Shown one piece after another: positions 1-64,000 of a stretch of 64,000 nt of DNA. How positions within the stretch are numbered: position 1 is the first letter of the stretch; every line of letters begins with the position of its first letter. The notes below the pieces were generated by a model. The model worked only from the letters and a program-made list of their open reading frames with translations, had not been told where the DNA came from and did no database searches. Position numbers and translations under genes: made by a program. The stretch comes from Streptomyces sp. NBC_00162 (GTDB taxonomy: Bacteria > Actinomycetota > Actinomycetes > Streptomycetales > Streptomycetaceae), in assembly GCF_024611995.1 (NCBI RefSeq), contig NZ_CP102509.1, positions 62,001-126,000 on the forward strand, written 5' to 3'.

Positions 1-1
1 C

Positions 2-678
2 AGCTACGGAAAGTGGCTTGACGCCACCTTGAACGGGGTGAAGCTGACCGGGAAGGACCACGTTCTGGTGGAGCACTTCGCGAAGCCCGTCTTCGAAGCG
101 GCAGCCGCGAAGAAGGAGCACAACCACGGGCTGGCCGGGTACGTGGGCGAGTGGCTCTGGTACCTCCTGACCCGCGACCTGCCCCAGGATCCAGCGCGCT
201 CCGTGGAGATCCTCGGACCGCCGAAGGCCGCCGTCAACGACGGAGGCGGCGACGGACTCATCGTCTACCGGGAAGACGGAACGGCCCGGGGCTTCTCCTT
301 CCGCCTGTGGGAGATGAAGAAGTACACCGGGAAGGCGAATCGGCCGGATGGGGCAATCTACAAGGGCTGGACACAGCTCAGCACCAGGGGGCGACCTACC
401 TGGGAATGCTCTCCTGGGGCGACAAACTGCTCGCTGACGACACCCGGGAGTTCGTGGGCAGTCTGGCCGAGCAGTGGGTCGATGAGGAGAAGTCGGCCGG
501 CGCCGGCGTCAGCGTCGCGCTGAACGCCACGGCGATCCCGACGAAGGCCTTCCACCTCGCGCACGAGCACTTCACTACCCACAAGCACCCCGGCGCGCTG
601 CAGGGCCTGGTGGTGGCGATCGACGATCTGGAGGGCTTCGCCCATCAGGTGAGGAAGTACGTGTGGACCGCACTCTAG
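2..678 (+). CDS. hamA: HamA-like (DUF1837) nuclease subunit of a Hachiman defence system, 5'-truncated
   Basis: The frame is open to the left edge, so the N-terminus lies outside the window. It carries the pattern of a PD-(D/E)xK nuclease: a GYVGEW helix near 135-155, an Asp in GGGDGLIVY (codon 251-253) and an E-M-K triplet (311-319). It overlaps a Ski2-like helicase gene by 16 bases, the HamA-HamB order of Hachiman, in which the nuclease is held by the helicase and released on phage infection. The frame changes at about 376-381 (WTQL then HQGATYLGMLSW), which needs one extra base; a lost base is the simplest reading. Family call rests on motif and neighbour; the homology was not searched. 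Confidence 0.62.
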
Positions 679-3600
679 ATCCGGCTGTACTCGCGACTGC
701 CCTCGGCGAATACCGCCCCGGCGGGGTCCTGCCCTCGGCGCAAGAACTGCTGGCGGCCATCACCCAACTGGAGATCGCCGCCTTCGGCAGAACCCAGGAG
801 ATTCCGGACGATGTGCTGGCGACGGCGTGGCTCTTGCACGGACTGGCCGCGGTCGAGCCCGAGACTCCCGGGTTCGACCCGATGCGGACCCGGCAGGCCC
901 TCGCGGTCAGCGCGCACGTGATGGACCTGGCCCTGGCCGACGAGCGACACTCCCCGACCGAGCGGCTGAGGATCGCCTTCGCCGCCCAGGCCGGGTACCG
1001 CCGGTGCGAGCAAGAGCCCAACGCCACCGCCGTCTACCGCCAGGTCAAGAACCTGGTGAACTTCACTTCCTCGCTCCCGGCGCACATCGACACCCTGGCC
1101 CTGGAGGCCGGTGTTGTGTTCCTGGCATTCGACCGGCCCGACCTAAATCGGGTCCTGTCCGCCTGGCGTCGGCAGTTCGCGGAGCTCCGTGAGCTGTTGG
1201 ACGGCGATCCGCTCGCGGGCACGATGTACGGACCTGCCGAAGCCGTCGTCGAAGCCGTCCACCTCCTGCGCCTGTACCTCTCGTTCGGCGATCCGGATCG
1301 CCTGCAGGATGCACAGGATTTGTTGGGCAGCGTGCTCGACGGCCAGGCCGGCCGCAGTGACCCGCCCGCTCGGTGGGTCGCGGCCCACCTCCTCGGCCTG
1401 AGCGGCGAGATGGCCGCCAGCAGCTTGTACACGCTGCTCCCGGGGGAACTCCGGATGCGGTCGCCCGGACCTTCGCGATGTCCGATCCGCCGGTGATGAC
1501 CCTGTGGCGCCCGCAGCGCCAGTTGCTGAACCTGGAACGGGGCAACCCGGTCGACCCCGCCACCAGCCGGAGCCTGATCAGCGTGCCCACCAGCGCGGGT
1601 AAGACGCTGATGGCCCAGCTGGTGATCTGTTCCCACCTGGCGCAGAAGCCCGGCCGCGTGGTCTATGTGTCGCCGATGCGCAGCCTGGGCCGGGAGATGC
1701 GGGCCGCGCTGCGGGGCCGGCTGCGGCTGCTGGAACGCAAGCTGGTCGCCGAGCAGCCGGACTTCCCGCTCGCCGACGGCAGCGGCTCCCTCGTCGGGGA
1801 CGTGGACATCGTGACCCCGGAGCGGCTCATGCACATGATCCGCAACAACCCGGGCGCAGCGCTGGACGAGGTCAGCCTCATCGTCGTCGACGAGGCCCAC
1901 CACCTCGCGCAGGGCCGGCGCGGTTTCGTACTGGAGAGCCTGCTCGCCCTTCTGCGGACCCGCTCCGACACCCGGCTGGTGCTGCTGTCTGCCGCTGTCG
2001 GCAACCGGGGTGCCCTGGCGTCATGGCTGGATCCGGCGCGGCCGGCGGAGGAGGTGTATTTCACCGACGACTGGCGCGGCCCGAGGCGCCTGCACGGCCT
2101 CATGTACCCGAAGCTGCTCAAGGGCCAGGCCGAGCGCACCCCGCGCAAGCCGAGCAAGAACCAGCCCTCCACCACCCGGGCCACTGTGCCGGTGGCCCCC
2201 CGGCTCGACATCCGGCCGACCGCCACCAGCGGCACCTTCGGCCTGACCATCCCCAGCGTCGGCACCAGGGCGTACGCCTCCCCCAACTCCTGGCAGTGGA
2301 AGGCTGCCACCAAGCTCACGGGCGGTATCGCGGACTACGAGGTGTTCGCCGCCGGCGCCGCCGCCCTGACCCGGGCCGGCAGCGTCCTGATGGTCGTCGC
2401 CAGCAAAGTCATCGCCAGGAACGCCGCACGCGCCATGGCCAAGCACCTGGACATCCGCCCCAAGGCGGCGGCGCTCACCGAGTTCCTGGCCGAGACCCTC
2501 GGCGAGCAGCACCCCCTGGTCGACTGCACCCGCCACGGCGTCGCCTTCCACCACGCCGACCTTCCCGACGACGTCCTCCACGCCGTCGAACAAGGACTTC
2601 GAGACGGAGACCTGCTGGCCATCGCCAGCACCACCACCCTCACCGACGGCGTCAACCTCCCGGTGCGCACCGTCATCATCAATCACACGGTCGAGGGTGA
2701 TCCCGCACGCGGGAACCAGCACGGCCTCAGTCCCGCGAAACTGCTCAATGCCATCGGCCGGGCCGGCCGGGCCGGGCGCGAGAGCGAGGGGTGGGTCATC
2801 CTCACCCGCCCCTACCCGCCCCAGGCCGCGGAGTTCGAGACGCTCACCCCCGACAGCGAGCGGCTCACCGTCACCTCCGAACTGCTCAGCGAAGACGCCC
2901 TGCGGTCACTGGCCCATGCCGAGCTGCAGCTGCAGAACTCGCTCGACGGCCTGTTCGGCGTGATGGGAACCGTAGCGGCCGACTTCGCCGCGTTCGTGTG
3001 GCTCGTCCTGCAGACCCACGCCGAGACCCTCCACGCGCCCGGCGACCGGCTGGACTCGGTGCGGTCGCTGCTCGCGATGGAACAGGCCGACGACCCTTCG
3101 GTCCCGGCCCGCTGGATGGCGCTCGCGGAGAAGGTCACCGCGGTCTACGACGCCACCGACCCCGTCTCGACCCGCCGGTGGGCCAGCACCGGAACCAGCA
3201 TCGGATCCGCCCGCTTCCTCGACCAGGTCGCTCGACGCCTCGCGGAGCAACTCGTCGCCTACGCGGTCCCCGAGGACACCCTGGACGAGATCAGCGTCTT
3301 CTTCGGGCCGCCCGAGTGGCCGCTGGAGCAGACCTTGGACTTCCTTGCCGAGCAGGGCGCCTTCAAGAACCTTCTGCTGACGCCTGAGGCCCGCGGGAGC
3401 TGGAAGCTCACCAACGAGCAGAGCAAGAGCCTCACATTCGACGTGCCGATCGACAACGCGGTCCGGGACTGGATCTCCGGCACCTCCATTCCGGAACTGG
3501 CCCGCACCTGGATGCCCGACAGCATCCCGTCCCATCCCCAGATGCTGGAGCTGACCGTCCAGAGCATCAAGCAGGCATTCGAACACGCGATCAGCTGGAC

Positions 3601-4177
3601 AGCCGGAGCCCTAGTCAACCTCGTCAACACCCACCCCCTGCTGACTCCCACCACGCCCCGCCTGTTCGCACAAACGGCCTGGCACATCCGGCACGGCGTC
3701 GACACCGAGCAGGCCATCACGCTGCTGACCTCCGGCATCACCTCCCGCCGCCTGGCCCACCAGATCGGCCGCGCCGCGGCCGAGGCCGGCATTGGCTCCG
3801 GTCAGCTCCGCACCTGGGTCGCCGATCAGCAGATCGACGGCTGGACCACCGCGTACAAGGCCAACACGTACGAGATCGAGGACCTCCTCGACTATGTGAG
3901 CAAACCAGCCAACCCGCTCAACGAGCTGCTGCGAGGCCGTCCCGTGACGATCCCTGTTGCACGGGTAGGCCCGGGCACCGGAGACGGGCCGGTCACCCTG
4001 ACCCACCCAGGCAAGAAGCCGACGACCATCAGCGTCAACCGCGACGGCAACCAGATCGCCGCCATCCCCGCCGCCCGGCATCACGCTGTCCTCACCCTGA
4101 TCGACAGCGGTCTCGACCTCACCCACCACCTTGAGGCCGGGCAGCTTGTCACCACCTTGGCCATGGCCAGCCTGTAG
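663..4177 (+). CDS. hamB: HamB-like Ski2/DEAD-DEAH helicase of a Hachiman defence system
   Basis: Superfamily 2 helicase of about 1170 residues when two frames are joined. The N-terminal 255 residues are helical and ATPase-free. Motif I PTSAGKT lies at 1586-1606, motif II DEAH at 1889-1900, motif III LSAAVGN follows, motif V is STTTLTDGVNLP, and motif VI is NAIGRAGRAG; a long helical C-terminus follows, as in Ski2/Hel308 enzymes. It starts at GTG 663 inside hamA, so the two are probably co-translated. The frame changes at a run of five G (1442-1446), between SLYTLLPG and TPDAVARTF; one extra G would restore it. Family knowledge: HamB unwinds or senses DNA and licenses HamA. Confidence 0.65.
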
Positions 4178-4224
4178 GGCGCCGAGGGTTGGCCGGCGCC
4201 GGGCGGGTTTGGCCCCCCGGTGAC

Positions 4225-4877
4225 CTACTGTTCCGGGTCGTCAGCAGGGCGGTAGACAGCTCGATCGGTGTCCAGGCGCTGGAGGATGCCGTCTGCGGCG
4301 AGCTCGCGCAGGATCTGCCGGGCGCGCTTCTCGTCGACGGCGTGGCCGATCTCGTGGAGCGCGGCGACGGAGCGCTGCGCGTCCCACTCCCGCCCTCGCC
4401 GGTGATTGCCTCGGCGAGGCAGTCCTTCTGGCTGGCGAGCTCGCCCTGCTGGTGGGTGGCGACAGCGGCCTGAAACGCGGGAAGGGCACCAGTGCGGATG
4501 CGGTAGCCGGCGACCTTTCCGAATCCGGGGCCCTCGGCGAGGAGGGGCGAGACCTGGTCCGCGACCCACCAGTTGCGACGGACGCCGCGCTTCAGCGCGG
4601 CCTTGAACGCGCCGCTGCTGCCGGTGAGCTTGCCCTCGCCGTGCGGACCGCGCAGGACATCGGCCGGCACGTAACCGTCCTCGCGGGTAGCGGCCTCGCG
4701 CAGGATGCGCTGGGCGGTGGCCGGCAGGGAGAGATAGTAGCGGGAGGCGGTCTCCGGGTCGGCCCAGTCGGTTGCCGGCCCGGCGGTCTTCAAACTGCCG
4801 GCATGTTCGCCGAGCAGAGCCAGGAGGGCCCTCTGGAAGGCGGGATCGGGGTCCTCAACGATCAGGTGGAGTTTCAC
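4225..4877 (-). CDS. Hypothetical protein, probably DNA-binding (winged-helix-like)
   Basis: Not recognised. I choose GTG 4877 because AGGGA sits seven bases upstream and conserved-looking sequence (KLHLIVEDPDPAFQ) begins there. Residues about 45-120 look like paired winged-helix segments (RYYLSLPATAQRILREAA, then GAFKAALKRG); the C-terminal 60 residues contain another HTH-like stretch (EKRARQILRELAADGILQ). The frame breaks near 4390-4397 in a GGGCGGG run on the minus strand, between AITGEG and REWDAQRS, and one extra G would join the parts into about 217 residues. It converges on hamB across 47 bases that include a weak GGCGCC hairpin. Function unknown. Confidence 0.5.
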
Positions 4878-5144
4878 GTCATTCCCTTGCCGGGAGAAGC
4901 GAATAAGGGCACACCTTGCGAGCGGGACTGTAGTGCGGAGGGTGCACGCGATGCAAGCGCCTAATCTCGTTTTCCTTGCACTGGAAGACGTGAGATTGGG
5001 CGTGTGGCGCATCCATGGCTGGCCGTGGCGTACAGGTGGGTGAATCGCTCAGCGCCCCGTGCACCACAGGTGTTGCATCGGCTATGGTCGCGCCGACGGC
5101 TTCTGAGCTGCGTGGATTCGAACCGCGCGCTCGCGGCGCCCCGG

Positions 5145-5531
5145 AGAAATGTCGGTGACTTCGACGCCTCGGGCGCCGACATCGAACGGGACTGGGTAAC
5201 CCGCACGGCCTGCTGGAGCCACGTGGAGCGCGTCCTGCTCACGCACGACCAGGTCCGCGAGTACGAGCTCCCCGCGGCCACGGGGAAGGCCGGCGGCCCG
5301 CGCTGGACGGGGTTCGCCCGCCGGTACGCGCTCGACGCCGACAGGCCGGTGCAGTGGGAGGTCGAGGCGCTCGACCCCGCCGAGCTCCAGCGCCTGGTCC
5401 TCGCCGCCGTCGACCCCTACGTCGATCAAGCCGTACTCGGCGCCCGTATCGCGGAGGAAGAGCGGCAGCGGGGCCAGCTCAGGGCGTTCGCCGAGCAGTG
5501 GCCCGCCGAGGGCCCGCCGGACGGCAAGTGA
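5145..5531 (+). pseudogene. C-terminal fragment of a Toprim-domain protein
   Basis: The frame opens abruptly into GDFDASGADIERDW, which matches the acidic DxD loop of Toprim folds in topoisomerase VI A-like proteins, and continues to a charged helical C-terminus (ALDPAELQRLVLAAVD). No ribosome-binding site or conserved N-terminus precedes it, and codon use becomes Streptomyces-like only from about 5140. I read it as the surviving last 125 residues of a larger protein. The frame can be extended to a GTG at 5004, but that part looks non-coding. The Toprim assignment rests on one short motif. Confidence 0.45.
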
Positions 5532-5674
5532 CCGCTTGTGTAGCCGGATCAGGTGACCGTGACGCGCACCCTGGTTAGGGATTTAGCTGGTCAGACTGCC
5601 TGCCAGCCATGGCGGTGCAGAGACCCAGACCGTAATCTCCACAGACACACGACCGCCAGAAAGGGGACAGCGGC

Positions 5675-6241
5675 GTGACGGAGATATTTGCACGGCAGCG
5701 AATGCTGGGCGCGCGGATCAGAGCGCGGCGCCGCGAGACGGGCGTCAACCAGGCTGCGCTGGCAGAGGCGGCGGGCAAGGCGCAGAGCTGGGTATCGCGA
5801 ATGGAACGCGGCGCGGCTCCGCTGGAGTTCAGCCAGCTTGAGGCGATCGCCAAGGTGCTGGGCTGCAGAGCGGCTGACCTCCTCCCGCCGCCAGCCAGTT
5901 CACCGGCACCTCCCAGGTGGAAGAACCGCGATTTCGTCGTACTTTCGAGCGTTCACGCTTCCGAGGCCAACGCCCGGGAAGTTGTCGGTGGGGCGCTGCG
6001 CGAACGGCTGGCCGCTGGCGCTCAGATCTACCCTGTCGTTTCCGCGCGAGACGCCGACGGGGAGGTTGTGTTCGCGACGGAGTGGAAGGCTGAGCTCATG
6101 ACCCGGGCCGATCTAGTTGAGCCGCTCACCACCTTCATGACGCATCAGTCCCATCACGTCACTGGGGTCGTGGGCGTCACCATCAGTTCCGGCGCTCTCC
6201 CTCATTTGGACTGGGTGAACACCCAGACCACCTCGGACTGA
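5675..6241 (+). CDS. XRE-family helix-turn-helix regulator
   Basis: 188 residues. GTG 5675 follows AAAGGGGACA. Residues about 10-65 form a classic Cro/CI HTH (LGARIRARRRETGVNQAALAE then SWVSRMERGAAPLEFSQLEA). The remaining 110 residues are not the usual DUF5753 effector; they include VVLSSVHASEANAREVVGGA and may be a small sensing domain. The gene stands alone between a truncated gene and a convergent small gene. The target is unknown; autoregulation is a guess based on the family. Confidence 0.8.
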   Translation: MTEIFARQRMLGARIRARRRETGVNQAALAEAAGKAQSWVSRMERGAAPLEFSQLEAIAKVLGCRAADLLPPPASSPAPPRWKNRDFVVLSSVHASEANAREVVGGALRERLAAGAQIYPVVSARDADGEVVFATEWKAELMTRADLVEPLTTFMTHQSHHVTGVVGVTISSGALPHLDWVNTQTTSD

Positions 6242-6337
6242 GGCCATCAGGCTTGATGCCCGGTACCGGTCGGCTCTGATGGTGGGCGAAATTGTGCGAT
6301 CCGCACGCCGGGAGGCATCGGTCCTTCGGGGCTGCCC

Positions 6338-6595
6338 TCAGGTGACCGTGATACGCAGGATGTACGGCTGGCCGGCGCTGATGGCCCGCGCCTGTTCCTG
6401 GAGGTCCGCGTCCGTGAAGCCGAGCAGTGCGTCGTCGGCGGCCCGCCGGAGGAGGGGAAGGATCTCGGTGACGGGTCGGCCGCGACCTGCCCTGGCGAGC
6501 TCGGCGAAGGCCCGCTGGTAGGGGGCGCTGTACGTGCCCGTGCTGTCGGCCAGCAGCCGGTCAAGGTGCTGCCTGCCGACGCTGATCTCGCCCAT
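6338..6595 (-). CDS. Small hypothetical protein
   Basis: 85 residues from ATG 6595, preceded by GAGGAG at good spacing. It is largely helical and acidic, with no signal peptide or membrane segment (YSAPYQRAFAELARAG). It converges on the XRE gene and diverges from the 6766 gene. No family recognised. Confidence 0.55.
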   Translation of the reverse strand: MGEISVGRQHLDRLLADSTGTYSAPYQRAFAELARAGRGRPVTEILPLLRRAADDALLGFTDADLQEQARAISAGQPYILRITVT

Positions 6596-6713
6596 GGCCT
6601 GCTCCTCGCGTTCTCAGGGGCCCATCCGGTCCGGACCCTCGCCTTGGACGCTACGAGGTCGGTCTGACACTCCCCGGACCGTCCAGCTCTGCAGGCGCCC
6701 CGAAAACCCTTGT

Positions 6714-6727
6714 GTAGGAATTCCTAC
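6714..6727. promoter_or_regulatory. 14-bp perfect palindrome, candidate operator
   Basis: GTAGGAATTCCTAC reads the same on both strands. It lies about 40 bases before GTG 6766 in an AT-richer stretch. A looser inverted repeat, GAGTGT (6728-6733) and ACACTC (6746-6751), follows directly. Position and symmetry suggest a binding site for a dimeric repressor controlling the 6766 gene or the divergent 6595 gene. Confidence 0.4.
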
Positions 6728-6765
6728 GAGTGTAGCTTTTCGTAAACACTCTTCATGGAGGCCTC

Positions 6766-7107
6766 GTGACCGCGCGCATCGTCTTCGACCTGCCCGGCGC
6801 CTCTGGCGAGTCCCACACCCTCGACCTTCCCGACGACGTCGCCATCGCCCTGTACGGCGGCCTCACGAACAGTCCCGACGTGATCGAACCCGCGGCCGAG
6901 GACTTCGAGGAGCTCATCGCCTCCACTAGCCTGCTGAGTCGGCTCATCACGCACCTGACGCTGTCCCGCGAGCGTCACGTCGCGGCGGCCGACGCCACCA
7001 GCCCGCACGCCAACCGCCGGGCCATCGGCATCGCGGCCGCGATGCAGCCCTCGCAGCTCTCCGTCGTGCTGGAGCGCAACGGCCGGCCCCGCAGCCGGAG
7101 GGGCTGA
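6766..7107 (+). CDS. Hypothetical protein
   Basis: 113 residues from GTG 6766 with GGAGG eight bases upstream. The N-terminus (TARIVFDLPGASGESHTLDL) resembles a short beta-rich module and the rest is helical; no catalytic motif, signal or membrane segment. The next gene, a phosphotransferase, begins 71 bases downstream on the same strand and may share its transcript. Family not recognised. Confidence 0.6.
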   Translation: MTARIVFDLPGASGESHTLDLPDDVAIALYGGLTNSPDVIEPAAEDFEELIASTSLLSRLITHLTLSRERHVAAADATSPHANRRAIGIAAAMQPSQLSVVLERNGRPRSRRG

Positions 7108-7178
7108 ACCTGCGGCCCCCTCGGCCACCTCGACAAGCAGTCAGCCCGGCTTCCGCTCACAGCCCGGAAGGAAGTCCC

Positions 7179-8135
7179 GTGGAACTCCACGTCATCGAGC
7201 GGTCCGCCAACGCCTTTCAGCAGGGACTGACCGATCGCCAGATCCTAGCGGTCGCCCGACGCGCCTTCGGGCCCGGCACCGAGGTCCGTTCCGCGACAGA
7301 GCTGGGCGGCGGCATGTACAACACCACCTACCGCATCGACCTGGCCGGACACCAGGAGCCGGTCGTCCTGCGGGTGGCGCCCGAACCAGGCCGTCAATTC
7401 CACTCCGAGCAGGGGCTCATGCGCTCGGAGTACGCGTCGGTGCCGTGGCTCGCGCCGATCGCCGAGCTGATGCCGCGGGTCCTGGCGTCCGACTTCACCC
7501 AGACCGTCATCGGCCGGGACTGGATGATCCAGTCCCTCCTGCCCGGTACCCCGGCGCCGGAGCTGCTCGGGTCGTATCCGAAGGGGACCCACGGGGCGTT
7601 CTTCCGGCAGATGGGGGAGATCACGGCGGCCGTGCACGTGGTGGCGGGCCCCCACTTCGGGCCGGTTACCGGCCCCGGGCACGACCGTTGGAGCTCGGCC
7701 GTCGTCGCGTCGCTGCACCTGATCGCCGAGGACGTCGAGAGCTGCGGCTTGGATGCGGCCGACCTGCGCAAGGCCGCCGACGCCGCCCAGGCCGGGGCCG
7801 GGGTCCTGGACGAGGTCACGGTGCCCCGGCTGTTGACCGGGGACCTGTGGACGGTGAACACCATGCTCGCTGCGGCCCCGGTCCCGACGATCTGCGGTGT
7901 CCTGGACATGGACCGCACGTGGTGGGGTGACCCGGAGGCGGACTGGACGTTGCGGATGGCCCGGGCCAAGCAGGACGCGCGCCTGGCCTTCTTCGACTCC
8001 TACGGCCGTCCGGAAGAGACCGAGGCCGGCGCGTGGCGGCGCCACGTGTACGAGGTGCGCCATCTCGGCGCGCTGCGCCTGGAACGTCACCGCCTCGGCA
8101 ACCACGGCGGCGTCCAGGAGTCCTACAGGAGGTAG
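7179..8135 (+). CDS. APH-fold phosphotransferase family protein
   Basis: 318 residues, usual length for the aminoglycoside phosphotransferase/choline kinase-like fold. The N-lobe glycine-rich loop is LGGGMYNTTYRI; the Brenner motif appears as LLTGDLWTVN, with the usual His replaced by Thr but the catalytic Asp and the Asn kept; the metal-binding motif is VLDMDRTWWGDPEADW. This HGD-to-TGD variant is, as I recall, common in Streptomyces phosphotransferase family proteins, so the protein need not be inactive. Substrate unknown; drug resistance cannot be assumed. The start at GTG 7179 follows GGAAG. A strong terminator lies 33 bases downstream. Confidence 0.8.
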   Translation: MELHVIERSANAFQQGLTDRQILAVARRAFGPGTEVRSATELGGGMYNTTYRIDLAGHQEPVVLRVAPEPGRQFHSEQGLMRSEYASVPWLAPIAELMPRVLASDFTQTVIGRDWMIQSLLPGTPAPELLGSYPKGTHGAFFRQMGEITAAVHVVAGPHFGPVTGPGHDRWSSAVVASLHLIAEDVESCGLDAADLRKAADAAQAGAGVLDEVTVPRLLTGDLWTVNTMLAAAPVPTICGVLDMDRTWWGDPEADWTLRMARAKQDARLAFFDSYGRPEETEAGAWRRHVYEVRHLGALRLERHRLGNHGGVQESYRR

Positions 8136-8168
8136 CCCGGGAGGTGGCCGCACTCACTGCCTGATACC

Positions 8169-8199
8169 GAGGCGCGCCTCTCTGAGGGAGGCGCGCCTC
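8169..8199 (+). terminator. Intrinsic terminator after the phosphotransferase gene
   Basis: A perfect 12-bp stem GAGGCGCGCCTC, a 7-base loop and the same arm again. It ends without a T-run, as often in Streptomyces. Confidence 0.75.
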
Positions 8200-8325
8200 T
8201 GCCGGGGTTCCTGTCACCTGGGTGGACGGCCCGCTCGAGGACAGAGGCGACAGCCCGTGGGTGGACCAGGCCGGCACGGGCGAGACGGGTCTGGTCGCTG
8301 GCTCGGTCGTCTCGAAGCATCGAGG

Positions 8326-9435
8326 TTAGGAGGTAACGCGGAGCGTCAGTTCGCGGAGTTGGCCGCCGGTGGTCGTGATGTCGTATCGGCGCGCGTTGTT
8401 GATGGCCGCCTTGGTCAGGGCCTTGCGCCGGTGGAAGTCCCGGCCCAGCTCGTCCAGGGCCACGGCCAGCGAGCGCGGGTCGCCAGGAGTGTAGGGAACG
8501 CCAGCGCTCCCGAGGATTTCCCTCACACCGGGCAGATCGGAGTAGGCAACCGGAAGTCCGTGGACCTGGGCCTCAATGAGGACGAGCCCGAAAGCCTCCA
8601 GACCTCTGGTCGTGAAGACGAAGGCGTCGAAGTTCGGCAGGCGGCGCCACGGTTCAGGGCGGGGCAGGAACGGATCGAAATGAACCCGGTTGCGGAGCCC
8701 GAGTTCGATAGCTCGCTGTTCCAGATGCTCCCGCAGGATTCCTTCGCCGATCACGGTCAGGTGGTGTGGCTGATCGGTTAGAGCGAGGGCTTCGACGGCG
8801 GTGATCGTGGATTTGTTGTCGTCCAGACGGCCGGCGTGCACCAGAGACAGGGGTCCGGTTCCGGTGGGCGGTTGATCTCGTACCCGGGCATCGCTCAAAG
8901 GGATGCCCCATGGGATGACGGTGAGTCGGTCGGTGAATCGGCGTCCGGTGAGTCGGTCGATGCGGTCGGCGAGGGCGGAGGTCGGGGCGACGATCGCGGC
9001 GCTTGCGGCAGCGACTTCATTCATGACCTCGCGTTCCGATGCGCTGCGCTCGGCGACAATCACGTCGGGGCCGTGGGCGATGGCGATGATCGGGGTGCTG
9101 CCAGCAGTGCGGGTGAAGGCCAGGCTGAGAGCGGAACCCGAGGTACTGAGCGTGGATGGCATCCGGCCGGGTCTTCTCGATGAGCGCACCGACCTCACGC
9201 GTCAGCTCGTCAACGTAGGGGTCGAAGAGTGGGCCATGGGGTCGTTTGGTCGTGCAGAGGGAGATCAGCTGATCAAACGCAGCCTTCAAGCCTGATCGAC
9301 CGGTGCCCTGCCCAGGAAGGTCGTGTGGATTTCAGGCATCGCGCCGTAGAGATCGTTGACGAGGATCATGCTCCCGGACGAAGGTTCGCAGGTGCGGTTG
9401 ATGCCGGTCAGGATGTTCAGGAGCCTGGTGGTCAT
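8326..9435 (-). CDS. Glycosyltransferase family 4 (GT-B)
   Basis: About 369 residues. ATG 9435 overlaps the upstream gene's stop as ATGA. The C-terminal Rossmann lobe is clear: LVHAGRLDDNKSTITAVEAL, then GLEAFGLVLIEAQVHGLPV, the E-x7-E nucleotide-sugar binding motif of GT4 enzymes. The N-terminus (MTTRLLNILTGINRTC) fits the acceptor lobe. The frame changes twice: near 9286-9294 (after FLGRAPVDQ, apparent missing base) and near 9131-9136 (YLGF then ALSLAFTRTAG, apparent extra base). Both sides stay homologous, so this is probably one gene. It transfers a sugar from an NDP donor to an unknown acceptor. Confidence 0.72.
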
Positions 9436-10820
9436 GCGGGTACCCCGTTCATGGGCGACCGTCGGGTGGGGATCGGTGATCGGGCTACCGGGGCCAGCTC
9501 GACTCGTGATCCGTCGGTGGCGTCGTGCGTCGCGCGCTGGCGGGGTGGTGCCCACCACGACGCGAGGTGCGGGGTGAGGACGGCCGTGATCTCGTCGTCC
9601 GGGTGCAGGTAGCCCTTGCTGTCTTGTTGTGCCGTCCATACTCGGACTGCGGATCGGGGGTAGGCGGGATTGATCCCTATTTCTCCCTTGGGGATGACTC
9701 CGTTGAAGGGGGTGGGGATTCCTTCGTTGTTCCAGTAGTCCCACGCCTCCAGCGCCTTGGATTTCTCGAAGCAGTGGTACAGGTGCTGGTAGCGGGGCAT
9801 GTACCGGATCTCGCGGAAGATCATCTGGCCGATCAGTCCGGGCGCGGCCTTCTGGAGCGTGCTGAGATCGGCGCCCTGGAAGGTGACCGCTGCGGCGTCC
9901 TGGGATGGGTGCAGCGCAGTTTGGGCGAACAGGTGGGACAGTCGTCGCCGGACGTAGTCGGCGGCTCCTGGGCTGAGATGCGGTTCTATGCCGTCGATGA
10001 GCTCGATGAGCCGGTGATGGCGTGGATTGAAACGGGCTAGGTCGAACAACTGGTCCATGCCGTCCACGGCGGCGAAGGCGAGCCTCTTGTAGAGCCAGTT
10101 GTTCAGCTCTCCTGCCTGGGCGTAGGTCTTGGTCTCCGGAGTAGCGGAGTGGAGCATCAGGTATTCGGACAGAACCTCGAAGTAGAGGTAGCCGAGGAAC
10201 GGCACGTGGGCCACGGCGTCGGACAACTGGTCGATGAACTCGGGTGCCGGAGTGGCACGGCCGGCGGCGTTGCGCAGGGCGACGTCGAGGAACACGGCCG
10301 CGGCGCGCAGCCCGGCCAGCACGGCGCGCTCGAGATGGTCGTTCTCGGCCGGGGTGAGGAAGCTCTGGTAGCGCCGGTAGGTACGCAGGTGGATGGCGCC
10401 GAGATGCAGGTAGTCGACGCCCTTGGGCCGGATCAGGGCGTCCGGGGTGACCTCGAAGATCATGGGCTTGGTGGAGGGCTTCGTCCGCAGCAGGTAGGCA
10501 CCGAGGTTGTGGGGGCGTAGTCCCTCGCGCTGACTGGCGAGAGGCGAGCAGTACAGGGCTCCGACCAGGCATCCGGTGGAGACGTGCAACTGCCGGCTGG
10601 TGCGGATGGCGTCGATGTCCCTGGTGACGTGCAGCAGGTACATCGGCTTTCCGCTGACGAGCGCTTCGGCCATGGCGTTGTATCGGATCAGCCAGCCGTT
10701 GGGGGTTGAGCGTTCCAGGTAGTGGCGCCAGTCGCTCTCACTTTCCGCCAGCGAGGCAGGAATTTGACGCTGCGCAGGCATGGTGTAGTCCGTGTGGGCG
10801 TGTTCCCATTCGTCGCGCAA
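9432..10820 (-). CDS. Unrecognised conserved-looking 462-residue protein of the glycosylation island
   Basis: TTG 10820 is taken as the start because GGGAG lies upstream; an ATG at 10782 would give 449 residues but has no ribosome site. No signal peptide or membrane segment. The N-terminal part (YLLHVTRDIDAIRTSRQL, then GCLVGALYC and HNLGAYLL) loosely recalls ADP-ribosyltransferase or RES-type folds, without a catalytic motif I can defend. The middle is helical; the last 50 residues are basic and disordered. Translational coupling to the glycosyltransferase suggests a shared pathway. Function unknown. Confidence 0.6.
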   Translation of the reverse strand: MRDEWEHAHTDYTMPAQRQIPASLAESESDWRHYLERSTPNGWLIRYNAMAEALVSGKPMYLLHVTRDIDAIRTSRQLHVSTGCLVGALYCSPLASQREGLRPHNLGAYLLRTKPSTKPMIFEVTPDALIRPKGVDYLHLGAIHLRTYRRYQSFLTPAENDHLERAVLAGLRAAAVFLDVALRNAAGRATPAPEFIDQLSDAVAHVPFLGYLYFEVLSEYLMLHSATPETKTYAQAGELNNWLYKRLAFAAVDGMDQLFDLARFNPRHHRLIELIDGIEPHLSPGAADYVRRRLSHLFAQTALHPSQDAAAVTFQGADLSTLQKAAPGLIGQMIFREIRYMPRYQHLYHCFEKSKALEAWDYWNNEGIPTPFNGVIPKGEIGINPAYPRSAVRVWTAQQDSKGYLHPDDEITAVLTPHLASWWAPPRQRATHDATDGSRVELAPVARSPIPTRRSPMNGVPA

Positions 10821-10872
10821 GAGAACTCCCGGGGATGGAGGATCGGCAGCGGGTCGAGGGGATCTCGAGAAG

Positions 10873-12130
10873 CTAAAGAGTCTCGACGTTCACTCCGGAA
10901 AGGCGGTTCCGGCAGTCGAGAACATAGGTCGCGTATTCCTCGATCATCGGGAGGTCGAATCGGGTGTGGTCCATGAGCAGCACCACGGCGTCAGCGGCCG
11001 CGACCTCCTCCGGGCTCGCATCGACCCGGGGGACGTTCAGCTTGGTGTCGTCGCCGTCCGGGATGTTGGGGTCGGCGCCGCGGACCTGGGCGCCGAGGTC
11101 GGTCAGGAGTTCGGCGACACGTGCCGAAGGTGAGTTGCGGAGGTCGGTGGCGTTGATCTTGTAGGTCAGGCCGAGCAGCAGGATCCGGGATCCGTTGACG
11201 GGCGTGCCGCGCTTGTCGAGTGCTTCCACGAGACGCCGGACGACGTAGTCGGGCATGTGGCGGTTGATGTCGTCGGCGAGTTCCACGAACCGGAAACGGG
11301 TGCCGAGCTCCCGGTGGACCTTCCAGGAGAGGTACAACGGGTCGACCGGCAGGCAGTGTCCGCCGATTCCCGGCCCTGGGGTGAACCGCGTGAAGCCGAA
11401 GGGCTTGGTCGCGGCGGCGTCGATCGCTTCCCAGATGTTCACGCCAAGGGAAGCGGCCAGCATGGCCATCTCGTTGACCATGGAGATGTTGACGAACCGG
11501 AAAGTGTTCTCGATCAGCTTGGCCATCTCGGCGACCTTGGTCCCGGACACCGGAACCGTGGTCTGAAAGATGCCGTCGTAGAAACCCTTGATCACATCGA
11601 GTGATTTGGCGTCGATTCCGGACACCAATTTCGGCGTCCCGTGGAACGACCAGCGCTTGTTCCCCGGAGCGATACGCTCGGGACTGAAGCCGGCCAGGAA
11701 GTCCACCCCGCCTTTGAGGCCCGAGGTCTTCTCCAGGATCGGTAGCAGCAGTTCCTCGGTGGTGCCGGGATAGGTCGTGGACTCCAGGACCACCGTCGCG
11801 CCGGGGCGAAGGTGCTCGCCCAGGGTCCGGGCGCAGGACTCGATGTAGGTCAGGTCGGGCACGCCGTCCCGCAGCGGGGTCGGCACGGTGATCACCGCGA
11901 TGTCGAAGCCCGGCCAGCGCGGCAGCGTCGACGGTCGCTGAGTAGGCCCCTGTGTCCAGGACCGCGCGGAGTCGCGAGGAGGCCACGTCCTCCACGTAGG
12001 ACTGGCCGGCGGCGAGCTGCTGGACGCGGTGCGGGTCCACGTCGTAGCCGACGGCACGGTGACCCACCTCTGCGGCGCGTACGGCCAGTGGAAGCCCTAC
12101 GTAGCCCTGGCCAGCGACAACTATCTGCAT
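10873..12130 (-). CDS. Nucleotide-sugar (UDP-HexNAc/UDP-glucose type) 6-dehydrogenase
   Basis: About 418 residues from ATG 12130 with GGAG upstream. It starts with the NAD-binding GQGYVGLPLA. Family motifs are SPERIAPGNK, KLIENTFRFVNI and GPGIGGHCLPVDP, which holds the catalytic Cys; the GIGGHC form points to the WecC/TviB branch (UDP-ManNAc or UDP-GlcNAc dehydrogenase) rather than plain UDP-glucose dehydrogenase. It oxidises C6 of an NDP-sugar to a uronic acid using two NAD+. The frame changes near 11906-11912 (DAAALAG then FDIAVITVPTP), apparently one extra base. Divergent from the GT2 gene with 66 bp between. Confidence 0.8.
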
Positions 12131-12196
12131 GGCAGCTCCTACTCGATTGCGGTGCTTGAATGGACCGTCGTTCCTGGTCTGGCAAGGAGAAGCGCT

Positions 12197-12970
12197 GTGC
12201 CCCTGGTGTCTGTCGTGATGCCCGTGTACAACTCAGCAGCCACCCTCGGCGCAGCCGTCCGATCGGTGCTCACGCAGACCCACAGTGACCTGGAGCTGCT
12301 GGTCACCGACGACCAGTCCTCCGATGGCTCCATGGACCTGCTCCGCGAGTTCTCCGAGCAGGATGAGCGCGTCCTGCCGGAGTCGGCACCCGAACGGGGC
12401 GGTGCGGGCCGGGCCCGCAACCTCGCGATCAAGCGGGCCCGCGGGGACTACATCGCCTTTCTCGACAGCGACGACATGTGGCTTCCGGAGAAGACCGAGA
12501 AGCAGCTCGCCTTCGCTGCGGAGACCAGTGCGCCTTTGACGTTCACCTCGTACTTCAAGATGGACGCCGACTACGACGGCGAGAGCACCGACTGGATCCC
12601 GAACGGGCGGGTGGTCCGTGCGCGGGAGCACGTGGACTACCGCGCGATGCTGGTCCAAGACCACATCGGTGCTCTCACCGCCATGTACGACCGCAACGCC
12701 TTGGGCACGAGGCTGATGCCGGAGATGCTCAAGCGCCAGGACTACGCCCTCTGGCTGTCGATCATGCGGGACGGCGCTGACGCCCGGGGCCTGGCTGAGC
12801 CGCTTGCGGTGTACAGGGCCCACCAGGCGGGATCGCTGTCCTCCAACAAGATGTCCTTGGTCAAGTACAACTGGTCGCTGTACCGCGAGCACGAGCATCT
12901 GTCGGTCCCGCGGTCGACGCGGGCGCTGGCCGGCGCTGTGTGGCAGTCGCTGCGCAACTCGCGCATCTAG
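12197..12970 (+). CDS. Glycosyltransferase family 2 (GT-A)
   Basis: 257 residues. GTG 12197 follows AAGGAGAAG, and the GT2 signature VSVVMPVYNSAATLGAAV begins three codons later, so upstream in-frame starts are rejected. The metal-binding DxD is AFLDSDDMW, and the acceptor side has MLKRQDYALWLSIM. It makes an inverting glycosidic transfer from an NDP-sugar. A shared promoter region with the divergent dehydrogenase suggests coordinated control. Confidence 0.82.
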   Translation: MPLVSVVMPVYNSAATLGAAVRSVLTQTHSDLELLVTDDQSSDGSMDLLREFSEQDERVLPESAPERGGAGRARNLAIKRARGDYIAFLDSDDMWLPEKTEKQLAFAAETSAPLTFTSYFKMDADYDGESTDWIPNGRVVRAREHVDYRAMLVQDHIGALTAMYDRNALGTRLMPEMLKRQDYALWLSIMRDGADARGLAEPLAVYRAHQAGSLSSNKMSLVKYNWSLYREHEHLSVPRSTRALAGAVWQSLRNSRI

Positions 12971-12976
12971 ATCCGT

Positions 12977-12999
12977 GCACGGGCCCGGGGGCCCGGTGC
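12977..12999 (+). terminator. GC-rich hairpin after the GT2 gene
   Basis: A nearly perfect inverted repeat (GCACGGGCCC paired with GGGCCCGGTGC) lies seven bases after the GT2 stop. It probably terminates that transcript; the convergent dioxygenase gene ends 108 bases further on. Confidence 0.5.
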
Positions 13000-13106
13000 G
13001 CGACCCTGCCCGGGGTGCCCGACCGGGCCCACTCCGTGGCCGTGCCGTGTGCTGGGGGGCTGGATCCGGGGGCGGGACTCGGTGGGTCACGGGTGCCGTC
13101 GGCCGG

Positions 13107-14018
13107 CTACGCGGCCGAGCCGACGCTGGCCGGCGCTCGCAGGAACAACTGGAGGAGCAGGCGCCGGTCGGCGGCGGGGACGGTCTCCTGGCCGCTGTGG
13201 AGCGCCTCGCGGCCGTGCAGGAATCGGCGCTGATTCACGATGAGGTAGTCCCCGGGCTGGAGCATGAAGGAGACCTGACCCCGGACGAGCTCCTCGGCGA
13301 GCTCCCGGGCGGCGTCGGCATGCGCCTGGCCGAGCTTGGACCGCTCCAGCATCTTGGCGGTGAACCGGACGAACCCCTCGCCCGGGTCGGAGCCGTCCAG
13401 GATCGGAAACGGCGTGTATTCCTCGCCGACGCCGTGCAGGTCGAAAAAGGTCCCGTAGGTGTAGGCCGTCTCGGCCAGGAGCGCGCGGCTGTTCTCCGAC
13501 AGCCGCGCCACCGCCGCGTGGGCGTCGGAGAGGATGCTGGGGCCGCCGCCGAGCGGGTCGGCACGGACGCACAGGAGCGTGGTGTAGTCCGGGGGCAGGG
13601 TCCCGTTCACCAGGTCCATGTGGAAGGCGTTGTACCCGATGCCGCTGGACTTGCCAGGGTCTTTGTCGACCTTGACCCCGATGTCCTTCCACAGGGGCCA
13701 CCGCGGGAAGGGCGAGAAGGGGACGGCCACCTGGGCCGCGAAGGCCGTCGCCAGCCGCAGGAACCGGTCGTCGTCGCTCCCCAGCGCCTTGGCGAGGTTC
13801 CCCAGGCGCAGCACGGCGCATCCGCCGCCCTCCCCGGTCAGCGCGTGGCGCAGGGTAGCGGCGGTCTCCTCGAACCGCGGGGTGGCCATCAGCTCGGTCC
13901 GGTACTCCTCCATGGCGGACTTCGCCAGGGACGAGCCGTCCAGTTTCCACGGCGGGAGAGGAAGGTCGATCAGAGCGGCTTCGAGTTCGCTCGGGATGTC
14001 GATGAACACGCGGAGCAT
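13107..14018 (-). CDS. TauD/TfdA-like Fe(II)/2-oxoglutarate dioxygenase
   Basis: 303 residues from ATG 14018. The iron facial triad is visible: H-x-D in NAFHMDLVN, the distal His in RRFLHGREAL, and the 2-oxoglutarate-binding Arg shortly after in LLLQLFLR. The layout resembles clavaminate synthase/arginine beta-hydroxylase-type enzymes, which hydroxylate amino acids or peptides, but the substrate is not evident. An in-frame extension to 14228 is proline/arginine-rich and lacks a ribosome site, so it is not counted. It is convergent with the GT2 gene and may tailor the same product. Confidence 0.75.
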   Translation of the reverse strand: MLRVFIDIPSELEAALIDLPLPPWKLDGSSLAKSAMEEYRTELMATPRFEETAATLRHALTGEGGGCAVLRLGNLAKALGSDDDRFLRLATAFAAQVAVPFSPFPRWPLWKDIGVKVDKDPGKSSGIGYNAFHMDLVNGTLPPDYTTLLCVRADPLGGGPSILSDAHAAVARLSENSRALLAETAYTYGTFFDLHGVGEEYTPFPILDGSDPGEGFVRFTAKMLERSKLGQAHADAARELAEELVRGQVSFMLQPGDYLIVNQRRFLHGREALHSGQETVPAADRRLLLQLFLRAPASVGSAA

Positions 14019-14390
14019 CCTGTCTCTTGGGGTCTTCGGGGTGTTGCTCGGGTGCTGCTGTCCTCCGGGCGCCGAAGGCGGTCCGACAGCAGGTGGGTCT
14101 CGTCGGGCCGTGGGGCCTCGGGGTCGTGCCTGTCGCCAGGGTCTCCGGAGCTGGCGGTGTGTCGCGGGCTGTTCGAGGTGGGTGCCGGAGTCGGGTGGCC
14201 GCCCTCGCCCGTCTGCGTACCGATCCATGCCGGTGGCCTCCTGCTGTGTCGCGCGGGGCCGTGCGCCCCGGGCGAGCCGCCGGTCGGACAGGCCACCCGC
14301 AGAGCACGGGCTCGTCAGCGGTGCTCCGGCGCGTCCTCTCGGTCGTGCCTGCCGGCACGAGGACGTAGGCGCGGTCGCCGGTGAAGTCGG
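14019..14390. other. Gap with no supported gene
   Basis: About 370 bases between the dioxygenase start and the next gene's end. Several frames are open, but none has a ribosome site, a recognisable domain or a convincing start. It probably holds the dioxygenase promoter; no clear promoter boxes were seen. Confidence 0.4.
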
Positions 14391-14806
14391 TCAAGAGGGA
14401 GCCCCGGGCCGGGATTCTGGCCGGTGACGGCGCGGGCCTACAGGCGCCGCGCTGCCGCCGGAGTTCAGGAGGCGGGGAGAGTGCGGGATCCACAGCGGCA
14501 GGCCCGCGCGTGTAGCCCGTGCTGCCGGTCCGGGGATGAAGCTGTCCGCCGTGTCGTTGGCCGGCCTGCGGGACGGCTGTGCTTCGGCGGCTGCATGGTC
14601 CGGGATGGTGATCGAGGAGCCGACAGGGGTGGCACCGTCGGCCTGGTCGGCGCAGGAGAGGGCGAGGACGGCCAGGCCGAGCACGTTGCCTGTCGTCAGC
14701 AGCAGTCCGGCGATCGTGTTCCCGTCCGGCCGCCGGGCGTGCGGCGCTTCCGGGGCGGGCTGAGGTGGGTGGGGCCGTGTAACTCGCCCCAGTCGTCGGT
14801 GCTCAC
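14391..14806 (-). CDS. Small probable membrane or exported protein, frame-broken
   Basis: GTG 14806 overlaps the stop of the ATPase gene (GTGA), so it is probably co-translated. The first 25 codons (STDDWGELHGPTHLSPP) and the downstream part lie in different frames; one extra base around 14730-14750 joins them. The downstream part carries a hydrophobic helix (AGLLLTTGNVLGLAVLAL) ending near a Cys, then a proline/alanine-rich tail. G/C-ending codons support translation. No family recognised; low certainty about the N-terminus. Confidence 0.4.
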
Positions 14807-15234
14807 GACGGCGCCTTGTCGGTGGTGAGTTCGACCCAGACCTGCTTGCCGGTGGCGAGCCGATCGCTGCCCCAGCCGGTGGCGAGCTGGTCGATGAGCT
14901 GGAGCCCGCGGCCGGCTTCGGCGTCGGCATCGGGGACGGCGGGCGCCGGAGTGGCGCGGCTGGTGTCGGTGACGACGATGCGTACGCGGTCGGGTTGGCG
15001 GGTGACCGAGACACCGACCCGGCCGGTGCGGGTGTGCCGGATCGCGTTGGTGACGAGCTCGGACACAATCAGCCGTGCGTCGTCGACTAAGTGGTCGAGG
15101 CCCCAGGTGTGGAGATAGAGCGTGACGTCACGTCGGGCGCGAGAGGGTGCGGTGTCGCGAGGCGGGTAGCCGTCGCTGTAGCGCTGGGGTCCGGTGGGTG
15201 CTGCTTCCACGTCTTCAGGCAGGGCGCCGGTCAC
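14803..15234 (-). CDS. RsbW-like ATP-binding protein (HATPase_c_2)
   Basis: 143 residues. The GHKL N box is LIVSELVTNAIRHTRTG, followed by VVTDTSRATPAP and the G box GRGLQLIDQLATGWG. This is the short orphan anti-sigma/serine-kinase-like ATPase abundant in Streptomyces. The GTG start at 15234 has only a weak ribosome site. Divergent from the DUF5753 regulator at 15717; such ATPases often sit beside XRE-DUF5753/DUF397 pairs. Confidence 0.8.
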   Translation of the reverse strand: MTGALPEDVEAAPTGPQRYSDGYPPRDTAPSRARRDVTLYLHTWGLDHLVDDARLIVSELVTNAIRHTRTGRVGVSVTRQPDRVRIVVTDTSRATPAPAVPDADAEAGRGLQLIDQLATGWGSDRLATGKQVWVELTTDKAPS

Positions 15235-15560
15235 CGGCCAGCCCTGCCAGCGTCGGGGTTCTGTATGACCGGAGCGATGAGTCCGTGGTGGAGCGGGCTG
15301 GTGAGGCCGTCCGTGGCGGGGGCCGGGCGGCGGCTACGGGGAGTGCAGTGGTGGTGCTCTGGCTCATGGGGTGGCCTCGGCGAGTTGGGAGCGGGTGTCG
15401 GGTTCGGTCTCGCGTCCCCGACGGGGGCGCGAGGCCGCTCTGCCGGGCCATGCTCGAGCCCGGCCGTTCACGGGCCGCGGCGCCTTGCCTCAGCGTGATC
15501 ATCAGCTGACACATGGTCACGGCGTCACGTTGGAAGAATGCACCCGATGACGCGATACCT

Positions 15561-15592
15561 GCAACCATTGCAGCCAAACTCGCAATGATTGC
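15561..15592. promoter_or_regulatory. Paired 11-bp palindromes, candidate operator
   Basis: GCAACCATTGC (15561-15571) and GCAATGATTGC (15582-15592) have centres 21 bp apart, two helical turns. The second is a perfect palindrome around its central base. They lie in the 480-bp space between the divergent ATPase and XRE-DUF5753 genes, which otherwise shows no gene. Confidence 0.5.
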
Positions 15593-15716
15593 ATGGACGT
15601 TCGATCGACTTCCGATCCCCGGTCCGGGCAGACTGACCCGGAAAGAGGACGCTCCACCCCGGAAGGGAAGATCCCACCCGCATCGACCGGCCAGCCCGTA
15701 GAGAGGTTCAACTTCC

Positions 15717-16596
15717 GTGCCCACACCGCCGCTTGTGCAGACCGTGCGCAGACGCCGTCTCGGCAGCGCGCTGCGGAACTTCAGGAAGAACTGCCGGCCA
15801 TACCTCCGACAGCGCCGCCCAGGCAGTCGGCTGGGACGGCAGCAAGATCAACCGGATCGAGAACGCCAAGGCGCACCTACCCATCAAGGACGTGAAGCCG
15901 CTTCTGGAGGCGTACGGGGTCACCGACGAGACGGTAGTCACCGCCATGGAGGAGCTGGCCAGGGACGCCAACAAGATCGGCTGGTGGAGCAACTACGGCG
16001 ACCTGCCCGAGACCAACTACAAGGACTACATCGGCCTGGAGGAAGACGCAGAGTCCACGCGGATCTACCTCCCCGGCCTGCTCCCCGGCCTGCTCCAGAT
16101 CCCGCATTACGCCCGCGAGATCATCACCGCGACCGCCATCACGCGGACCGCTGGTGAGGTCTCCGCTCTCGTGGAGATGCGCAAGAAGCGCCAGGCCATC
16201 CTCACCGACACCAGCCGGCCGGGCGGGCCCCTCGATCTATGGGCGGTCGTCCACGAGTCCACCCTGCACTACCGCTCCGCGACCCACCCTTCGCTGATGC
16301 GCGAACAGCTGCGCCACCTGCTCGACATGGCCGACCGCCCCAACATCACCATCCAGGTGATGCCGATACTCACCACCCCGCACCCCGGGATGGTGGGCCC
16401 GTTCCACATCGTCAGGTTCCCCCACCCCTGGCCCACCGTGATCAGCGTGGAAACCATCCGCGGCGGGACCTTCGCCGAGGGCACCGACGACGTGAAGGTC
16501 TACGAAGCCGCCTTCGAGCGGATCGTGGCCGCAGCGCTCCCGGTCGACGACTCCCGGGAGAAGATCAAATCCATCATGGAGGAAGCCAGGTCATGA
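15717..16596 (+). CDS. XRE-family regulator with DUF5753 effector domain
   Basis: About 293 residues. The start at GTG 15717 (GAGAGG upstream) gives PTPPLVQTVRRRRLGSAL, the usual N-terminus; the frame shifts near 15790-15797 and continues as AGHTSDSAAQAVGWDG, completing the HTH. The DUF5753 domain follows (IYLPGLLPGLLQIPHYAREI, then PNITIQVMPI and GPFHIVRFP). Members regulate small partner proteins, often DUF397, and sometimes antibiotic production or sporulation. The stop overlaps the DUF397 start by ATGA. The shift looks like one extra or two missing bases. Confidence 0.85.
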
Positions 16597-16811
16597 CCGA
16601 CACGAACAGGCTGTACGCCACCGACCTGCCCGAGACGAAGTGGCGCAAGTCGTCGTTCAGCGACGGCGGCGAGCAGTGCGTCGAGGTCGCCGACCTCCGG
16701 CACACTCGCGGCCGTATCGCCGTCCGCGATTCGACAAGGCCGACAGGCCCAGTTCTCACCTTCACACCGGCCGCGTTCTCCGCCTTCCTGCCCCACGCAC
16801 TGGCAGCCTAA
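16593..16811 (+). CDS. DUF397 domain protein
   Basis: 72 residues. WRKSSFSDGGEQCVEVADL, then IAVRDSTRPTGPVLTFTPAA is the full DUF397 signature. The ATG overlaps the upstream stop, so it is co-translated with the DUF5753 regulator, its usual partner and probable target or co-factor. Confidence 0.9.
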   Translation: MTDTNRLYATDLPETKWRKSSFSDGGEQCVEVADLRHTRGRIAVRDSTRPTGPVLTFTPAAFSAFLPHALAA

Positions 16812-16931
16812 CCGGCACCACTTCAAAGGCCCGGATGCCCCCAGCCCGCAGCGCGGGGAAATCCAGGCCTTTCCTGTCTGGCCGCCGGCCATCCGACCAC
16901 ACGCCACTGGCATCACACTCCAGTCAGCCCT

Positions 16932-16953
16932 CCACGGAAGTTGAGCCAGAACC
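16932..16953. repeat. Solo 22-bp insertion-sequence-like terminal repeat
   Basis: It matches the right terminal repeat of the 142-bp MITE at 50484-50625 except for one base (CCACGGAAG instead of CCACAGAAG, then TTGAGCCAGAACC). No partner end was seen nearby. It sits just past the 3' end of the DUF6292 gene. Confidence 0.6.
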
Positions 16954-16963
16954 TCGTTCTCAC

Positions 16964-18001
16964 CTACGTAGCCACGGGACCCCTACGGGGCGAGGCCGCG
17001 AAGCAGTTTGGGCACCCGTGTAGGTTCCGGCCGGAGTTGGGGGCCAGATAGCAGATGCCCTCGCCCGCCGGGCGCGCGCCGGTGTCCTTGCGGATCGGGT
17101 GGCGCCGGCTCGTTGCTGTACGCCAGCCGTACCGCTCATCCCACACCAGCGCAGGCACAGCAGCCTGACCGGGAACGAGCTGGATGGCAGCCGTGAGTGC
17201 CCCACCCTCCAGCTCCACCACATCTACCGCGGCGGGCTCTGCAAGGCCGGCCTTCACAAGCGCGTCTGCCACCGCCTGCAGATACGGGCGCACCTCCCAC
17301 ATGCGCAGCTCTGCCTCCGCCGCAGCCAGGGCCCGGCGCCGGGCGATCACGGGGTAGCCGAGGCGCTCGGCGGCTTGCTGCGGATCCAGGCGCGGATCAC
17401 CCTCGAGAAGGTCGGCGATCCGGCGGCCTCGCAGCACCGCGAGGCTCTTCATAGCCGTGGTCATCGCCACCCCCAACTGCTCCACAACTGCAGCCGCGGT
17501 GAGCGCCGGGTCGGCATCCAAGAGCTCCACGGTCCGGGGCAGGATCTGGTCACGCGGCACCATGTCGCCGCTCCCCCGCGGCCGGCCGCTGCCGTGCCGC
17601 ACACCGCGCCCCGGACGCGAGTCACGGAAACGGCGCACCACCCCCCGCGGCCAGTGCTCCACACCGCCGACCACCACCAGGTGCTCAGCCACCGCCGGAT
17701 CGCGCTTGTAGGTGTTCCACGCGCTCACCCCGACGTTCAACTCCTGCGCCGCCTCATGCCGGTCCAGCAAGTCCTCGTCATCCTCACCCGCAGGAAGCGC
17801 CGGCACCGACTCGCCGGCGAAATAGGCCGCCGTCTGCTCCCCGTCCCACAGCAGCGTCTGCGCCTTCGGCGAACTCACCGGATCGGGAAACCCCGTCGCG
17901 GCGTAAGGCCTGTTGTTCCTCAGCGTCCCCACTGACACCCCCAGCGCCTGCGCCAGATCGGCAACCGACTGCACACGCTCGCGACGACCGGCACCGATCA
18001 C
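16964..18001 (-). CDS. Multi-HTH DNA-binding protein with C-terminal DUF6292
   Basis: 345 residues. Three HTH-like blocks appear: SVADLAQALGVSVGTLRNN (11-30), then HEAAQELNVGVSAWNTYKRD and LTAAAVVEQLGVAMTTAMKS. The C-terminus (RPYLQAVADALVKAGL, LVWDERYGWRTATS) matches DUF6292, found on actinobacterial mobile elements. The gene lies beside a 200-bp pyrimidine tract and six 12-bp repeats, which makes it a candidate binder of that region; this is inference. The start codon (ATG 18001) lacks a strong ribosome site. Confidence 0.6.
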   Translation of the reverse strand: MIGAGRRERVQSVADLAQALGVSVGTLRNNRPYAATGFPDPVSSPKAQTLLWDGEQTAAYFAGESVPALPAGEDDEDLLDRHEAAQELNVGVSAWNTYKRDPAVAEHLVVVGGVEHWPRGVVRRFRDSRPGRGVRHGSGRPRGSGDMVPRDQILPRTVELLDADPALTAAAVVEQLGVAMTTAMKSLAVLRGRRIADLLEGDPRLDPQQAAERLGYPVIARRRALAAAEAELRMWEVRPYLQAVADALVKAGLAEPAAVDVVELEGGALTAAIQLVPGQAAVPALVWDERYGWRTATSRRHPIRKDTGARPAGEGICYLAPNSGRNLHGCPNCFAASPRRGPVAT

Positions 18002-18153
18002 CCCAAACCCCTTCCAGAACAGCCTCAGCCGCAGGAACCGACCCGCAGCAGCAGAGGAGAGAACTGTAACCGCACATCTGTCATTACCGGGCCGTTCCAG
18101 CTACCCTGACAACGTGACTGCGACAGCGGTCCTCCGCAGTCGTGAGCCTTCCA

Positions 18154-18202
18154 GGCCGGCGCCCTTGCCACCCGCCACGGCGGAAGTGGGCGCCGGCCTT
18201 TT
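18154..18202 (+). terminator. Strong intrinsic terminator
   Basis: A perfect 11-bp stem GGCCGGCGCCC/GGGCGCCGGCC followed by TTTT. On the plus strand it would insulate the downstream repeat region from upstream transcription. Confidence 0.75.
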
Positions 18203-18375
18203 GCGCGGTCCTCGCCCCCTCCCCGCTGACCGCACCCAGGCTGGTATCACCTACCCCGTCTGAGGGTGGTGTGTACGACGTCGCAGCAAGGACGTAGGGA
18301 CCGCGCCGTGCAGAGTTGGTTCGAGGCAGCGGCGGCCGACTGTAGCGAGCGGGCCCCGCCCCATCGATTTCACCA

Positions 18376-18598
18376 GCGCCTCACCACGCAGCCCTCCCCC
18401 TTCGTTTCCCTCATCCCTTACCTCCACGCGGCCCTCTCCCCCTTCTCCCTCCCCTCGGTTCCGTTCCCTTCCCCGTCTCTCCTCCGCCTCTCACCCCGTC
18501 CCTTCCCCTCAGCCCTCACGCCTCCTGCAACCCGCTCTCTCCCACACCTGCTCTCCTCTCCCCCACCCTCCCTACCTATAAGTCCGTCTAGTCACCAG
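18376..18598. repeat. Polypyrimidine tract of about 220 bp
   Basis: The plus strand is almost entirely C and T; a sample line (18421-18480) has 8 purines in 60. There is no conserved-looking reading frame. Such strand asymmetry can form triplex or unpaired DNA and is unusual in Streptomyces. Confidence 0.7.
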
Positions 18599-18635
18599 CT
18601 GCACTTCGGGGTCTGACCAGGCGAAATGCAGCTGG
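18595..18635. repeat. Inverted repeat beside the pyrimidine tract
   Basis: CCAGCTGCA (18595-18603) and TGCAGCTGG (18627-18635) are perfect complements with 23 bases between them. They separate the pyrimidine tract from the 12-bp repeats. Confidence 0.5.
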
Positions 18636-18650
18636 CCCGCGGAAGCCGCC

Positions 18651-18722
18651 TACCCCTTTGCTTACCCCCATGTTTCACCCCATGTCCGCCCCATTGATTA
18701 CCCCCTTGTTTATCCCCCGTGG
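18651..18722. repeat. Six tandem 12-bp iteron-like repeats
   Basis: Six adjoining units of exactly 12 bases: TACCCCTTTGCT, TACCCCCATGTT, TCACCCCATGTC, CGCCCCATTGAT, TACCCCCTTGTT, TATCCCCCGTGG. Consensus TACCCCCWTGTT. The minus strand is open through them but with A/T-ending codons, so I regard them as non-coding binding sites rather than protein repeats. Confidence 0.75.
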
Positions 18723-18837
18723 TACACGCCTGCCTGAACCTCAGGAGGCGCTCCAGACGTGGCCAGCGGGCAGTTCCAGAGCCCACGGCCAGGAGTAAGA
18801 GGTCGTCTCAACTGGCTTGATCACTAGGCTGTCTGTT

Positions 18838-18965
18838 GTGATGACGTGGGTGGAGCGTCTGGTTCCGCACGGGTTGTGGGAGTTGTTTCAGCGAGTGGTC
18901 CCGGCTGCTCCGGTGCGTCCGCAGGGCGGCGGCCGACGGCGGCACGGGGATCGCGAGGTGCTCCC
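18838..18965 (+). pseudogene. N-terminal fragment of an IS5-type transposase
   Basis: VERLVPHGLWELFQRVV followed by RPQGGGRRRHGDREVL is the conserved N-terminus of a Streptomyces IS5-group transposase. Similarity stops near 18965, where the SUKH gene's upstream region begins. A C-terminal piece of what may be the same element lies at 20386-20574. Confidence 0.7.
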
Positions 18966-19074
18966 TCGCGCATCGCCGCACCAGCGCCCAGAGGCTCAGT
19001 CCGCCGGGTCACCCGCACCTCGATCCACCAATCGAGATGACCTCTACTGGGCCGTCTCCTTCAGATCTTGCATG

Positions 19075-19663
19075 ATGACCGGCATGAACACGGAAATGTG
19101 CGACCCGGGCGAGCTGGCCGCCCTCCGGGAGATATTCGCGTCCCGCCCGGAGGTCGCGCCGCCGGCTGGCTGGGAGGCGGTGCGGTCCTTCGAGGCGGAG
19201 CATCGCATTGTGCTCCCGGAGCCTTACCGCACGTTCGTGGCGGAGATCTGCGACGGGCTACGCGCCGGTCCGCCGTACTACGGGCTGCTGCCCCTCGCGG
19301 AAACACCCCGGGACTGGGGCTCGGACCGCCCCGAACGCCTGCTTGCCAAGCCCTTCCCGCTCACCTTGGCATGGCTGTGGGAAGCAGAAGGCGACGAGAC
19401 GGCGCTGTCGGTGCAGGAGTTCGAAGCCCGGACAGCCCCCGTCTTCGACCACGGCTCACTGCTGCTGGGCACCGACGGCTGCGGCATGTACTGGCACTTG
19501 ATCGTCACCGGGCCGCAGCGTGGTCACGTCTGGCAGATCGCCGGCGAGGGGCGCGATGCCCTTCGGCCCCCAGTCGCCCGACGCCCTGATGCCCGGCACC
19601 CCTGGCTTCACAGGCTGGGCGACCCACTGGGCCGAGGGCCGCAACTGGTTCCCGGACGCCTAG
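19075..19663 (+). CDS. SUKH/SMI1-KNR4 family protein
   Basis: About 195 residues from ATG 19075. The SUKH core is visible: WEAVRSFEAEHRIVLPEPY, then YYGLLPL, DHGSLLLGTDGCGMYWHLIV and GHVWQIAGEG. The frame changes near 19545-19555 and then gives AMPFGPQ and FTGWATHWAEGRNWF, the usual family C-terminus. SUKH proteins are often immunity proteins against toxins of contact-dependent or polymorphic systems, or occur in mixed immunity loci; no toxin gene was found nearby. It sits between two transposase fragments. Confidence 0.75.
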
Positions 19664-19849
19664 GGCCGTTTCCTTTGCATCAACCTTGCTGACCAGATGA
19701 AGATGGCAGCGAGGCGGAGTCCCGCAAGGTGCCGCGCTCGCCCGACCTATCCCGCCCCCTCGACCGCTGGCCCGCAGGTGGCTAGCGTGGACTTTGGTGG
19801 CGTCGATGGGTCAGGATCACACCCGCAATGGTCGCTCCTTGAGTCGGTG

Positions 19850-20368
19850 TCACTCCCCTCCAGGCAGAGCCGCCCTGACGAGGACGTTCGCTCTGTCCAG
19901 CGCGGCGAGGGCCACGGCGCGGCCACGCCGGGCGGCGTCGATCTGGGCTTGCCTCTGCTCAGGGTCGCTGAGGAGCATGCCCTGTACGTGGCATTCGTCG
20001 TATGCAACCCGTGCCTGCTCGACGCGACGATCCAGCTCGTCGTCGGCGATCAGTCCGGAATGGACTGCGAGAAGTTGCTCGTCCTGGCGCTGCTCATGCT
20101 TCATGAACCATGAATTGGGCTTCCCGTTTTCATGAATGACGGCCCTGAAGCGGTCCTCCAGCCGCGCCAGCAACGCCTGAAGGCCGGCAGGCGGGACAAG
20201 GCGAGCGCGGCGCGCTTCGGCTTGCGCGTCCCGCTGCTGGCGGATGCTGATCCACAGGGCGCCGAAGGCGGCGACGGTTCCGAGGGCGCTGACGATCCCA
20301 GCAGAGGCCTGGATCCAGTCGGTTACCGAGGGACCGTCCGCAGCCATGTGCATCAACTGAAGTCGCAT
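19850..20368 (-). CDS. Hypothetical single-pass membrane protein
   Basis: 172 residues from ATG 20368, or 165 from ATG 20347; neither has a clear ribosome site. One membrane helix near the N-terminus (ASAGIVSALGTVAAFGALWI) is followed by a basic turn (RQQRDAQAEARRARL) and a long helical cytoplasmic part rich in charge, possibly coiled. This layout is common in short uncharacterised Streptomyces proteins. It lies between the transposase fragments, convergent with the SUKH gene. Confidence 0.6.
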   Translation of the reverse strand: MRLQLMHMAADGPSVTDWIQASAGIVSALGTVAAFGALWISIRQQRDAQAEARRARLVPPAGLQALLARLEDRFRAVIHENGKPNSWFMKHEQRQDEQLLAVHSGLIADDELDRRVEQARVAYDECHVQGMLLSDPEQRQAQIDAARRGRAVALAALDRANVLVRAALPGGE

Positions 20369-20385
20369 GGCAGGAGTGTGGCAGG

Positions 20386-20574
20386 TACGACCGCCCGTCG
20401 AAGTTCACCAGGAACCATTTCGATCACGAGGCCTACAAGCAGCGCAACACTGTCGAGCGGTGCATCAACCACTTGAAGCAGTGGCGGGGCATCGCCACCC
20501 TCTACGAGAAGACCGCCACCATCTCCCTGGCCGGACTGCACATCGCAGGCATCTTCCTCTGGTCCGCACGGTGA
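20386..20574 (+). pseudogene. C-terminal fragment of an IS5-type transposase
   Basis: The frame gives YDRPSKFTRNHFDHEAYKQR, then NTVERCINHLKQWRGIATLY and a closing GLHIAGIFLWSAR. The NTVER-x-INxLKQWR block is the C-terminal DDE (E) region of IS5-group transposases. No start or N-terminal part is attached. Confidence 0.8.
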
Positions 20575-21058
20575 TCCAAACGAAATCGCCTAGCTAAGGC
20601 GCACCGGCGCGGCCGACCTCGCTGACGCCGCCAGCGACTGGGCGGCTTTGTACCGAGGAAGCGTCCACCTGCTGCCCCGGGAACAACTGCTGCCGGGGTG
20701 GCGAATTCGGCTCCAGGAAGAGTGTGCGGACGGTGGAGAGGACCCGCCCCGCAGAGCGTGAGCCAGCAGTCGCAGGCGTCACCGCAGCGCTGCTCCGTGC
20801 CTCTTGCACGCCTCGCACAACGCCGGTGAGTTGTGCGCACCTCACTGGTGATGTCGCTGGTTTCTGGTGAGAAGCCGGTCCGCAGGGCTGTGACCTGCGG
20901 TGGGGAGGCTCGGCCTGCGGCCGGTGACTCACTGGTGAGTCACCGATTTTCCCGTTCCACTTCCGTGATGCCCAGCGGGTGGCGGTGGTGAGTGGTTCGG
21001 TGAGGGGTGCGCCGTTTCGTGGGGCAGAGCAATCACCCCTCCCACGGAAGGCGCCCTC
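20575..21058. promoter_or_regulatory. Leader of the conjugation operon, with a large palindrome
   Basis: No convincing gene. At 20922-20945 two 11-base complementary arms (CGGTGACTCAC / GTGAGTCACCG) flank TG, a strong operator candidate. Related GGTGA pieces occur at about 20823, 20846, 20863 and 20985. The half-site resembles the GGTSACC repeats of the 47, 51 and 57 kb arrays. The GGAAGG ribosome site for the first operon gene lies at about 21045. Confidence 0.5.
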
Positions 21059-22153
21059 ATGGCCCCCACTCCCACTCCTCTCCCACCCCGCCGCCGTACC
21101 GCCGGCCGTCCGGCCGCTCAGCCTCCTTCGCGGCGGCTGCGTGTAGAGCGTCCGCAGACCGTGCCCGCCGGCCGGGCTGTCTCCCGTGGGCCGCGTATGG
21201 TCCGGGTCGGGATCTGGACCGCGCTTGCGGCCGGTCCTCTCGCGCTGGCCGTTGCCTTCGCCGTGCCGAGGACCACGATCGCCCAGGCCGCCCCCGCCCC
21301 TCGCGCCACGGACACGGCCCGTACTGCGGCCGATCCGGCCGGGGTCGCGGAGATGTTCGTGGACCTGTGGCTGCGGGCGGATGGTGCGCAGCCGGACAGT
21401 GCCGTGGCGATCGCGGTGCGGTCGCTCGCTCCGGGGGTCGAGCTTCCCAAGCGGCCCCGTGCGGCAACCGTTTCCGTGGCGGCGCGGACCGTTGCCGTGC
21501 GCAGTGCGGTTCTGCGCGAGGGCATGTGGACGGTGGTTGTCGGCGCGATCGCGGACCGCGGTGAGATCGAGGGAGCCCCGAGCAGCCCGTCCACTGGGGT
21601 GGCGGGGCCGGTCTTGCCGGTGGTGCGGTACTTCGCGGTGTCGGTCGCGGGCGATGGCAGCGACAAGGGCCGGTTCACGGTGGTGGGTGCTCCGGCGGAG
21701 GTCGCCGTCCCGGACGCGGCGGCGGTGGCCGAGTCGGAGTTCTCCGTCCCGGTTCCCTCCACGGGGGTGCTGGCGACGTCGATGGGCGAGTTCGTCCGTG
21801 CCTACCTCAGCGGAGGGCAGGGCGCGTCTCTGGAGCGCTATCTGTCTCCTGGCGTGCGGGTCTCGGCTCCCCGGGCGGCTTCTTATGCGCGGGTGGATGT
21901 CGAGGACGTCGCCGCGGACGCCGAGGCCGCCCTGGGTGCCACGGTGCCGGCGGACGGGGCGAAGGCGCGGGTGCGGGTGCGGGTGCGGGTCATGGGTGAG
22001 GACCGGGCCGGGGTGCGCTGGCCGCTGGTCTACCGGCTGGAGGTCACGGCGCGGGCCGGGCGGTGGGAGGTCAGTGCCCTGGAGGCCGCAACCACATCGC
22101 CGCCCGCGGCAGCGCCGTCCCCCGCCGCTTCGGTTTCGGGCGGTGCCCGATGA
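21059..22153 (+). CDS. TcpC/VirB8-like conjugal transfer protein
   Basis: 364 residues. A disordered basic N-terminus is followed by one membrane helix (VGIWTALAAGPLALAVAFAV, about 48-67) and two NTF2-like extracytoplasmic domains (VAEMFVDLWLR at 94-104, and GEFVRAYLSGGQGASLERYL). This matches TcpC, the VirB8-like assembly factor of Gram-positive T4SS. First gene of a coupled operon; ATGA overlap with the next gene. It should nucleate the transfer channel at the membrane. Confidence 0.75.
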   Translation: MAPTPTPLPPRRRTAGRPAAQPPSRRLRVERPQTVPAGRAVSRGPRMVRVGIWTALAAGPLALAVAFAVPRTTIAQAAPAPRATDTARTAADPAGVAEMFVDLWLRADGAQPDSAVAIAVRSLAPGVELPKRPRAATVSVAARTVAVRSAVLREGMWTVVVGAIADRGEIEGAPSSPSTGVAGPVLPVVRYFAVSVAGDGSDKGRFTVVGAPAEVAVPDAAAVAESEFSVPVPSTGVLATSMGEFVRAYLSGGQGASLERYLSPGVRVSAPRAASYARVDVEDVAADAEAALGATVPADGAKARVRVRVRVMGEDRAGVRWPLVYRLEVTARAGRWEVSALEAATTSPPAAAPSPAASVSGGAR

Positions 22154-22464
22154 GCACCGTGACGCTGGCGGGCAAGCTCGACGTGCTGGGTGACTCCTTC
22201 ATCGGAACGCTGTCCGGCTGGGCGGACGGGGGCCTGAAGGCGGTTCTGGTCACCGTCGTCGTGGTCACGATGGCCAGGAAGTTCTCGCTGAAGGCCGGTA
22301 TCGGGGCGCTGATCGCGCTGGTGATCGCGCTGGGCATCTACAACTCCCGTGACAGCCTGGCTTCGATCTTCTCCGACGAGATCAACAACCCGGCGAAGGG
22401 CGCGGGCGCTGTCACCGTCCTCGTCACCCCTGGACCTGAGAGCGGTACGGGGAGCGTGCTGTGA
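22150..22464 (+). CDS. Small membrane protein of the T4SS operon
   Basis: 104 residues with two hydrophobic segments (LKAVLVTVVVVTMARKF and AGIGALIALVIALGIY). The size and the place between the VirB8-like and VirB3-like genes recall VirB2/pilin-like or accessory subunits of actinobacterial conjugation systems, but no family is certain. ATGA overlap upstream and GTGA overlap downstream. Confidence 0.65.
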   Translation: MSTVTLAGKLDVLGDSFIGTLSGWADGGLKAVLVTVVVVTMARKFSLKAGIGALIALVIALGIYNSRDSLASIFSDEINNPAKGAGAVTVLVTPGPESGTGSVL

Positions 22465-22985
22465 GCGCCGCGGCACAACCGCGCGTCGCGCGGGCCTATA
22501 CGAGTGCGCGCCGGCATCCGTGGGTGCTGGGCAGGCTTGGCGACTGGACGGTGCCGTTCGGCCCGTACACGCCGGCGCAGCTGGTGGTTTTGGGCGGCGG
22601 CGCGTTCGCGCTGATCAACACGTTCGCCTGGTGGTCGTGGGCCGGGCCGGTCCCGGTCGTGTTGTGGCTGGGTGCGGTGTGGGCGGTGCGCGGGGCTCAG
22701 ATTGCCGGGCAGAACCCGTTCACTGCTGTGCTGGGTGGGCTGGTGCTGCTGTTGCGGCACCCGGCCGGGCGGATCAGTGGCCGTGTGGCCCGTGACCGGC
22801 GGCCCTCGTATCTGTTCGGACAGTTCATCATCGAGCCCGCGCCGGCCCCCGTCACGGCGGGTGTGCGGGCAGCCGGGCTGGTGGCCGGGCCGTCGGGCGG
22901 GCTGAGGAGTGCCGGTGGGGTGGCAGGTTCCGGGCTGTCGCGGCTGCTCGCCCAGACGGCGCCGGCCGGGCGGGGGGCGGCGTGA
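22461..22985 (+). CDS. TcpE/PrgI-like (VirB3-type) membrane protein
   Basis: 174 residues. It has the TcpE pattern: a basic N-terminus, GPYTPAQLVVLGGGAFALI, then a second membrane helix (GPVPVVLWLGAVWAV) and a cytoplasmic tail with NPFTAVLGGLVLLLRHPAG and SYLFGQ. VirB3-type proteins anchor the VirB4 ATPase, whose gene overlaps this one by GTGA. Confidence 0.7.
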   Translation: MSAAAQPRVARAYTSARRHPWVLGRLGDWTVPFGPYTPAQLVVLGGGAFALINTFAWWSWAGPVPVVLWLGAVWAVRGAQIAGQNPFTAVLGGLVLLLRHPAGRISGRVARDRRPSYLFGQFIIEPAPAPVTAGVRAAGLVAGPSGGLRSAGGVAGSGLSRLLAQTAPAGRGAA

Positions 22986-25570
22986 TGCGGGTCCCGTTTA
23001 GGCACATCGCCGGTCATCTGCTGTGGTCGACGGCTGGCACCGTGTGGGCGGTGTGGCGGGTGGAGCCCCTGACGGGGGGCTATCTGCCCGCCCGTGTCCG
23101 GCAGGAGCTTCTGGGCAAGGTCACCTCCCTGGTCCGCTCGATGCCTTCCTTGGAGCCGCGGCTGTTCGTGCTGGCCGCACAGGCGGATCCGGGTGAGGTC
23201 GCCGAGCGGATGGTCGAAGGCCTCGACTGGCAGCGGCTGCCCGCGTGGGCGCAGACCTGCGCGGCCACCGTCGACCTCCTGACCGGTCAGGAGATGCATG
23301 AGCGCACCGTGTGGCTGGCTGTGCCGCTGCCGGGCAGGGGCGGCACGACTGCTGCGTCTTTCGGCGCGCTGTATGCGGAGATCTCGGCGGCTGTGGGCAT
23401 CGCCCCGGTACCGGTACCCGAGGCGGATGTGCGGGCCGCGCGGGCGGAGGCGGACCGTGTGCAGACGTCGCTGGGCGGGGGGCTGGGCCTGCGGCCCGCG
23501 TCGGCGGCCGAGATCGTGTGGATGGTCCAGCACGCCCTGCACCGGGGCCTGGAAGAGCCGCTGCTGTGCGACGCGGAGGCCAGTCCTCTCTACGGCAGTC
23601 GCGTCCACGACGGGCAGCTCCTCTCTCCCTCATATGGGGATCTGGGCCAGGTCCGCCTCGCCGAGGGTGGCCAGGTGAAAGAGCACAACGCTGACCGTGA
23701 GAGCCGCAAGGCCGGTGGTGCGGGCGCGTGGTGGCGGTCGGCCGCGACCGCTTCGCCGGTGGGCCGCAAGTGGCTGCAGGTCGAAACGGAGGCGGGAACC
23801 GGTTACCAGGCGCACCTGGTCCTGGCGGAGATCCCGCCGGCGGTGTCGGTGGACAGCGCGGACGTCCTGGCTCAGCTGGAAGGGCTACCGTTCCCGGTGG
23901 ATGTGACCGCGGATCTGCGGGTGGTGCCGGCGAAGAAGGCGCGGGCGCAGGTCCAGCGCAAGAAGCGTGAGCTGCTGGACCAGGCGGAGCAGTACGGGGC
24001 GCAGCCGACGGGGATGCCGCATTCTCTGCCGGACGCGGCGGGGGATCTGGCGGAGCAGGACGCGCGGATGGCGCGGACGTCGGTGGAGGTCGAGGTCCAG
24101 TCGGTGACCGTGCTGACGGTGTGGGGTGCGGACTGGGCGACGTGTGACGCGCGGGCTCGTGAGCTGTCGGCGGCCCTGTCGGGGGGTGACTACCGGGCGG
24201 TGCGTCCGGTCGGCATGCAGGAGGAGCTGTTCGCGCTGTGTCTGCCCGGCACGGTGCGGCCGAAGCAGCTGGGCCAGTTCACCCAGCATCAGCTCTCGGA
24301 GGACTGGGCCGCCTCGGGTGCGCTCACTCTCTCCAGGGTCGGGGATCCGGCGGGCGTGATGATCGGCCACGACCTGGACAGTGGAACGATCCGCCCCGTC
24401 CTGCTGAACCCGGCCGACGCACCGCAGGTCAACGCGTCCGCGTCCAGCGCCGTGACCGGTGATCTGGGGGCCGGAAAGAGCGTTCTGGAGAAGCTGATGA
24501 CGGCTGCGGTGGTGGACCGGGGCGGCCGGGCTATCGTCATCGACCGCACCCCGGTCCGGGAATGGGCGGCGTTCGCGCAGTCCGCGGTCGGCGAGCGGTG
24601 CCAGGTCATCGACGCCGCCCGGGCCGAACTGTCCATCGACCCGCTGCGCGTGTTCGGCGGGCCTACCGGCGCGCACTACGCCCTGTCCTATCTGACCCTG
24701 CAACTGGGGGTCGGTGCGATGAGCGCCGCCGGAGCGGTCCTGCACCACGCCGTGGAGGAAGTCGCTGCCGGTTCCGAATCGTCCATGGCGAAGGTCCTGG
24801 ACGTCCTGGCCGCCCTGGCCTCGGATGGGCCGGGGACGACGCGGGCGGACGCGGCCGCGACCATGGCCGACCTGCTGCGGATCGTGCGCGGGAATCCCCT
24901 CGCGGCGATGGTGTTCGACCCTGAGCTGCCCCCGGTCACCCTGGACGGAGATCTGGGCGCGGACATGGTGGTCGTCACCACCGCGGGTCTGACGCTGCCG
25001 CCAAGGGAGGCGTTCGCCGACGTCGAGGTGCTGCGCCAGCAGCCCCTCGAGGCACTGATCGGCCGGGCCGTCCTCTACCTGATCGCAGCCATCGCCCGGC
25101 AGGCGGCTTTCACCGACCCGTCCAGGTTCTGTCTGGTCGCGCTGGACGAGTGCTACTGGCTGACCTCCTCCGCTGAAGGGGCCGCGCTGGTCCACGAGAT
25201 CCTCCACGACGGCCGCAAGCACGGCGCCGGCGTCTTCCTCGGCGCCCACGACGTCGAGGAGCTGGGCAAGGACGCCGGGCTGATCGCCTACCGCTTCCTG
25301 TCCCGCACCACCGACCACGCCCGCGCGGCCAAGGGCCTGCGCTTCCTCGGCCTGGACGAAAACGATGAGGACCTGATCCGGCTGGTGACCACCGGACTCT
25401 CCCCGGTCGGCCAGGCGGGCCGCGAGGGCGAAATGCTGCTGCGCGATCCGCGCATGCAGGTCGGCCGGATCAAGGTCGTCGTCCCGCCCGTGCCCCGACT
25501 CAAGAAATCGATCTTCACGACACCCGGCCGCGCGGATAACCCGGCGGCCGGCGGGAGGACCTTGCGATGA
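22982..25570 (+). CDS. VirB4-like conjugation ATPase
   Basis: 862 residues, normal for Gram-positive VirB4/TcpF-type ATPases. Walker A is GDLGAGKSVLEKL at about residues 493-505, Walker B is FCLVALDECYWL near 715, and GAHDVEELGKDAG and FLSRTTDHARAAKGL follow in the RecA-like domain. The N-terminal 450 residues are the variable substrate and assembly domain. GTG 22982 and ATG 22985 are both possible starts. It powers assembly and transport in the T4SS. Confidence 0.85.
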   Translation: MMRVPFRHIAGHLLWSTAGTVWAVWRVEPLTGGYLPARVRQELLGKVTSLVRSMPSLEPRLFVLAAQADPGEVAERMVEGLDWQRLPAWAQTCAATVDLLTGQEMHERTVWLAVPLPGRGGTTAASFGALYAEISAAVGIAPVPVPEADVRAARAEADRVQTSLGGGLGLRPASAAEIVWMVQHALHRGLEEPLLCDAEASPLYGSRVHDGQLLSPSYGDLGQVRLAEGGQVKEHNADRESRKAGGAGAWWRSAATASPVGRKWLQVETEAGTGYQAHLVLAEIPPAVSVDSADVLAQLEGLPFPVDVTADLRVVPAKKARAQVQRKKRELLDQAEQYGAQPTGMPHSLPDAAGDLAEQDARMARTSVEVEVQSVTVLTVWGADWATCDARARELSAALSGGDYRAVRPVGMQEELFALCLPGTVRPKQLGQFTQHQLSEDWAASGALTLSRVGDPAGVMIGHDLDSGTIRPVLLNPADAPQVNASASSAVTGDLGAGKSVLEKLMTAAVVDRGGRAIVIDRTPVREWAAFAQSAVGERCQVIDAARAELSIDPLRVFGGPTGAHYALSYLTLQLGVGAMSAAGAVLHHAVEEVAAGSESSMAKVLDVLAALASDGPGTTRADAAATMADLLRIVRGNPLAAMVFDPELPPVTLDGDLGADMVVVTTAGLTLPPREAFADVEVLRQQPLEALIGRAVLYLIAAIARQAAFTDPSRFCLVALDECYWLTSSAEGAALVHEILHDGRKHGAGVFLGAHDVEELGKDAGLIAYRFLSRTTDHARAAKGLRFLGLDENDEDLIRLVTTGLSPVGQAGREGEMLLRDPRMQVGRIKVVVPPVPRLKKSIFTTPGRADNPAAGGRTLR

Positions 25571-25926
25571 ACACTCACCTGCGGCTGCTGCTCACCGGCG
25601 CCCTCGCCCTGCTCCTTCTCACCTGCACCATCGCCGCATGGGCCAGCCCCCAGAGCATGCCATCGCGAGCCACCTCTTTGCCCGCCGCGGCAGCGGAGGG
25701 CGGTGCCTGTGACATGGTCGTCGGCCCGGCTCATGCCTACTGCACCCGCGCTCCCTCGGCAGCCGGTCCCAGCACGGCCGCCACGGTAGCCGGCCCCTCC
25801 GCAGCGGCCGCCGTCATTCGCGTGCCCGCTGGCTTGGACGGACGCGTCGCCCTGACGCTGTTCGCCACTGCCGCGATCGGCGGGGCGGTGGGACTTGTCC
25901 TGACCGTCGAGCGGCGGATGCGATGA
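25567..25926 (+). CDS. Small bitopic protein of the T4SS operon
   Basis: 119 residues. An N-terminal signal or anchor (LLLTGALALLLLTCTIAAWA) and a C-terminal membrane helix (ALTLFATAAIGGAVGLVLTV) flank an alanine-rich exterior loop with two Cys (ACDMVVGPAHAYCTR). The same Cys-D-x-V/I-x-GPA-x-x-x-C pattern appears in the next protein (PCDMITGPARDAC), suggesting paired disulphide loops. Function unknown; coupled by ATGA on both sides. Confidence 0.65.
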   Translation: MNTHLRLLLTGALALLLLTCTIAAWASPQSMPSRATSLPAAAAEGGACDMVVGPAHAYCTRAPSAAGPSTAATVAGPSAAAAVIRVPAGLDGRVALTLFATAAIGGAVGLVLTVERRMR

Positions 25927-28379
25927 GGCGGATCCAGGTGGACCGCGGCACATGGCGCGCGGCCGGGTTCGTCGTCCTGCTCACCGTCGTGTTCCTGACC
26001 ACGAACACGGTGGTCGCCGCCGCGGCCGACGGGAACGCGGCCGACGGCGCGGGGCTGCTGGCCCCGCTCAACATGCCCAGCTCGGAAGGCGTTCCGCTGG
26101 AGGGCTATCAGCTGGAGGCCGACGGCGGGATGCTCGTCAACGCCGTCGGTCAGACCCAGGTCTTGGTGATGGGCGGCCTTTTCACCATGGTGCGGCTGAT
26201 GGTCGGGCTGTGCTGCTGGCTGATCGGCTTCGTGTTCGAGTTCCGGCTGCTCGGCCTGCTCACCGGCCCCGCCCAGGACATCGCCGACTCCTACAACACG
26301 CACGTCGTCAACGCCCTGGGCCTCAAAGGCCTGCTGCTGGCCTGGGCGTTCGTCTTCGGGCTGATCCTGTTCGTGCGCGGCAAGGTAGGCACCGGTCTCG
26401 GCGAGATCGTCCTCACCCTGGTGATCGCCGCTCTCGCGGCCAGCGCGTTCATCCGCCCCGACTACCTTTTGGGCCGCGACGGGCCCCTCGACCAGGCCCA
26501 CCAGGCCGCCGTCGAGGTCGCCCACATCACCACCAGCAGCTACTTCGGCAAGGCTGCGGGCACGTCGGATCCGTGCGACATGATCACTGGTCCCGCTCGC
26601 GACGCCTGCGACAGCACCGACCTCAAGGCCGCTTCCGTGGCCCGGCCGATCCAGGACGCGCTGACCAGCGCGCTCGTGGTCAAGCCGTACATGCTCCTGC
26701 AGTACGGCACCGTTCTCGACCCCAAGGACCCGGCGGACAAGGCCGCATACGAAGCCCATCTGTCCTGGGTGTCCGGCCTCGAGGCGGACGAGAAGGCCGG
26801 GAAGAAGAACGTCTGCCGCAAGGTGCACGGACCGGCGAAGGCCTACTGCGAGGGACGGCCGCCCGCCGGCTCGGTCATCCCGACACCCGACAGCCCCCTG
26901 CCCTGGGCGCAGTCGGTCAAGAACCCCGAATTCACCAAGCTCCTCGCCGACCTGGACAAGGCCGGTGAGCGCGGCAAGACGGCCGCCGCGTACGCGAAGG
27001 AGCCGACCTGGGACCGGGTAGGCGCGGCCGTGCTGCTGCTGATCGCGGTCGCGATCATCACAGCGCTGGTGATCGCGATGGCGCTGGTCATGCTCGGCTC
27101 CCAGGCCGGGGACGCGGCGGCCGCCGCCGCGGGCGGTATCGCATGGGTGTGGGCGATGCTGCCCGGCCCGTCGCGGATGTCGATGTGGCGCTGGTTCGGT
27201 GTCTTCATCGTCTCCGTCATGGTCGGTTTCGTCGCCGCCATGGCCCTGCCGCTCTTCGGAATCACCGTGGACGTCGTGTTCTCGAGCAGCGGCCCGGACC
27301 TGATGGTCGAGCGCCTGATCATCCTGGATGCCATCGCGCTGGCGTTCCTCGCCTTCCACCGCCGGATGCTGGCCGCGACCGCGAACTTCGGTCAGCGCAT
27401 GGCGACCCGCATGCGTTACGCGAAGGTCGGCGGCAGCCACCTGCCTGGGGACACCAGCGCACTGGGCGCCGCTCTGGGCATGCACAGCCAGGCAGGCGGG
27501 GGCGGCATGGGCGGCGGCGGATTGTCGGTGGCGCACGGGGCGTTCGGGGCGCGGCTGCGCTTGCTGGGCAGCCTCGCCGCGATGAGCGACGGCACCGGCA
27601 TGCCGTTCGCACCGGGCCGGCTGATCGGTGACGCGCTCGCCGAAGGACGCCGCGGCATCGCCCCGATCGCGATGGCGCTGCGCGGCGCGCACACCGCTCT
27701 TATCGGCCCCAAGCCAGGACACCACCCCGCCGCGGCCGCACTCCACCAAGCGGCCACAGGCTCCGATGCACCGCCCGGGGCCACGGGCGAGATGCAGGTG
27801 GACAAGCGAACCGGCGAAATCCTCCACGACCCCGCCACCGACCGGCCCCTCCTCGCCTCCCGCGTCCACACCCGTGCCACCCGGCTGCGCAGCTACCGCA
27901 TCGCACACCGCACCGCACGCGTGGCGTACGGGGCGACGGTCGGCTTGCCGCGTGCCGTGCGCACCGCGCGGGGCAAGGCATCGGAGTTCACCGAGGACGC
28001 CCGAACCCAGCTGCGGGTTACGGCCAACCAGGTCCGCGAGGACGGCGCCCGCTGGGAACCGGCGGTACGCAGCGTCCGCGAAGGGTTCAGCCGCCCCACG
28101 GCATCCCCCGCAGCCGCCTCCCATCCAGTGCCCCCGCCCCCGTCCGAGGTGACCCCGGTCCCTGCTGCCAGTCGGCCGGCCCCGGGCAGGCAAGCCACCC
28201 CCTGGCCGCAACCCACCCGCACAGCCGCCCCCCGCCCACGCACGGACAACCCTTGGCCTCAGCCCACCCGCACGCCGACCCCCCAGACACAGGGCCAGGC
28301 GGACAGTGACCGGCTCCGGAACATCATCAACGCCCGCCGAGCTGCCGCCCGTCGCCCCCAGGGCGGTGAGCCGGAGTGA
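25923..28379 (+). CDS. VirB6-like polytopic channel protein
   Basis: 818 residues. A signal-like N-terminus is followed by at least five membrane helices (among them VMGGLFTMVRLMVGLCCWLI, LLAWAFVFGLILFV and LLIAVAIITALVIAMALVML), an exterior Cys-bearing region (about 215-320), and a long cytoplasmic tail that becomes proline-rich after 720. This matches the VirB6/TrbL-like integral channel subunit of actinobacterial T4SS. Coupled to the NlpC/P60 gene by GTGA. Confidence 0.75.
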   Translation: MRRIQVDRGTWRAAGFVVLLTVVFLTTNTVVAAAADGNAADGAGLLAPLNMPSSEGVPLEGYQLEADGGMLVNAVGQTQVLVMGGLFTMVRLMVGLCCWLIGFVFEFRLLGLLTGPAQDIADSYNTHVVNALGLKGLLLAWAFVFGLILFVRGKVGTGLGEIVLTLVIAALAASAFIRPDYLLGRDGPLDQAHQAAVEVAHITTSSYFGKAAGTSDPCDMITGPARDACDSTDLKAASVARPIQDALTSALVVKPYMLLQYGTVLDPKDPADKAAYEAHLSWVSGLEADEKAGKKNVCRKVHGPAKAYCEGRPPAGSVIPTPDSPLPWAQSVKNPEFTKLLADLDKAGERGKTAAAYAKEPTWDRVGAAVLLLIAVAIITALVIAMALVMLGSQAGDAAAAAAGGIAWVWAMLPGPSRMSMWRWFGVFIVSVMVGFVAAMALPLFGITVDVVFSSSGPDLMVERLIILDAIALAFLAFHRRMLAATANFGQRMATRMRYAKVGGSHLPGDTSALGAALGMHSQAGGGGMGGGGLSVAHGAFGARLRLLGSLAAMSDGTGMPFAPGRLIGDALAEGRRGIAPIAMALRGAHTALIGPKPGHHPAAAALHQAATGSDAPPGATGEMQVDKRTGEILHDPATDRPLLASRVHTRATRLRSYRIAHRTARVAYGATVGLPRAVRTARGKASEFTEDARTQLRVTANQVREDGARWEPAVRSVREGFSRPTASPAAASHPVPPPPSEVTPVPAASRPAPGRQATPWPQPTRTAAPRPRTDNPWPQPTRTPTPQTQGQADSDRLRNIINARRAAARRPQGGEPE

Positions 28380-29479
28380 GGAAGCAGAAGGTTGGATGCC
28401 TGGCCGTGTTGCTGCTGGCCGCTGCGGTGTGCTGCACCGGCCCCGCACTGCTTTCCGCGGCCGCCGGAAGCCAGCCTGCGGGAGGCAGTGGTTCCGTGGA
28501 CGCCGCTGCGGCGGGAATCCCCGAGCGGATGGTCGCCGCCTACCTCACCGGCGCCGCGCAGCCCGGCAACTGCCCGGGGATGCGCTGGCAGATGCTCGCC
28601 GGAATCGCCCGCGTGGAGTCCGACCACGCCGCAGGACGCCAGATCAGCGCGGGCGGCGACATCAGCCCGCCGATCACCGGCCCGCGCCTGGACGGTTCCG
28701 GCGCGGGCGGTAACACCACCGCTATCCGTGACACCGACGGCGGAGCATGGGACGGCGACGCGCAGTTCGAGCGTGCCGTCGGCCCCTTCCAGTTCCTGCC
28801 CGAGACATTCCGCGCATACGGAAAGGACGCCAACAGCGACGGAACGGTGAACCCGCACAACGCGGACGACTCTGCCGCGTCCGCCGCCGCCTACCTGTGC
28901 GGTAACGGCCGCGACCTCACCGACCGCGGCCAGCTGCGCGCGGCGATCTACACCTACAACCGGTCCTGGGCGTACGTGGATGACGTGCTGTCCGGGATCG
29001 AACGCTACGACGCTCTGGGCAGCACGCCGGCCGTGCCGTCCGGGGACGCAGGCACCGTCATCCAGGCGGCGCTCGCGCAGCAGGGCCAGCCCTATTCCTG
29101 GGGCGGTGGCGACGCCGGTGGGCCCTCTACCGGGATCTGCTGCTCGCCGGGCGGACAGGACGGACGTACCGTCACGGGCTTCGACTGCTCGGGCCTGACC
29201 CTGTACGCGTACGCGAAAGCCGGAATCCGCCTGCCCCGCACGGCAGCCGCGCAGGCCGGAGCCGGGCAGCGGATCCCCGCCTCCGCCGGGACTGCGGCCC
29301 TGCTCCCCGGTGACCTCGTCTTCTTCGGCTACGACCCCACCGCCGACTCCACCATCCACCACGTCGCCATCTACCTCGGCAACGGCCAGATGATCAACGC
29401 GCCCCGGCCCGGGAAGCCCGTACGCATCGACCCCGTCAGCGCCCTGCCCGACTACGCGGGAGGGGCCCGGCTGCTGTGA
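28376..29479 (+). CDS. Bifunctional lytic transglycosylase / NlpC-P60 peptidase (VirB1-like)
   Basis: 367 residues. A signal anchor (VGCLAVLLLAAAVCCTGPAL) is followed by a lysozyme-like domain (GMRWQMLAGIARVESDHAAG, catalytic Glu about 81; AVGPFQFLPETF) and a NlpC/P60 domain with Cys in GFDCSGLTLYAYAKAG (about 268) and His in TIHHVAIYLGNG (about 328). It cuts both glycan and peptide bonds to open the wall for the transfer channel, as in Gram-positive conjugation systems. Confidence 0.88.
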   Translation: MRKQKVGCLAVLLLAAAVCCTGPALLSAAAGSQPAGGSGSVDAAAAGIPERMVAAYLTGAAQPGNCPGMRWQMLAGIARVESDHAAGRQISAGGDISPPITGPRLDGSGAGGNTTAIRDTDGGAWDGDAQFERAVGPFQFLPETFRAYGKDANSDGTVNPHNADDSAASAAAYLCGNGRDLTDRGQLRAAIYTYNRSWAYVDDVLSGIERYDALGSTPAVPSGDAGTVIQAALAQQGQPYSWGGGDAGGPSTGICCSPGGQDGRTVTGFDCSGLTLYAYAKAGIRLPRTAAAQAGAGQRIPASAGTAALLPGDLVFFGYDPTADSTIHHVAIYLGNGQMINAPRPGKPVRIDPVSALPDYAGGARLL

Positions 29480-30144
29480 CGTCCCCACCCTGGACCGGCG
29501 GCCGTCTGATGGCCGTCTGCACTGTCCTGACCTGCGCCGGGATCGGCCTGCTGTACGCGGGACTTCACACTCCGGACCCCACCGCTAACCTCCGCCCGCA
29601 GGCCCCGGTCGTTCACGCTGCGAGCCCGGGCGCCAGCGGTTCCCCGCTGGCGGCGGACCCGGCACCGTCCGCGCCGAGCCCCGGCGGCACGCCAGTGCCC
29701 CAGCCACCCCATGCGGACGCGGGCACCGGCGGCACCGCCGCTCCGCTGCCATCCGGGCCGGTGCCGTCGAGTACCGCAGCCTCCCCCGCGCCGTCTGAGC
29801 TCCCGCCGCCCGGCTCTGGGGAGGCGGCCGACCCGCTCATCCAGCAGGCCCTGGACCGGGCCAGAGCCCCGGACCTGCCACCCGCCACCGAGAAAGAGCT
29901 GCTCGCCCTTGGCCGGGCCGTGTGGCTAGCGGAGACCTCCGGCTACACCCGAGTGCGGATCCAGGCCGCGACCGCCCGCCGCGACACCGCCAACCCCGCC
30001 CTGGTGGCCGGGGCGCGGCCGGAGCGGGTGGTGGTGCGGCTGGTGTGGGCCGGAGCCGACCCGGCCGGCACGTTCCTCGACAGCCGCACCGCCACCGTCC
30101 ACTTCACCCAGAACGAAGAAGGATCATGGAACCGGACATCCTGA
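29476..30144 (+). CDS. Hypothetical anchored exterior protein of the T4SS operon
   Basis: 222 residues. One N-terminal membrane helix (LMAVCTVLTCAGIGLLYAGL), a proline/serine/alanine-rich linker to about residue 120, then a compact domain (LIQQALDRA to VRLVWAGADPAGTFLD) that may be a beta-sandwich. Codon use is native. It overlaps the VirD4 gene start by 19 bases. No family recognised; a channel accessory role is inferred from position. Confidence 0.65.
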   Translation: MTSPPWTGGRLMAVCTVLTCAGIGLLYAGLHTPDPTANLRPQAPVVHAASPGASGSPLAADPAPSAPSPGGTPVPQPPHADAGTGGTAAPLPSGPVPSSTAASPAPSELPPPGSGEAADPLIQQALDRARAPDLPPATEKELLALGRAVWLAETSGYTRVRIQAATARRDTANPALVAGARPERVVVRLVWAGADPAGTFLDSRTATVHFTQNEEGSWNRTS

Positions 30145-32717
30145 CTCTGGCCGGACCCCTCACCACGGGCATCCAAGCCGTCGCAGCCCTGCGCGCGTTC
30201 GCCGAGTGGGTGCTGGCCAACGCCTGGTGGATCACCCTGATCACGGCCGCGCTGCTGGCCGGATGGGAGACGCTGCAGCAGCGCCTGGCCGCCGAAGCCC
30301 TCTCACGCCGTACCTATGTGGAGCTCGAGCCCACCGCCCAGTTCGACCCGGGAGCGGAGCAGATCTGGCGCCAGGGCCTGCAGCTCATCCGCGCCGCCTC
30401 ATCAGGGCCGTGGTGGACGCCTAGGCGGGCGCGCAGCGTGCGGCTGCGACTGCGCGCGGACGGCACCCGGCCCCTGACGTACCGGATCGAAGCCCCCGCA
30501 TCGGCCCGCGCCCTTGTGGCTCAGACCCCCTATGGCGGCCGCGTCCGCGTCGAGCCGGCCGGGCCGGTCGCCGACAAGCAGCGCCGGCATGTGGTGCGTG
30601 CCGTGCTCACCCTGCACGGGGAGCCCGGGTCCCGCCTGCGGGAGGTGCCGCTGGACCCGGATCCGCTGCAGCCGCTGGTCGATGCCGTCGCCACTCTCAA
30701 CGCCGAGCTCGGCGATCTCGCCGAGGTCTGCGTCGACCTCTCCCCCGCCTCACGCTGGCATCTGGGCCTGCGCCGCTGGCAGACCGTGCGGCGGGCCCGC
30801 GAGCAGGCACGCCGCGAGGCACAGCGCGAAGCCCGCTGGATCAGCCAGGAAGCCGCCGACAGCGTGCCCGTCACCCTTGGCCGACTGCTGGACCCGGCCG
30901 AATGGCGCGGCAGCGGGCGCGGCCCGATGGTCATGTCGCCCCGGCCCCGGCGCGTGGACCGCGAGATCGCTCTGGGCAAGCTCGCGCAGAGCGCGGGTCT
31001 GGTGCGGGTGCAGATTTTGGTGCGCTGCGCCTCCGAGACGGCGGGACGCGCCGAGCAGCGTCTGGCCCTGATCGGGGCGGCCATGGACGTCTACGCCGGT
31101 GCCTCCCGTTTCTCCTCGCAGGGGTGGTCGCTCGGCCCGCTGCAGATCGGTCCGAATCAGAGGCCCTGGCGCGGCCGTTTCGATCAGCGGTGGGCGACGG
31201 CGTTGATGCGGCCGGGCAAGAACGGCTGGGCACTCATCGACGAACTGGCCGGCCTCCTCAAGCCCCCCACCGCCGCGGCAGATCTGCCGCTGATGAAGAA
31301 CGACATGCCGACCTACGAGGCGGGCGGGGACCTGCTGCCGCAGGGCTGGCACCGCGGCCCGGACGGCCGTGAACGGCTGCTCGCCACACGTGAGGACGAC
31401 ACCCTCTTCGAAGTCCAGTCCGGGAAGGCCGGATGGGGCAAGACGATGCGCGCCCAGGTCCAGGCCGTCGCCAGCGCCCACAACGGGCGCGGCCTCGCCT
31501 TCGTGGACCCGCACGGCGATTCCTTTGCCGAGGTGGCCCGCTACCTCGCCCACGACGAGATCATGGACCGGATCCGCCTGTTCGACCTCACCGTGCGCGA
31601 CGCGGGCGCGATGCTGGCCTGCTGGAACCCGCTCGACATGACGCGGGGGCAGCGCCCGCATGAGGTCACCGGTGCCGTGGTCGACGCGATCGCCACCGCC
31701 CTGGGATGGGGAGACGTCACCGCGCCGCGCGCCCTGACCATCCTCACCAAGGCCGTCGAAGCGCTGGTCGCCGTCAACACGGTGGCCGCCGCGGCCGGCG
31801 ACGGCCACCAGCAGGCAACCCTGTTCCAGATCCGGCCGCTGCTGAGCGAACCAGGCTTTCGCCACCTGGTCCTCAAAGCCCTGGACGACGAGGCACGCCT
31901 CTGGTGGACGGCCTCCTTCCCCGACCTCCCCAAGGACGCCCTGCTGACCGTCCTCAACCCGCTCGGCCGGCTCGGCGCCTCCCCGGTCACCCGCGCGTTC
32001 CTGGGCTGCCCGGTCAGCGGCTACGACATCCGCCAGGCGATGGACGAAGGCCACGTGGTGTGGATCTGCCCGCCCGGCACCGGCCCCACCGACCGGCTGC
32101 TCATCTCGCTGATCGTCCGCGATTTCCTGCGCGCGGGCCTCTCCCGCCGCGACCTCCCCGAACGCAGCCGCCGGGCCTTCCGCTTCTATCTGGACGAGCT
32201 GATCTCACTGGACGGGGCCGGGTCCACCGTGGCCGAGATCACCGAGCAGCTGCGCAAGTTCGGATGCCGGCTGCACGGGATGACGCAGCTGCTGCACCGC
32301 CTGTCCGCCACGACCCGCACCGCCCTGCTGCAAAACGCCAGCTGCCTGTCCACCACGGCCGGATCGGCGGACGCCATCGCGCAGATCACCGGTGAGTGGG
32401 GCGGGAAAGTCACCGTCGCCGACGCCGCCGAGCTGGAGCGGTGGTGGCACTACGCCTCTTTCACCGTCGACGGCAAGCGCATCGGTCCCCTGCGCGTACG
32501 CGGCCCCGAACTCGAAGAGGTCTTTGCCAACCTGGCCCGCCCCGGCCGGACCCAGGCCCTGACGCGCGCCGCCCACCAGAACGCGGGCGCCGCACCCTTG
32601 CACGAGCTCACAGCCCAGGCCCTGGCCCAGACCGACACCGTCCGGTCCTTCCTCACCACCCTCCCCACCACCGCGGCCGCTAGCGGAGCCGACGACACCC
32701 AGGAGCAATACGCATGA
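30126..32717 (+). CDS. VirD4/TraG-like type IV coupling ATPase
   Basis: 863 residues from ATG 30126 (GAAGAAGGA upstream); a longer in-frame GTG is rejected because it overlaps the previous gene by 200 bases. One N-terminal membrane helix (ANAWWITLITAALLAGWETL). Walker A is SGKAGWGKTMRAQVQ near 430, Walker B FRFYLDELISLDGAG near 685; GMTQLLHRLSATTRTALLQN is the TraG/VirD4-like sensor segment. It recruits DNA-protein substrates to the channel. Confidence 0.85.
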   Translation: MEPDILTLAGPLTTGIQAVAALRAFAEWVLANAWWITLITAALLAGWETLQQRLAAEALSRRTYVELEPTAQFDPGAEQIWRQGLQLIRAASSGPWWTPRRARSVRLRLRADGTRPLTYRIEAPASARALVAQTPYGGRVRVEPAGPVADKQRRHVVRAVLTLHGEPGSRLREVPLDPDPLQPLVDAVATLNAELGDLAEVCVDLSPASRWHLGLRRWQTVRRAREQARREAQREARWISQEAADSVPVTLGRLLDPAEWRGSGRGPMVMSPRPRRVDREIALGKLAQSAGLVRVQILVRCASETAGRAEQRLALIGAAMDVYAGASRFSSQGWSLGPLQIGPNQRPWRGRFDQRWATALMRPGKNGWALIDELAGLLKPPTAAADLPLMKNDMPTYEAGGDLLPQGWHRGPDGRERLLATREDDTLFEVQSGKAGWGKTMRAQVQAVASAHNGRGLAFVDPHGDSFAEVARYLAHDEIMDRIRLFDLTVRDAGAMLACWNPLDMTRGQRPHEVTGAVVDAIATALGWGDVTAPRALTILTKAVEALVAVNTVAAAAGDGHQQATLFQIRPLLSEPGFRHLVLKALDDEARLWWTASFPDLPKDALLTVLNPLGRLGASPVTRAFLGCPVSGYDIRQAMDEGHVVWICPPGTGPTDRLLISLIVRDFLRAGLSRRDLPERSRRAFRFYLDELISLDGAGSTVAEITEQLRKFGCRLHGMTQLLHRLSATTRTALLQNASCLSTTAGSADAIAQITGEWGGKVTVADAAELERWWHYASFTVDGKRIGPLRVRGPELEEVFANLARPGRTQALTRAAHQNAGAAPLHELTAQALAQTDTVRSFLTTLPTTAAASGADDTQEQYA

Positions 32718-33619
32718 CCACCACCGAGACCATGCACCCCTCGACCAGCGACACCCGCGCCCACCAGGCTCTGGCCCTCATCGCCCAGCACCGCATGGTC
32801 ACCAGCACCCAGCTCCACCAGATGCTCGCCCCCGAAGCCCCCACGCGGAAGGTCTACCGGGTCCTGACGCCGCTGCGGGCCGAGGGACTGATCGCCCACA
32901 CCGTGCTCGGCCGGAACAGCGGCCTCCAGGCGCACTTCCTCACCCCCGCCGGCGCGCAGACCGTCCGGGACTGGCCCGAGCTGCGCGGCCGCGCCCCCGC
33001 CGTCCTCACCGACGCCGCCGCCTCCATGCGCGCAGCCCATACCCTCACCGGCGTCCGCGCCCACCTCGCCTTCCTCACCGACGCCCGCACCCGCGGTGAC
33101 GAATACGGGGCGCTCGACTGGGTACCGGAGATCGCCCACCGCCTCCCCGACACCGGCGGAGAAGACCGCCTCATCGCCGACGCCGTCTTCCACTACACCG
33201 CCACCCGGCCCCGACGCCTGCAGTACCGGGCCTTCATCGAAATCGACCGTACGACCATGAGCAGCGAGCGGCTGGCCCGCAAACTGATCTCCTACGCCCG
33301 CTTCCACGACTACACCCCCCAGCCCGCCGGCCGGCACAGCACCGTCGCCGACCAGAACGCGATGCTCGCCTGGCAGCGCTTCTACCCCCGCTTCCCCCGC
33401 ATCCTGTTCGTCCTCACTGGCGCCCCCCGCCCCACCCTCGCCAACCGCATCGAAGACCTCCGCCGCATGACAGCCGACCACGACCTCGTCACCCGCCTGA
33501 GCGCCCACGTCCCCCTCGGCGCCGCCATCCTCGAAGACCTCGAAACCCACGGACCCCAGGCCCCGGTGTGGACACCCCTCGCAGGAACCACCGAACCCCG
33601 CGGCTGGACACAGCTGTGA
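32714..33619 (+). CDS. Replication-relaxation family protein
   Basis: 301 residues. An N-terminal winged helix (LIAQHRMVTSTQLHQML, then RKVYRVLTPLRAEGLI) precedes a nuclease-like core (DWVPEIAHRL, LIADAVFHY, AFIEIDRTTMSSERLARKLI) with the D-x(n)-E-I-D pattern of PD-(D/E)xK-like folds. The family is typical of actinobacterial conjugative elements, downstream of VirD4. It may act on transferred or replicating DNA; no classical relaxase was found, so it could be the DNA-processing component. Confidence 0.8.
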   Translation: MTTTETMHPSTSDTRAHQALALIAQHRMVTSTQLHQMLAPEAPTRKVYRVLTPLRAEGLIAHTVLGRNSGLQAHFLTPAGAQTVRDWPELRGRAPAVLTDAAASMRAAHTLTGVRAHLAFLTDARTRGDEYGALDWVPEIAHRLPDTGGEDRLIADAVFHYTATRPRRLQYRAFIEIDRTTMSSERLARKLISYARFHDYTPQPAGRHSTVADQNAMLAWQRFYPRFPRILFVLTGAPRPTLANRIEDLRRMTADHDLVTRLSAHVPLGAAILEDLETHGPQAPVWTPLAGTTEPRGWTQL

Positions 33620-33816
33620 CCGGCCGTCCCTCACAGCACCGGGGTCTGTCCGCCGCAGAAACAGCCGACTGGCAGGAGTGCCAGAGCGACCACGACGACC
33701 TCATGGCGCAGCTCGCCGACCGGGAGGCCATGGTCGAGGCGGGTCTGATCGACTCCTACGAGGACTACGTGTTCATCTGGGAGAGCCCGTCCCGAACACC
33801 GCCCGGATCTCCCTGA
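33616..33816 (+). CDS. Small acidic hypothetical protein, last gene of the T4SS operon
   Basis: 66 residues from GTG 33616, overlapping the upstream stop by GTGA. Acidic and helical (WQECQSDHDDLMAQLADREA, then DSYEDYVFIWES). No membrane segment. It may be a DNA-mimic or adaptor, but no family is recognised. Confidence 0.6.
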   Translation: MTGRPSQHRGLSAAETADWQECQSDHDDLMAQLADREAMVEAGLIDSYEDYVFIWESPSRTPPGSP

Positions 33817-33831
33817 GTACTGACGCACGGG

Positions 33832-34338
33832 TCAGTTGCGTGGGAACGCCTGGTCAAGGGCCTGCGAAAGCTCGCGCTGCATCCGGTGGAAGTACGGAAA
33901 ACTCCTCGCGGCTTGCGCGACGAAGGCCTCTCTCGTCAGCGCCTGCCCTGCCTCACCCTGGGCCGGATGCTGTTGATCAACGCTCTTCCTCAACCCGCCG
34001 GCGAACACATAGATGTCACCGAGCGGGTCAGCGTTGAACACAGCCTGTGCCAGGTCCAGGTCCACGCCGCCGCTGTCTTCACAGAGCAGATCCCCGATGG
34101 CATCGCTGAGACCTCGCAGGGTGATCAGGACCTGTTCCGGGTCCCCGTCCGGGGACCACCGAGCCTCGTCCAGCAAACGCCGCATCGCGGCCGCCACACC
34201 CCGCTCAACTTGCCCCCACTCAGACCCGTCCACCCTCGCATCGTGCCAAAGAGGAACCGGCCACCCGCCGGTTTCAACAACACTCACAAGCCAGCGGTCC
34301 GGCCGTGCGGGGCGGCGGAGGCATGCACCGGGATCCAT
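33832..34338 (-). CDS. Hypothetical protein between the two machinery operons
   Basis: About 168 residues from ATG 34338; the frame extends to 34425 without a ribosome site. Helical (RGVAAAMRRLLDEARW, then LITLRGLSDAIGDLL and DIYVFAGGLRKSV). No signal peptide. It is the only minus-strand gene between the conjugation and Tad operons and ends 15 bases from the last T4SS gene. Function unknown. Confidence 0.5.
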   Translation of the reverse strand: MDPGACLRRPARPDRWLVSVVETGGWPVPLWHDARVDGSEWGQVERGVAAAMRRLLDEARWSPDGDPEQVLITLRGLSDAIGDLLCEDSGGVDLDLAQAVFNADPLGDIYVFAGGLRKSVDQQHPAQGEAGQALTREAFVAQAARSFPYFHRMQRELSQALDQAFPRN

Positions 34339-34581
34339 CGTTCTGGTCAGGGACCGGACAGCTCCACCACTGCACGGACCATTACCGACAGCAAAGAACA
34401 AGCCAGGTGGCGAATTTCCAGCCATGGGACTCCCGGCGCCGTTCTCGCGACCGAGTCATCCCACTTTCCGAGACAGCGCAAAGCACCGAACAGGAGGATT
34501 GACATATGACTGACCCGCATTTACGGGCAAAACATGACGATGGCTCAACTGTGCCCCAAGAACCCCATAGGAGCTGCGGCG

Positions 34582-34613
34582 TTGACGTCGTAAGGTGCGC
34601 TGTACAACGCACC
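34582..34613 (+). promoter_or_regulatory. Candidate promoter with overlapping operator for the Tad operon
   Basis: TTGACG (34582-34587) and TACAAC (34603-34608) are spaced by 15 bases, short but plausible. A 20-bp near-palindrome covers the second box: GGTGCG (34594-34599), TGTACA (34601-34606), CGCACC (34608-34613). It lies about 95 bases before the lipoprotein gene. Confidence 0.4.
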
Positions 34614-34706
34614 ACGACGCCACAAAGACGTTGCATCAGCGATGACGGGGCCCGGGACGGCGGCCTAGCCCGCACTCCCGGCGAGGAGACCACCGGGGGT
34701 ACCAAC

Positions 34707-35297
34707 GTGACAACGGCACGACAGCACCACACCCGCACCGCCCGGCGCCGCCGGCTGCTCGCGGCCGTCGCTCTCGCCGCCACCACCGCAGCCCTCGCCA
34801 CCGGATGTTCAAAGGAGCCGAAGGCCTCGCCTGCGCCCTCCAGCTCGAGCGCCTCGCCCAGCCCCACCGCCGACCCCCAGGCTGCAGAAAAGGCTGCCGT
34901 TCTGGCCGCGTACAACGGCTTCTGGAGCGAGTCGGTGAAGGCGTACGCCGCCGGGTCCGACAAGGACACACAGCTCGTGAAGTTTGCGGCCAACAAGGCG
35001 TTGGACGAAGCGCTCACCGACATCACCAACCTGGACAAGGCCGGGCTCGCCATGCAGGGAGCCCCTGGACACCGTGCGGAGACAACCTCACTGACCATGA
35101 CCGGCGAGCGGCCGCGCGCCACGGTCACCGACTGCCTGGACCTGTCGACATGGCGCACCGTCAACCGCTCTACCGGCAAGGAGGAGCCCTACCCTTCGGG
35201 GCAGCCACTGCACTATCTGGCGGTGGCCGAGGTCGAGCAGTGGTCCGGCCAGTGGATGGTCGTCACGATGACGCCGAACGGCGACCGCACGTGCTGA
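34707..35297 (+). CDS. Lipoprotein with NTF2-like body, first gene of the Tad operon
   Basis: 196 residues from GTG 34707. Twin basic N-terminus, hydrophobic core (LLAAVALAATTAALATGCSK) with lipobox LATGC, a proline/serine linker, then AVLAAYNGFWSESVKAYAAG, typical of Streptomyces lipoproteins with an NTF2-like fold. The same frame reaches an ATG at 34506 with a strong AGGAGG, but that would bury the signal peptide, so it is rejected. It overlaps the next gene by seven bases. Confidence 0.75.
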   Translation: MTTARQHHTRTARRRRLLAAVALAATTAALATGCSKEPKASPAPSSSSASPSPTADPQAAEKAAVLAAYNGFWSESVKAYAAGSDKDTQLVKFAANKALDEALTDITNLDKAGLAMQGAPGHRAETTSLTMTGERPRATVTDCLDLSTWRTVNRSTGKEEPYPSGQPLHYLAVAEVEQWSGQWMVVTMTPNGDRTC

Positions 35298-36169
35298 CCC
35301 GGACCGCAGCCGCCTGGCCCGTCCTGCTCGCCGTCGTCGCCGCAGTGGGTGTCAGCAGCCCCGCCGCGGCGAGCGACGGCGTGTGCAAGGGGCGAACCAA
35401 GTACGTCACCGTGTGCGTCAAGAAGCCGGGAGAGGAACCCGGCGGAGGGGACCAGGGCGGCCGGCCGCCGGCTCCCGGGGCGGGCGGCGGCGGGGAACAG
35501 CGGGATCACTGGGAGTGCACGTATTCCCTCAAGGACCCCCAGCCGCCGGCAGGCAGTCCGGAGTGGGAGGGGCACCAGCCCGGCGACGGTGCGGTCTACC
35601 GCAAGGTATGCGAGTGGATCGACGACAAGCCAGACGGGTACTTCCAAACCAGCACAGAGTGGAGGGCAGAGCCGCCCCCCGCCGCCGTCGATCCGGCCGT
35701 GCTTGCGCAACAGGCCGTGGACAGCATGCTGCTGACGGGCCCGGAGATCGCCAGTCCCCGGGCTGAGGGGACGTACACGGTCGGCGTCCCGCTGTGGCTG
35801 TGGGTGACCCCGAGTCCGACGACATGGGGGCCCAACACGGCATCGGCCTCGGCCGGCGGTATCACGGTCAGTGCGACGGCCCGGGTGTCGTCCATCAGCT
35901 GGCGCATGGGCGACGGGTCCAGCGTGACGTGCTCGGGCCCCGGTACCCAGTACACCGCGGCCCGGGGCATGACTCCGTCTCCTGACTGCGGGCACCTCTA
36001 CCGGACCCCGTCGTCCGGGCAGTCCGGCGCCAAGTACCAGGGCACCGCAACCACTACTTGGACAGTCGACTGGGCCGTCACCGGCGGCGGACAGACCGGC
36101 CAGCTGACCGAGGTCCGGGACACCGCGTTCGCCATTGCCGTCGGCGAACTTCAGGTCGTCGGCCAGTAG
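35291..36169 (+). CDS. Secreted beta-rich protein of the Tad operon
   Basis: 292 residues from GTG 35291. Signal peptide (AWPVLLAVVAAVGVSSPAAA), a glycine/proline linker, then Cys-containing segments (WECTYSL, YRKVCEWID, SSVTCSGPG, SPDCGHLY) and LWLWVTPSPTTW. Proteins of this layout near Streptomyces pilus loci are often mislabelled ATP/GTP-binding; no nucleotide motif exists here. Probably an exported structural or assembly factor. Confidence 0.7.
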   Translation: MLTRTAAAWPVLLAVVAAVGVSSPAAASDGVCKGRTKYVTVCVKKPGEEPGGGDQGGRPPAPGAGGGGEQRDHWECTYSLKDPQPPAGSPEWEGHQPGDGAVYRKVCEWIDDKPDGYFQTSTEWRAEPPPAAVDPAVLAQQAVDSMLLTGPEIASPRAEGTYTVGVPLWLWVTPSPTTWGPNTASASAGGITVSATARVSSISWRMGDGSSVTCSGPGTQYTAARGMTPSPDCGHLYRTPSSGQSGAKYQGTATTTWTVDWAVTGGGQTGQLTEVRDTAFAIAVGELQVVGQ

Positions 36170-36218
36170 GGCCCTGCGGCTCCGTTTCTTCCCTTCGTGT
36201 CCTTTGGAGGCACCGCAC

Positions 36219-36935
36219 GTGAGCACCACCACCACGCCCGTGCCGGGCCAGGCGTCCGTCCCGCCGCCCGCCGGTCCGGCCAGCGGGCCCGCGGCCGCAC
36301 CGCGCGTTCTTCGGCAACGGCGCCGCCGCCCCGGCCTGATCGCCCTGTCGGTCGCCCTGATCACGGCCGGGGGCCTGTCCGGGGCGCTGCTGTTCACCGC
36401 GTCCGGGCAGCGGACTGCTGTGCTGGTGGTGGCCCGTGACGTGCCGGTCGGAGCGGCAATCTCGGACGCGGATCTGGCCCCGGCGTCGCTCGCCCTGGAC
36501 CCGGCAGTCAAGGCCGTGCCGGTGACGAAGAAGGCGGGCATGGTCGGGCAGCGGGCCGCCGTGGCACTGAAGACGGGGGCGCTGCTTTCTCCCGGTCAGG
36601 TCACTTCCGAGTCGCTGGTCAAGGCGGGTGAGCAGCTGGTGGGCGTGGCATTGAAGCCGTCGCAGCTTCCGGCGAGCCGGCTGGCGCCGGGGCAGAAGGT
36701 GCTGATCGTGTCGACGCCGGATCCGGCCCAGGCGGCTGGGAGCGGGAAGCCGGGTGACGGGGCCGGGGCGCCGAAGACGCTGGCCGCGACGGTGGTTGCC
36801 GTCGGTCAGCCGGCACCGGCGACGGGGGTTGTGGTGGTTGATGTGGCCGTGCCGGCCGCTGACGGTCCCACGCTGGCCGCGCGGGTGGCGACGGGTGCGG
36901 TCGCCCTGATCCTGGCGCCGCAGGAGGGCAGCTGA
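36219..36935 (+). CDS. RcpC/CpaB-like SAF-domain pilus assembly protein
   Basis: 238 residues from GTG 36219 with GGAGG upstream. One membrane helix (LIALSVALITAGGLSGALLF), then a SAF domain (VLVVARDVPVGAAISDADLA) and KTGALLSPGQVT. CpaB/RcpC proteins act in Flp pilus assembly at the cell surface. TGATG junction with the next gene. Confidence 0.8.
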   Translation: MSTTTTPVPGQASVPPPAGPASGPAAAPRVLRQRRRRPGLIALSVALITAGGLSGALLFTASGQRTAVLVVARDVPVGAAISDADLAPASLALDPAVKAVPVTKKAGMVGQRAAVALKTGALLSPGQVTSESLVKAGEQLVGVALKPSQLPASRLAPGQKVLIVSTPDPAQAAGSGKPGDGAGAPKTLAATVVAVGQPAPATGVVVVDVAVPAADGPTLAARVATGAVALILAPQEGS

Positions 36936-37756
36936 TGGCCGTCATCGCGCTGGCCGGGGGCCTGGGCGCCCCGGGAGTCACCACGGCGGCGATGGCCCTG
37001 CTGATGACGTGGCCCCTGGCGGAGGGGCAGCGGGTGGTCCTCGCCGAGGCGGACCCGGACGGCGGCGCGGTCCTGCCAGGTGCTCTGCAAGGGACGTTGG
37101 ACAACTCTCACGGGATGCGGAATCTCGCGGTGGCGGGGCGTCAGGGTCAGTTAGGTGAGGCGTTCTGGCGTCAGCTGGTCGATGTCACCGACGAGGGGAC
37201 CCGCGATCGTCTGGTGCTGCCCGGTCTCTACGACCCTGCGCACGCCTCCGCGATGGAACCAGTGTGGAAGCCGCTCGCGAATATGTTCGCGGGGATCGAG
37301 GCGCACCAACACGACGTCCTGGTGGACCTGGGGCGGCGCGGCGCGTTCGGGCCGTCCGCGGTTCTCGCCCAGCGGGCGGACGTCGTCCTGATGGTGGCCC
37401 GTACGACCCTGCGCAGCCTGCAGAGCGCGCAGGTGCGCCTGAATGCGCTGCGCGAATTCCTCGGCGGAGGCGCCGAACTCGGACTGCTCCTCGTCGACGA
37501 GGGCCCGTTCTCCAAGGAGGAGGTCCGCCGCACGCTGGAGGCTCCGGTCACGGCAGTGCTGCCGTGGCGACCCAAGGAGGCCAAGGTGCTGTCCGACGGC
37601 GCGGAGCAGCCCCGCAGGTTCGAGTCCAGCGAGCTGATGCGCTCCGCGCGTTCGGCTGCGGTGCGGGTACAGGAGCTGGTGGCGATCCGCCGCTCCCGCC
37701 TCGCCCCGCCGCCTCCCGCGTCCGCACTGGGGCGGGTGGTGAACCGTGCGCGCTAA
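36935..37756 (+). CDS. TadZ/CpaE-like ParA-superfamily protein
   Basis: 273 residues. A P-loop-like start (AGGLGAPGVTTAAMALLMTW) lacks the Walker Lys, as in degenerate TadZ-type proteins; VVLAEADPDGGAVLPG and DVLVDLGRRGAF are the ParA-like acidic motifs. TadZ places the pilus machine at a cell site. It overlaps tadA by 11 bases. Confidence 0.75.
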   Translation: MAVIALAGGLGAPGVTTAAMALLMTWPLAEGQRVVLAEADPDGGAVLPGALQGTLDNSHGMRNLAVAGRQGQLGEAFWRQLVDVTDEGTRDRLVLPGLYDPAHASAMEPVWKPLANMFAGIEAHQHDVLVDLGRRGAFGPSAVLAQRADVVLMVARTTLRSLQSAQVRLNALREFLGGGAELGLLLVDEGPFSKEEVRRTLEAPVTAVLPWRPKEAKVLSDGAEQPRRFESSELMRSARSAAVRVQELVAIRRSRLAPPPPASALGRVVNRAR

Positions 37757-39308
37757 CCCCCTGCACCATGACCCGCGGGTCGCCCCGGCAGCCAACTCGC
37801 TTCAAGCTCGCCTTGCCGCGCCGCAGCAAGTACCCGCGCCGTACAGGCCTGCGGATTCCGGCAGCGTGGGGAGCACGAGCATCCAGGCCGCTCCCCCGGG
37901 TGCTGTCCTGCCGGCGGCGGCCACGCCGTCGGCAGATATCGACTATGCGGCGGTGCGGCTGATCAAGAAGGAAGTCGGGGAGCGGCTGACCAGCCTTCTG
38001 CGGGCCCGGCCCGGTTTAAGTGCGGCCGCGCAGGAGCAGCAGGGCCGGCACCTGATCAATGAGCAGGTGGCGGTGTGGTCGGATGCCGAGGCGGTCAAGC
38101 GCGGGGCTGCGACGAGTCCGGCCGAGGACGCGGCGATCGCGCAGGCCGTGTTCGATCTGCAGTTCCGGGCCGGCCGGCTGCAGCAGCACATGGACAACGC
38201 GCTGGTGGAGAACATCTTCATCAACGGCTTCCAGGATGTGTGGCTCGACTTCACCGACGGCCGCCGCGTGCGGGTAGCGCCGGTCGCGGACTCCGATGAA
38301 GAGCTGCGTGAGCTCCTGCGGGATCTCGCACGGCGCACCACGGGCCAGGCGGAGCGGAGCCTTTCGACCGCCGACCCGTTCCTGGCGCTGCGCCTGTCGG
38401 ACGGGTCCCGTCTGCAGGCGGTCATCGACGTCACCCCCGGCACCTACGTGACCATCCGCCGGCACAGCATGCGCCACGCCGACCTGCCCGCCCTGGTCGA
38501 GCGGGGAATGCTCGACACCACCCTGGAGCAGTTCCTGCGCGCGTGCGTACGGGCGGAGAAGAATGTGATGGTGGTCGGCGGGCAGGCCGCCGGCAAGACG
38601 ACCCTGCTGCGCGCGCTGCTGAAGGAGATCGACCCCGACGAGCGGTTCGCCACGCTCGAGACTGAGTACGAGCTCTTCGCCCACGAGAACGGGCACCACC
38701 GCCAGGTCGTGCCCATGGAGGCGCGCGAGTCCAACGGCGAGATGGTCGCAGGGCAGGCCGCGGGCGAGATCACGCTCATGGACCTGATGTACCGGGCGCT
38801 GCGCATGACGCTGACGCGGATCGTGGTCGGTGAGGTCCGCGGGCCGGAGATCGTGGCGATGCTCCAGGCGATGACGAACGGCGCGGGCGGCAACCTGTGC
38901 ACCCTGCACGCCATCCACCCGTCCGTGGTCTTCGACCGGATCGCCGAGCTGTACCTCCTCGCCCAGGCCAACATGAGCGAGGCCCTCGCCTACCGGCAGG
39001 CCGCGAACGGGCTGCACTTCATCGTGTTCGTCAGCCAGATCGATGAAACGAAAATCGGCGGACACCGCCACCGGTTCATCTCCCACGTCCTGGAGGTCAC
39101 CGGCATCGGCGAAGGCGGACGGCCCGAGACGAACGCCATTTTCGGGCCGCGCACAGAGTGGAGCGAGCACCGGGCCGTGCCGCTCATGCACCCGCGATGC
39201 ATCAACGACCTGCGCCGTGCCGGCTTCGACGCCGCCCTGCTCAACGTGCCGGGCGGGGCCTGGGCCACGGCCCTGCCGCTGCTCGTTGATGAGGGGGCAG
39301 GCCTGTGA
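37746..39308 (+). CDS. tadA: TadA/CpaF secretion ATPase
   Basis: 520 residues. Family order is complete: VENIFINGFQDVWLDF, SRLQAVIDVTP with TYVTIRRH, Walker A GGQAAGKTTLLRALL at about 278, the Asp box TLETEYELFAHENGH, Walker B ALRMTLTRIVVGEVRGPEI, and the His box GNLCTLHAIHP. It powers pilus assembly and perhaps retraction. Starts at GTG 37746. Confidence 0.9.
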   Translation: MRANPLHHDPRVAPAANSLQARLAAPQQVPAPYRPADSGSVGSTSIQAAPPGAVLPAAATPSADIDYAAVRLIKKEVGERLTSLLRARPGLSAAAQEQQGRHLINEQVAVWSDAEAVKRGAATSPAEDAAIAQAVFDLQFRAGRLQQHMDNALVENIFINGFQDVWLDFTDGRRVRVAPVADSDEELRELLRDLARRTTGQAERSLSTADPFLALRLSDGSRLQAVIDVTPGTYVTIRRHSMRHADLPALVERGMLDTTLEQFLRACVRAEKNVMVVGGQAAGKTTLLRALLKEIDPDERFATLETEYELFAHENGHHRQVVPMEARESNGEMVAGQAAGEITLMDLMYRALRMTLTRIVVGEVRGPEIVAMLQAMTNGAGGNLCTLHAIHPSVVFDRIAELYLLAQANMSEALAYRQAANGLHFIVFVSQIDETKIGGHRHRFISHVLEVTGIGEGGRPETNAIFGPRTEWSEHRAVPLMHPRCINDLRRAGFDAALLNVPGGAWATALPLLVDEGAGL

Positions 39309-40228
39309 CCGCGCTGCTGTTGTGGGTACTGGCCGGGCTCGCGCTCGCGGGCGGCATGGTGGGACTGGTCTGCGGGGTCGTCGGAACGACTGCGCCGAAG
39401 GGGCCGACGCTGGCCGCCCGTGTCCGTGCCGGCCGTCAGCTGACGGGGCGGGATCAGCAGATGGCTCGCCGCACCCGCCTGGCCGGCGGCGCCCTGGCAG
39501 GGGTGCTGCTGTGGCTGGTGACCGGGGTGTTCGTCGCCGGGGCCCTGATGTTCCTGGCCGTGATCGGCGTGCCGTGGCTGCTGGCTCCGACAAAGTCGGC
39601 GACCAACCGGATCGGGAAGCTGGAAGCGCTCGGCGAATGGACCCAGCGCCTGGCCAACACCCTGCGCCTGGGCCGCGGTCTGGACGAGGCCCTGCAGATC
39701 TCCCGCAAGGGCTGTCCCGAGGAAATCGCCGCCGAGGTCGGAGACCTTGTGGACCGGCTCCACGTCGGGTGGCGGCCGACCGATGCGCTGCGCCTGTTCG
39801 GTGACGCCCTGGACGACGTCACCGCCGACAAGGTCGTCGCCGCCCTGGTGCTGTCGGCCGCCGACCGCGGCCCGGGCCTCGCCCAGGCGCTGGAGGACCT
39901 GGCGGAGTCCGTCCACGAGGAGGTCGCCCGGCGGCGTGCGATCGAGTCCGACCGGGCCAAGCCCCGCACAACGATGCGGTGGATGACCATCATCACGCTC
40001 GGTGTCGTCGGAGCCGGTTTCCTCATCCCCTCCTACACCGCCCCCTACGGCACCCTGATCGGCCAGCTGGTCCTGGCCGTCCTCGCCGCCGGCTTCGTCG
40101 GGGTCCTCGCGCTGATGCGGCAGATCGCCGACACCAAGCCAGTCCCCCGCTTCCTGATCGCCGACCCCCGCAGCGCCGTCACCCCCGCCCCTCTCCCCGA
40201 CGTCGAGAGCGCGGAGGTGCCCGCATGA
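39305..40228 (+). CDS. tadB: TadB-like inner-membrane platform protein
   Basis: 307 residues with T2SS-F architecture: N-terminal helices (LLLWVLAGLALAGGMVGLVC; LMFLAVIGVPWLLAP), the cytoplasmic core LRLGRGLDEALQISRKGCP, then LSAADRGPGLAQALEDLA, and C-terminal helices. It is the platform on which TadA acts. Coupled on both sides. Confidence 0.85.
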   Translation: MTALLLWVLAGLALAGGMVGLVCGVVGTTAPKGPTLAARVRAGRQLTGRDQQMARRTRLAGGALAGVLLWLVTGVFVAGALMFLAVIGVPWLLAPTKSATNRIGKLEALGEWTQRLANTLRLGRGLDEALQISRKGCPEEIAAEVGDLVDRLHVGWRPTDALRLFGDALDDVTADKVVAALVLSAADRGPGLAQALEDLAESVHEEVARRRAIESDRAKPRTTMRWMTIITLGVVGAGFLIPSYTAPYGTLIGQLVLAVLAAGFVGVLALMRQIADTKPVPRFLIADPRSAVTPAPLPDVESAEVPA

Positions 40229-41103
40229 TCCCCGTTGCCGCGGTCCTGGCCGGTGCGTCGATCGGCACCGGCGCAGCGCTCCTGATCCGTGAGGTGCTGC
40301 GCCCCGCGCCCGCGCTCGGGCCGGCGCTGCGCCGCCTGAACGAGCCCGCGCCGCCTGCCGTCGAGGAAATCGCAGACCGTGACGAGCGGTGGGGCCGGTG
40401 GCTGGTGGAGCACCTCGCCGATCTGCCCGGGGTGCGGATCCCCCACAAGGATCTCGCGCTGACCGGCACCACCCCGGCCAGGTTCCTGCTGACGAAGGTG
40501 GCCCTGGCCGGGGGCGGTCTGCTTTTGCCTCCGCTGTCCACGATCCCGCTCCTGCTGCTGGGCCTGCCGCTCTACCTGCCCGCCATCGTCGGCATCCTGG
40601 CCGCCGTCCTGCTGTGGTTCACCCCCGACCTGGCCCTGCGCGATAAGGCCAAGCGGGCCCGCACCGAGTTCGCGCACGCCATGGCCGCCTACCTCGACCT
40701 GGTCGCGCTACGCCGCGCCGGGAACGTCTCAGCGGAGCAGGCCATGGAACAGGCCGCGCAGACCGGGCAGGGCTGGGCGTTCGTGCGGATCCAGGGAGCG
40801 TTGGCGCGCTCGCGGGTCGACAAGGTCCCGCACTGGGAGTCACTGGCCCGCCTGACCGCCGAGCTCGACCTGCCCGTCCTGGACGACCTCGCCGCGATCA
40901 TGCGGCAGTCCGCCGACGACGGCGCGTCCGTCTACACCACCCTGCGCTCACGCGCCAAGGCCCTGCGCACCGAGCTTCTCGCCGCGCAGGCGGCCGAAGC
41001 GAACGCCGACAGCGAGAAGATGACCGCCCCCGGCGCGCTCCTCGCCGTCCTGGTGATGCTCCTCATCGCCTTCCCCGCAATGATCCGCATGCTCAACACC
41101 TGA
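40225..41103 (+). CDS. tadC: TadC-like inner-membrane platform protein
   Basis: 292 residues from ATG 40225 (ATGA overlap). T2SS-F layout with a hydrophobic pair (LPPLSTIPLLLLGLPLYLPA; IVGILAAVLLWFTP), the cytoplasmic segment YLDLVALRRAGNVSAEQAME and a C-terminal helix (GALLAVLVMLLIAFPAMI). It works with TadB as the membrane platform. Confidence 0.85.
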   Translation: MIPVAAVLAGASIGTGAALLIREVLRPAPALGPALRRLNEPAPPAVEEIADRDERWGRWLVEHLADLPGVRIPHKDLALTGTTPARFLLTKVALAGGGLLLPPLSTIPLLLLGLPLYLPAIVGILAAVLLWFTPDLALRDKAKRARTEFAHAMAAYLDLVALRRAGNVSAEQAMEQAAQTGQGWAFVRIQGALARSRVDKVPHWESLARLTAELDLPVLDDLAAIMRQSADDGASVYTTLRSRAKALRTELLAAQAAEANADSEKMTAPGALLAVLVMLLIAFPAMIRMLNT

Positions 41104-41117
41104 CAAGGGAGACCGTC

Positions 41118-41303
41118 ATGACCAAGTACGCGATCCGCATGTCCCAGTGGCTGAAGTCCCGCGTCGAGTGGGACAGCGACCGGGGTGACATCTCGATCAC
41201 CACCATCATCATCTGGGTCGCCGCGGTGGCCGGTGCCATCGCGATCGCCGGCACCATCGGCATTGTCATCACCCGCTACAACACTTCCCTCTCCGGCGTC
41301 TGA
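41118..41303 (+). CDS. Flp-type pilin-like small protein
   Basis: 61 residues with a class-III-signal-like start: a basic N-terminus, RGDISITTIIIWVAAVAGAI and a hydrophobic C-terminal half. The Asp-Ile-Ser after Gly matches the cleavage context of Flp/Tad prepilins loosely. It lies between tadC and the TadE-like genes, the usual position of the pilin in actinobacterial Tad loci. Confidence 0.7.
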   Translation: MTKYAIRMSQWLKSRVEWDSDRGDISITTIIIWVAAVAGAIAIAGTIGIVITRYNTSLSGV

Positions 41304-41338
41304 GAGGGGCGACGAGGAAGCGGGGGAGGCAGGTACGG

Positions 41339-41776
41339 GTGGCACACCAGTACAAGTCCCGGGGTGAGCGCTGGCAAAGATCGGGCGAGCGCGTGCGGTG
41401 GGGGGATGACCGTGGGGAATCGTCGATCCAGATGGCGATCGTCTTCCCGTTCGTCATCCTGGTCACCGTCGCCGTCGTGCAGGCCTCCATGTGGGTCCAC
41501 GCCCGCAACATCGCCCTGACCGCAGCCCGCGAAGGCGTGGCCGCCGCCCGGACCTACCAATCCCCCGACGACGCAGGAGCCGCGCGAGCCCGCGAAACGC
41601 TCGGCCGTATCGCGGGCGACAGCCTGCGCGGACCCGCGGTCACCACCGCCGGGAGCACGGCCACCGACGTGCGGGTGACCGTGACCGGCAGCGCCCCGTC
41701 CATGCTGCCCGGCCTCTCGGGCCTGTCGGTGGCGCAGTCCGCTTCGGCGCCACGGGAACGGTGGACCACCCCATGA
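41339..41776 (+). CDS. TadE-like minor pilin
   Basis: 145 residues from GTG 41339 with GGGGGAGG upstream. The TadE signature is GESSIQMAIVFPFVILVTVAVV, followed by ALTAAREGVAAARTY. Pseudopilin-like protein required for Flp pilus formation. ATGA overlap with the next gene. Confidence 0.8.
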   Translation: MAHQYKSRGERWQRSGERVRWGDDRGESSIQMAIVFPFVILVTVAVVQASMWVHARNIALTAAREGVAAARTYQSPDDAGAARARETLGRIAGDSLRGPAVTTAGSTATDVRVTVTGSAPSMLPGLSGLSVAQSASAPRERWTTP

Positions 41777-42230
41777 CCACAGCCCGGCGCGGCCGTTGGG
41801 TAAAGCGGCTCCGGGACGACCGGGGCAGTGAGGCGATCTCCGCCGCGATCGTCACCCCCTGCTGCTGATGCTGCTGTGCATGGCGATCGCCGGCGGGCGG
41901 ATCGTCACCTCCGGCGCCAAGGTCGACGCGGCAGCCGAGGACGCCGCCCGCGCCGCGTCCATCTCCCGTACCTACGGCAGCGCGCAGGCCGAGGCCTCCG
42001 CAGCAGCCGCCCGCTCCCTCGACGACCAGGGCATCCGCTGCGCGTCCACGTCCACGACCATCGACTCCTCAGGGCTGGCCGTCCCCCTCGGCCAGGTCGG
42101 CACCGTCACGGTCACGATCTCCTGCACCGTGCCGCTGTCCGACCTGCTGCTGCCCGGGGTGCCGGGCAGCAAGACCATGACCAGTTCGTTCACCTCCGTA
42201 GTGGACGCGTTCCGATCCAGGGAAGGCTGA
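41773..42230 (+). CDS. Second TadE-like protein, frame-broken at a C-run
   Basis: About 152 residues. ATG 41773 overlaps the stop of the preceding gene. RDDRGSEAISAAIVTP is followed, in a shifted frame, by LLMLLCMAIAGGRIVTSG and AEDAARAASISRTYGSA. One extra C in the five-C run at 41855-41859 joins the two parts into a typical TadE-like protein. In the native frame it would stop after 31 codons. Confidence 0.72.
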
Positions 42231-42231
42231 C

Positions 42232-42675
42232 ATGCAGGCCCCTGCAACACGTGGCGCGCGGCTGCGCGGGGACGAGGGCGGTATCGCCGTGTACACCGCG
42301 ATCTGCACCGTCGCGCTGCTGGGGATCATCGGCCTGGCCATCGACGGGGGCGGCAAGCTCCGCGCCACTGAACGCGCCGACGCGGTCGCGATGGAAGCCG
42401 CCCGCGCCGCCGGGCAGGCCATCGATCCCGCCTCGGCGGTCACTGGCACCGAGATCCGCGTCGATCCCGAAGCCGCGCAGGCCGCCGCCTACGCCTACCT
42501 CGCCCGGGCCGGCACCCAAGGCACCGTCGCCCTGTCCGGGGACCGCACCCAGCTGACGGTCACCGTGAACGACGCCTACCCGACCAAGTTCCTGTCCGTC
42601 GTCGGGATCGGGTCCATGGACGTCACCGGCCACGGCAACGCCCGCCTGCTGCACGGCGTCACCCAGCCCGAATAG
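42232..42675 (+). CDS. TadG-like pilus assembly protein
   Basis: 147 residues. DEGGIAVYTAICTVALLGI, then LAIDGGGKLRATERADAVAMEAARAAGQAID is the TadG-like N-terminal motif (secretion/pilus assembly). Short for TadG, lacking the long von Willebrand-type tail; the actinobacterial forms are often this size. Confidence 0.75.
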   Translation: MQAPATRGARLRGDEGGIAVYTAICTVALLGIIGLAIDGGGKLRATERADAVAMEAARAAGQAIDPASAVTGTEIRVDPEAAQAAAYAYLARAGTQGTVALSGDRTQLTVTVNDAYPTKFLSVVGIGSMDVTGHGNARLLHGVTQPE

Positions 42676-42703
42676 CGAACCCGCGCAAGAAGGGGCCCGT
42701 ACC

Positions 42704-45700
42704 ATGCCCAAGCCCACCACCCCCGCAAGCCGCCCGGCACCAGCCGGGCCAACGGCGTGCGTACGGCGGCCGCCCTGCTACGCGGCCTGCTCAGCCTGGC
42801 CGTCCTGCTCGCCCTGCTGGGCGGCCTGCCCCTGCTGCTGTGGTGGGCCACCGCAATCGTCGGCCCACCCGGACTCGCAGTCCTCAGCTCCCTGTTCACC
42901 ACCGACGACTCGGGCCAGGTCTTCCTCCTCGCGCTCGCCGCCGCCGGCTGGGCAGGCTGGGCCGCCTTCGCCATCGCGGTCCTGCTCGAGATCCCCGCAC
43001 AGCTGCGCGGCCGCACCGCCCCGCAGATCCGCGGACTCGTCGGGCAGCGGGCCGCCGCCGCCCTCGTCGGCGCCGTCCTGCTCGCCCTGCCCACCGGCAC
43101 GGCCCTCGCCGTGCCTGCCACCGCAGCACCTGCAGCCGCCGCCACGGGTGTCAGCGCGGCCGCCGTCCCCGGCACCGCAGCCGCGAGTTTCTCCGGCTCG
43201 ACAGCGTCTTCCGAAGCCGGCAGCACGCACGTCTCCTACGTAGTGCGCGATGCACGCCCGGCCGAGAGCCTGTGGTCGATCGCCGAGGCGTCGCTGGGAG
43301 ACGGGCAGCGCTGGGAGGAGATCGCCGCGCTCAACGAGGGCCGCACCATGCCCGGCGGGCTGGTCTTCCACGCCGAGAAGCCCATCCAGCCCGGCTGGAC
43401 CCTCCACCTCCCCGCCGATGCCCGCCCCGCCCCGAGCGACGGCGCCGCACCGCAGCAGGCAGGCAGCCCGGCCCCCACCAGCATCTATACGGTCCGCGAC
43501 GGCGACAGCCTCTCCACCATCGCCGCCGAGCAACTCGGCGACGCCGACCAGTACGTGCACATCTTCGAACTGAACCGCGGCGGCCCGCTCCCCGACGGCG
43601 GCACCTTCACCGACCCCGATCTCATCCACCCCGGCCAGCACCTCACCCTCCCCGACACCGCCAACCCGACCCCGACCCCGGCAACACCGCCGCCGACGGC
43701 TCCGCCGGAGCCTCAGGAAGCCTCCCTGGAACTGGCCCCACGGCCAAGGAGTCCCCTGCACCGTCCACGCCGCCGGCTCCCGCCACAACCGGTGCCGCGA
43801 CACCGGCAACGCCGACCGCCGGCCCCTCAAGCACGCCGCCGACGCAGTCCTCCGCCCCGGCCGTACCGACGCCCGAGGGCGCTTCCGAGGCCCCGGCATC
43901 CGTGCACGGCCGGGACAGCAGCATCAACTGGGCGCTGATCGGCGGGATCGGAACGCTGCTCGCCGCGTCCCTCGCCGGTGCCCTGGGTGTGCGCAGGATC
44001 CTGCAGCAGCGCCAGCGCCGAGCCGGCCAGACCATCGCCCAGGACGAGAATCCGACCGACCTCGAGCAGCTCCTCGCCGCGACGTCGCAGCCGGCAGGCA
44101 TCGAGCTGCTGGACCAGCTGCTGCGCACCCTCGCCCACCACGCCGCCGAACTCGACATCCCTGTGCCCACGCTGCGCGGCGCCCGGCTCGACGCGGCCGG
44201 GGTGACGCTCCTGCTGGACGAACCCGCCGACCCCATCGCGCCCTTCGCCGAGGGACCCGCCCCGCGTACGTGGATTCTTGATCCGCAGGCCGAGCTCCTC
44301 GCCGCCGAAGACCTCTCCGGCGTCCAGGCCCCCTACCCGGGGCTGGTCACCCTCGGCACCGACGGCGACGGCCTGGTCCTCATCGACCTCATGACCTGCC
44401 GCATCCTGCTCCTGGACGGCAGCGACGAGGAAGTCCTGGCCGTGGCACGCGCCCTCGCTCTGGAGCTGGGCACGTGTGCCTGGACCGATTACAGCGAAAT
44501 CCTCACCACCGGGCTTGGCGCCCGCCTCGCCGGCCTCCTGCCCCAGGGCCGCATCCGCACGATGCCGCACCTGCCAGCCGTCGCCGCCGACCTCGGCGAG
44601 CTGATGCTGGAAGCCCACCAGAGCGGCGAACAGGTCCTGCCCTGGCTGACGGTCGGCGCCGGGGAACTGGACGACGAGCATGTGGCGCAGCTCGCCGACG
44701 CCCTCGCCGCAGGCCGCACCCTGGACACCGCAGTCATCCTGCCCGCCAGCACAGCCACCCAACGTTGCTTCCCCCACGCCGAAGTCCTCACCGTCGCCCA
44801 CGGCCAGGACGCCCCGGTCGCCGTGCTGGAAACGTCGGTGGATCTGCAGCGGATCAGCGACGAGCAGTACCGGCAGTACGTCCACGCCCTCACGGTCTCC
44901 ACCCAGGAACCCGAAGCGGCGACCGGACCGTGGGAGCACGCTGAGGACCACGGGCAGGCCGCCGCCGGAGGCGCCCCGCTCACCGTCCATGCCGTCGGCG
45001 ACGGAGCCCTTGACCCGGGCAACCCCTTCCCCGCCCTCCTCACCGGAGCCTCTGGCAACGGCCCGGCCGCCAGCAACACGGGAGCTGCGGAAGCAGGGGC
45101 GGGCGAGAAGGGCGCAGGCGACGCCACGCCCAAGGCGGCAGCCGACGCCAGTACCGGCCCCCGGCCGTTGCAGCTACACCGACCCCAACGTCTGCGCCGG
45201 AATCCCCGCTGCTTCCCCAGCAGACCGCTCCTGAAGAAGACGGCGCCGGCGTGCGCATCGACGTGCTGGGGTCACTGCGGATCACCGGCAGCGGCATCTC
45301 CGCGCACAGCCCGCGCACCACCGCCGTCGCCGCGTACATCCACCTGCGGCCCGGCCGCAGCGCCGACGCCCTGTGCGCGGCCATGGACTACGCCAGCCCC
45401 TGGTCCACCAGGACCCTGCACTCACGCCTGTCCGAACTACGCAGCACCATCGGCCTGCACACCGACGGCCAGCCACTGCTCCCCCGCCCCAAGACGGGAA
45501 CCGGATACACCTTCCACCCGGCCGTCACCTCCGACTGGCAGCTCTTCCAGGACCTCGCCGGCCGGGGTCTTGCCGCTGGCCCGCTCCACGGCATCGAGGA
45601 CCTGGAGGCGGCGATGGCGCTCGTACGGGGCAAGCCGTTCGACGGCCGGACCCTGCCCTGGGCGGACCCGGTCATCCAGGACATGCTCTCCAGGATCACC

Positions 45701-46000
45701 GACACCGCCCACACCCTCGCCCGCTGGCATGCCGACGGTGTCCTGCCCGATCTGGATGCCGCCCGCCGCACCGTGCACAAGGTCCTGGACGTCGAAGAAA
45801 CCTCCGAAGTGCTCTACCGCGACCTGCTGACCATCGAAGGGGCTGCGGGCAACGACGCCGCGGTCCGCCGGACCGTCGCCCGCATCCAGCAGATGGCACG
45901 CACCTACGACCTGACCCTCGAAGACGCCACCGAGGACACCATCACCCTGGTCCTCTCCGGCAAGCCCGCCCCCACCGACACACACACGGTGCGGGCCTGA
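42704..46000 (+). CDS. Giant LysM - membrane - BTAD protein, three frame breaks
   Basis: About 1100 residues if joined. AGAAGGGG precedes ATG 42704. Two N-terminal helices (RGLLSLAVLLALLGGL; GQVFLLALAAAGWAGWAA), two LysM domains (SLWSIAEASLGDGQRWEEIA; YTVRDGDSLSTIAAEQLG), a proline-rich linker, another helix (WALIGGIGTLLAASLAGALG), about 350 residues of unknown type, and a C-terminal BTAD-like region (VRIDVLGSLRITGSGISA to SGKPAPT). Breaks near 42745, 43665-43685 and 45158-45162 each need one extra base. Last gene of the Tad operon; a wall-binding, signal-linked regulator is an inference. Confidence 0.7.
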
Positions 46001-46073
46001 GATTGTCATTGGAAAGTTCTTTAACCTTGGGGCGCTCGATGGGTTGTCAGCGGTGGCTGGCAGGATCACAGGC

Positions 46074-46628
46074 GTGGCAGATTTCGGTGATCTTGTGGAG
46101 CGGGTAGCAGAGCGCGCTGGGTCCGAAGCGGAGGCACTGACTTCTCCTGTGACTGAGGAGGAGCTGGCTTCTGCAGAAGCCGCTCTCGGTATGGCACTGC
46201 CCCCGCTACTCGCCAGGCTGTATCGAGAGGTCGCCAATGGCGGCTTCGGCCCTGGCTACCAGCTCTTTCCGTTGGTGGGGCAGGGAGAGACTGCCGTCGA
46301 GGCATTCCGTACCGAGCGAGCTCAGTCGGCGGGTGAGGACGATCCGCACTGGCCGACCGGGATTCTGCCGATCTTGACCTGGGGTTGCGGGATGTTCGCT
46401 GCCGTGGATTGCCATAGTGAGGCGGGAACTGTACTGCTCTTCGAGCCGAACGCCGGCGAGGACGGCTGGGAGCACGCCTGGTTCGTCGATGCCGATAGCC
46501 TGAACGCGTGGCTGGAGACGTGGCTCTCTGGCACCGGGTGGTACGAGGCGGAGGCATTCGAGGAAACTGAGACGAGTGAGCCGCAGCCTTGGAAGCCCGC
46601 CGCTACCCGACTGTCCGCCTCCAAATGA
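46074..46628 (+). CDS. SUKH/SMI1-KNR4 family protein
   Basis: 184 residues from GTG 46074; in-frame starts at 46044 and 46053 are possible. Core motifs: ELASAEAALGMALPPLLARL, YREVANGGFGPGYQLFPLVG, GILPILTWGCGMFAAVDC. Family members often act as immunity proteins. It is a different subtype from the SUKH protein at 19075. No toxin gene was found beside it. Confidence 0.8.
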   Translation: MADFGDLVERVAERAGSEAEALTSPVTEEELASAEAALGMALPPLLARLYREVANGGFGPGYQLFPLVGQGETAVEAFRTERAQSAGEDDPHWPTGILPILTWGCGMFAAVDCHSEAGTVLLFEPNAGEDGWEHAWFVDADSLNAWLETWLSGTGWYEAEAFEETETSEPQPWKPAATRLSASK

Positions 46629-46785
46629 GCCGATCGGGCACTCAGCTTGAGCCTGCGGCCTCGAACAGCACCTCGAACTGGGTAGCTCACCTGGTCATTC
46701 GCCGGACGTGCGGGCGGCCTCCGTCTGATCATGCGCTCCGACCAAGCTGCACGTGACCCCGACGAAGGCCGTGAGGGTGAGTCTG

Positions 46786-47095
46786 CGAACTCATCGGACA
46801 GCCTCCCCAGTCAGTGACCGGTCAGCGTAGCGGCACCTCCACTCACCGGCCCGCTCCGCGCACGTAACCATGCCCACGGCCCGCGGCGCGGGCAGCGGTC
46901 AGGGTCCGGAGTCGTGGTGACCGGTGACATGGAATTCGGTCATGACTGGTGACCGGCGAGCCGCCGATCGGTCACACCAGTCACCGGCGCTCGAATCGGG
47001 CCTCGTCACCGGTCACCGGGGCCCGAATCGGTCACACGAGGATCGGTCAGCACTCACCGGCCCGCTCCACACCAGTCACCAGACCCACGGCCCAT
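46786..47095. repeat. GGTSACC-type repeat array 1
   Basis: Interrupted palindromes of the form GGTCACC or GGTGACC, often in tandem (ATCGGTCACACCAGTCACC, CGTCACCGGTCACCGG). The first 210 bases (46786-46998) are a near-copy of 51101-51306, including the CGAACTCAT that encodes the start of the 51109 gene. No gene is seen in 46630-47540. Confidence 0.75.
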
Positions 47096-47547
47096 TGCGC
47101 CAGCGGTAGTCAGGGGTGATGAGACCTCGGAAAACGGCTGTGGCGGATATTTTGTGACGGCCAGTTCTAAACATCCGCCATGACCGGCTGGCTTTGTACA
47201 CGTCGAAGAGCAGCGTTTCGACAGCAGTTCGCGAGTCACCCTGGCCATCGGCGCCGAGCCGCTGTTCATGACGACGGGAGGCACCGCCCACCGCTGGAAA
47301 GTCGTACCGACGGTCTGGGCGTCCCCCAGGCTGGGTCCGGCCTTCGGGGAGCATCGGTACAGCGCTGCTCCGGGACAACGGCTGCCTCGGCGGTGGGCGG
47401 GTCTTCTGGGCCGCCGACCTGTGACCCGCACGCCGTCGGACGAGGCGTCTGGGCGACACGGCAGCTTCGGACATTTATCCCCGTATCCGGTACGACCGCG
47501 TGCTAATGATAGGGGGCAAATAGTCCCAAAGCAGGAGGTATACGAAG
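47096..47547. other. Gap with gene relics
   Basis: No intact gene. A frame at about 47190-47330 has protein-like composition (DSSSRVTLAIGAEPLFMTTG) but no start and no family. TGGCGGAT (47141-47148) and ATCCGCCA (47173-47180) form an inverted repeat. The end holds the promoter region of the next gene. Confidence 0.4.
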
Positions 47548-47814
47548 ATGCGCACAACTCTTCTCCGTGTGACGGCAGCGCTGGGTGCCGCGGCAGTGCT
47601 GGCTATCTGCGGCGCCGGCGCGGCCAGCGCCGACGGCGTCGGCAACGCGGGAGTCGGCAACGCAGGCGTCGGCAACGCAGGCGCTTTCAACGGCGGCATC
47701 GGCAACGCTGGCATCGCCAACTGGGGTCTGGGCAACGCGGGAATCGCCAACACGGGAATCGGCAGCCACGGCATCGGCAACACCGGCATCGGCAGCTCCG
47801 GCATCGGCAATTGA
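47548..47814 (+). CDS. Small secreted GNxGx-repeat protein
   Basis: 88 residues. A perfect AGGAGG precedes ATG 47548. Signal peptide (LLRVTAALGAAAVLAICGAG, cleavage after ASA) then a mature part of about 60 residues built almost wholly of five-residue repeats: GVGNA GVGNA GVGNA GAFNG GIGNA GIANW GLGNA and so on to GIGSS GIGN. This is the MPTR-like pentapeptide pattern known from mycobacterial PPE proteins, which may form a right-handed beta-helix. No partner is visible. Role unknown. Confidence 0.8.
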   Translation: MRTTLLRVTAALGAAAVLAICGAGAASADGVGNAGVGNAGVGNAGAFNGGIGNAGIANWGLGNAGIANTGIGSHGIGNTGIGSSGIGN

Positions 47815-48171
47815 GACGGGCTCACGGCCCCCGCACCACCGGGTCACACGACGCGCCCGGCTGACGCCGGGCCGGTCCACCCGGGCTGCCCGCTCCACCA
47901 GCGGCCGGCCCGGGTGTGAGGCCGCGCTGAAGGGCTACGGGCGCGAGCGCACCGCGCTGAAGAAGCAGTACGAGCCCGTGAACTGGCTCTGGTCGGACAG
48001 TGCGGCCACCGTGAACCATCTCTGACGATCCATCATCTCGGTCGCCTTGCCGGGTGCGGTGTGGCTGATAGTGCGGCCCGCGGACCTCAAGTCCGTCCAG
48101 CGCACCCTTCGCTCCCAGGGCCAGCAGCCGATCCAGGGGCGCGACTATAACTGTCACTCAGCGTGCAGGCT
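47815..48171. other. Gap with gene relics
   Basis: Short protein-like stretches in different frames (YGRERTALKKQYEPVNWLW at about 47937-47995; VWLIVRPADLKSVQRTLRSQ at about 48058-48117) look like parts of one decayed or frame-broken gene. No start, end or family could be set. Confidence 0.35.
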
Positions 48172-48193
48172 CCACGGAATGTGAGCCAGAACC
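48172..48193. repeat. Solo 22-bp insertion-sequence-like terminal repeat
   Basis: It matches the MITE right terminal repeat with three changes (CCACGGAATG then TGAGCCAGAACC). It has no partner nearby. Confidence 0.5.
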
Positions 48194-48369
48194 CGAGTTT
48201 TGACAGCCCTGGGGAACTTGCCATGGCTGGCAGCATCAGGGTGCCCCTGGTGAAAAATCCTGGTCATGCCGCAGATGTCCAAGGTCGATTTGTACGCGGC
48301 GATCCGACGTGATCATTGTGCGGGCATGAGCTGAGGAAACCGCCAAGGCCGGCTGACCGCCCGAGGTGC

Positions 48370-49449
48370 TGTGGACGGTCACGTAATTCCCCAGGGCTAC
48401 GATCACGTGATTCCCCAGGCTGTCATCCCGACGTTCCGGAGGGGTGTCCGGAGGCCGGCGTGCCTGACAGCAGCCCGGACTACCGACCCGAGCAGGGCCA
48501 CGCGAATTCACATGACAGCTGTGGTTGGCTCCACGACCATTGGCTGATGACCATGCAACCGGACCTTCTCAGCCTGAGCATCGTGTGCCCACCGCCTGAC
48601 GAGGGCGGCGTGGAGGTCCGCCCGATCGTCAATGGCGGGGATCTTCTGGCTGATGTGGGCCCTGGCGGCGTGGGAGGCTCCCGGTACCTGGGAGTGGGCC
48701 CCCGGTATCTGTTGGACCGGGACGGGTCGTTGCATGCCACCGCGACGCCCCACGAGGCTCGTCTCGCTTGGTCGGGGTGTGGTGTGGAGGAGTGCTGCGG
48801 TGCCCTGTACGTGACGGTCACGCGTGACGGGGATCATGTTGTCTGGGCGGGCTGGCGCGACCCGGCCAACCAGGACGTCTCCCTGCCGGAGCTTCGGTTC
48901 ACCGCAGCTCAGTACGAGGCCGAAGTCCTGCGAGCCGGAGAGGACCGTAGCTGGGAGTGGCCGGCAGGAGCAGTTGCGCGGCTGCTTGAGGCGGGGCTGA
49001 GGGGACGCGGGGACTGGCTCCTCCGGTGGGAGTGCGAGTTGCAAGACGTCTGGGCCTCCCGCAAGCAACCCGACCGAATCCACGTCATCCTGATGCATCC
49101 CCCTAACGGGCCCGATACGGATCTGCCCTGGATCCAGTTCGGGATGACTCTCCCGATTTCCGCGGACGACCCATCGGACCAGGCCGAGCGCCTTGAAGCG
49201 CAGCTGACCGCTGGCGATCCCCGTGCCACCGCCGAGGTCTGGGGAGGTTCGCATGATGCCGAGCAACTGGGCTACCCATGGCCGCCGGTCGACCCGCTGC
49301 TCACGTGAACGCCAGGGAGAGGCGGGCTCGGACCCTGCCATTGGGCATCCACTCGCAACCGCCATCCCCATGGGGAAACGTGACCGTGCGGGTGGGGAAT
49401 TGCGTGACGCCGATCATGTAGATCGTGGGGAAATGCGTGACCGTCGACA
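48370..49449. mobile_element. IS21-ended, transposase-less cassette of 1080 bp
   Basis: The ends begin TG and finish CA and are inverted: TGTGGACGGTCACGTAATTC on the left and TGTCGACGGTCACGCATTTC read inward on the right (21 of 24 identical overall). Both sides carry subterminal copies of the GTCACGNNATTCCCC motif (one on the left at 48401, two on the right at about 49366 and 49390), as in IS21 ends. GGTGC is duplicated on both flanks (48365-48369 and 49450-49454). No istA or istB is inside, only one unknown gene. Confidence 0.8.
48547..49308 (+). CDS. Unknown passenger protein of the IS21-ended cassette
   Basis: 253 residues from ATG 48547, chosen because the composition becomes protein-like there; no strong ribosome site. 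Mixed alpha/beta: LLSLSIVCPPPDEGGVEVRP, CCGALYVTVTRDGDHVVWAG, RWECELQDVWASRKQPDRIH. No signal, membrane or nucleotide motif. It fills most of the element, so it is its cargo. Family not recognised. Confidence 0.6.
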   Translation: MTMQPDLLSLSIVCPPPDEGGVEVRPIVNGGDLLADVGPGGVGGSRYLGVGPRYLLDRDGSLHATATPHEARLAWSGCGVEECCGALYVTVTRDGDHVVWAGWRDPANQDVSLPELRFTAAQYEAEVLRAGEDRSWEWPAGAVARLLEAGLRGRGDWLLRWECELQDVWASRKQPDRIHVILMHPPNGPDTDLPWIQFGMTLPISADDPSDQAERLEAQLTAGDPRATAEVWGGSHDAEQLGYPWPPVDPLLT

Positions 49450-49468
49450 GGTGCGACTCGACGGCCCG

Positions 49469-49506
49469 CCTCAGGGCTGGACAGCCAGCCGGGGCCAGCC
49501 CTGAGG
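49469..49506. terminator. Bidirectional hairpin terminator
   Basis: CCTCAGGGCTGG (49469-49480) and CCAGCCCTGAGG (49495-49506), a perfect 12-bp stem with a 14-base loop, directly after the dihydrofolate-reductase-family gene on the minus strand. Confidence 0.7.
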
Positions 49507-49511
49507 ACCGG

Positions 49512-50156
49512 TCATTTTCGCCAGAACAGGTGGTGCGTCACACCGCTCGGGCTGGGCACGACCTCGAGGTGGAACCGGTCGAGCAGCTCTTCGGGTGACT
49601 CCCAGAGTCGTACTCCGGACCCGAGCTTCACCGGTGAGACCGCCACGTGCATGGTGTCGACGAGGTCGGCGTCAAGGAACTCCCGGATGGTGGTGGCCCC
49701 GCCGCCGAGCCGGACGTCCTTGCCCTGCGCCGCTTCCCGTGCCAGTTCGAGGACCGCGGCCGGGTCGCCGTCGACGAAGTGGAACGTGGTGTCGGAGAGC
49801 GTGAACGAAGGACGCTTGTGGTGGGTCATCACGAACACCGGGGTGTGGAACGGGGGCTCTACACCCCACCAGCCGCGCCAGTCGTGGTCTTCCCAGGGCC
49901 CGCGCTGGGGCCCGAATTTGTTGCGGCCCATGATCTCGGCCCCGATGTTGCGTGCGTAGTCTCGCGTGAGGTAGTCGTCGAGGCCCCGGCTCCCTCCGGG
50001 GTCGGTGCGCATGGGCCAGCTCGCGGTGGCACCGGCCCAGGAGAACAGCCTCTCGGGATCGACATGCCCAAATGGCCTCTCGAGGGTCTGGTCCTCACCG
50101 GCACCGATCCCATCACTCGAGACGTTGAAGTTCTGGACTCTCAGCAGCTGAGCCAC
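49512..50156 (-). CDS. RibD C-terminal / dihydrofolate-reductase family protein
   Basis: 214 residues from GTG 50156 with AGGAGGAG upstream. RibD_C-type fold: MAQLLRVQNFNVSSDGIG, AEIMGRNKFGP, VFVMTHHKR, DVRLGGGATTIREFLDADLV, the last being the conserved NADPH-binding GGxxT element. Such proteins are stand-alone reductases of unknown substrate. A self-contained gene with its own terminator. Confidence 0.85.
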   Translation of the reverse strand: MAQLLRVQNFNVSSDGIGAGEDQTLERPFGHVDPERLFSWAGATASWPMRTDPGGSRGLDDYLTRDYARNIGAEIMGRNKFGPQRGPWEDHDWRGWWGVEPPFHTPVFVMTHHKRPSFTLSDTTFHFVDGDPAAVLELAREAAQGKDVRLGGGATTIREFLDADLVDTMHVAVSPVKLGSGVRLWESPEELLDRFHLEVVPSPSGVTHHLFWRK

Positions 50157-50475
50157 GTGCTCCTCCTGTGTTGTCGACGACGATGGTGAGACTTGCCGGG
50201 CCGGGAAAACTCATCGCTGCGTCCGTGACCGGTCAGAAACTGGGCTACCCAGAGTATTCCGACCTGGGAGGTTTGCGCGGTTTGGGCAGGCAGGCTCCTG
50301 TCGTGAGGGGGCGTCCGCCCCTCTGCGGAGCCCTTCACTTTCTGCTCGGTCATCGAGGAGGCTTCAACGTGCTGTCACAGACGGCGGCCAGCCATGCAGT
50401 GACGTGATTTCTCGCGAACATTCAGGCCAACCGTCGACCGCCAACTGACGCCCGAACCGATGGACAATCGCTGCT
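50157..50475. other. Gap without a supported gene
   Basis: No convincing gene. Contains a short GC-rich imperfect hairpin near 50306-50330 (GGGGCGTCCGCCCC). A short frame ending at 50407 (GFNVLSQTAASHAVT) might be a relic. Confidence 0.4.
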
Positions 50476-50483
50476 GCTTGAAG

Positions 50484-50625
50484 GGTTCTGGCTCAACTTC
50501 TGTGGTGACAGCTCGACGCTCAGTACTTCGGGACGCTGCACAATGAGAACCAGCAGGTCAGCGCGTTGGCCCGAGGGTGGGCACGAGCGCGCCCGGCGCA
50601 GCTCCACAGAAGTTGAGCCAGAACC
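50484..50625. mobile_element. 142-bp MITE with 22-bp terminal repeats
   Basis: Perfect inverted repeats 50484-50505 (GGTTCTGGCTCAACTTCTGT then GG) and 50604-50625 enclose 98 bp without coding capacity. GCTTGAAG is duplicated exactly on both sides (50476-50483 and 50626-50633). An 8-bp target duplication and GG ends fit ISL3-family mobilisation. Solo ends of the same type occur at 16932 and 48172. Confidence 0.85.
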
Positions 50626-50662
50626 GCTTGAAGTGAACGAAGCCACGCGGCCGTACAGCCAC

Positions 50663-51109
50663 TCAGGCCGTCGGAGCGCGCAGTGCATCCCTGGCGTACC
50701 GTGCCGCGGCGAGGACCTCGGCGCGGGCGGCGCGCTCGCTGGCCGGCGGGCGGTTCTGCCACTCGGCACGCACCTCAGCCACCGCCACGCAAACAGCCTG
50801 AACCTCCGCCACCAGGTCCGCTTCGAGCTCCTGGGACTGCGGGCCGGTCACCATCACCGTGCCGTGAAGACCGTACGGCAGCTCGATCCCCCGCCACACC
50901 GAAGCCAGCACCCACACGGCCAGGTTCAGCGGAAGCCGCTCTGCCTGCCCATTGCCATGCACGTGGAGCACAGCACGGCGGTGGTAGACCCCCGTATCCG
51001 CCGGGCCTGCGACCCCGGCCCGGATCAGCAAGGCCCTTTGCAGCTCATCATCAGACCACGGCATCAGGGTCGTTCCACCGTCGGGATCGACACACAGCAC
51101 CGAACTCAT
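50663..51109 (-). CDS. Hypothetical protein
   Basis: 148 residues from ATG 51109. MSSVLCVDPDGGTTLMPWSD leads into a helix-rich body (ELQRALLIRAGVAG, LEADLVAEVQAVCVAVAEVR) ending ARYARDALRAPTA. No membrane or signal. Its first codons are repeated at 46786 together with its upstream repeat array, so the array may be its regulatory region. Function unknown. Confidence 0.55.
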   Translation of the reverse strand: MSSVLCVDPDGGTTLMPWSDDELQRALLIRAGVAGPADTGVYHRRAVLHVHGNGQAERLPLNLAVWVLASVWRGIELPYGLHGTVMVTGPQSQELEADLVAEVQAVCVAVAEVRAEWQNRPPASERAARAEVLAAARYARDALRAPTA

Positions 51110-51765
51110 CGCACAGCCTCCCCAGTCAATGACCGGTCAGCGTAGCGGCCTCCACTCACCGGCCCGCTCCGCGCAAGTCACCAGGCTCGGCCCGCGGCGC
51201 GGGTAGCGGTCGGGGTCACGAGCCGTGGTGACCGGTGACATGGAATTCGGTCATGACCGGTGACCGACGAGCCGCCGATCGGTCACCAGTCCCCGGCGCT
51301 CGGATCGGTCACGCGAGGATCGGTCAGCACTCACCGGCCCACCCCGCACCACTCACCAGGCCCACGGCCAGCTGCGGGGGCGGTGGTCGGGGTCTCGGTG
51401 ACCGGTGACCAGTGCCGAGGAAATCGGTCGTGACCGGTGACCGACGAGCCGTCAATCGGTCACCGGGCACCCGGGCCCAGATCGGTCACCAGTCACCGGC
51501 CCCCTCCTGCACCAGTCACCAGCCCACGCCCCGCAGCGCGGGACGGTCGACGTCTCGGTGACCGATGACCCGTCGATCGGTGACCGGTCACCCGGCCCGG
51601 GATCGGTCACCATTCGCTGGCCACCAGCCCGGTCGCCTGTCAGCCCAGGCCTAAGCCACCGCGGCAGCCCCACTCACCGGTGATCTGCGAGCCGTCGATC
51701 GGTCACCAGTCCCAGCGCTCGGATCGGTCACCCGAGGATCGGCCTCCACTCACGGCCCGCTCCTG
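51101..51765. repeat. GGTSACC-type repeat array 2, with a 160-170 bp higher-order unit
   Basis: About 30 GGTCACC/GGTGACC-type sites by eye. A larger unit recurs: the TGACCGGTGAC block appears near 51226 and 51398, with a variant near 51558, each followed by an ATCGGTCACC group and a CTCACCGG or GTCACCAG tail, spacing about 160-171 bases. No credible reading frame spans the array. Confidence 0.8.
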
Positions 51766-51805
51766 GGCCTGATTCCCAATGACCGTTGTCAAGCGTCGAG
51801 GGTGA

Positions 51806-52336
51806 CTATGGGGTGGCTGATGTCACGCCGATGGCACGGCGGAACCTTGCCCACAGAGAGGTCGGCGAGGCGGCGCCGGAAGCTTCGGCAGGAGAGCTGG
51901 TCTCCTGTGATGTGGCGATCTGCTCTGCTCGAACATCATGGGCGTCTCCGCGGAACGCGACGGCGTCCTCCCCGATCCCGACTGTCTCCAGGAGGGTGTC
52001 CAGGGCCTTGTCGGCTTGCTCGTGCGGCTGGGTGAGCCAGACATACGAGACGCCGAGCGGATTGCCGTCGTGCTTGCTGATCGCGAAGCTGAACCCTTCC
52101 AGCCGGAACAGAACGACATCGAGCTCGTCCAACCCGTCCCACGACCGCTCCACGTGCAGACGCAGCCGCTGAGCGACCGGCTGCACCGACAGCGCCAGCA
52201 CTCCGATCATCTGGAACAGCGGGGCGGAGTGCTCCCAGACGCTGTACTGGTTGGCGGGGTTCTTGCCTGTGTAGTAGGGCGGCTGCGTGGCCGGCTGCCA
52301 GTCGGGCTCAGGCCCCGGGACCTCGATCTCTGTCAC
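51806..52336 (-). CDS. Hypothetical protein
   Basis: 176 residues from GTG 52336 with GGAGGAG upstream. Acidic, starting TEIEVPGPEPDWQPATQPP, then ENPVW-like aromatic stretches (YSVWEHSAPLFQMIGVLALS) and a beta-rich core (DELDVVLFRLEGFSFAISKH). No signal or membrane helix. Possibly transcribed with the 53462 gene. Unknown. Confidence 0.6.
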   Translation of the reverse strand: MTEIEVPGPEPDWQPATQPPYYTGKNPANQYSVWEHSAPLFQMIGVLALSVQPVAQRLRLHVERSWDGLDELDVVLFRLEGFSFAISKHDGNPLGVSYVWLTQPHEQADKALDTLLETVGIGEDAVAFRGDAHDVRAEQIATSQETSSPAEASGAASPTSLWARFRRAIGVTSATP

Positions 52337-52549
52337 AGCAGCTCCTCCCCACGGCCACCCGCCAACTGGTGATCAACCTACCTTCACCAGGATGGTCGGC
52401 CTTATACGGCGCCGGTCAGGACTGGTAGCGGTGGCTGGGCTGTGACGCTAGGCGGGGAGCCCGAAGCCCATACCCGTCATTGACGGTTACCTATCTCGCG
52501 GCCATGTGACTTCCCGTTAGGAGGCGACAGGCGGCGGTCAGCGTCCCCA

Positions 52550-52627
52550 TGAGGGAATGTGACCACCTGGGTGGGGAACTACCTGACGCCGAACTGGCCG
52601 AGGTGGGGAATGGGGCGACCGTCGCCA
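52550..52627. mobile_element. Relic IS21-type right end
   Basis: Three spaced copies of the TGGGGAA-x-GTGAC motif type (starting near 52553, 52571 and 52603) and a CA terminus at 52627, the same layout and orientation as the right end of the 48370-49449 cassette. No matching left end or duplication was found. It touches the 3' side of the 52647 gene. Confidence 0.5.
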
Positions 52628-52646
52628 TCCCAGGTCGGCGGTCGGA

Positions 52647-53462
52647 TCAGGGGGCCCAGGGCAGTCGTACGGCCTCGATCTCTGAGTCGTTGAGGAGGGC
52701 CTCGACGAGCGGGGCCGGGCCGGCGACCTTGGTGGCCCACACGTCGTAGTCCGTGCACAGGACCCAGGACCCGTCGTGGGCCCAGAGGTTGGAGGGGGTC
52801 CAGCACTCTTCTTCGGGGTGGTCGTACAAGGCCTTGGCGTCCGCGAGCCGACCGGCCCGGACGTGCAGGTTGTCGAAGTCCTTGGCCCTTTGCCCGAGCG
52901 GGGTGTAGTAGGCCAGGCAGCGGGTGTCCGCGCCCTGAGGGCTGTGCTCGGTGAGGATCTCGACCAGTCGGTTCCAGTCGGCACGGTCCAGGCTGCCCTC
53001 GGACGGACCGGTGATACCGACCGGCCAGCCGCCCGTCTCGCGGAGAGAAGGGAAGGACGTGTAGCAGGGCAGGCACCCCTCGGCGGCCACAGGATCTCCG
53101 GTCCGCCGGGCGAGCTCAGCCCAGCGCAGGCGGCGATAGCGTGGCCCGGGGTGCTCGCCTGTGGACTTGGCGAAGGTGTCCGAGGGGTCGGTGAGCACTT
53201 CCGCGGGGTCGAGACCCGGGATGATCTCTGGGCTGGTGCTGTTCCTGTTCAGGAAGGCCCTCCGGTACTCGACGTACGACCTGCCGAAAGGCCCGAGTTC
53301 ATGTTCGTACATGGCATGGAGTACCCAGGCCGCGTCGGGCAGCGCCGGCGGCATGAACCCGGTGAGCCCGTCCTCGGCGGCCAGTTCCCTCAGCCAGTCG
53401 GTCTCCGCGGGCGCGGCGAGCGGCCAGCGGGCGGTCGCCAGAGCGGCGGAGGTCTCGTACAT
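52647..53462 (-). CDS. Hypothetical protein
   Basis: 271 residues from ATG 53462. Starts MYETSAALATARWPLAAPAE and includes ALPDAAWVLHAMYEHE, CLPCYTSFPSLRETGGWPVG and DGSWVLCTDYDVWATKVAGP. No signal or membrane segment. The composition recalls immunity-type or SUKH-neighbour proteins in Streptomyces, but no family is certain. It stops 20 bases from the IS21 relic end. Confidence 0.6.
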   Translation of the reverse strand: MYETSAALATARWPLAAPAETDWLRELAAEDGLTGFMPPALPDAAWVLHAMYEHELGPFGRSYVEYRRAFLNRNSTSPEIIPGLDPAEVLTDPSDTFAKSTGEHPGPRYRRLRWAELARRTGDPVAAEGCLPCYTSFPSLRETGGWPVGITGPSEGSLDRADWNRLVEILTEHSPQGADTRCLAYYTPLGQRAKDFDNLHVRAGRLADAKALYDHPEEECWTPSNLWAHDGSWVLCTDYDVWATKVAGPAPLVEALLNDSEIEAVRLPWAP

Positions 53463-53605
53463 CAGCTCAGGATATGAGCACAGATCCGGTGCTGCTCAGG
53501 CGCCTGCCCGGTCTAGACTCGGCTGTCCTCCTGGCGTAGTCGTCACGGAAGAGCGGTCAGAACCCTTCAGTTGGCGAGTCTCGCCAGACAAGGTGCTCAG
53601 TCGTG

Positions 53606-56532
53606 TCAAGTCGTGTCGGAGGCCTGCTGTTCGTATGCCGCCGCCAGCTGTGTCTGCACTCTGGCGTGCCGGAACTGGTACACGGCGCCTTCTTGCCGGA
53701 GAACTCCGCGACGATGGGACTCCTTCAGGAAGGTCATCAGATGCCAGGGCAGCTTGCCGGTACCGCACAGCCACAGGCGTGCAGTGAGGAACCAACCCCA
53801 CGCGCTCAAGGCGATAGCGAGGGATCCGACCAGAGGCCAGACGAGCGCCGAGACTTGGCCTCCCAGGGAACTCTCCTGTTCCTGCAGAGCCAGGAATGGC
53901 AAAAAGGTGGCAAGGCTGCCGAAGAGGGACACGATGAGGCCCTGGGCGATCGCTGTCGTTCGGTCCGTGCGCAGACTCGCTCGCGGACTCAGCGCGCAGA
54001 CGATGTCCACCGGTGAGAACAGCCACCTGTGCAGTGCGGCGACGATGCCGCCGACCAGGCCGATGGCCAGTCCGCCTACGAGGCCGAAGGTCACGGTGTT
54101 ACTGAACCGCAGCCCCGGGCCCGCCTCGGTGAGCCATTGAAGTGTCGGAGGGGGCAGTTGGTCCACGGGGTACCAGGGGTACCAGTTGGCGTAGGTGCCG
54201 TCGGGAAGCCTAATGACGACCGGGGCGATGTCGAAGCGGCGTGTTGGGACGTGAAGCTCGATGAGCCCACGGAAGGTGGTACACCGTTTCCCTTTGCGCA
54301 TGCCTCCTTGGTGAACTGCGGCGTACCCGCCCAGCTGCGCTTGTCGTCGACGCGGACAACCTCAGCCTCACGTGAGGCGCGCACGAATCGCTCGCCCTCC
54401 GGCGACTTGCAGTGGCTCCAGCCACCCGGGGTTCTCACGCAGTGGATTCCTGGACGCAACGTAAACGCATCGGGGCCTTCGGGAATCGCCTGGTGCATAC
54501 CGGTCCGGATGGCTAGTGCGGCCCCCGCCGCCAGACCGAAAGAAGCGCCGAGACAGAATCCGGCAATCAGCCCAGCCGACAGACCCCGGCCCATTGCCTG
54601 GCCCAGTCGCCGCCGCCTCCTGGCTCTTCCTTGGGGCCTATGTCGGGCCGCCACTGTGCTCCCGACATCCGGGCTTGCCTTCGCTCCGCTGACAGCTGTC
54701 AGCGCATAAAACAGCGTAATTACCGACACAGAAACGCCGATAACGAGGGTGTCGCTGCCCCAAAGCAGGTAAGAACCGACCGCGGTCAGCACAGCGGCGG
54801 CAGCGAGAACGAGGGCTGTCCTGGACTGGCGACGGCCGCTGAAGGACGCAGTGGAGGGTACCGGCTCGCCGACGATGCCGATCACAGCCAGGACCACGAC
54901 GGTGGCCAGGCCCGCGGTCAGCGCCAGCCAAGCTGGCTCCCCGCCGCGCACCAAATTCCAGGGGTCGGACTTCCGGGGTCCCAAGATGAAGGGGTTGAAT
55001 GCCTCGCCACCGAGGCGTGCTGTGGTGCCAACGATGGCGCCAAGTACGACGGCCGTTCCTACGACCGGGAAGAGCCCTCGTACGACGCGGCCTCGTTGTA
55101 GCAGCGTCAATCCTGGACCATGCGACAGGACGACGTACCCGATGCAGACGCCGACAAGCACGGCGATGGCTGCCACGGGTGCCACCAATCCCGCCGTCGG
55201 AGCCAGGGCGAGGCTGATCGTGACGCCGACGGCTCCCAGAAGCAGGATCGGCCCGAGGCGGCGCAGAGGCCACGGCAACGCCAGTCGCAGGCGCCACCAG
55301 GCAAGATCACGGGCTTGACGACGTTCCAGGTGTGCGGCGAGGAATCCGAGCCATCGGCCAGCCTGGTCGGCTTCAGGAGAATCGCTGAAGGCCGCCGGCA
55401 CGAATCCCTCGAGTAGGTGCTGCTCAAGGTCGGCGGGGTTGGTGAAGCGCGGATCGAGGAGCTCTGCGGGGTCGGCCCTGCCATTGCCGTAGACGGCACG
55501 CGCCATTGCCACCATCAGCGGCGTCTGGAGGACCTGGCGCAGTGTGCGGCAGACGGGAGCGTCCGGATGATCTCGTAGGTTGGCGAGGACCGGGTCCCAG
55601 CGCGTGGTTCGTTCTCCCGCAGCTCCTCGCATCGGTCGCGCGGTGCGTACGAGGTAAGTGCTCACGTCGTCGAAGGAGGGCGGGCTCAGTTCTACGACCG
55701 CGGCTGATGTGAAGGCATCCCCGCTCTCGACCTGCTCGGCATTGTCGTGCGTTCGACAGGTCAGCAGGACGGGGGTGGCGGTGTCCAGCTCAGCGTTCAG
55801 CCTGCTCACTGCACGGATCCGCAGAGGTGGGGGAATCTCGTCCAGGCCGTCCAGTACCAGCAGAACTCGGCCGTTGGCCAAGAGCTCCTGGACTCGTGCG
55901 ATCCCTATGGTGGCCAGCGAGGCCGCCGCCCAGGTGCGGAGGCTCTCGCGATCAGGCCGCCAGCTGGAGAGCGAGAGGATCACCGGGACAGGTTCGCCGG
56001 GTTGGCGCCCCCGTAGTACGTCCAGAGTGAAGCGCACTGCCAGGACTGTCTTGCCGCTTCCTGGAGCGCCAAGTACCACCATCCGCTTGGAGGGCACCCG
56101 GTTGAAGACCTCGGTGATGTTCTCCCAGCGGTCGCCGGGGTCTACGGTGTCGTGCCAATCGCCGCTTGCGTCGGACAGCCACGGTTCCGGCAAGGCCCAG
56201 GGCACGGGCAGCGGATCGGGATCCTGCAGCCGACGCAGCCGCCACTCCTCCTGCCATTCGTCCTTGACAGCGTCAGCCAGTCGCCCGGAAAGGCGGTCCA
56301 GCCGCTCGGGGGATGAAGCCTCCTGCTCGGCTTCGGCAACGTCATGGAGCAGGTTCCGCACCAGGCCGCCGGCGGCCACAAGGAATGCCAACACCGCGAG
56401 CAAGGTCCCGGGCTCGGCGAAACCCCTCCCGTTCCGCGCTGTGACGATGACGAGGGCAGCGGTGATGATCAACGCCGTCACCCAGATACCAAGCCGCATG
56501 TACCGCACGTCAAATGCTCCCGTGACGACCAA
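53606..56532 (-). CDS. Membrane NACHT-domain NTPase (STAND), probable defence protein
   Basis: About 975 residues after joining a break near 54290. Two N-terminal helices (LGIWVTALIITAALVIV; LLAVLAFLVAAGGLV), NACHT P-loop VVLGAPGSGKTVLAVRF near 150, Walker B VLLVLDGLDEIPPP, and a helical lid. The C-terminal third is unusual: many membrane helices (LLLGAVGVTISLALAP; GLFPVVGTAVVLGAIV) and a closing winged-helix-like segment. The break (KEACAKG then KRCTTFRG) needs one extra G in AAAGGGAAA. bNACHT proteins can trigger abortive phage defence; the role here is inferred. Confidence 0.7.
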
Positions 56533-56804
56533 TTCCCTGACGGAGGAATACTTTCTGTAACCACTTCGGCGCCGGCACGCGCCGCGCCGGGTGGCGAGGT
56601 GCTTCTGGAAGGGCTGGTCTGGGCGGAGACAGCAACTCCTGAGGCCAGCCGAGGCGCGACGTGCAGCAAGGTTCTACAGATCAGTCCGAGCGATCCCGGC
56701 CGTAGTGCCCATGGGGCGCGTCGCCAGTCTCGACACGCCAGGACATGGGATGGCGCTCAATCCGCCAACTCGACCGCTCACTCGCCAAATGAAGCGCTCC
56801 GTCA
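56533..56804. promoter_or_regulatory. Upstream region of the NACHT gene
   Basis: About 270 bases without a supported gene. It should hold the NACHT promoter; no clear promoter boxes were seen. Repeat array 3 begins at its right side. Confidence 0.35.
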
Positions 56805-57192
56805 CAGCTCCGCGCAAGTCACCAGGCCCACGGCCCGCGGCGCGCGCAGCGGTTCGGGTCCGGAGCCGTGGTGACCGGTAACGTGGGAATCGGTCATGAC
56901 CGGTGGCCGATGCAGGCCGAGCCGGTCACCGGGGGCGCAGGGCGGTCACTTTGCACACCGGTCATCGGTCAGGTCAAAGGCGTGTGGCTGCTGGTACCGG
57001 TCACGGTCGAGCGCGTTGAGTGCGACGGCGGACCGCCGCGCTGTCACCCGTCGCTCAGGAAGACTCTGGTTTGGGCTTCTGATCGGTCGTGGCCAGCGCC
57101 GATCGGGAACACCGTCACCAGTCACCAGCGTCGGTCACCGGTGCTCAGTCACCAGGGTCACGGTCAGGGTCGCCGGTCACCTGGGGGCTGCC
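56805..57192. repeat. GGTSACC-type repeat array 3
   Basis: Starts with a block nearly identical to arrays 1 and 2 (CTCCGCGCAAGTCACCAGGC, then GTGGTGACCGGTAACGTGG and ATCGGTCATGACCGGTGG) and continues with looser GGTCACC/GTCACCAG sites to 57192. It ends five bases before the stop of the DUF2637 gene. Confidence 0.7.
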
Positions 57193-57196
57193 CCCT

Positions 57197-58852
57197 TCAG
57201 ACTGAGCGAAGGTGTGTGCGCCCCTGCTGGCGGCGTTGCTCGGCAAGGTGCTTGACTGCGTCGATCACGCGGCGCTGCCCGGTCTTCGGGGACACCTTCA
57301 AGCGGCGGGCAACCTCTGCCCCGGACAGCTTCGCACCGGTTTCCTCTGCCTCGGCCAGCCACGCAGCGACGGTGAGGATCTGCTGCTGGAGCGGGTCCAG
57401 GTCAGGCTCCTCGGTCTGCTGCTGGGGCAGCCGAGCGGCAGCCGCACCGGTGTCGGTGACCGTGGCCTCCCAGTTCCCGGCCTCCCCTACTCGGGCTGAG
57501 GCGGGATCGGTCAGCGCGTCAAGGGACGTCTGCTGGTGACTTCCTACGGTCGACAGCCGGTCATCCGGCGCCGCCGAGGGCGCCGGTACCTGACCGGACG
57601 CAGGATCTACGGCGGGTGCGCGGACGTCACTTCGGGCCGCCGCGGGCTCAAAGAACGGGTGGGGACCGTCGCCCGTACCGTGACCGGTCACCGAATCGTC
57701 GGCGGTCCGGACCGTCCGGACGCCGGGGAACCCGGTCAGCAGTTCCTCCACCTCCGTCGTCGGCAGAGGCGCACCCGACATGGGGTCCACTACTCCGTAG
57801 GCCTCGGCCAGGTGAGCGACGAATACTGTGGCGTCGGGGAACTCGCCGATGCGCGCGGCGTAGGAGCGGTATGCCTTCCAGAGCTCCATCTCCGTCATAT
57901 GAGCCGACTGGGCTCGGGGAGCGGTTGGCTGTGGCCTGCTCGTGGTTGATTCGTATTCCGGACCGTAGGGGTGGGCGCGGCCAGACCAGTCCTGATCGGC
58001 AGCCGGCTCCAGCGCGTGTGTTAAACCCCCACCGCGAGCTGAAGGGTCCGCTACGGCCGGCTCCCCCACCGGGCCGTGGGCGGCGAGCGAAACGGCTTGC
58101 GGCGTATCGGCCCGCTCCACCGTCAGGTGATCGGCAGTGTCCGGCGCCGGGGGCAGCAGCGCCGGGTCGATGCCCGCCGCCGCCAGCCCCTCCGGGGCCG
58201 TCTGGGACAGGGGCACGCCGATCCGGGCCAGCTTCAGCGGCATCAGGGCCTCCACCGGAGCCTTGCGCCGCCAGGAACGCCCGTACCGCGCCTGCAGCCG
58301 CGCCTGGTAGATCAGCCGGTCCTGCTCCATGCCGACCGCCTGCTCGTAGGAGCGCAGCTCCCACAGCTTCATCCGGCGCCACAGCTTGAAGGTCGGCACC
58401 GGGGACAGCAGCCACCGGGTGAGGCGCACGCCCTCCATGTGCCGGTCCGCGGTGATGTCCGCGATCCGGCCCACCGCGTGCCGGGCGGCCTCGACCGTCA
58501 CCACGAACAGGATCGGGATCACGGCGTGCATGCCGACACCCAGCGGGTCCGGCCAGGCCGCGGCGCCGTTGAACGCGATCGTCGCGATCGTCAGCAGCCA
58601 CGCCGTCTGGCGCAGCAGCGGGAAGGGGATCCGGATCCAGGTCAGCAGCAGGTCCAGCGCGAGCAGGACGCAGATGCCCGCGTCGATGCCGATCGGGAAC
58701 ACCAGCGAGAAGCTGCCGAAGCCTTTCTGCAGGGCGAGTGCCCGCACCGCGGAGTACGAGCCCGCGAAGCCGATGCCCGCGATGACGACGGCTCCGGCGA
58801 CCACGACGCCGATGAGTATCCGGTGCGTACGAGTCAGCTGTAACCGAGTCAC
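57197..58852 (-). CDS. DUF2637 plasmid-spread-like membrane protein with C-terminal HTH
   Basis: 551 residues from GTG 58852 with GGAGGG upstream. The DUF2637 region has four membrane helices (ILIGVVVAGAVVIAGIGFAG; LVFPIGIDAGICVLLALDLL; WLLTIATIAFNGAAAW; VIPILFVVTVEAARHAVG). A long disordered linker leads to an HTH (LSGAEVARRLKVSPKTGQRR). DUF2637 proteins occur on Streptomyces conjugative plasmids and ICEs and are linked to intramycelial spread. The HTH makes it a candidate reader of the adjacent repeats. Confidence 0.78.
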   Translation of the reverse strand: MTRLQLTRTHRILIGVVVAGAVVIAGIGFAGSYSAVRALALQKGFGSFSLVFPIGIDAGICVLLALDLLLTWIRIPFPLLRQTAWLLTIATIAFNGAAAWPDPLGVGMHAVIPILFVVTVEAARHAVGRIADITADRHMEGVRLTRWLLSPVPTFKLWRRMKLWELRSYEQAVGMEQDRLIYQARLQARYGRSWRRKAPVEALMPLKLARIGVPLSQTAPEGLAAAGIDPALLPPAPDTADHLTVERADTPQAVSLAAHGPVGEPAVADPSARGGGLTHALEPAADQDWSGRAHPYGPEYESTTSRPQPTAPRAQSAHMTEMELWKAYRSYAARIGEFPDATVFVAHLAEAYGVVDPMSGAPLPTTEVEELLTGFPGVRTVRTADDSVTGHGTGDGPHPFFEPAAARSDVRAPAVDPASGQVPAPSAAPDDRLSTVGSHQQTSLDALTDPASARVGEAGNWEATVTDTGAAAARLPQQQTEEPDLDPLQQQILTVAAWLAEAEETGAKLSGAEVARRLKVSPKTGQRRVIDAVKHLAEQRRQQGRTHLRSV

Positions 58853-59124
58853 GTGCTCGTATCCCTCCGTCAGTTCCTGATCACGGTCACGATCTCACGC
58901 GGGTGTGACAGCGGGTCCGGAAATAGCACCGCCGACTGGCGGGCGGCCGCCCGGACCCTGCCAGACCCTCCTCATCTCGGCCACCGACAGGCAGCGCGTC
59001 GTCAGGGGTCGTCAGCCTGGCTTCGGTCGCTACCGCCTTCTCAGACTCCAGTGCGACAGCGGAGGTCGTTCGGGCGGGGCATTGATGTGTGCGGGGCAGC
59101 GGCATACATGCCAGGTGCGGGCGG

Positions 59125-59445
59125 TCAGGGCCGGGGCTTCCGGTGACGTCCCTTTCCCGGGGCCAGGGGGTTTCGGCCGGGGGTGGGGCCGGGCGTCTCG
59201 GCCTGGGTGGTGGGCAGGGCTTCAGGCGGCGGGCTGAGGGCGCGGCATGCCGCCGCGTAGTTCTCCACCATCGTCAACGCCTGCCAGGCGAATCCGTCCC
59301 ACTCCAAGATCATGCGCGGGGCATCCGGATCAAGATGGGCGGCGCGCTGCTGCCCGGTGCCGAGTGTGATGGCCTTCAGTTCGCCGGGCTTGCGCAGGCG
59401 CCCTTGGCGGCGGGCAGCCCACCGGTCGAGGGGTTCATCTTCCAC
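59125..59445 (-). CDS. DUF6087-like small protein
   Basis: 106 residues from GTG 59445 with GGGAGGT upstream. EDEPLDRWAARRQGRLRKPG, then PRMILEWDGFAWQALTMVEN matches the DUF6087 pattern of Streptomyces plasmid and phage-like regions. Basic C-terminus. Function unknown. Confidence 0.65.
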   Translation of the reverse strand: MEDEPLDRWAARRQGRLRKPGELKAITLGTGQQRAAHLDPDAPRMILEWDGFAWQALTMVENYAAACRALSPPPEALPTTQAETPGPTPGRNPLAPGKGRHRKPRP

Positions 59446-59603
59446 GTCGTACCTCCCTGGAGAAGGGGCAGCACCCTACCGAAGCCGGACAGCACGGCAC
59501 CCTGCTTCCGATGGTGGTGGGGGCGGGGCGGCGGTGTCAGACGAGCAAGGGCGGGGCTCCCCAGGTCAGTGGCCTAGCCAAGCAATCTCAGAATGCAGAA
59601 ATA

Positions 59604-59641
59604 GCGAAGCCCCGTGCCAGTGAACCGGTCGGGGGCTTCGC
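59604..59641 (-). terminator. Terminator of the lipoprotein gene
   Basis: GCGAAGCCCC (59604-59613) pairs perfectly with GGGGCTTCGC (59632-59641), just downstream of the minus-strand lipoprotein gene. Confidence 0.7.
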
Positions 59642-59647
59642 GTGGGG

Positions 59648-59995
59648 TTACTTCGCGCGCGCCACGCGACGGCAGGCGACCTCATAGGCGGTGCGCTCTG
59701 CCTTCTCCGCGTAGCCGTGGCCCGTCTCACACCAGGGGTTCACGTCGCCCGAACCGGCGAATGCGGCACCCTTCTTCTCGCCCGCTACCCGGGCCCGGAA
59801 GACGGCCTCGGACACATCCTTGGCAGGGTCGAAAGTCTCCGCGGGCACTGTGGATGGCTGGGTGGATGGAGTGGTAGCGGGGGGCGTCTGTCCCGCATTG
59901 CGGCCCTTCTCGGCCTGTTCGTTGGCCGAGCCGCACGCGCCTACAGTGGCCAGGGCGAGTATCGCGGCGGCAGTCGCCCAGACGATCTTCTTCAT
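59648..59995 (-). CDS. Small lipoprotein
   Basis: 115 residues. Signal VWATAAAILALATVGACGSA with lipobox TVGAC, a threonine/proline-rich linker, and a helical C-terminus with two Cys (PWCETGHGYAEKAERTAYEV, then ACRRVARAK). Not recognised. It follows the excalibur protein gene, 57 bases apart, on the same strand. Confidence 0.75.
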   Translation of the reverse strand: MKKIVWATAAAILALATVGACGSANEQAEKGRNAGQTPPATTPSTQPSTVPAETFDPAKDVSEAVFRARVAGEKKGAAFAGSGDVNPWCETGHGYAEKAERTAYEVACRRVARAK

Positions 59996-60052
59996 TCTTG
60001 CAGTCCTTCGTTGGTGTCGTGCTATCGGCGGCGCTCTCGGGTTCCGTCAGCT

Positions 60053-61041
60053 CTATTCGCAGGCCACGCCGTCGCCGTCTTTGTCGAGATGGCGGCCGTA
60101 GCCAGGGTCGCCGCGACGGATCGGGGCGGCTCCGGCGGCGCGAACAGCCGTGCAGTTCTTGTAGTAGACGCTGCCGCCGGCACCACCGGTAGACGCTCCG
60201 CCCGAAGAGGAGTTGCCGGAGTCGTCCCTGTCTCCCGGAACCTCGGGGTCCGGGTGCAGCTGGGTGTGCTCCGCTGTTGGGCAGGCCGTGCCGGGTGCCG
60301 CGACCTTGAGATAGGCAGTCACGGTCTTCGGGTCCTTGATTTCCTTGCCCTCGGCGGGGTCCTGGAAGCAGACGGTCCAGTCGTCCACGGTGGCCGGGAG
60401 GGTGACGTCAGTGTAGGCGCTTTGCGGTTCGATCGCCTTGAGCCCGATGGGCCTGAAGGTCTCAGACGCCTTGGAGAAAGTGAGACTGACGACCTTCGGC
60501 ATCTTCGGGTACGGCAGCGGGTCGCCGTCCTTCGCCGGGCACGGCGCCTCGTTGCGGACCACACCAAAGTCGAGCGTGGGCATCTTCCCGACAGGCTTAG
60601 CCGCCTGAGTCTGGAAGCAGACCCTCCAGTTGTCGTCATCCCACTGACTGGCGTCGTCTGGGGATGCGTCGTGCGAGATCGCGTTGTAGCCGTCCGCGTA
60701 CGCCACGGCTTTGGCGTCCTTGAGAACCTTCCCGACGTAGCTCAGCGCCGCGCTCTGGGACACCGTGGGGGTGATGGCAGGAGTCTTCGTAGCCGCCGGA
60801 TGCTGGGCGGGCTTCGCGTCAGCCTGAGTTTCCTTCGGGGGATCTCCAAGGAGGGGAGTTAGGAACCAGAGGCCGGCGAGCACGGTGGCGATGATCTTCT
60901 TTGCCTGGTTCCACTGACTCACCCAGGCCAGCGCGATACCCGCCGGGGGAGGATGAATAGGGCGACGATGATCAGTGCCGGGTGCTGCCACCAGCGCCGT
61001 ACGGGCGAGTGCGGGGAAGGGCACGGCGGTGGGTAGGTCAC
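60053..61041 (-). CDS. Excalibur-domain membrane-anchored protein
   Basis: About 329 residues. GTG 61041 is chosen because AGAAGGAC precedes it and its frame gives RRWWQHPALIIVALFILP; one extra base in the five-G (minus: five-C) run at 60945-60949 then continues as AGIALAWVSQWNQAKKIIAT. Two membrane helices, a Cys-containing exterior region, and a C-terminal excalibur domain (VYYKNCTAVRAAGAAPIRRG, then GYGRHLDKDGDGVACE), a small calcium-binding module. Role unknown; probably envelope-associated. Confidence 0.75.
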
Positions 61042-61239
61042 GTGGCGTCCTTCTGGCATACGTGGTGTGGGCTCGGCGAGCCTACATAAGATTGAATTTT
61101 GTACCGGTCGGTACGCAGGACGAGGTACTTGACCCGTCGAAGCCCTTCTATGCAGCGGTGACGGCGACGAGTTCGCGGACTCCGCTCAGGTGGGGGTGTT
61201 TGGCGTAGAGGTCGTCCACGATCTGCCGAATCGCAGGCC

Positions 61240-61572
61240 GGTCGCGGACTTCTCGCGAAGGTCGAGTCGGCGGAGTTGTTCCTCCACTTCGAGCAGTGGT
61301 ACTACGCGCGGCCGGCGGCACTGCGGCGATCCGGTCACGCGTCCCGCCCGGGATCGTTCAGCGCGGACGGGCAGACCATGACGGCCGGTTGGCGCCGCAA
61401 TGAGGGCAAGTGGGTCGACGTCACTGCCCTCGTGCCTGATGTCCGGCCGCGCGGCTTCGCGCTCGACCCCAACAACACGTCTGGTGACTACCGGCCGGGC
61501 GCACGGCGTCGGGCAGCAGTTCCCGCCGCAGCTGAAGGTGAGGTATGTGAAGCAGGGCATCCAATCCGTTAG
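61240..61572 (+). pseudogene. Possible truncated coding region
   Basis: A frame with G/C-ending codons gives LLAKVESAELFLHFEQWYYA, then GWRRNEGKWVDVTALVPDVR and GFALDPNNTSGDYRPG. No start or ribosome site; the left part breaks off. No family recognised. The rest of 61042-61740 shows no other gene. Confidence 0.35.
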
Positions 61573-61743
61573 ATCTGGAACAGCTCATTGAGCAGCGGTC
61601 CGTCTAATCGATTGGGTACTCCCAGAAAGGGTTGTATCCCTGCTCGTCACCATTATTCTTGGCTGAGTGCTCACGCACTGAGTCTCAATCGCGCGCAAGT
61701 CCAGGGAACATGATGCCCAGTAGAGCGATATCGAGGGAGGGTC

Positions 61744-61860
61744 ATGCAGGAGAGCATGGGCAAGTGGCTGGGACGCTTAGGGAGGCGTGATCTGGCGCTC
61801 GTTGTCATCGGGGCAGCGGTCTCCGCTGTGGTGACGAAGGCGCTGGACCTGCTGATCTGA
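61744..61860 (+). CDS. 38-residue single-helix membrane peptide
   Basis: ATG 61744 follows GAGGGAGGGTC. The peptide has a basic amphipathic start (MGKWLGRLGRRD) and one membrane helix (LALVVIGAAVSAVVTKALDL) ending in ILLI-like residues. A perfect 14-bp terminator begins directly after the stop codon. This compact unit (ribosome site, short hydrophobic ORF, strong terminator) resembles small toxin or regulatory peptides, but no partner was seen. Confidence 0.6.
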   Translation: MQESMGKWLGRLGRRDLALVVIGAAVSAVVTKALDLLI

Positions 61861-61895
61861 ACCGGCCCCGACGTGGACTAGACGTCGGGGCCGGT
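61861..61895 (+). terminator. Perfect terminator after the 38-residue gene
   Basis: ACCGGCCCCGACGT (61861-61874) and ACGTCGGGGCCGGT (61882-61895), a 14-bp perfect stem with a 7-base loop. Confidence 0.8.
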
Positions 61896-62111
61896 GGTCT
61901 CGTGGCCAGTGTCCGGCCCTGTCCCTGCTGGGGGCAGGGCCTTCTCCCTGTCGGCGGCCCACGCATCGATCTCCAATTTACCCACGACGGTGAGCTGAGT
62001 TAATTCTTACGTGTCACGCGAATTCGTGTCCACCTATCCGTGCGATTCGCACGCGAAGCGTCCAGGACGCGCACGTACGATCGGATCAGGCGTGGGGCTG
62101 CTGGAAGTGAT

Positions 62112-62501
62112 CAGAGGTGATGCAGGGCCATCTGGAACAGCTCGGCATCCCGTACACCGGCTCCGGTGCCTTCAAACCCCTGGCTCGCGCCGCCCTCACC
62201 GGCCTCGTCCACGCCCGGTCCTGACCCGCCGCACCAAGACCCCGTTCACCGGCGTCTACGACGACCTCCGTGTCAACGCCCCTGCCCTGCGTGCTCTCCT
62301 CACCCGATCGGCCCTGGCCGAGACGGGCCTCATCGACGCCACCGCCGTCCTGTCCTCCCTGGACCGGACGATCCACGGCTCCCCGGCCGATCTCGAGAGA
62401 GCCTGCACACCCTGGTCGCCATCGAGGTGTGGCTGACGAACCGCCCCACTTCCTTCGACGCCTGGTGGGAGCCGACACCGGCCCGGGAGACCAGCCGATG
62501 A
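62112..62501 (+). pseudogene. Lasso-peptide cyclase C-terminus joined to a Ddl-like start
   Basis: The first residues (MQGHLEQLGIPYTGSGAF) match the conserved N-domain of D-Ala-D-Ala ligase-type ATP-grasp enzymes. From KPLARAALTGLVHA on, the sequence matches the end of an asparagine-synthase-like lasso cyclase (TRRTKTPFTGVYDDLRVNAP, then ALRALLTRSALAETGLIDA and TLVAIEVWLTNRP). Frame changes lie near 62213-62222 and 62390-62400. The N-terminal 450 or more residues of the cyclase are missing, so it is non-functional as seen. It ends with ATGA into the next gene. Confidence 0.55.
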
Positions 62502-62915
62502 CCGCGCCCCGCGTTTATGTCTCACGCGGCCCCGCCGGAGCGGCCGTTCTCGACCTCGCGACCGGCCGATGGAAGGTCCTCGACCCCATCGCCGCCGATC
62601 TCCTTGACTGCCAGCGGGCGTCCTCGAACGGGCTGCTGCCATCGAGGAGGCCACCGCCCGCTCGACCGCGTCCGGCGCCGACCCCGACCGGGTCCGGGCC
62701 GACCTCACCCGCGTCGCCGCCGACCTCGACCGCCTCCGCGCCGGACGCCCCGTCCACCGCACCCCACCCGGGCCACCCCCGACGGTCCGCTTCGCCCCCA
62801 CCGCCCGCCCCGCCTTCCGAGACTGGGCCGCCGCCTCCATCGGCCTGACCGCGCCCCTGCTGCTCCTGCGGCTCCTGCCGATCCGGCACGTCGTCACCGT
62901 CGCCCTCGCCGCGGC
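62498..62915 (+). CDS. Lasso-peptide B1 (PqqD-like) protein, perhaps fused to B2
   Basis: ATG 62498 overlaps the preceding stop. RVYVSRGPAGAAVLDLATGR, then DPIAADLL is the RRE/PqqD leader-binding fold; after a shift near 62632 it continues AIEEATARSTASGADPDRVR, typical of B1. No stop separates it from a hydrophobic stretch (LTAPLLLLRLLPIRHVVTVA) that belongs to the start of B2. B1 binds the precursor leader peptide and presents it to B2 and C. Confidence 0.62.
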
Positions 62916-63211
62916 CCGACTACCCGGCCGCCCGCGTCCACGACGCCGAAGCCGCCCTCGCCGCCGTCCGCGCCGTCGGGACCTGGTGGCCCGGCCGCGT
63001 CGCCTGCCTGGAGGAGTCCCTCGCCGTCCACCTGGCCGCTGCACTCACCGGCCGCCCGGTCCGGTGGGTCCTGGGGGCGCGGTTCGTGCCGCGCGGCGCC
63101 CACGCCTGGGTCGTCGCCGACGGGCACGTGATCGGGCAGGACGAGAACGACCGCGTCTGGCCCTACCTGCCCGTTCTCACCACCGAGCGATTCGAACGCG
63201 CGATGGACTAG
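62916..63211 (+). CDS. Lasso-peptide B2 transglutaminase-like leader peptidase
   Basis: After a frame change near 62911-62921: EAALAAVRAVGTWWPGRVAC (catalytic Cys), then LEESLAVHLAAALTG, GARFVPRGAHAWVVADG (catalytic His and Asp) and a closing WPYLPVLTTERFERAMD. This is the B2 peptidase that removes the lasso leader. Start not set; it may be fused to B1. Stop TAG 63209-63211. Confidence 0.72.
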
Positions 63212-63256
63212 GGGTAGTTGCGTATCCACCCGTATGGGTGAAGCGTTGCGGGAGGT

Positions 63257-64000
63257 GTGACAGAAACACAGCCCCGCACCCCGACCGCCCCGCACCCCCG
63301 CATCCCCTTCGGGGAGCGGCTCGGCAACCGCCTCCGCCGCCGCCGACGGCCGGGCCCCGAACCGCTCACCGCGTGGACGCTCGGCAGCGAACGCCACGAG
63401 GACCACACCGACGGCCTGGTCACGATGGCCCGTACGCTGCCCCGCCTGGCCCGCATCGCCCTGGCTTTGGCCTGGCAGGCCGACCGCACTGCACTTCTGC
63501 GCCTGCTCGGCCTGCAACTCGCCGTCGGCGCGCTGACGGCCGCCGCCCTCCACCTCACCCGGACCGCGCTCGCGGCCCTGTTCGCGGCGGGCGCCCCTCT
63601 GGAGCGGCTCGACCGCGCCGAACTCGCCCTCCTGGCCCTGGCCGCCGTCGCGGCCGCCCGCTCCCTGGCCTCCGCCGGGACCGTCGCCACGACCGCCCGC
63701 CTCGGGCCCGCCGTCGACAGCCGCGCCGAACTCGCCTACCTTGAGGCCGCCACCCGCGTCCCCCTCGCCGCCTACGACGACCCCTCCTGGTGTGACCACG
63801 GGGAGGCCGCCAACCGCGCCGCCAAGGACGCCCACACGGTCCTCGGATCCCTCGTCGCTGTCACCAGTGCCGCCCTCGGCATCACCGCCGCCGCCAGCAT
63901 CCTGACCACCCTCGACCCGCTGCTGCTGCCCCTGCTGCTCCTGGCCGTCCTGCCCCGAGCCTGGGCCGCCGCCCGCGCCGCCCAAGCCACCCACCGCGGC
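63257..64000 (+). CDS. Lasso-cluster ABC transporter (partial)
   Basis: Open from GTG 63257 to the right edge. Membrane domain of an ABC exporter: helices ALLRLLGLQLAVGALTAAAL and LALLALAAVAAARSLASAG, the coupling-type segment TRVPLAAYDDPSWCDHGEAA, and a further pair (VLGSLVAVTSAALGITAAAS). No nucleotide-binding domain is reached. It would export the mature lasso peptide. GGGAGG is almost touching GTG 63257, so the real start may differ. Confidence 0.65.
   Translation, partial: MTETQPRTPTAPHPRIPFGERLGNRLRRRRRPGPEPLTAWTLGSERHEDHTDGLVTMARTLPRLARIALALAWQADRTALLRLLGLQLAVGALTAAALHLTRTALAALFAAGAPLERLDRAELALLALAAVAAARSLASAGTVATTARLGPAVDSRAELAYLEAATRVPLAAYDDPSWCDHGEAANRAAKDAHTVLGSLVAVTSAALGITAAASILTTLDPLLLPLLLLAVLPRAWAAARAAQATHRG

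Follow-up and report, generated by a model that had tools for sequence, protein, structure and literature searches.

The unit described here occupies positions 48370–49449 (1,080 bp, read directly) of a 64-kb stretch of Streptomyces chromosome, referred to below as the window (Table 1). Its left end, TGTGGACGGTCACGTAATTCCCCA, starts with TG, and the reverse complement of its right end reads TGTCGACGGTCACGCATTTCCCCA, giving TG...CA termini. Each end holds a second repeat, which lies 24 bp further in on the left (the 24-spaced or E24 end) and 33 bp further in on the right (the 33-spaced or E33 end). TG...CA termini with two repeats per end are the architecture of IS21-type ends. A perfect direct repeat, GGTGC, flanks the unit; IS21 target duplications measure 4–8 bp, a range that includes these 5 bp, and two random 5-mers of the window would be identical with a probability of 0.002. 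Two end models, trained on a set of such ends with the window's own ends among the training rows, match the two ends with E values of 2.6e-16 and 3.2e-19 in the 64-kb window. The inverted TG...CA ends with subterminal repeats and the GGTGC duplication on both sides, as described in the initial annotation, are thus borne out.

Table 1 Features of the 1,080-bp unit and its immediate borders, in window coordinates
Feature	Position	Strand	Basis and remarks
Target-site duplication, left copy (GGTGC)	48365..48369	.	Sequence
E24 end (24-spaced): TG start and two repeats 24 bp apart	48370..48417	+	End models; ~50 bp common to other compared elements
Passenger gene, 253 aa	48547..49308	+	ORF; runs from the E24 end inward; dN/dS 0.24–0.42
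E33 end (33-spaced), the istA-side end in autonomous relatives	49393..49449	-	End models; ~60–90 bp resembles E33 of most other compared elements
Target-site duplication, right copy (GGTGC)	49450..49454	.	Sequence

Inside the unit there is one ORF, of 253 codons, whose product has no match in Pfam, no family in three profile libraries and no significant fold match. Neither istA nor istB was matched between the two ends, which sets the unit apart from an autonomous IS21, and the 62 bp that separate the gene from the right end, where a scar of these genes was sought, gave no significant istA/istB match. This agrees with the earlier description of a single 253-residue gene in an element devoid of istA and istB. 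The dN/dS values of Table 1, obtained by a simple count against six copies, are consistent with purifying selection. Homologues of the protein number 180 at E ≤ 0.001 and, among the 120 listed, the named ones are mostly from Streptomyces or Kitasatospora. A match at E ≤ 1e-8 is present in 32 of 150 genus genomes, and 38 cargo loci were retrieved from the genome collection. The window's own genome holds a single full copy of the whole unit, together with a second, weaker match that covers part of the gene.

Several other features lie near the unit. A second, degenerate E33-type end is found at 52572–52626 on the minus strand (E 3.7e-6 in the 64-kb window); no E24 partner was found for it, and it is perhaps what remains of another member of this family. 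In the left flank (~48267–48336) a short reading, MPQMSKVDLYAAIRRDHCAGMS, is followed by a stop. We take it to resemble the start of another transposase; this region has no match to the istA proteins used in the analysis. All or part of 48194–48329 matches several other genomes. Further out, 47548–47814 encodes a small protein that looks secreted and is rich in Gly-Asn repeats (GNAGVGNAG...).

We compared the unit, with 1 kb on either side, with the cargo loci. Among the best copies, homology halts at, or no more than ~20 bp from, the ends of the unit in L033, L034, L036 and L041; in L037, L044 and L005 it is exact to one end and starts ~30 bp inside the other, where there is one repeat only. 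Five relatives at other sites have their own exact 5-bp duplication, each different from the rest: L033 (CTCGA), L037 (CCTGA), L041 (AGGGA), L044 (TCTGC) and L214 (ACTCG). Four of these are whole and one, the plasmid copy L214, is split by another IS. Three of the nine paired copies lack an exact duplication—L036 by one mismatch, L034 by two and L005 by two at the scripted coordinates, or by one if a changed left end (first base altered) is read by eye. L033 and L214 are ~95% identical to the window copy and, like it, are without this istAB; with their own duplications at other sites, the istAB-less form most likely moved as such. Copies at different sites, bounded at the same ends and in several cases flanked by their own 5-bp duplications, support the original reading of a mobile gene cassette. 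As a separate observation, L038 carries an extra half E24-type end (4102–4129), ~740 bp outside the cargo cassette's own.

A tree of the cargo was built from 43 rows, copies with fewer than 190 aligned residues being left out; the latter include L053, L054 and L067, which lie in the same place as L011 and have an E33 end. All nine both-end copies and two one-end copies fall in a single 25-row clade (support 99/98). This statement rests on unlabelled rows, the tree tool's own test of the both-ends against the one-end label having given no clustering. No ends were seen in the 18 rows outside the clade, where rows from the genus-genome cargo search were scanned by pattern only. Loci with a single detected end are common; in L006 the end models find none, and its "one end" was assigned by eye only. 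The initial annotation had named the presence of the same DNA without the ends as a ground for rejecting its reading, and such DNA does exist: the end models detect no end in 14 of the 25 clade rows. Many of these end-less members still share non-coding DNA from inside the window element, which would be consistent with decay, if no proof of it. More distant homologues (~36–54% identity) have no ends, and the relatives at L012 and L002, the latter from the window's own genome, form the C-terminal part of longer reading frames (612 and 584 aa).

Across 392 genus genomes, the core end pattern was found in 36, and the control, the same pattern read backward, gave 0 in the rows listed. Among end pairs spaced by ~3.2 kb are IS21 elements. 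Both L101 and L102 encode istA and istB, as judged by Pfam, and their IstA and IstB score above the NCBIfam cut-offs (227 against 160 bits for the IS21 transposase, 249 against 200 bits for IstB). These two elements are identical across 3,273 bp and occupy two sites in one genome, with duplications AACGG and GAGGC; the autonomous IS21 with these ends that the initial annotation proposed to look for is therefore at hand. In L101-type elements the istA side terminates in the 33-spaced end and istB is followed by the 24-spaced end; the distinction between the two types weakens in more distant relatives. Of 295 genus genomes, 24 contain an istA of this type at E ≤ 1e-60. No close istA was found in the genome of the window itself, whose best match reaches 29% identity across part of the protein, and the search for an autonomous element with the window cargo gave 0 istA/istB matches in 42 cargo-homologue loci, the majority scanned together with flanks of up to 5 kb. 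One 3,288-bp record, deposited as a linear Streptomyces plasmid (L222; NZ_CP129140.1, 1–3288), consists of one element of the family, running from TG to CA plus one base and containing istA, istB and a 159-aa passenger; it represents either a circle formed by excision or a contig into which repeat copies collapsed.

L101, L102, L103 and others carry an extra gene in the interval from istB to the E24 end. The order is LLM oxidoreductase–istB–istA in a Streptomyces antimycoticus plasmid (L220) and DUF6882–istB–istA in plasmids of strains NBC_01321 and NBC_01238 (L221, L223 and L224), and a DUF1877 passenger accompanies istAB in an NBC_00316 plasmid (L227). Elements with istAB only measure 2.61–2.64 kb (L123, L143, L185, L225, L226, L228 and, from Rhodococcus ruber, L229). 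A set of 40 elements, hand-chosen from loci with two detected ends and so giving proportions that are not frequencies, comprises 18 without this istAB, 13 with istAB and an E24-side passenger, 2 with istAB and E33-side extra DNA, and 7 with istAB alone; many of the source loci had been found through the end pattern itself. The 18 include L150, interrupted by another istAB pair, and L214, interrupted by other transposase genes. Of the 40, 24 are flanked by a duplication that is exact over 5–6 bp and 2 by one that is exact over 4 bp; 4 show one mismatch, and 10 lack a duplication at the coordinates used, a number that includes L187, which begins at a contig end and is not scorable. L112 and L138, located solely by half E24-type ends on both sides, have no exact duplication. 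By class, exact 5–6 bp duplications flank 10/18 elements without this istAB, 8/15 with istAB and extra DNA, and 6/7 with istAB alone.

The search for other cargos between such ends, also proposed at the outset, was successful. Passengers found without istAB are, besides the window cargo, a 173-aa family (L148 and L150), an Imm10-like protein, DUF1877, a family-less 213-aa protein, an SDR/TetR pair, and a 349-aa protein and an alpha/beta hydrolase (these last two without exact duplications). Those found with istAB are the same 173-aa family, DUF6882, DUF1877, LLM, a methyltransferase, an ankyrin protein, YunG and unassigned proteins. Two families, the 173-aa family and DUF1877, occur in both forms and have an identical orientation with and without istAB. 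At L150 3335–5538 (also L104) a 173-aa-family cassette is broken by a different istA/istB pair, its outer duplication GCGCC being intact. On their istA side, L146 (6869–7716) and L187 (2446–3591) have additional DNA that contains reading frames, possibly a second passenger position.

Pairwise comparison of nine elements revealed that, where the passengers differ, similarity is confined to the end regions, with ~50 bp of the E24 end and, for almost every pair, 50–110 bp of E33. The 738-bp cassette L148 aligns to L101 at 1–639 and 3184–3273, corresponding to L101-like DNA without istAB in which ~36 bp of the istB end is retained (istB being at 604–1368 in that orientation). Likewise, the 759-bp DUF1877 cassette L213 aligns to L227 at 1–643 and 3133–3194. 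Set against L101 and L227, the two cassettes show how such units originate, by deletion of istAB with the passenger and the ends kept. The window cassette most likely descends, via loss of istAB, from an autonomous IS21 in which the gene already occupied the istB–E24 interval.

Insertion was also apparent from sites that lack an element. L224 (DUF6882–istB–istA) is absent at the same site in the plasmids of NBC_01108, NBC_01321 and NBC_01240, where there is one GAAGC in place of two. The L221 copy is absent in the NBC_01240 and NBC_01108 plasmids, which have one GCGGC; at L236, a third locus, an exact-string search gave no match. For the istAB-less DUF1877 cassette L213, the flanks are joined with one CGCCG in plasmids of NBC_01590, NBC_00046 and NBC_00984. 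On comparison of the sequences, these single-target empty sites confirm insertion both of the istAB form and of the istAB-less sister L213. A search of 120 relatives, in which two candidates were scored for each genome, gave no empty site of the window copy; its right flank (from ~49436 at the earliest) matches many genomes, and none of the listed matches joins this flank to the left one. The empty-site check suggested by the initial annotation thus succeeded for L213 and a passenger-bearing istAB element, with one target copy, but not for the window copy itself.

We consider the window element, with a probability of roughly 0.92, to be a non-autonomous IS21-type element, a mobile insertion cassette with two IS21 ends, one host-type gene and no istAB, which likely arose by istAB loss and would be moved in trans. 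Its ends and duplication, the copies elsewhere, the other cargos, the autonomous relatives and the empty sites of sister elements are all directly observed. IstA and IstB supplied from another element in the cell would act on the cassette: IstA would bind the repeat-bearing E24 and E33 ends, IstB would prepare the target, and a cut at TG...CA would be followed by insertion of the unit with a 5-bp target duplication. Such movement in trans is proposed from the end architecture and from published IS21 biochemistry, as given in PMC10122671. As the host has no close helper, the unit would be parked today unless a helper arrives on a plasmid.

A fixed relic, left by an autonomous IS21 that decayed with the loss of istAB, no longer moving and with a passenger kept only because the host uses it, would also account for a single full copy in a genome without a close helper transposase, and for the many cargo homologues without ends. 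We regard this as improbable, given that the window copy has both its ends and its 5-bp duplication intact, that L033 and L214 lie at other sites with their own duplications while lacking this istAB, and that an istAB-less sister cassette has empty sites in related plasmids. Far less credible still is an origin of each end from a separate IS21 relic, the middle having been caught by recombination: one-end loci are indeed common, and the window has its E33-like relic at 52572–52626, but the unit pairs one E24 with one E33 end, inverted and with a shared duplication, as in autonomous elements, recurs at other sites with the same boundaries and its own duplications, and has no significant istA/istB match in the 62 bp next to its right end. 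An ordinary chromosomal gene with chance flanking repeats that resemble IS21 ends, a reading to which the end-less distant homologues and the C-terminal position of the relatives in ~600-aa proteins might lend themselves, is refuted by end matches in the 64-kb window with E values of 1e-16 to 1e-19, by homology that stops at the ends, by duplications at several sites and by the same ends on elements with istAB.

Beyond the single cassette, the passengers lead us to a tentative proposal, to which we give somewhat less than an even chance: that the elements of this IS21 clade form a modular platform for carrying genes in the Streptomycetaceae. Their istB–E24 slot would accept small genes unrelated to one another (Imm10-like, DUF1877, DUF6882, ankyrin, LLM oxidoreductase, methyltransferase and several unassigned), and loss of istAB would leave a cassette movable by a single helper. 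Part of the cargo looks immunity-type, and the clade may therefore spread self-protection genes between plasmids and chromosome arms. If this is true, Streptomyces would gain a route of small-gene exchange besides plasmids and integrative elements, raising the questions of how genes enter the slot and whether one IstAB pair serves many cassettes.

IS21 elements are two-gene transposons and models for AAA+-controlled transposition. Their ends contain L1/L2 and R1/R2 repeats, two per end, and an IstA tetramer brings the two ends together, as described in PMC10122671. The elements analysed here agree with the IS21 family in TG...CA termini, two repeats per end and exact 5–6 bp duplications in 24/40, and the relatives encode IstA and IstB. 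Unlike a typical IS21, the window element has a passenger and neither istA nor istB, and the passengers of many relatives lie between istB and the E24 end. A transporter IS (tIS) has its own transposase plus a passenger within its ends; L101-, L221- and L227-type elements fit this, whereas the window element has no transposase. The term is used for a type of IS in the Figure 1 legend of PMC9330008. In a limited search of the open-access literature, no description was found of passenger-bearing IS21 elements, IS21 cassettes or an IS21 tIS.

With miniature elements (MITEs) the window cassette shares its short length, non-autonomy, common ends and target duplication. MITEs have no coding capacity, whereas the cassette carries an intact 253-aa gene with dN/dS <0.5, which places it outside that group. 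Integron gene cassettes depend on an attC site and an integron integrase; the ends and the duplication of the window element point to transposition instead. The closest likeness is to mobile insertion cassettes (MICs), which PMC3913671 describes as units flanked by inverted repeats that lack a neighbouring transposase gene and in most cases have a target duplication; MIC231A1 is there reported to be mobilisable in trans by the IS231A transposase. The window element likewise has inverted IS ends, a passenger, no transposase and a target duplication, with empty sites from sister elements only. As in MIC231/IS231 of Bacillus cereus, again as outlined in PMC3913671, a passenger replaces the transposase between inverted IS ends. 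In contrast to MIC231, the ends of the window cassette are of the IS21 family, with two repeats each at 24- and 33-bp spacing, and its putative helper, which would act in trans, consists of two proteins, IstA and the AAA+ protein IstB. IS231 belongs to the IS4 family. IS231–MIC231 elements are described as modular in the title of reference 35 of PMC3913671. The window cassette exemplifies a modular family of IS21 elements with passengers, MIC-like in its organization and based on another IS family.
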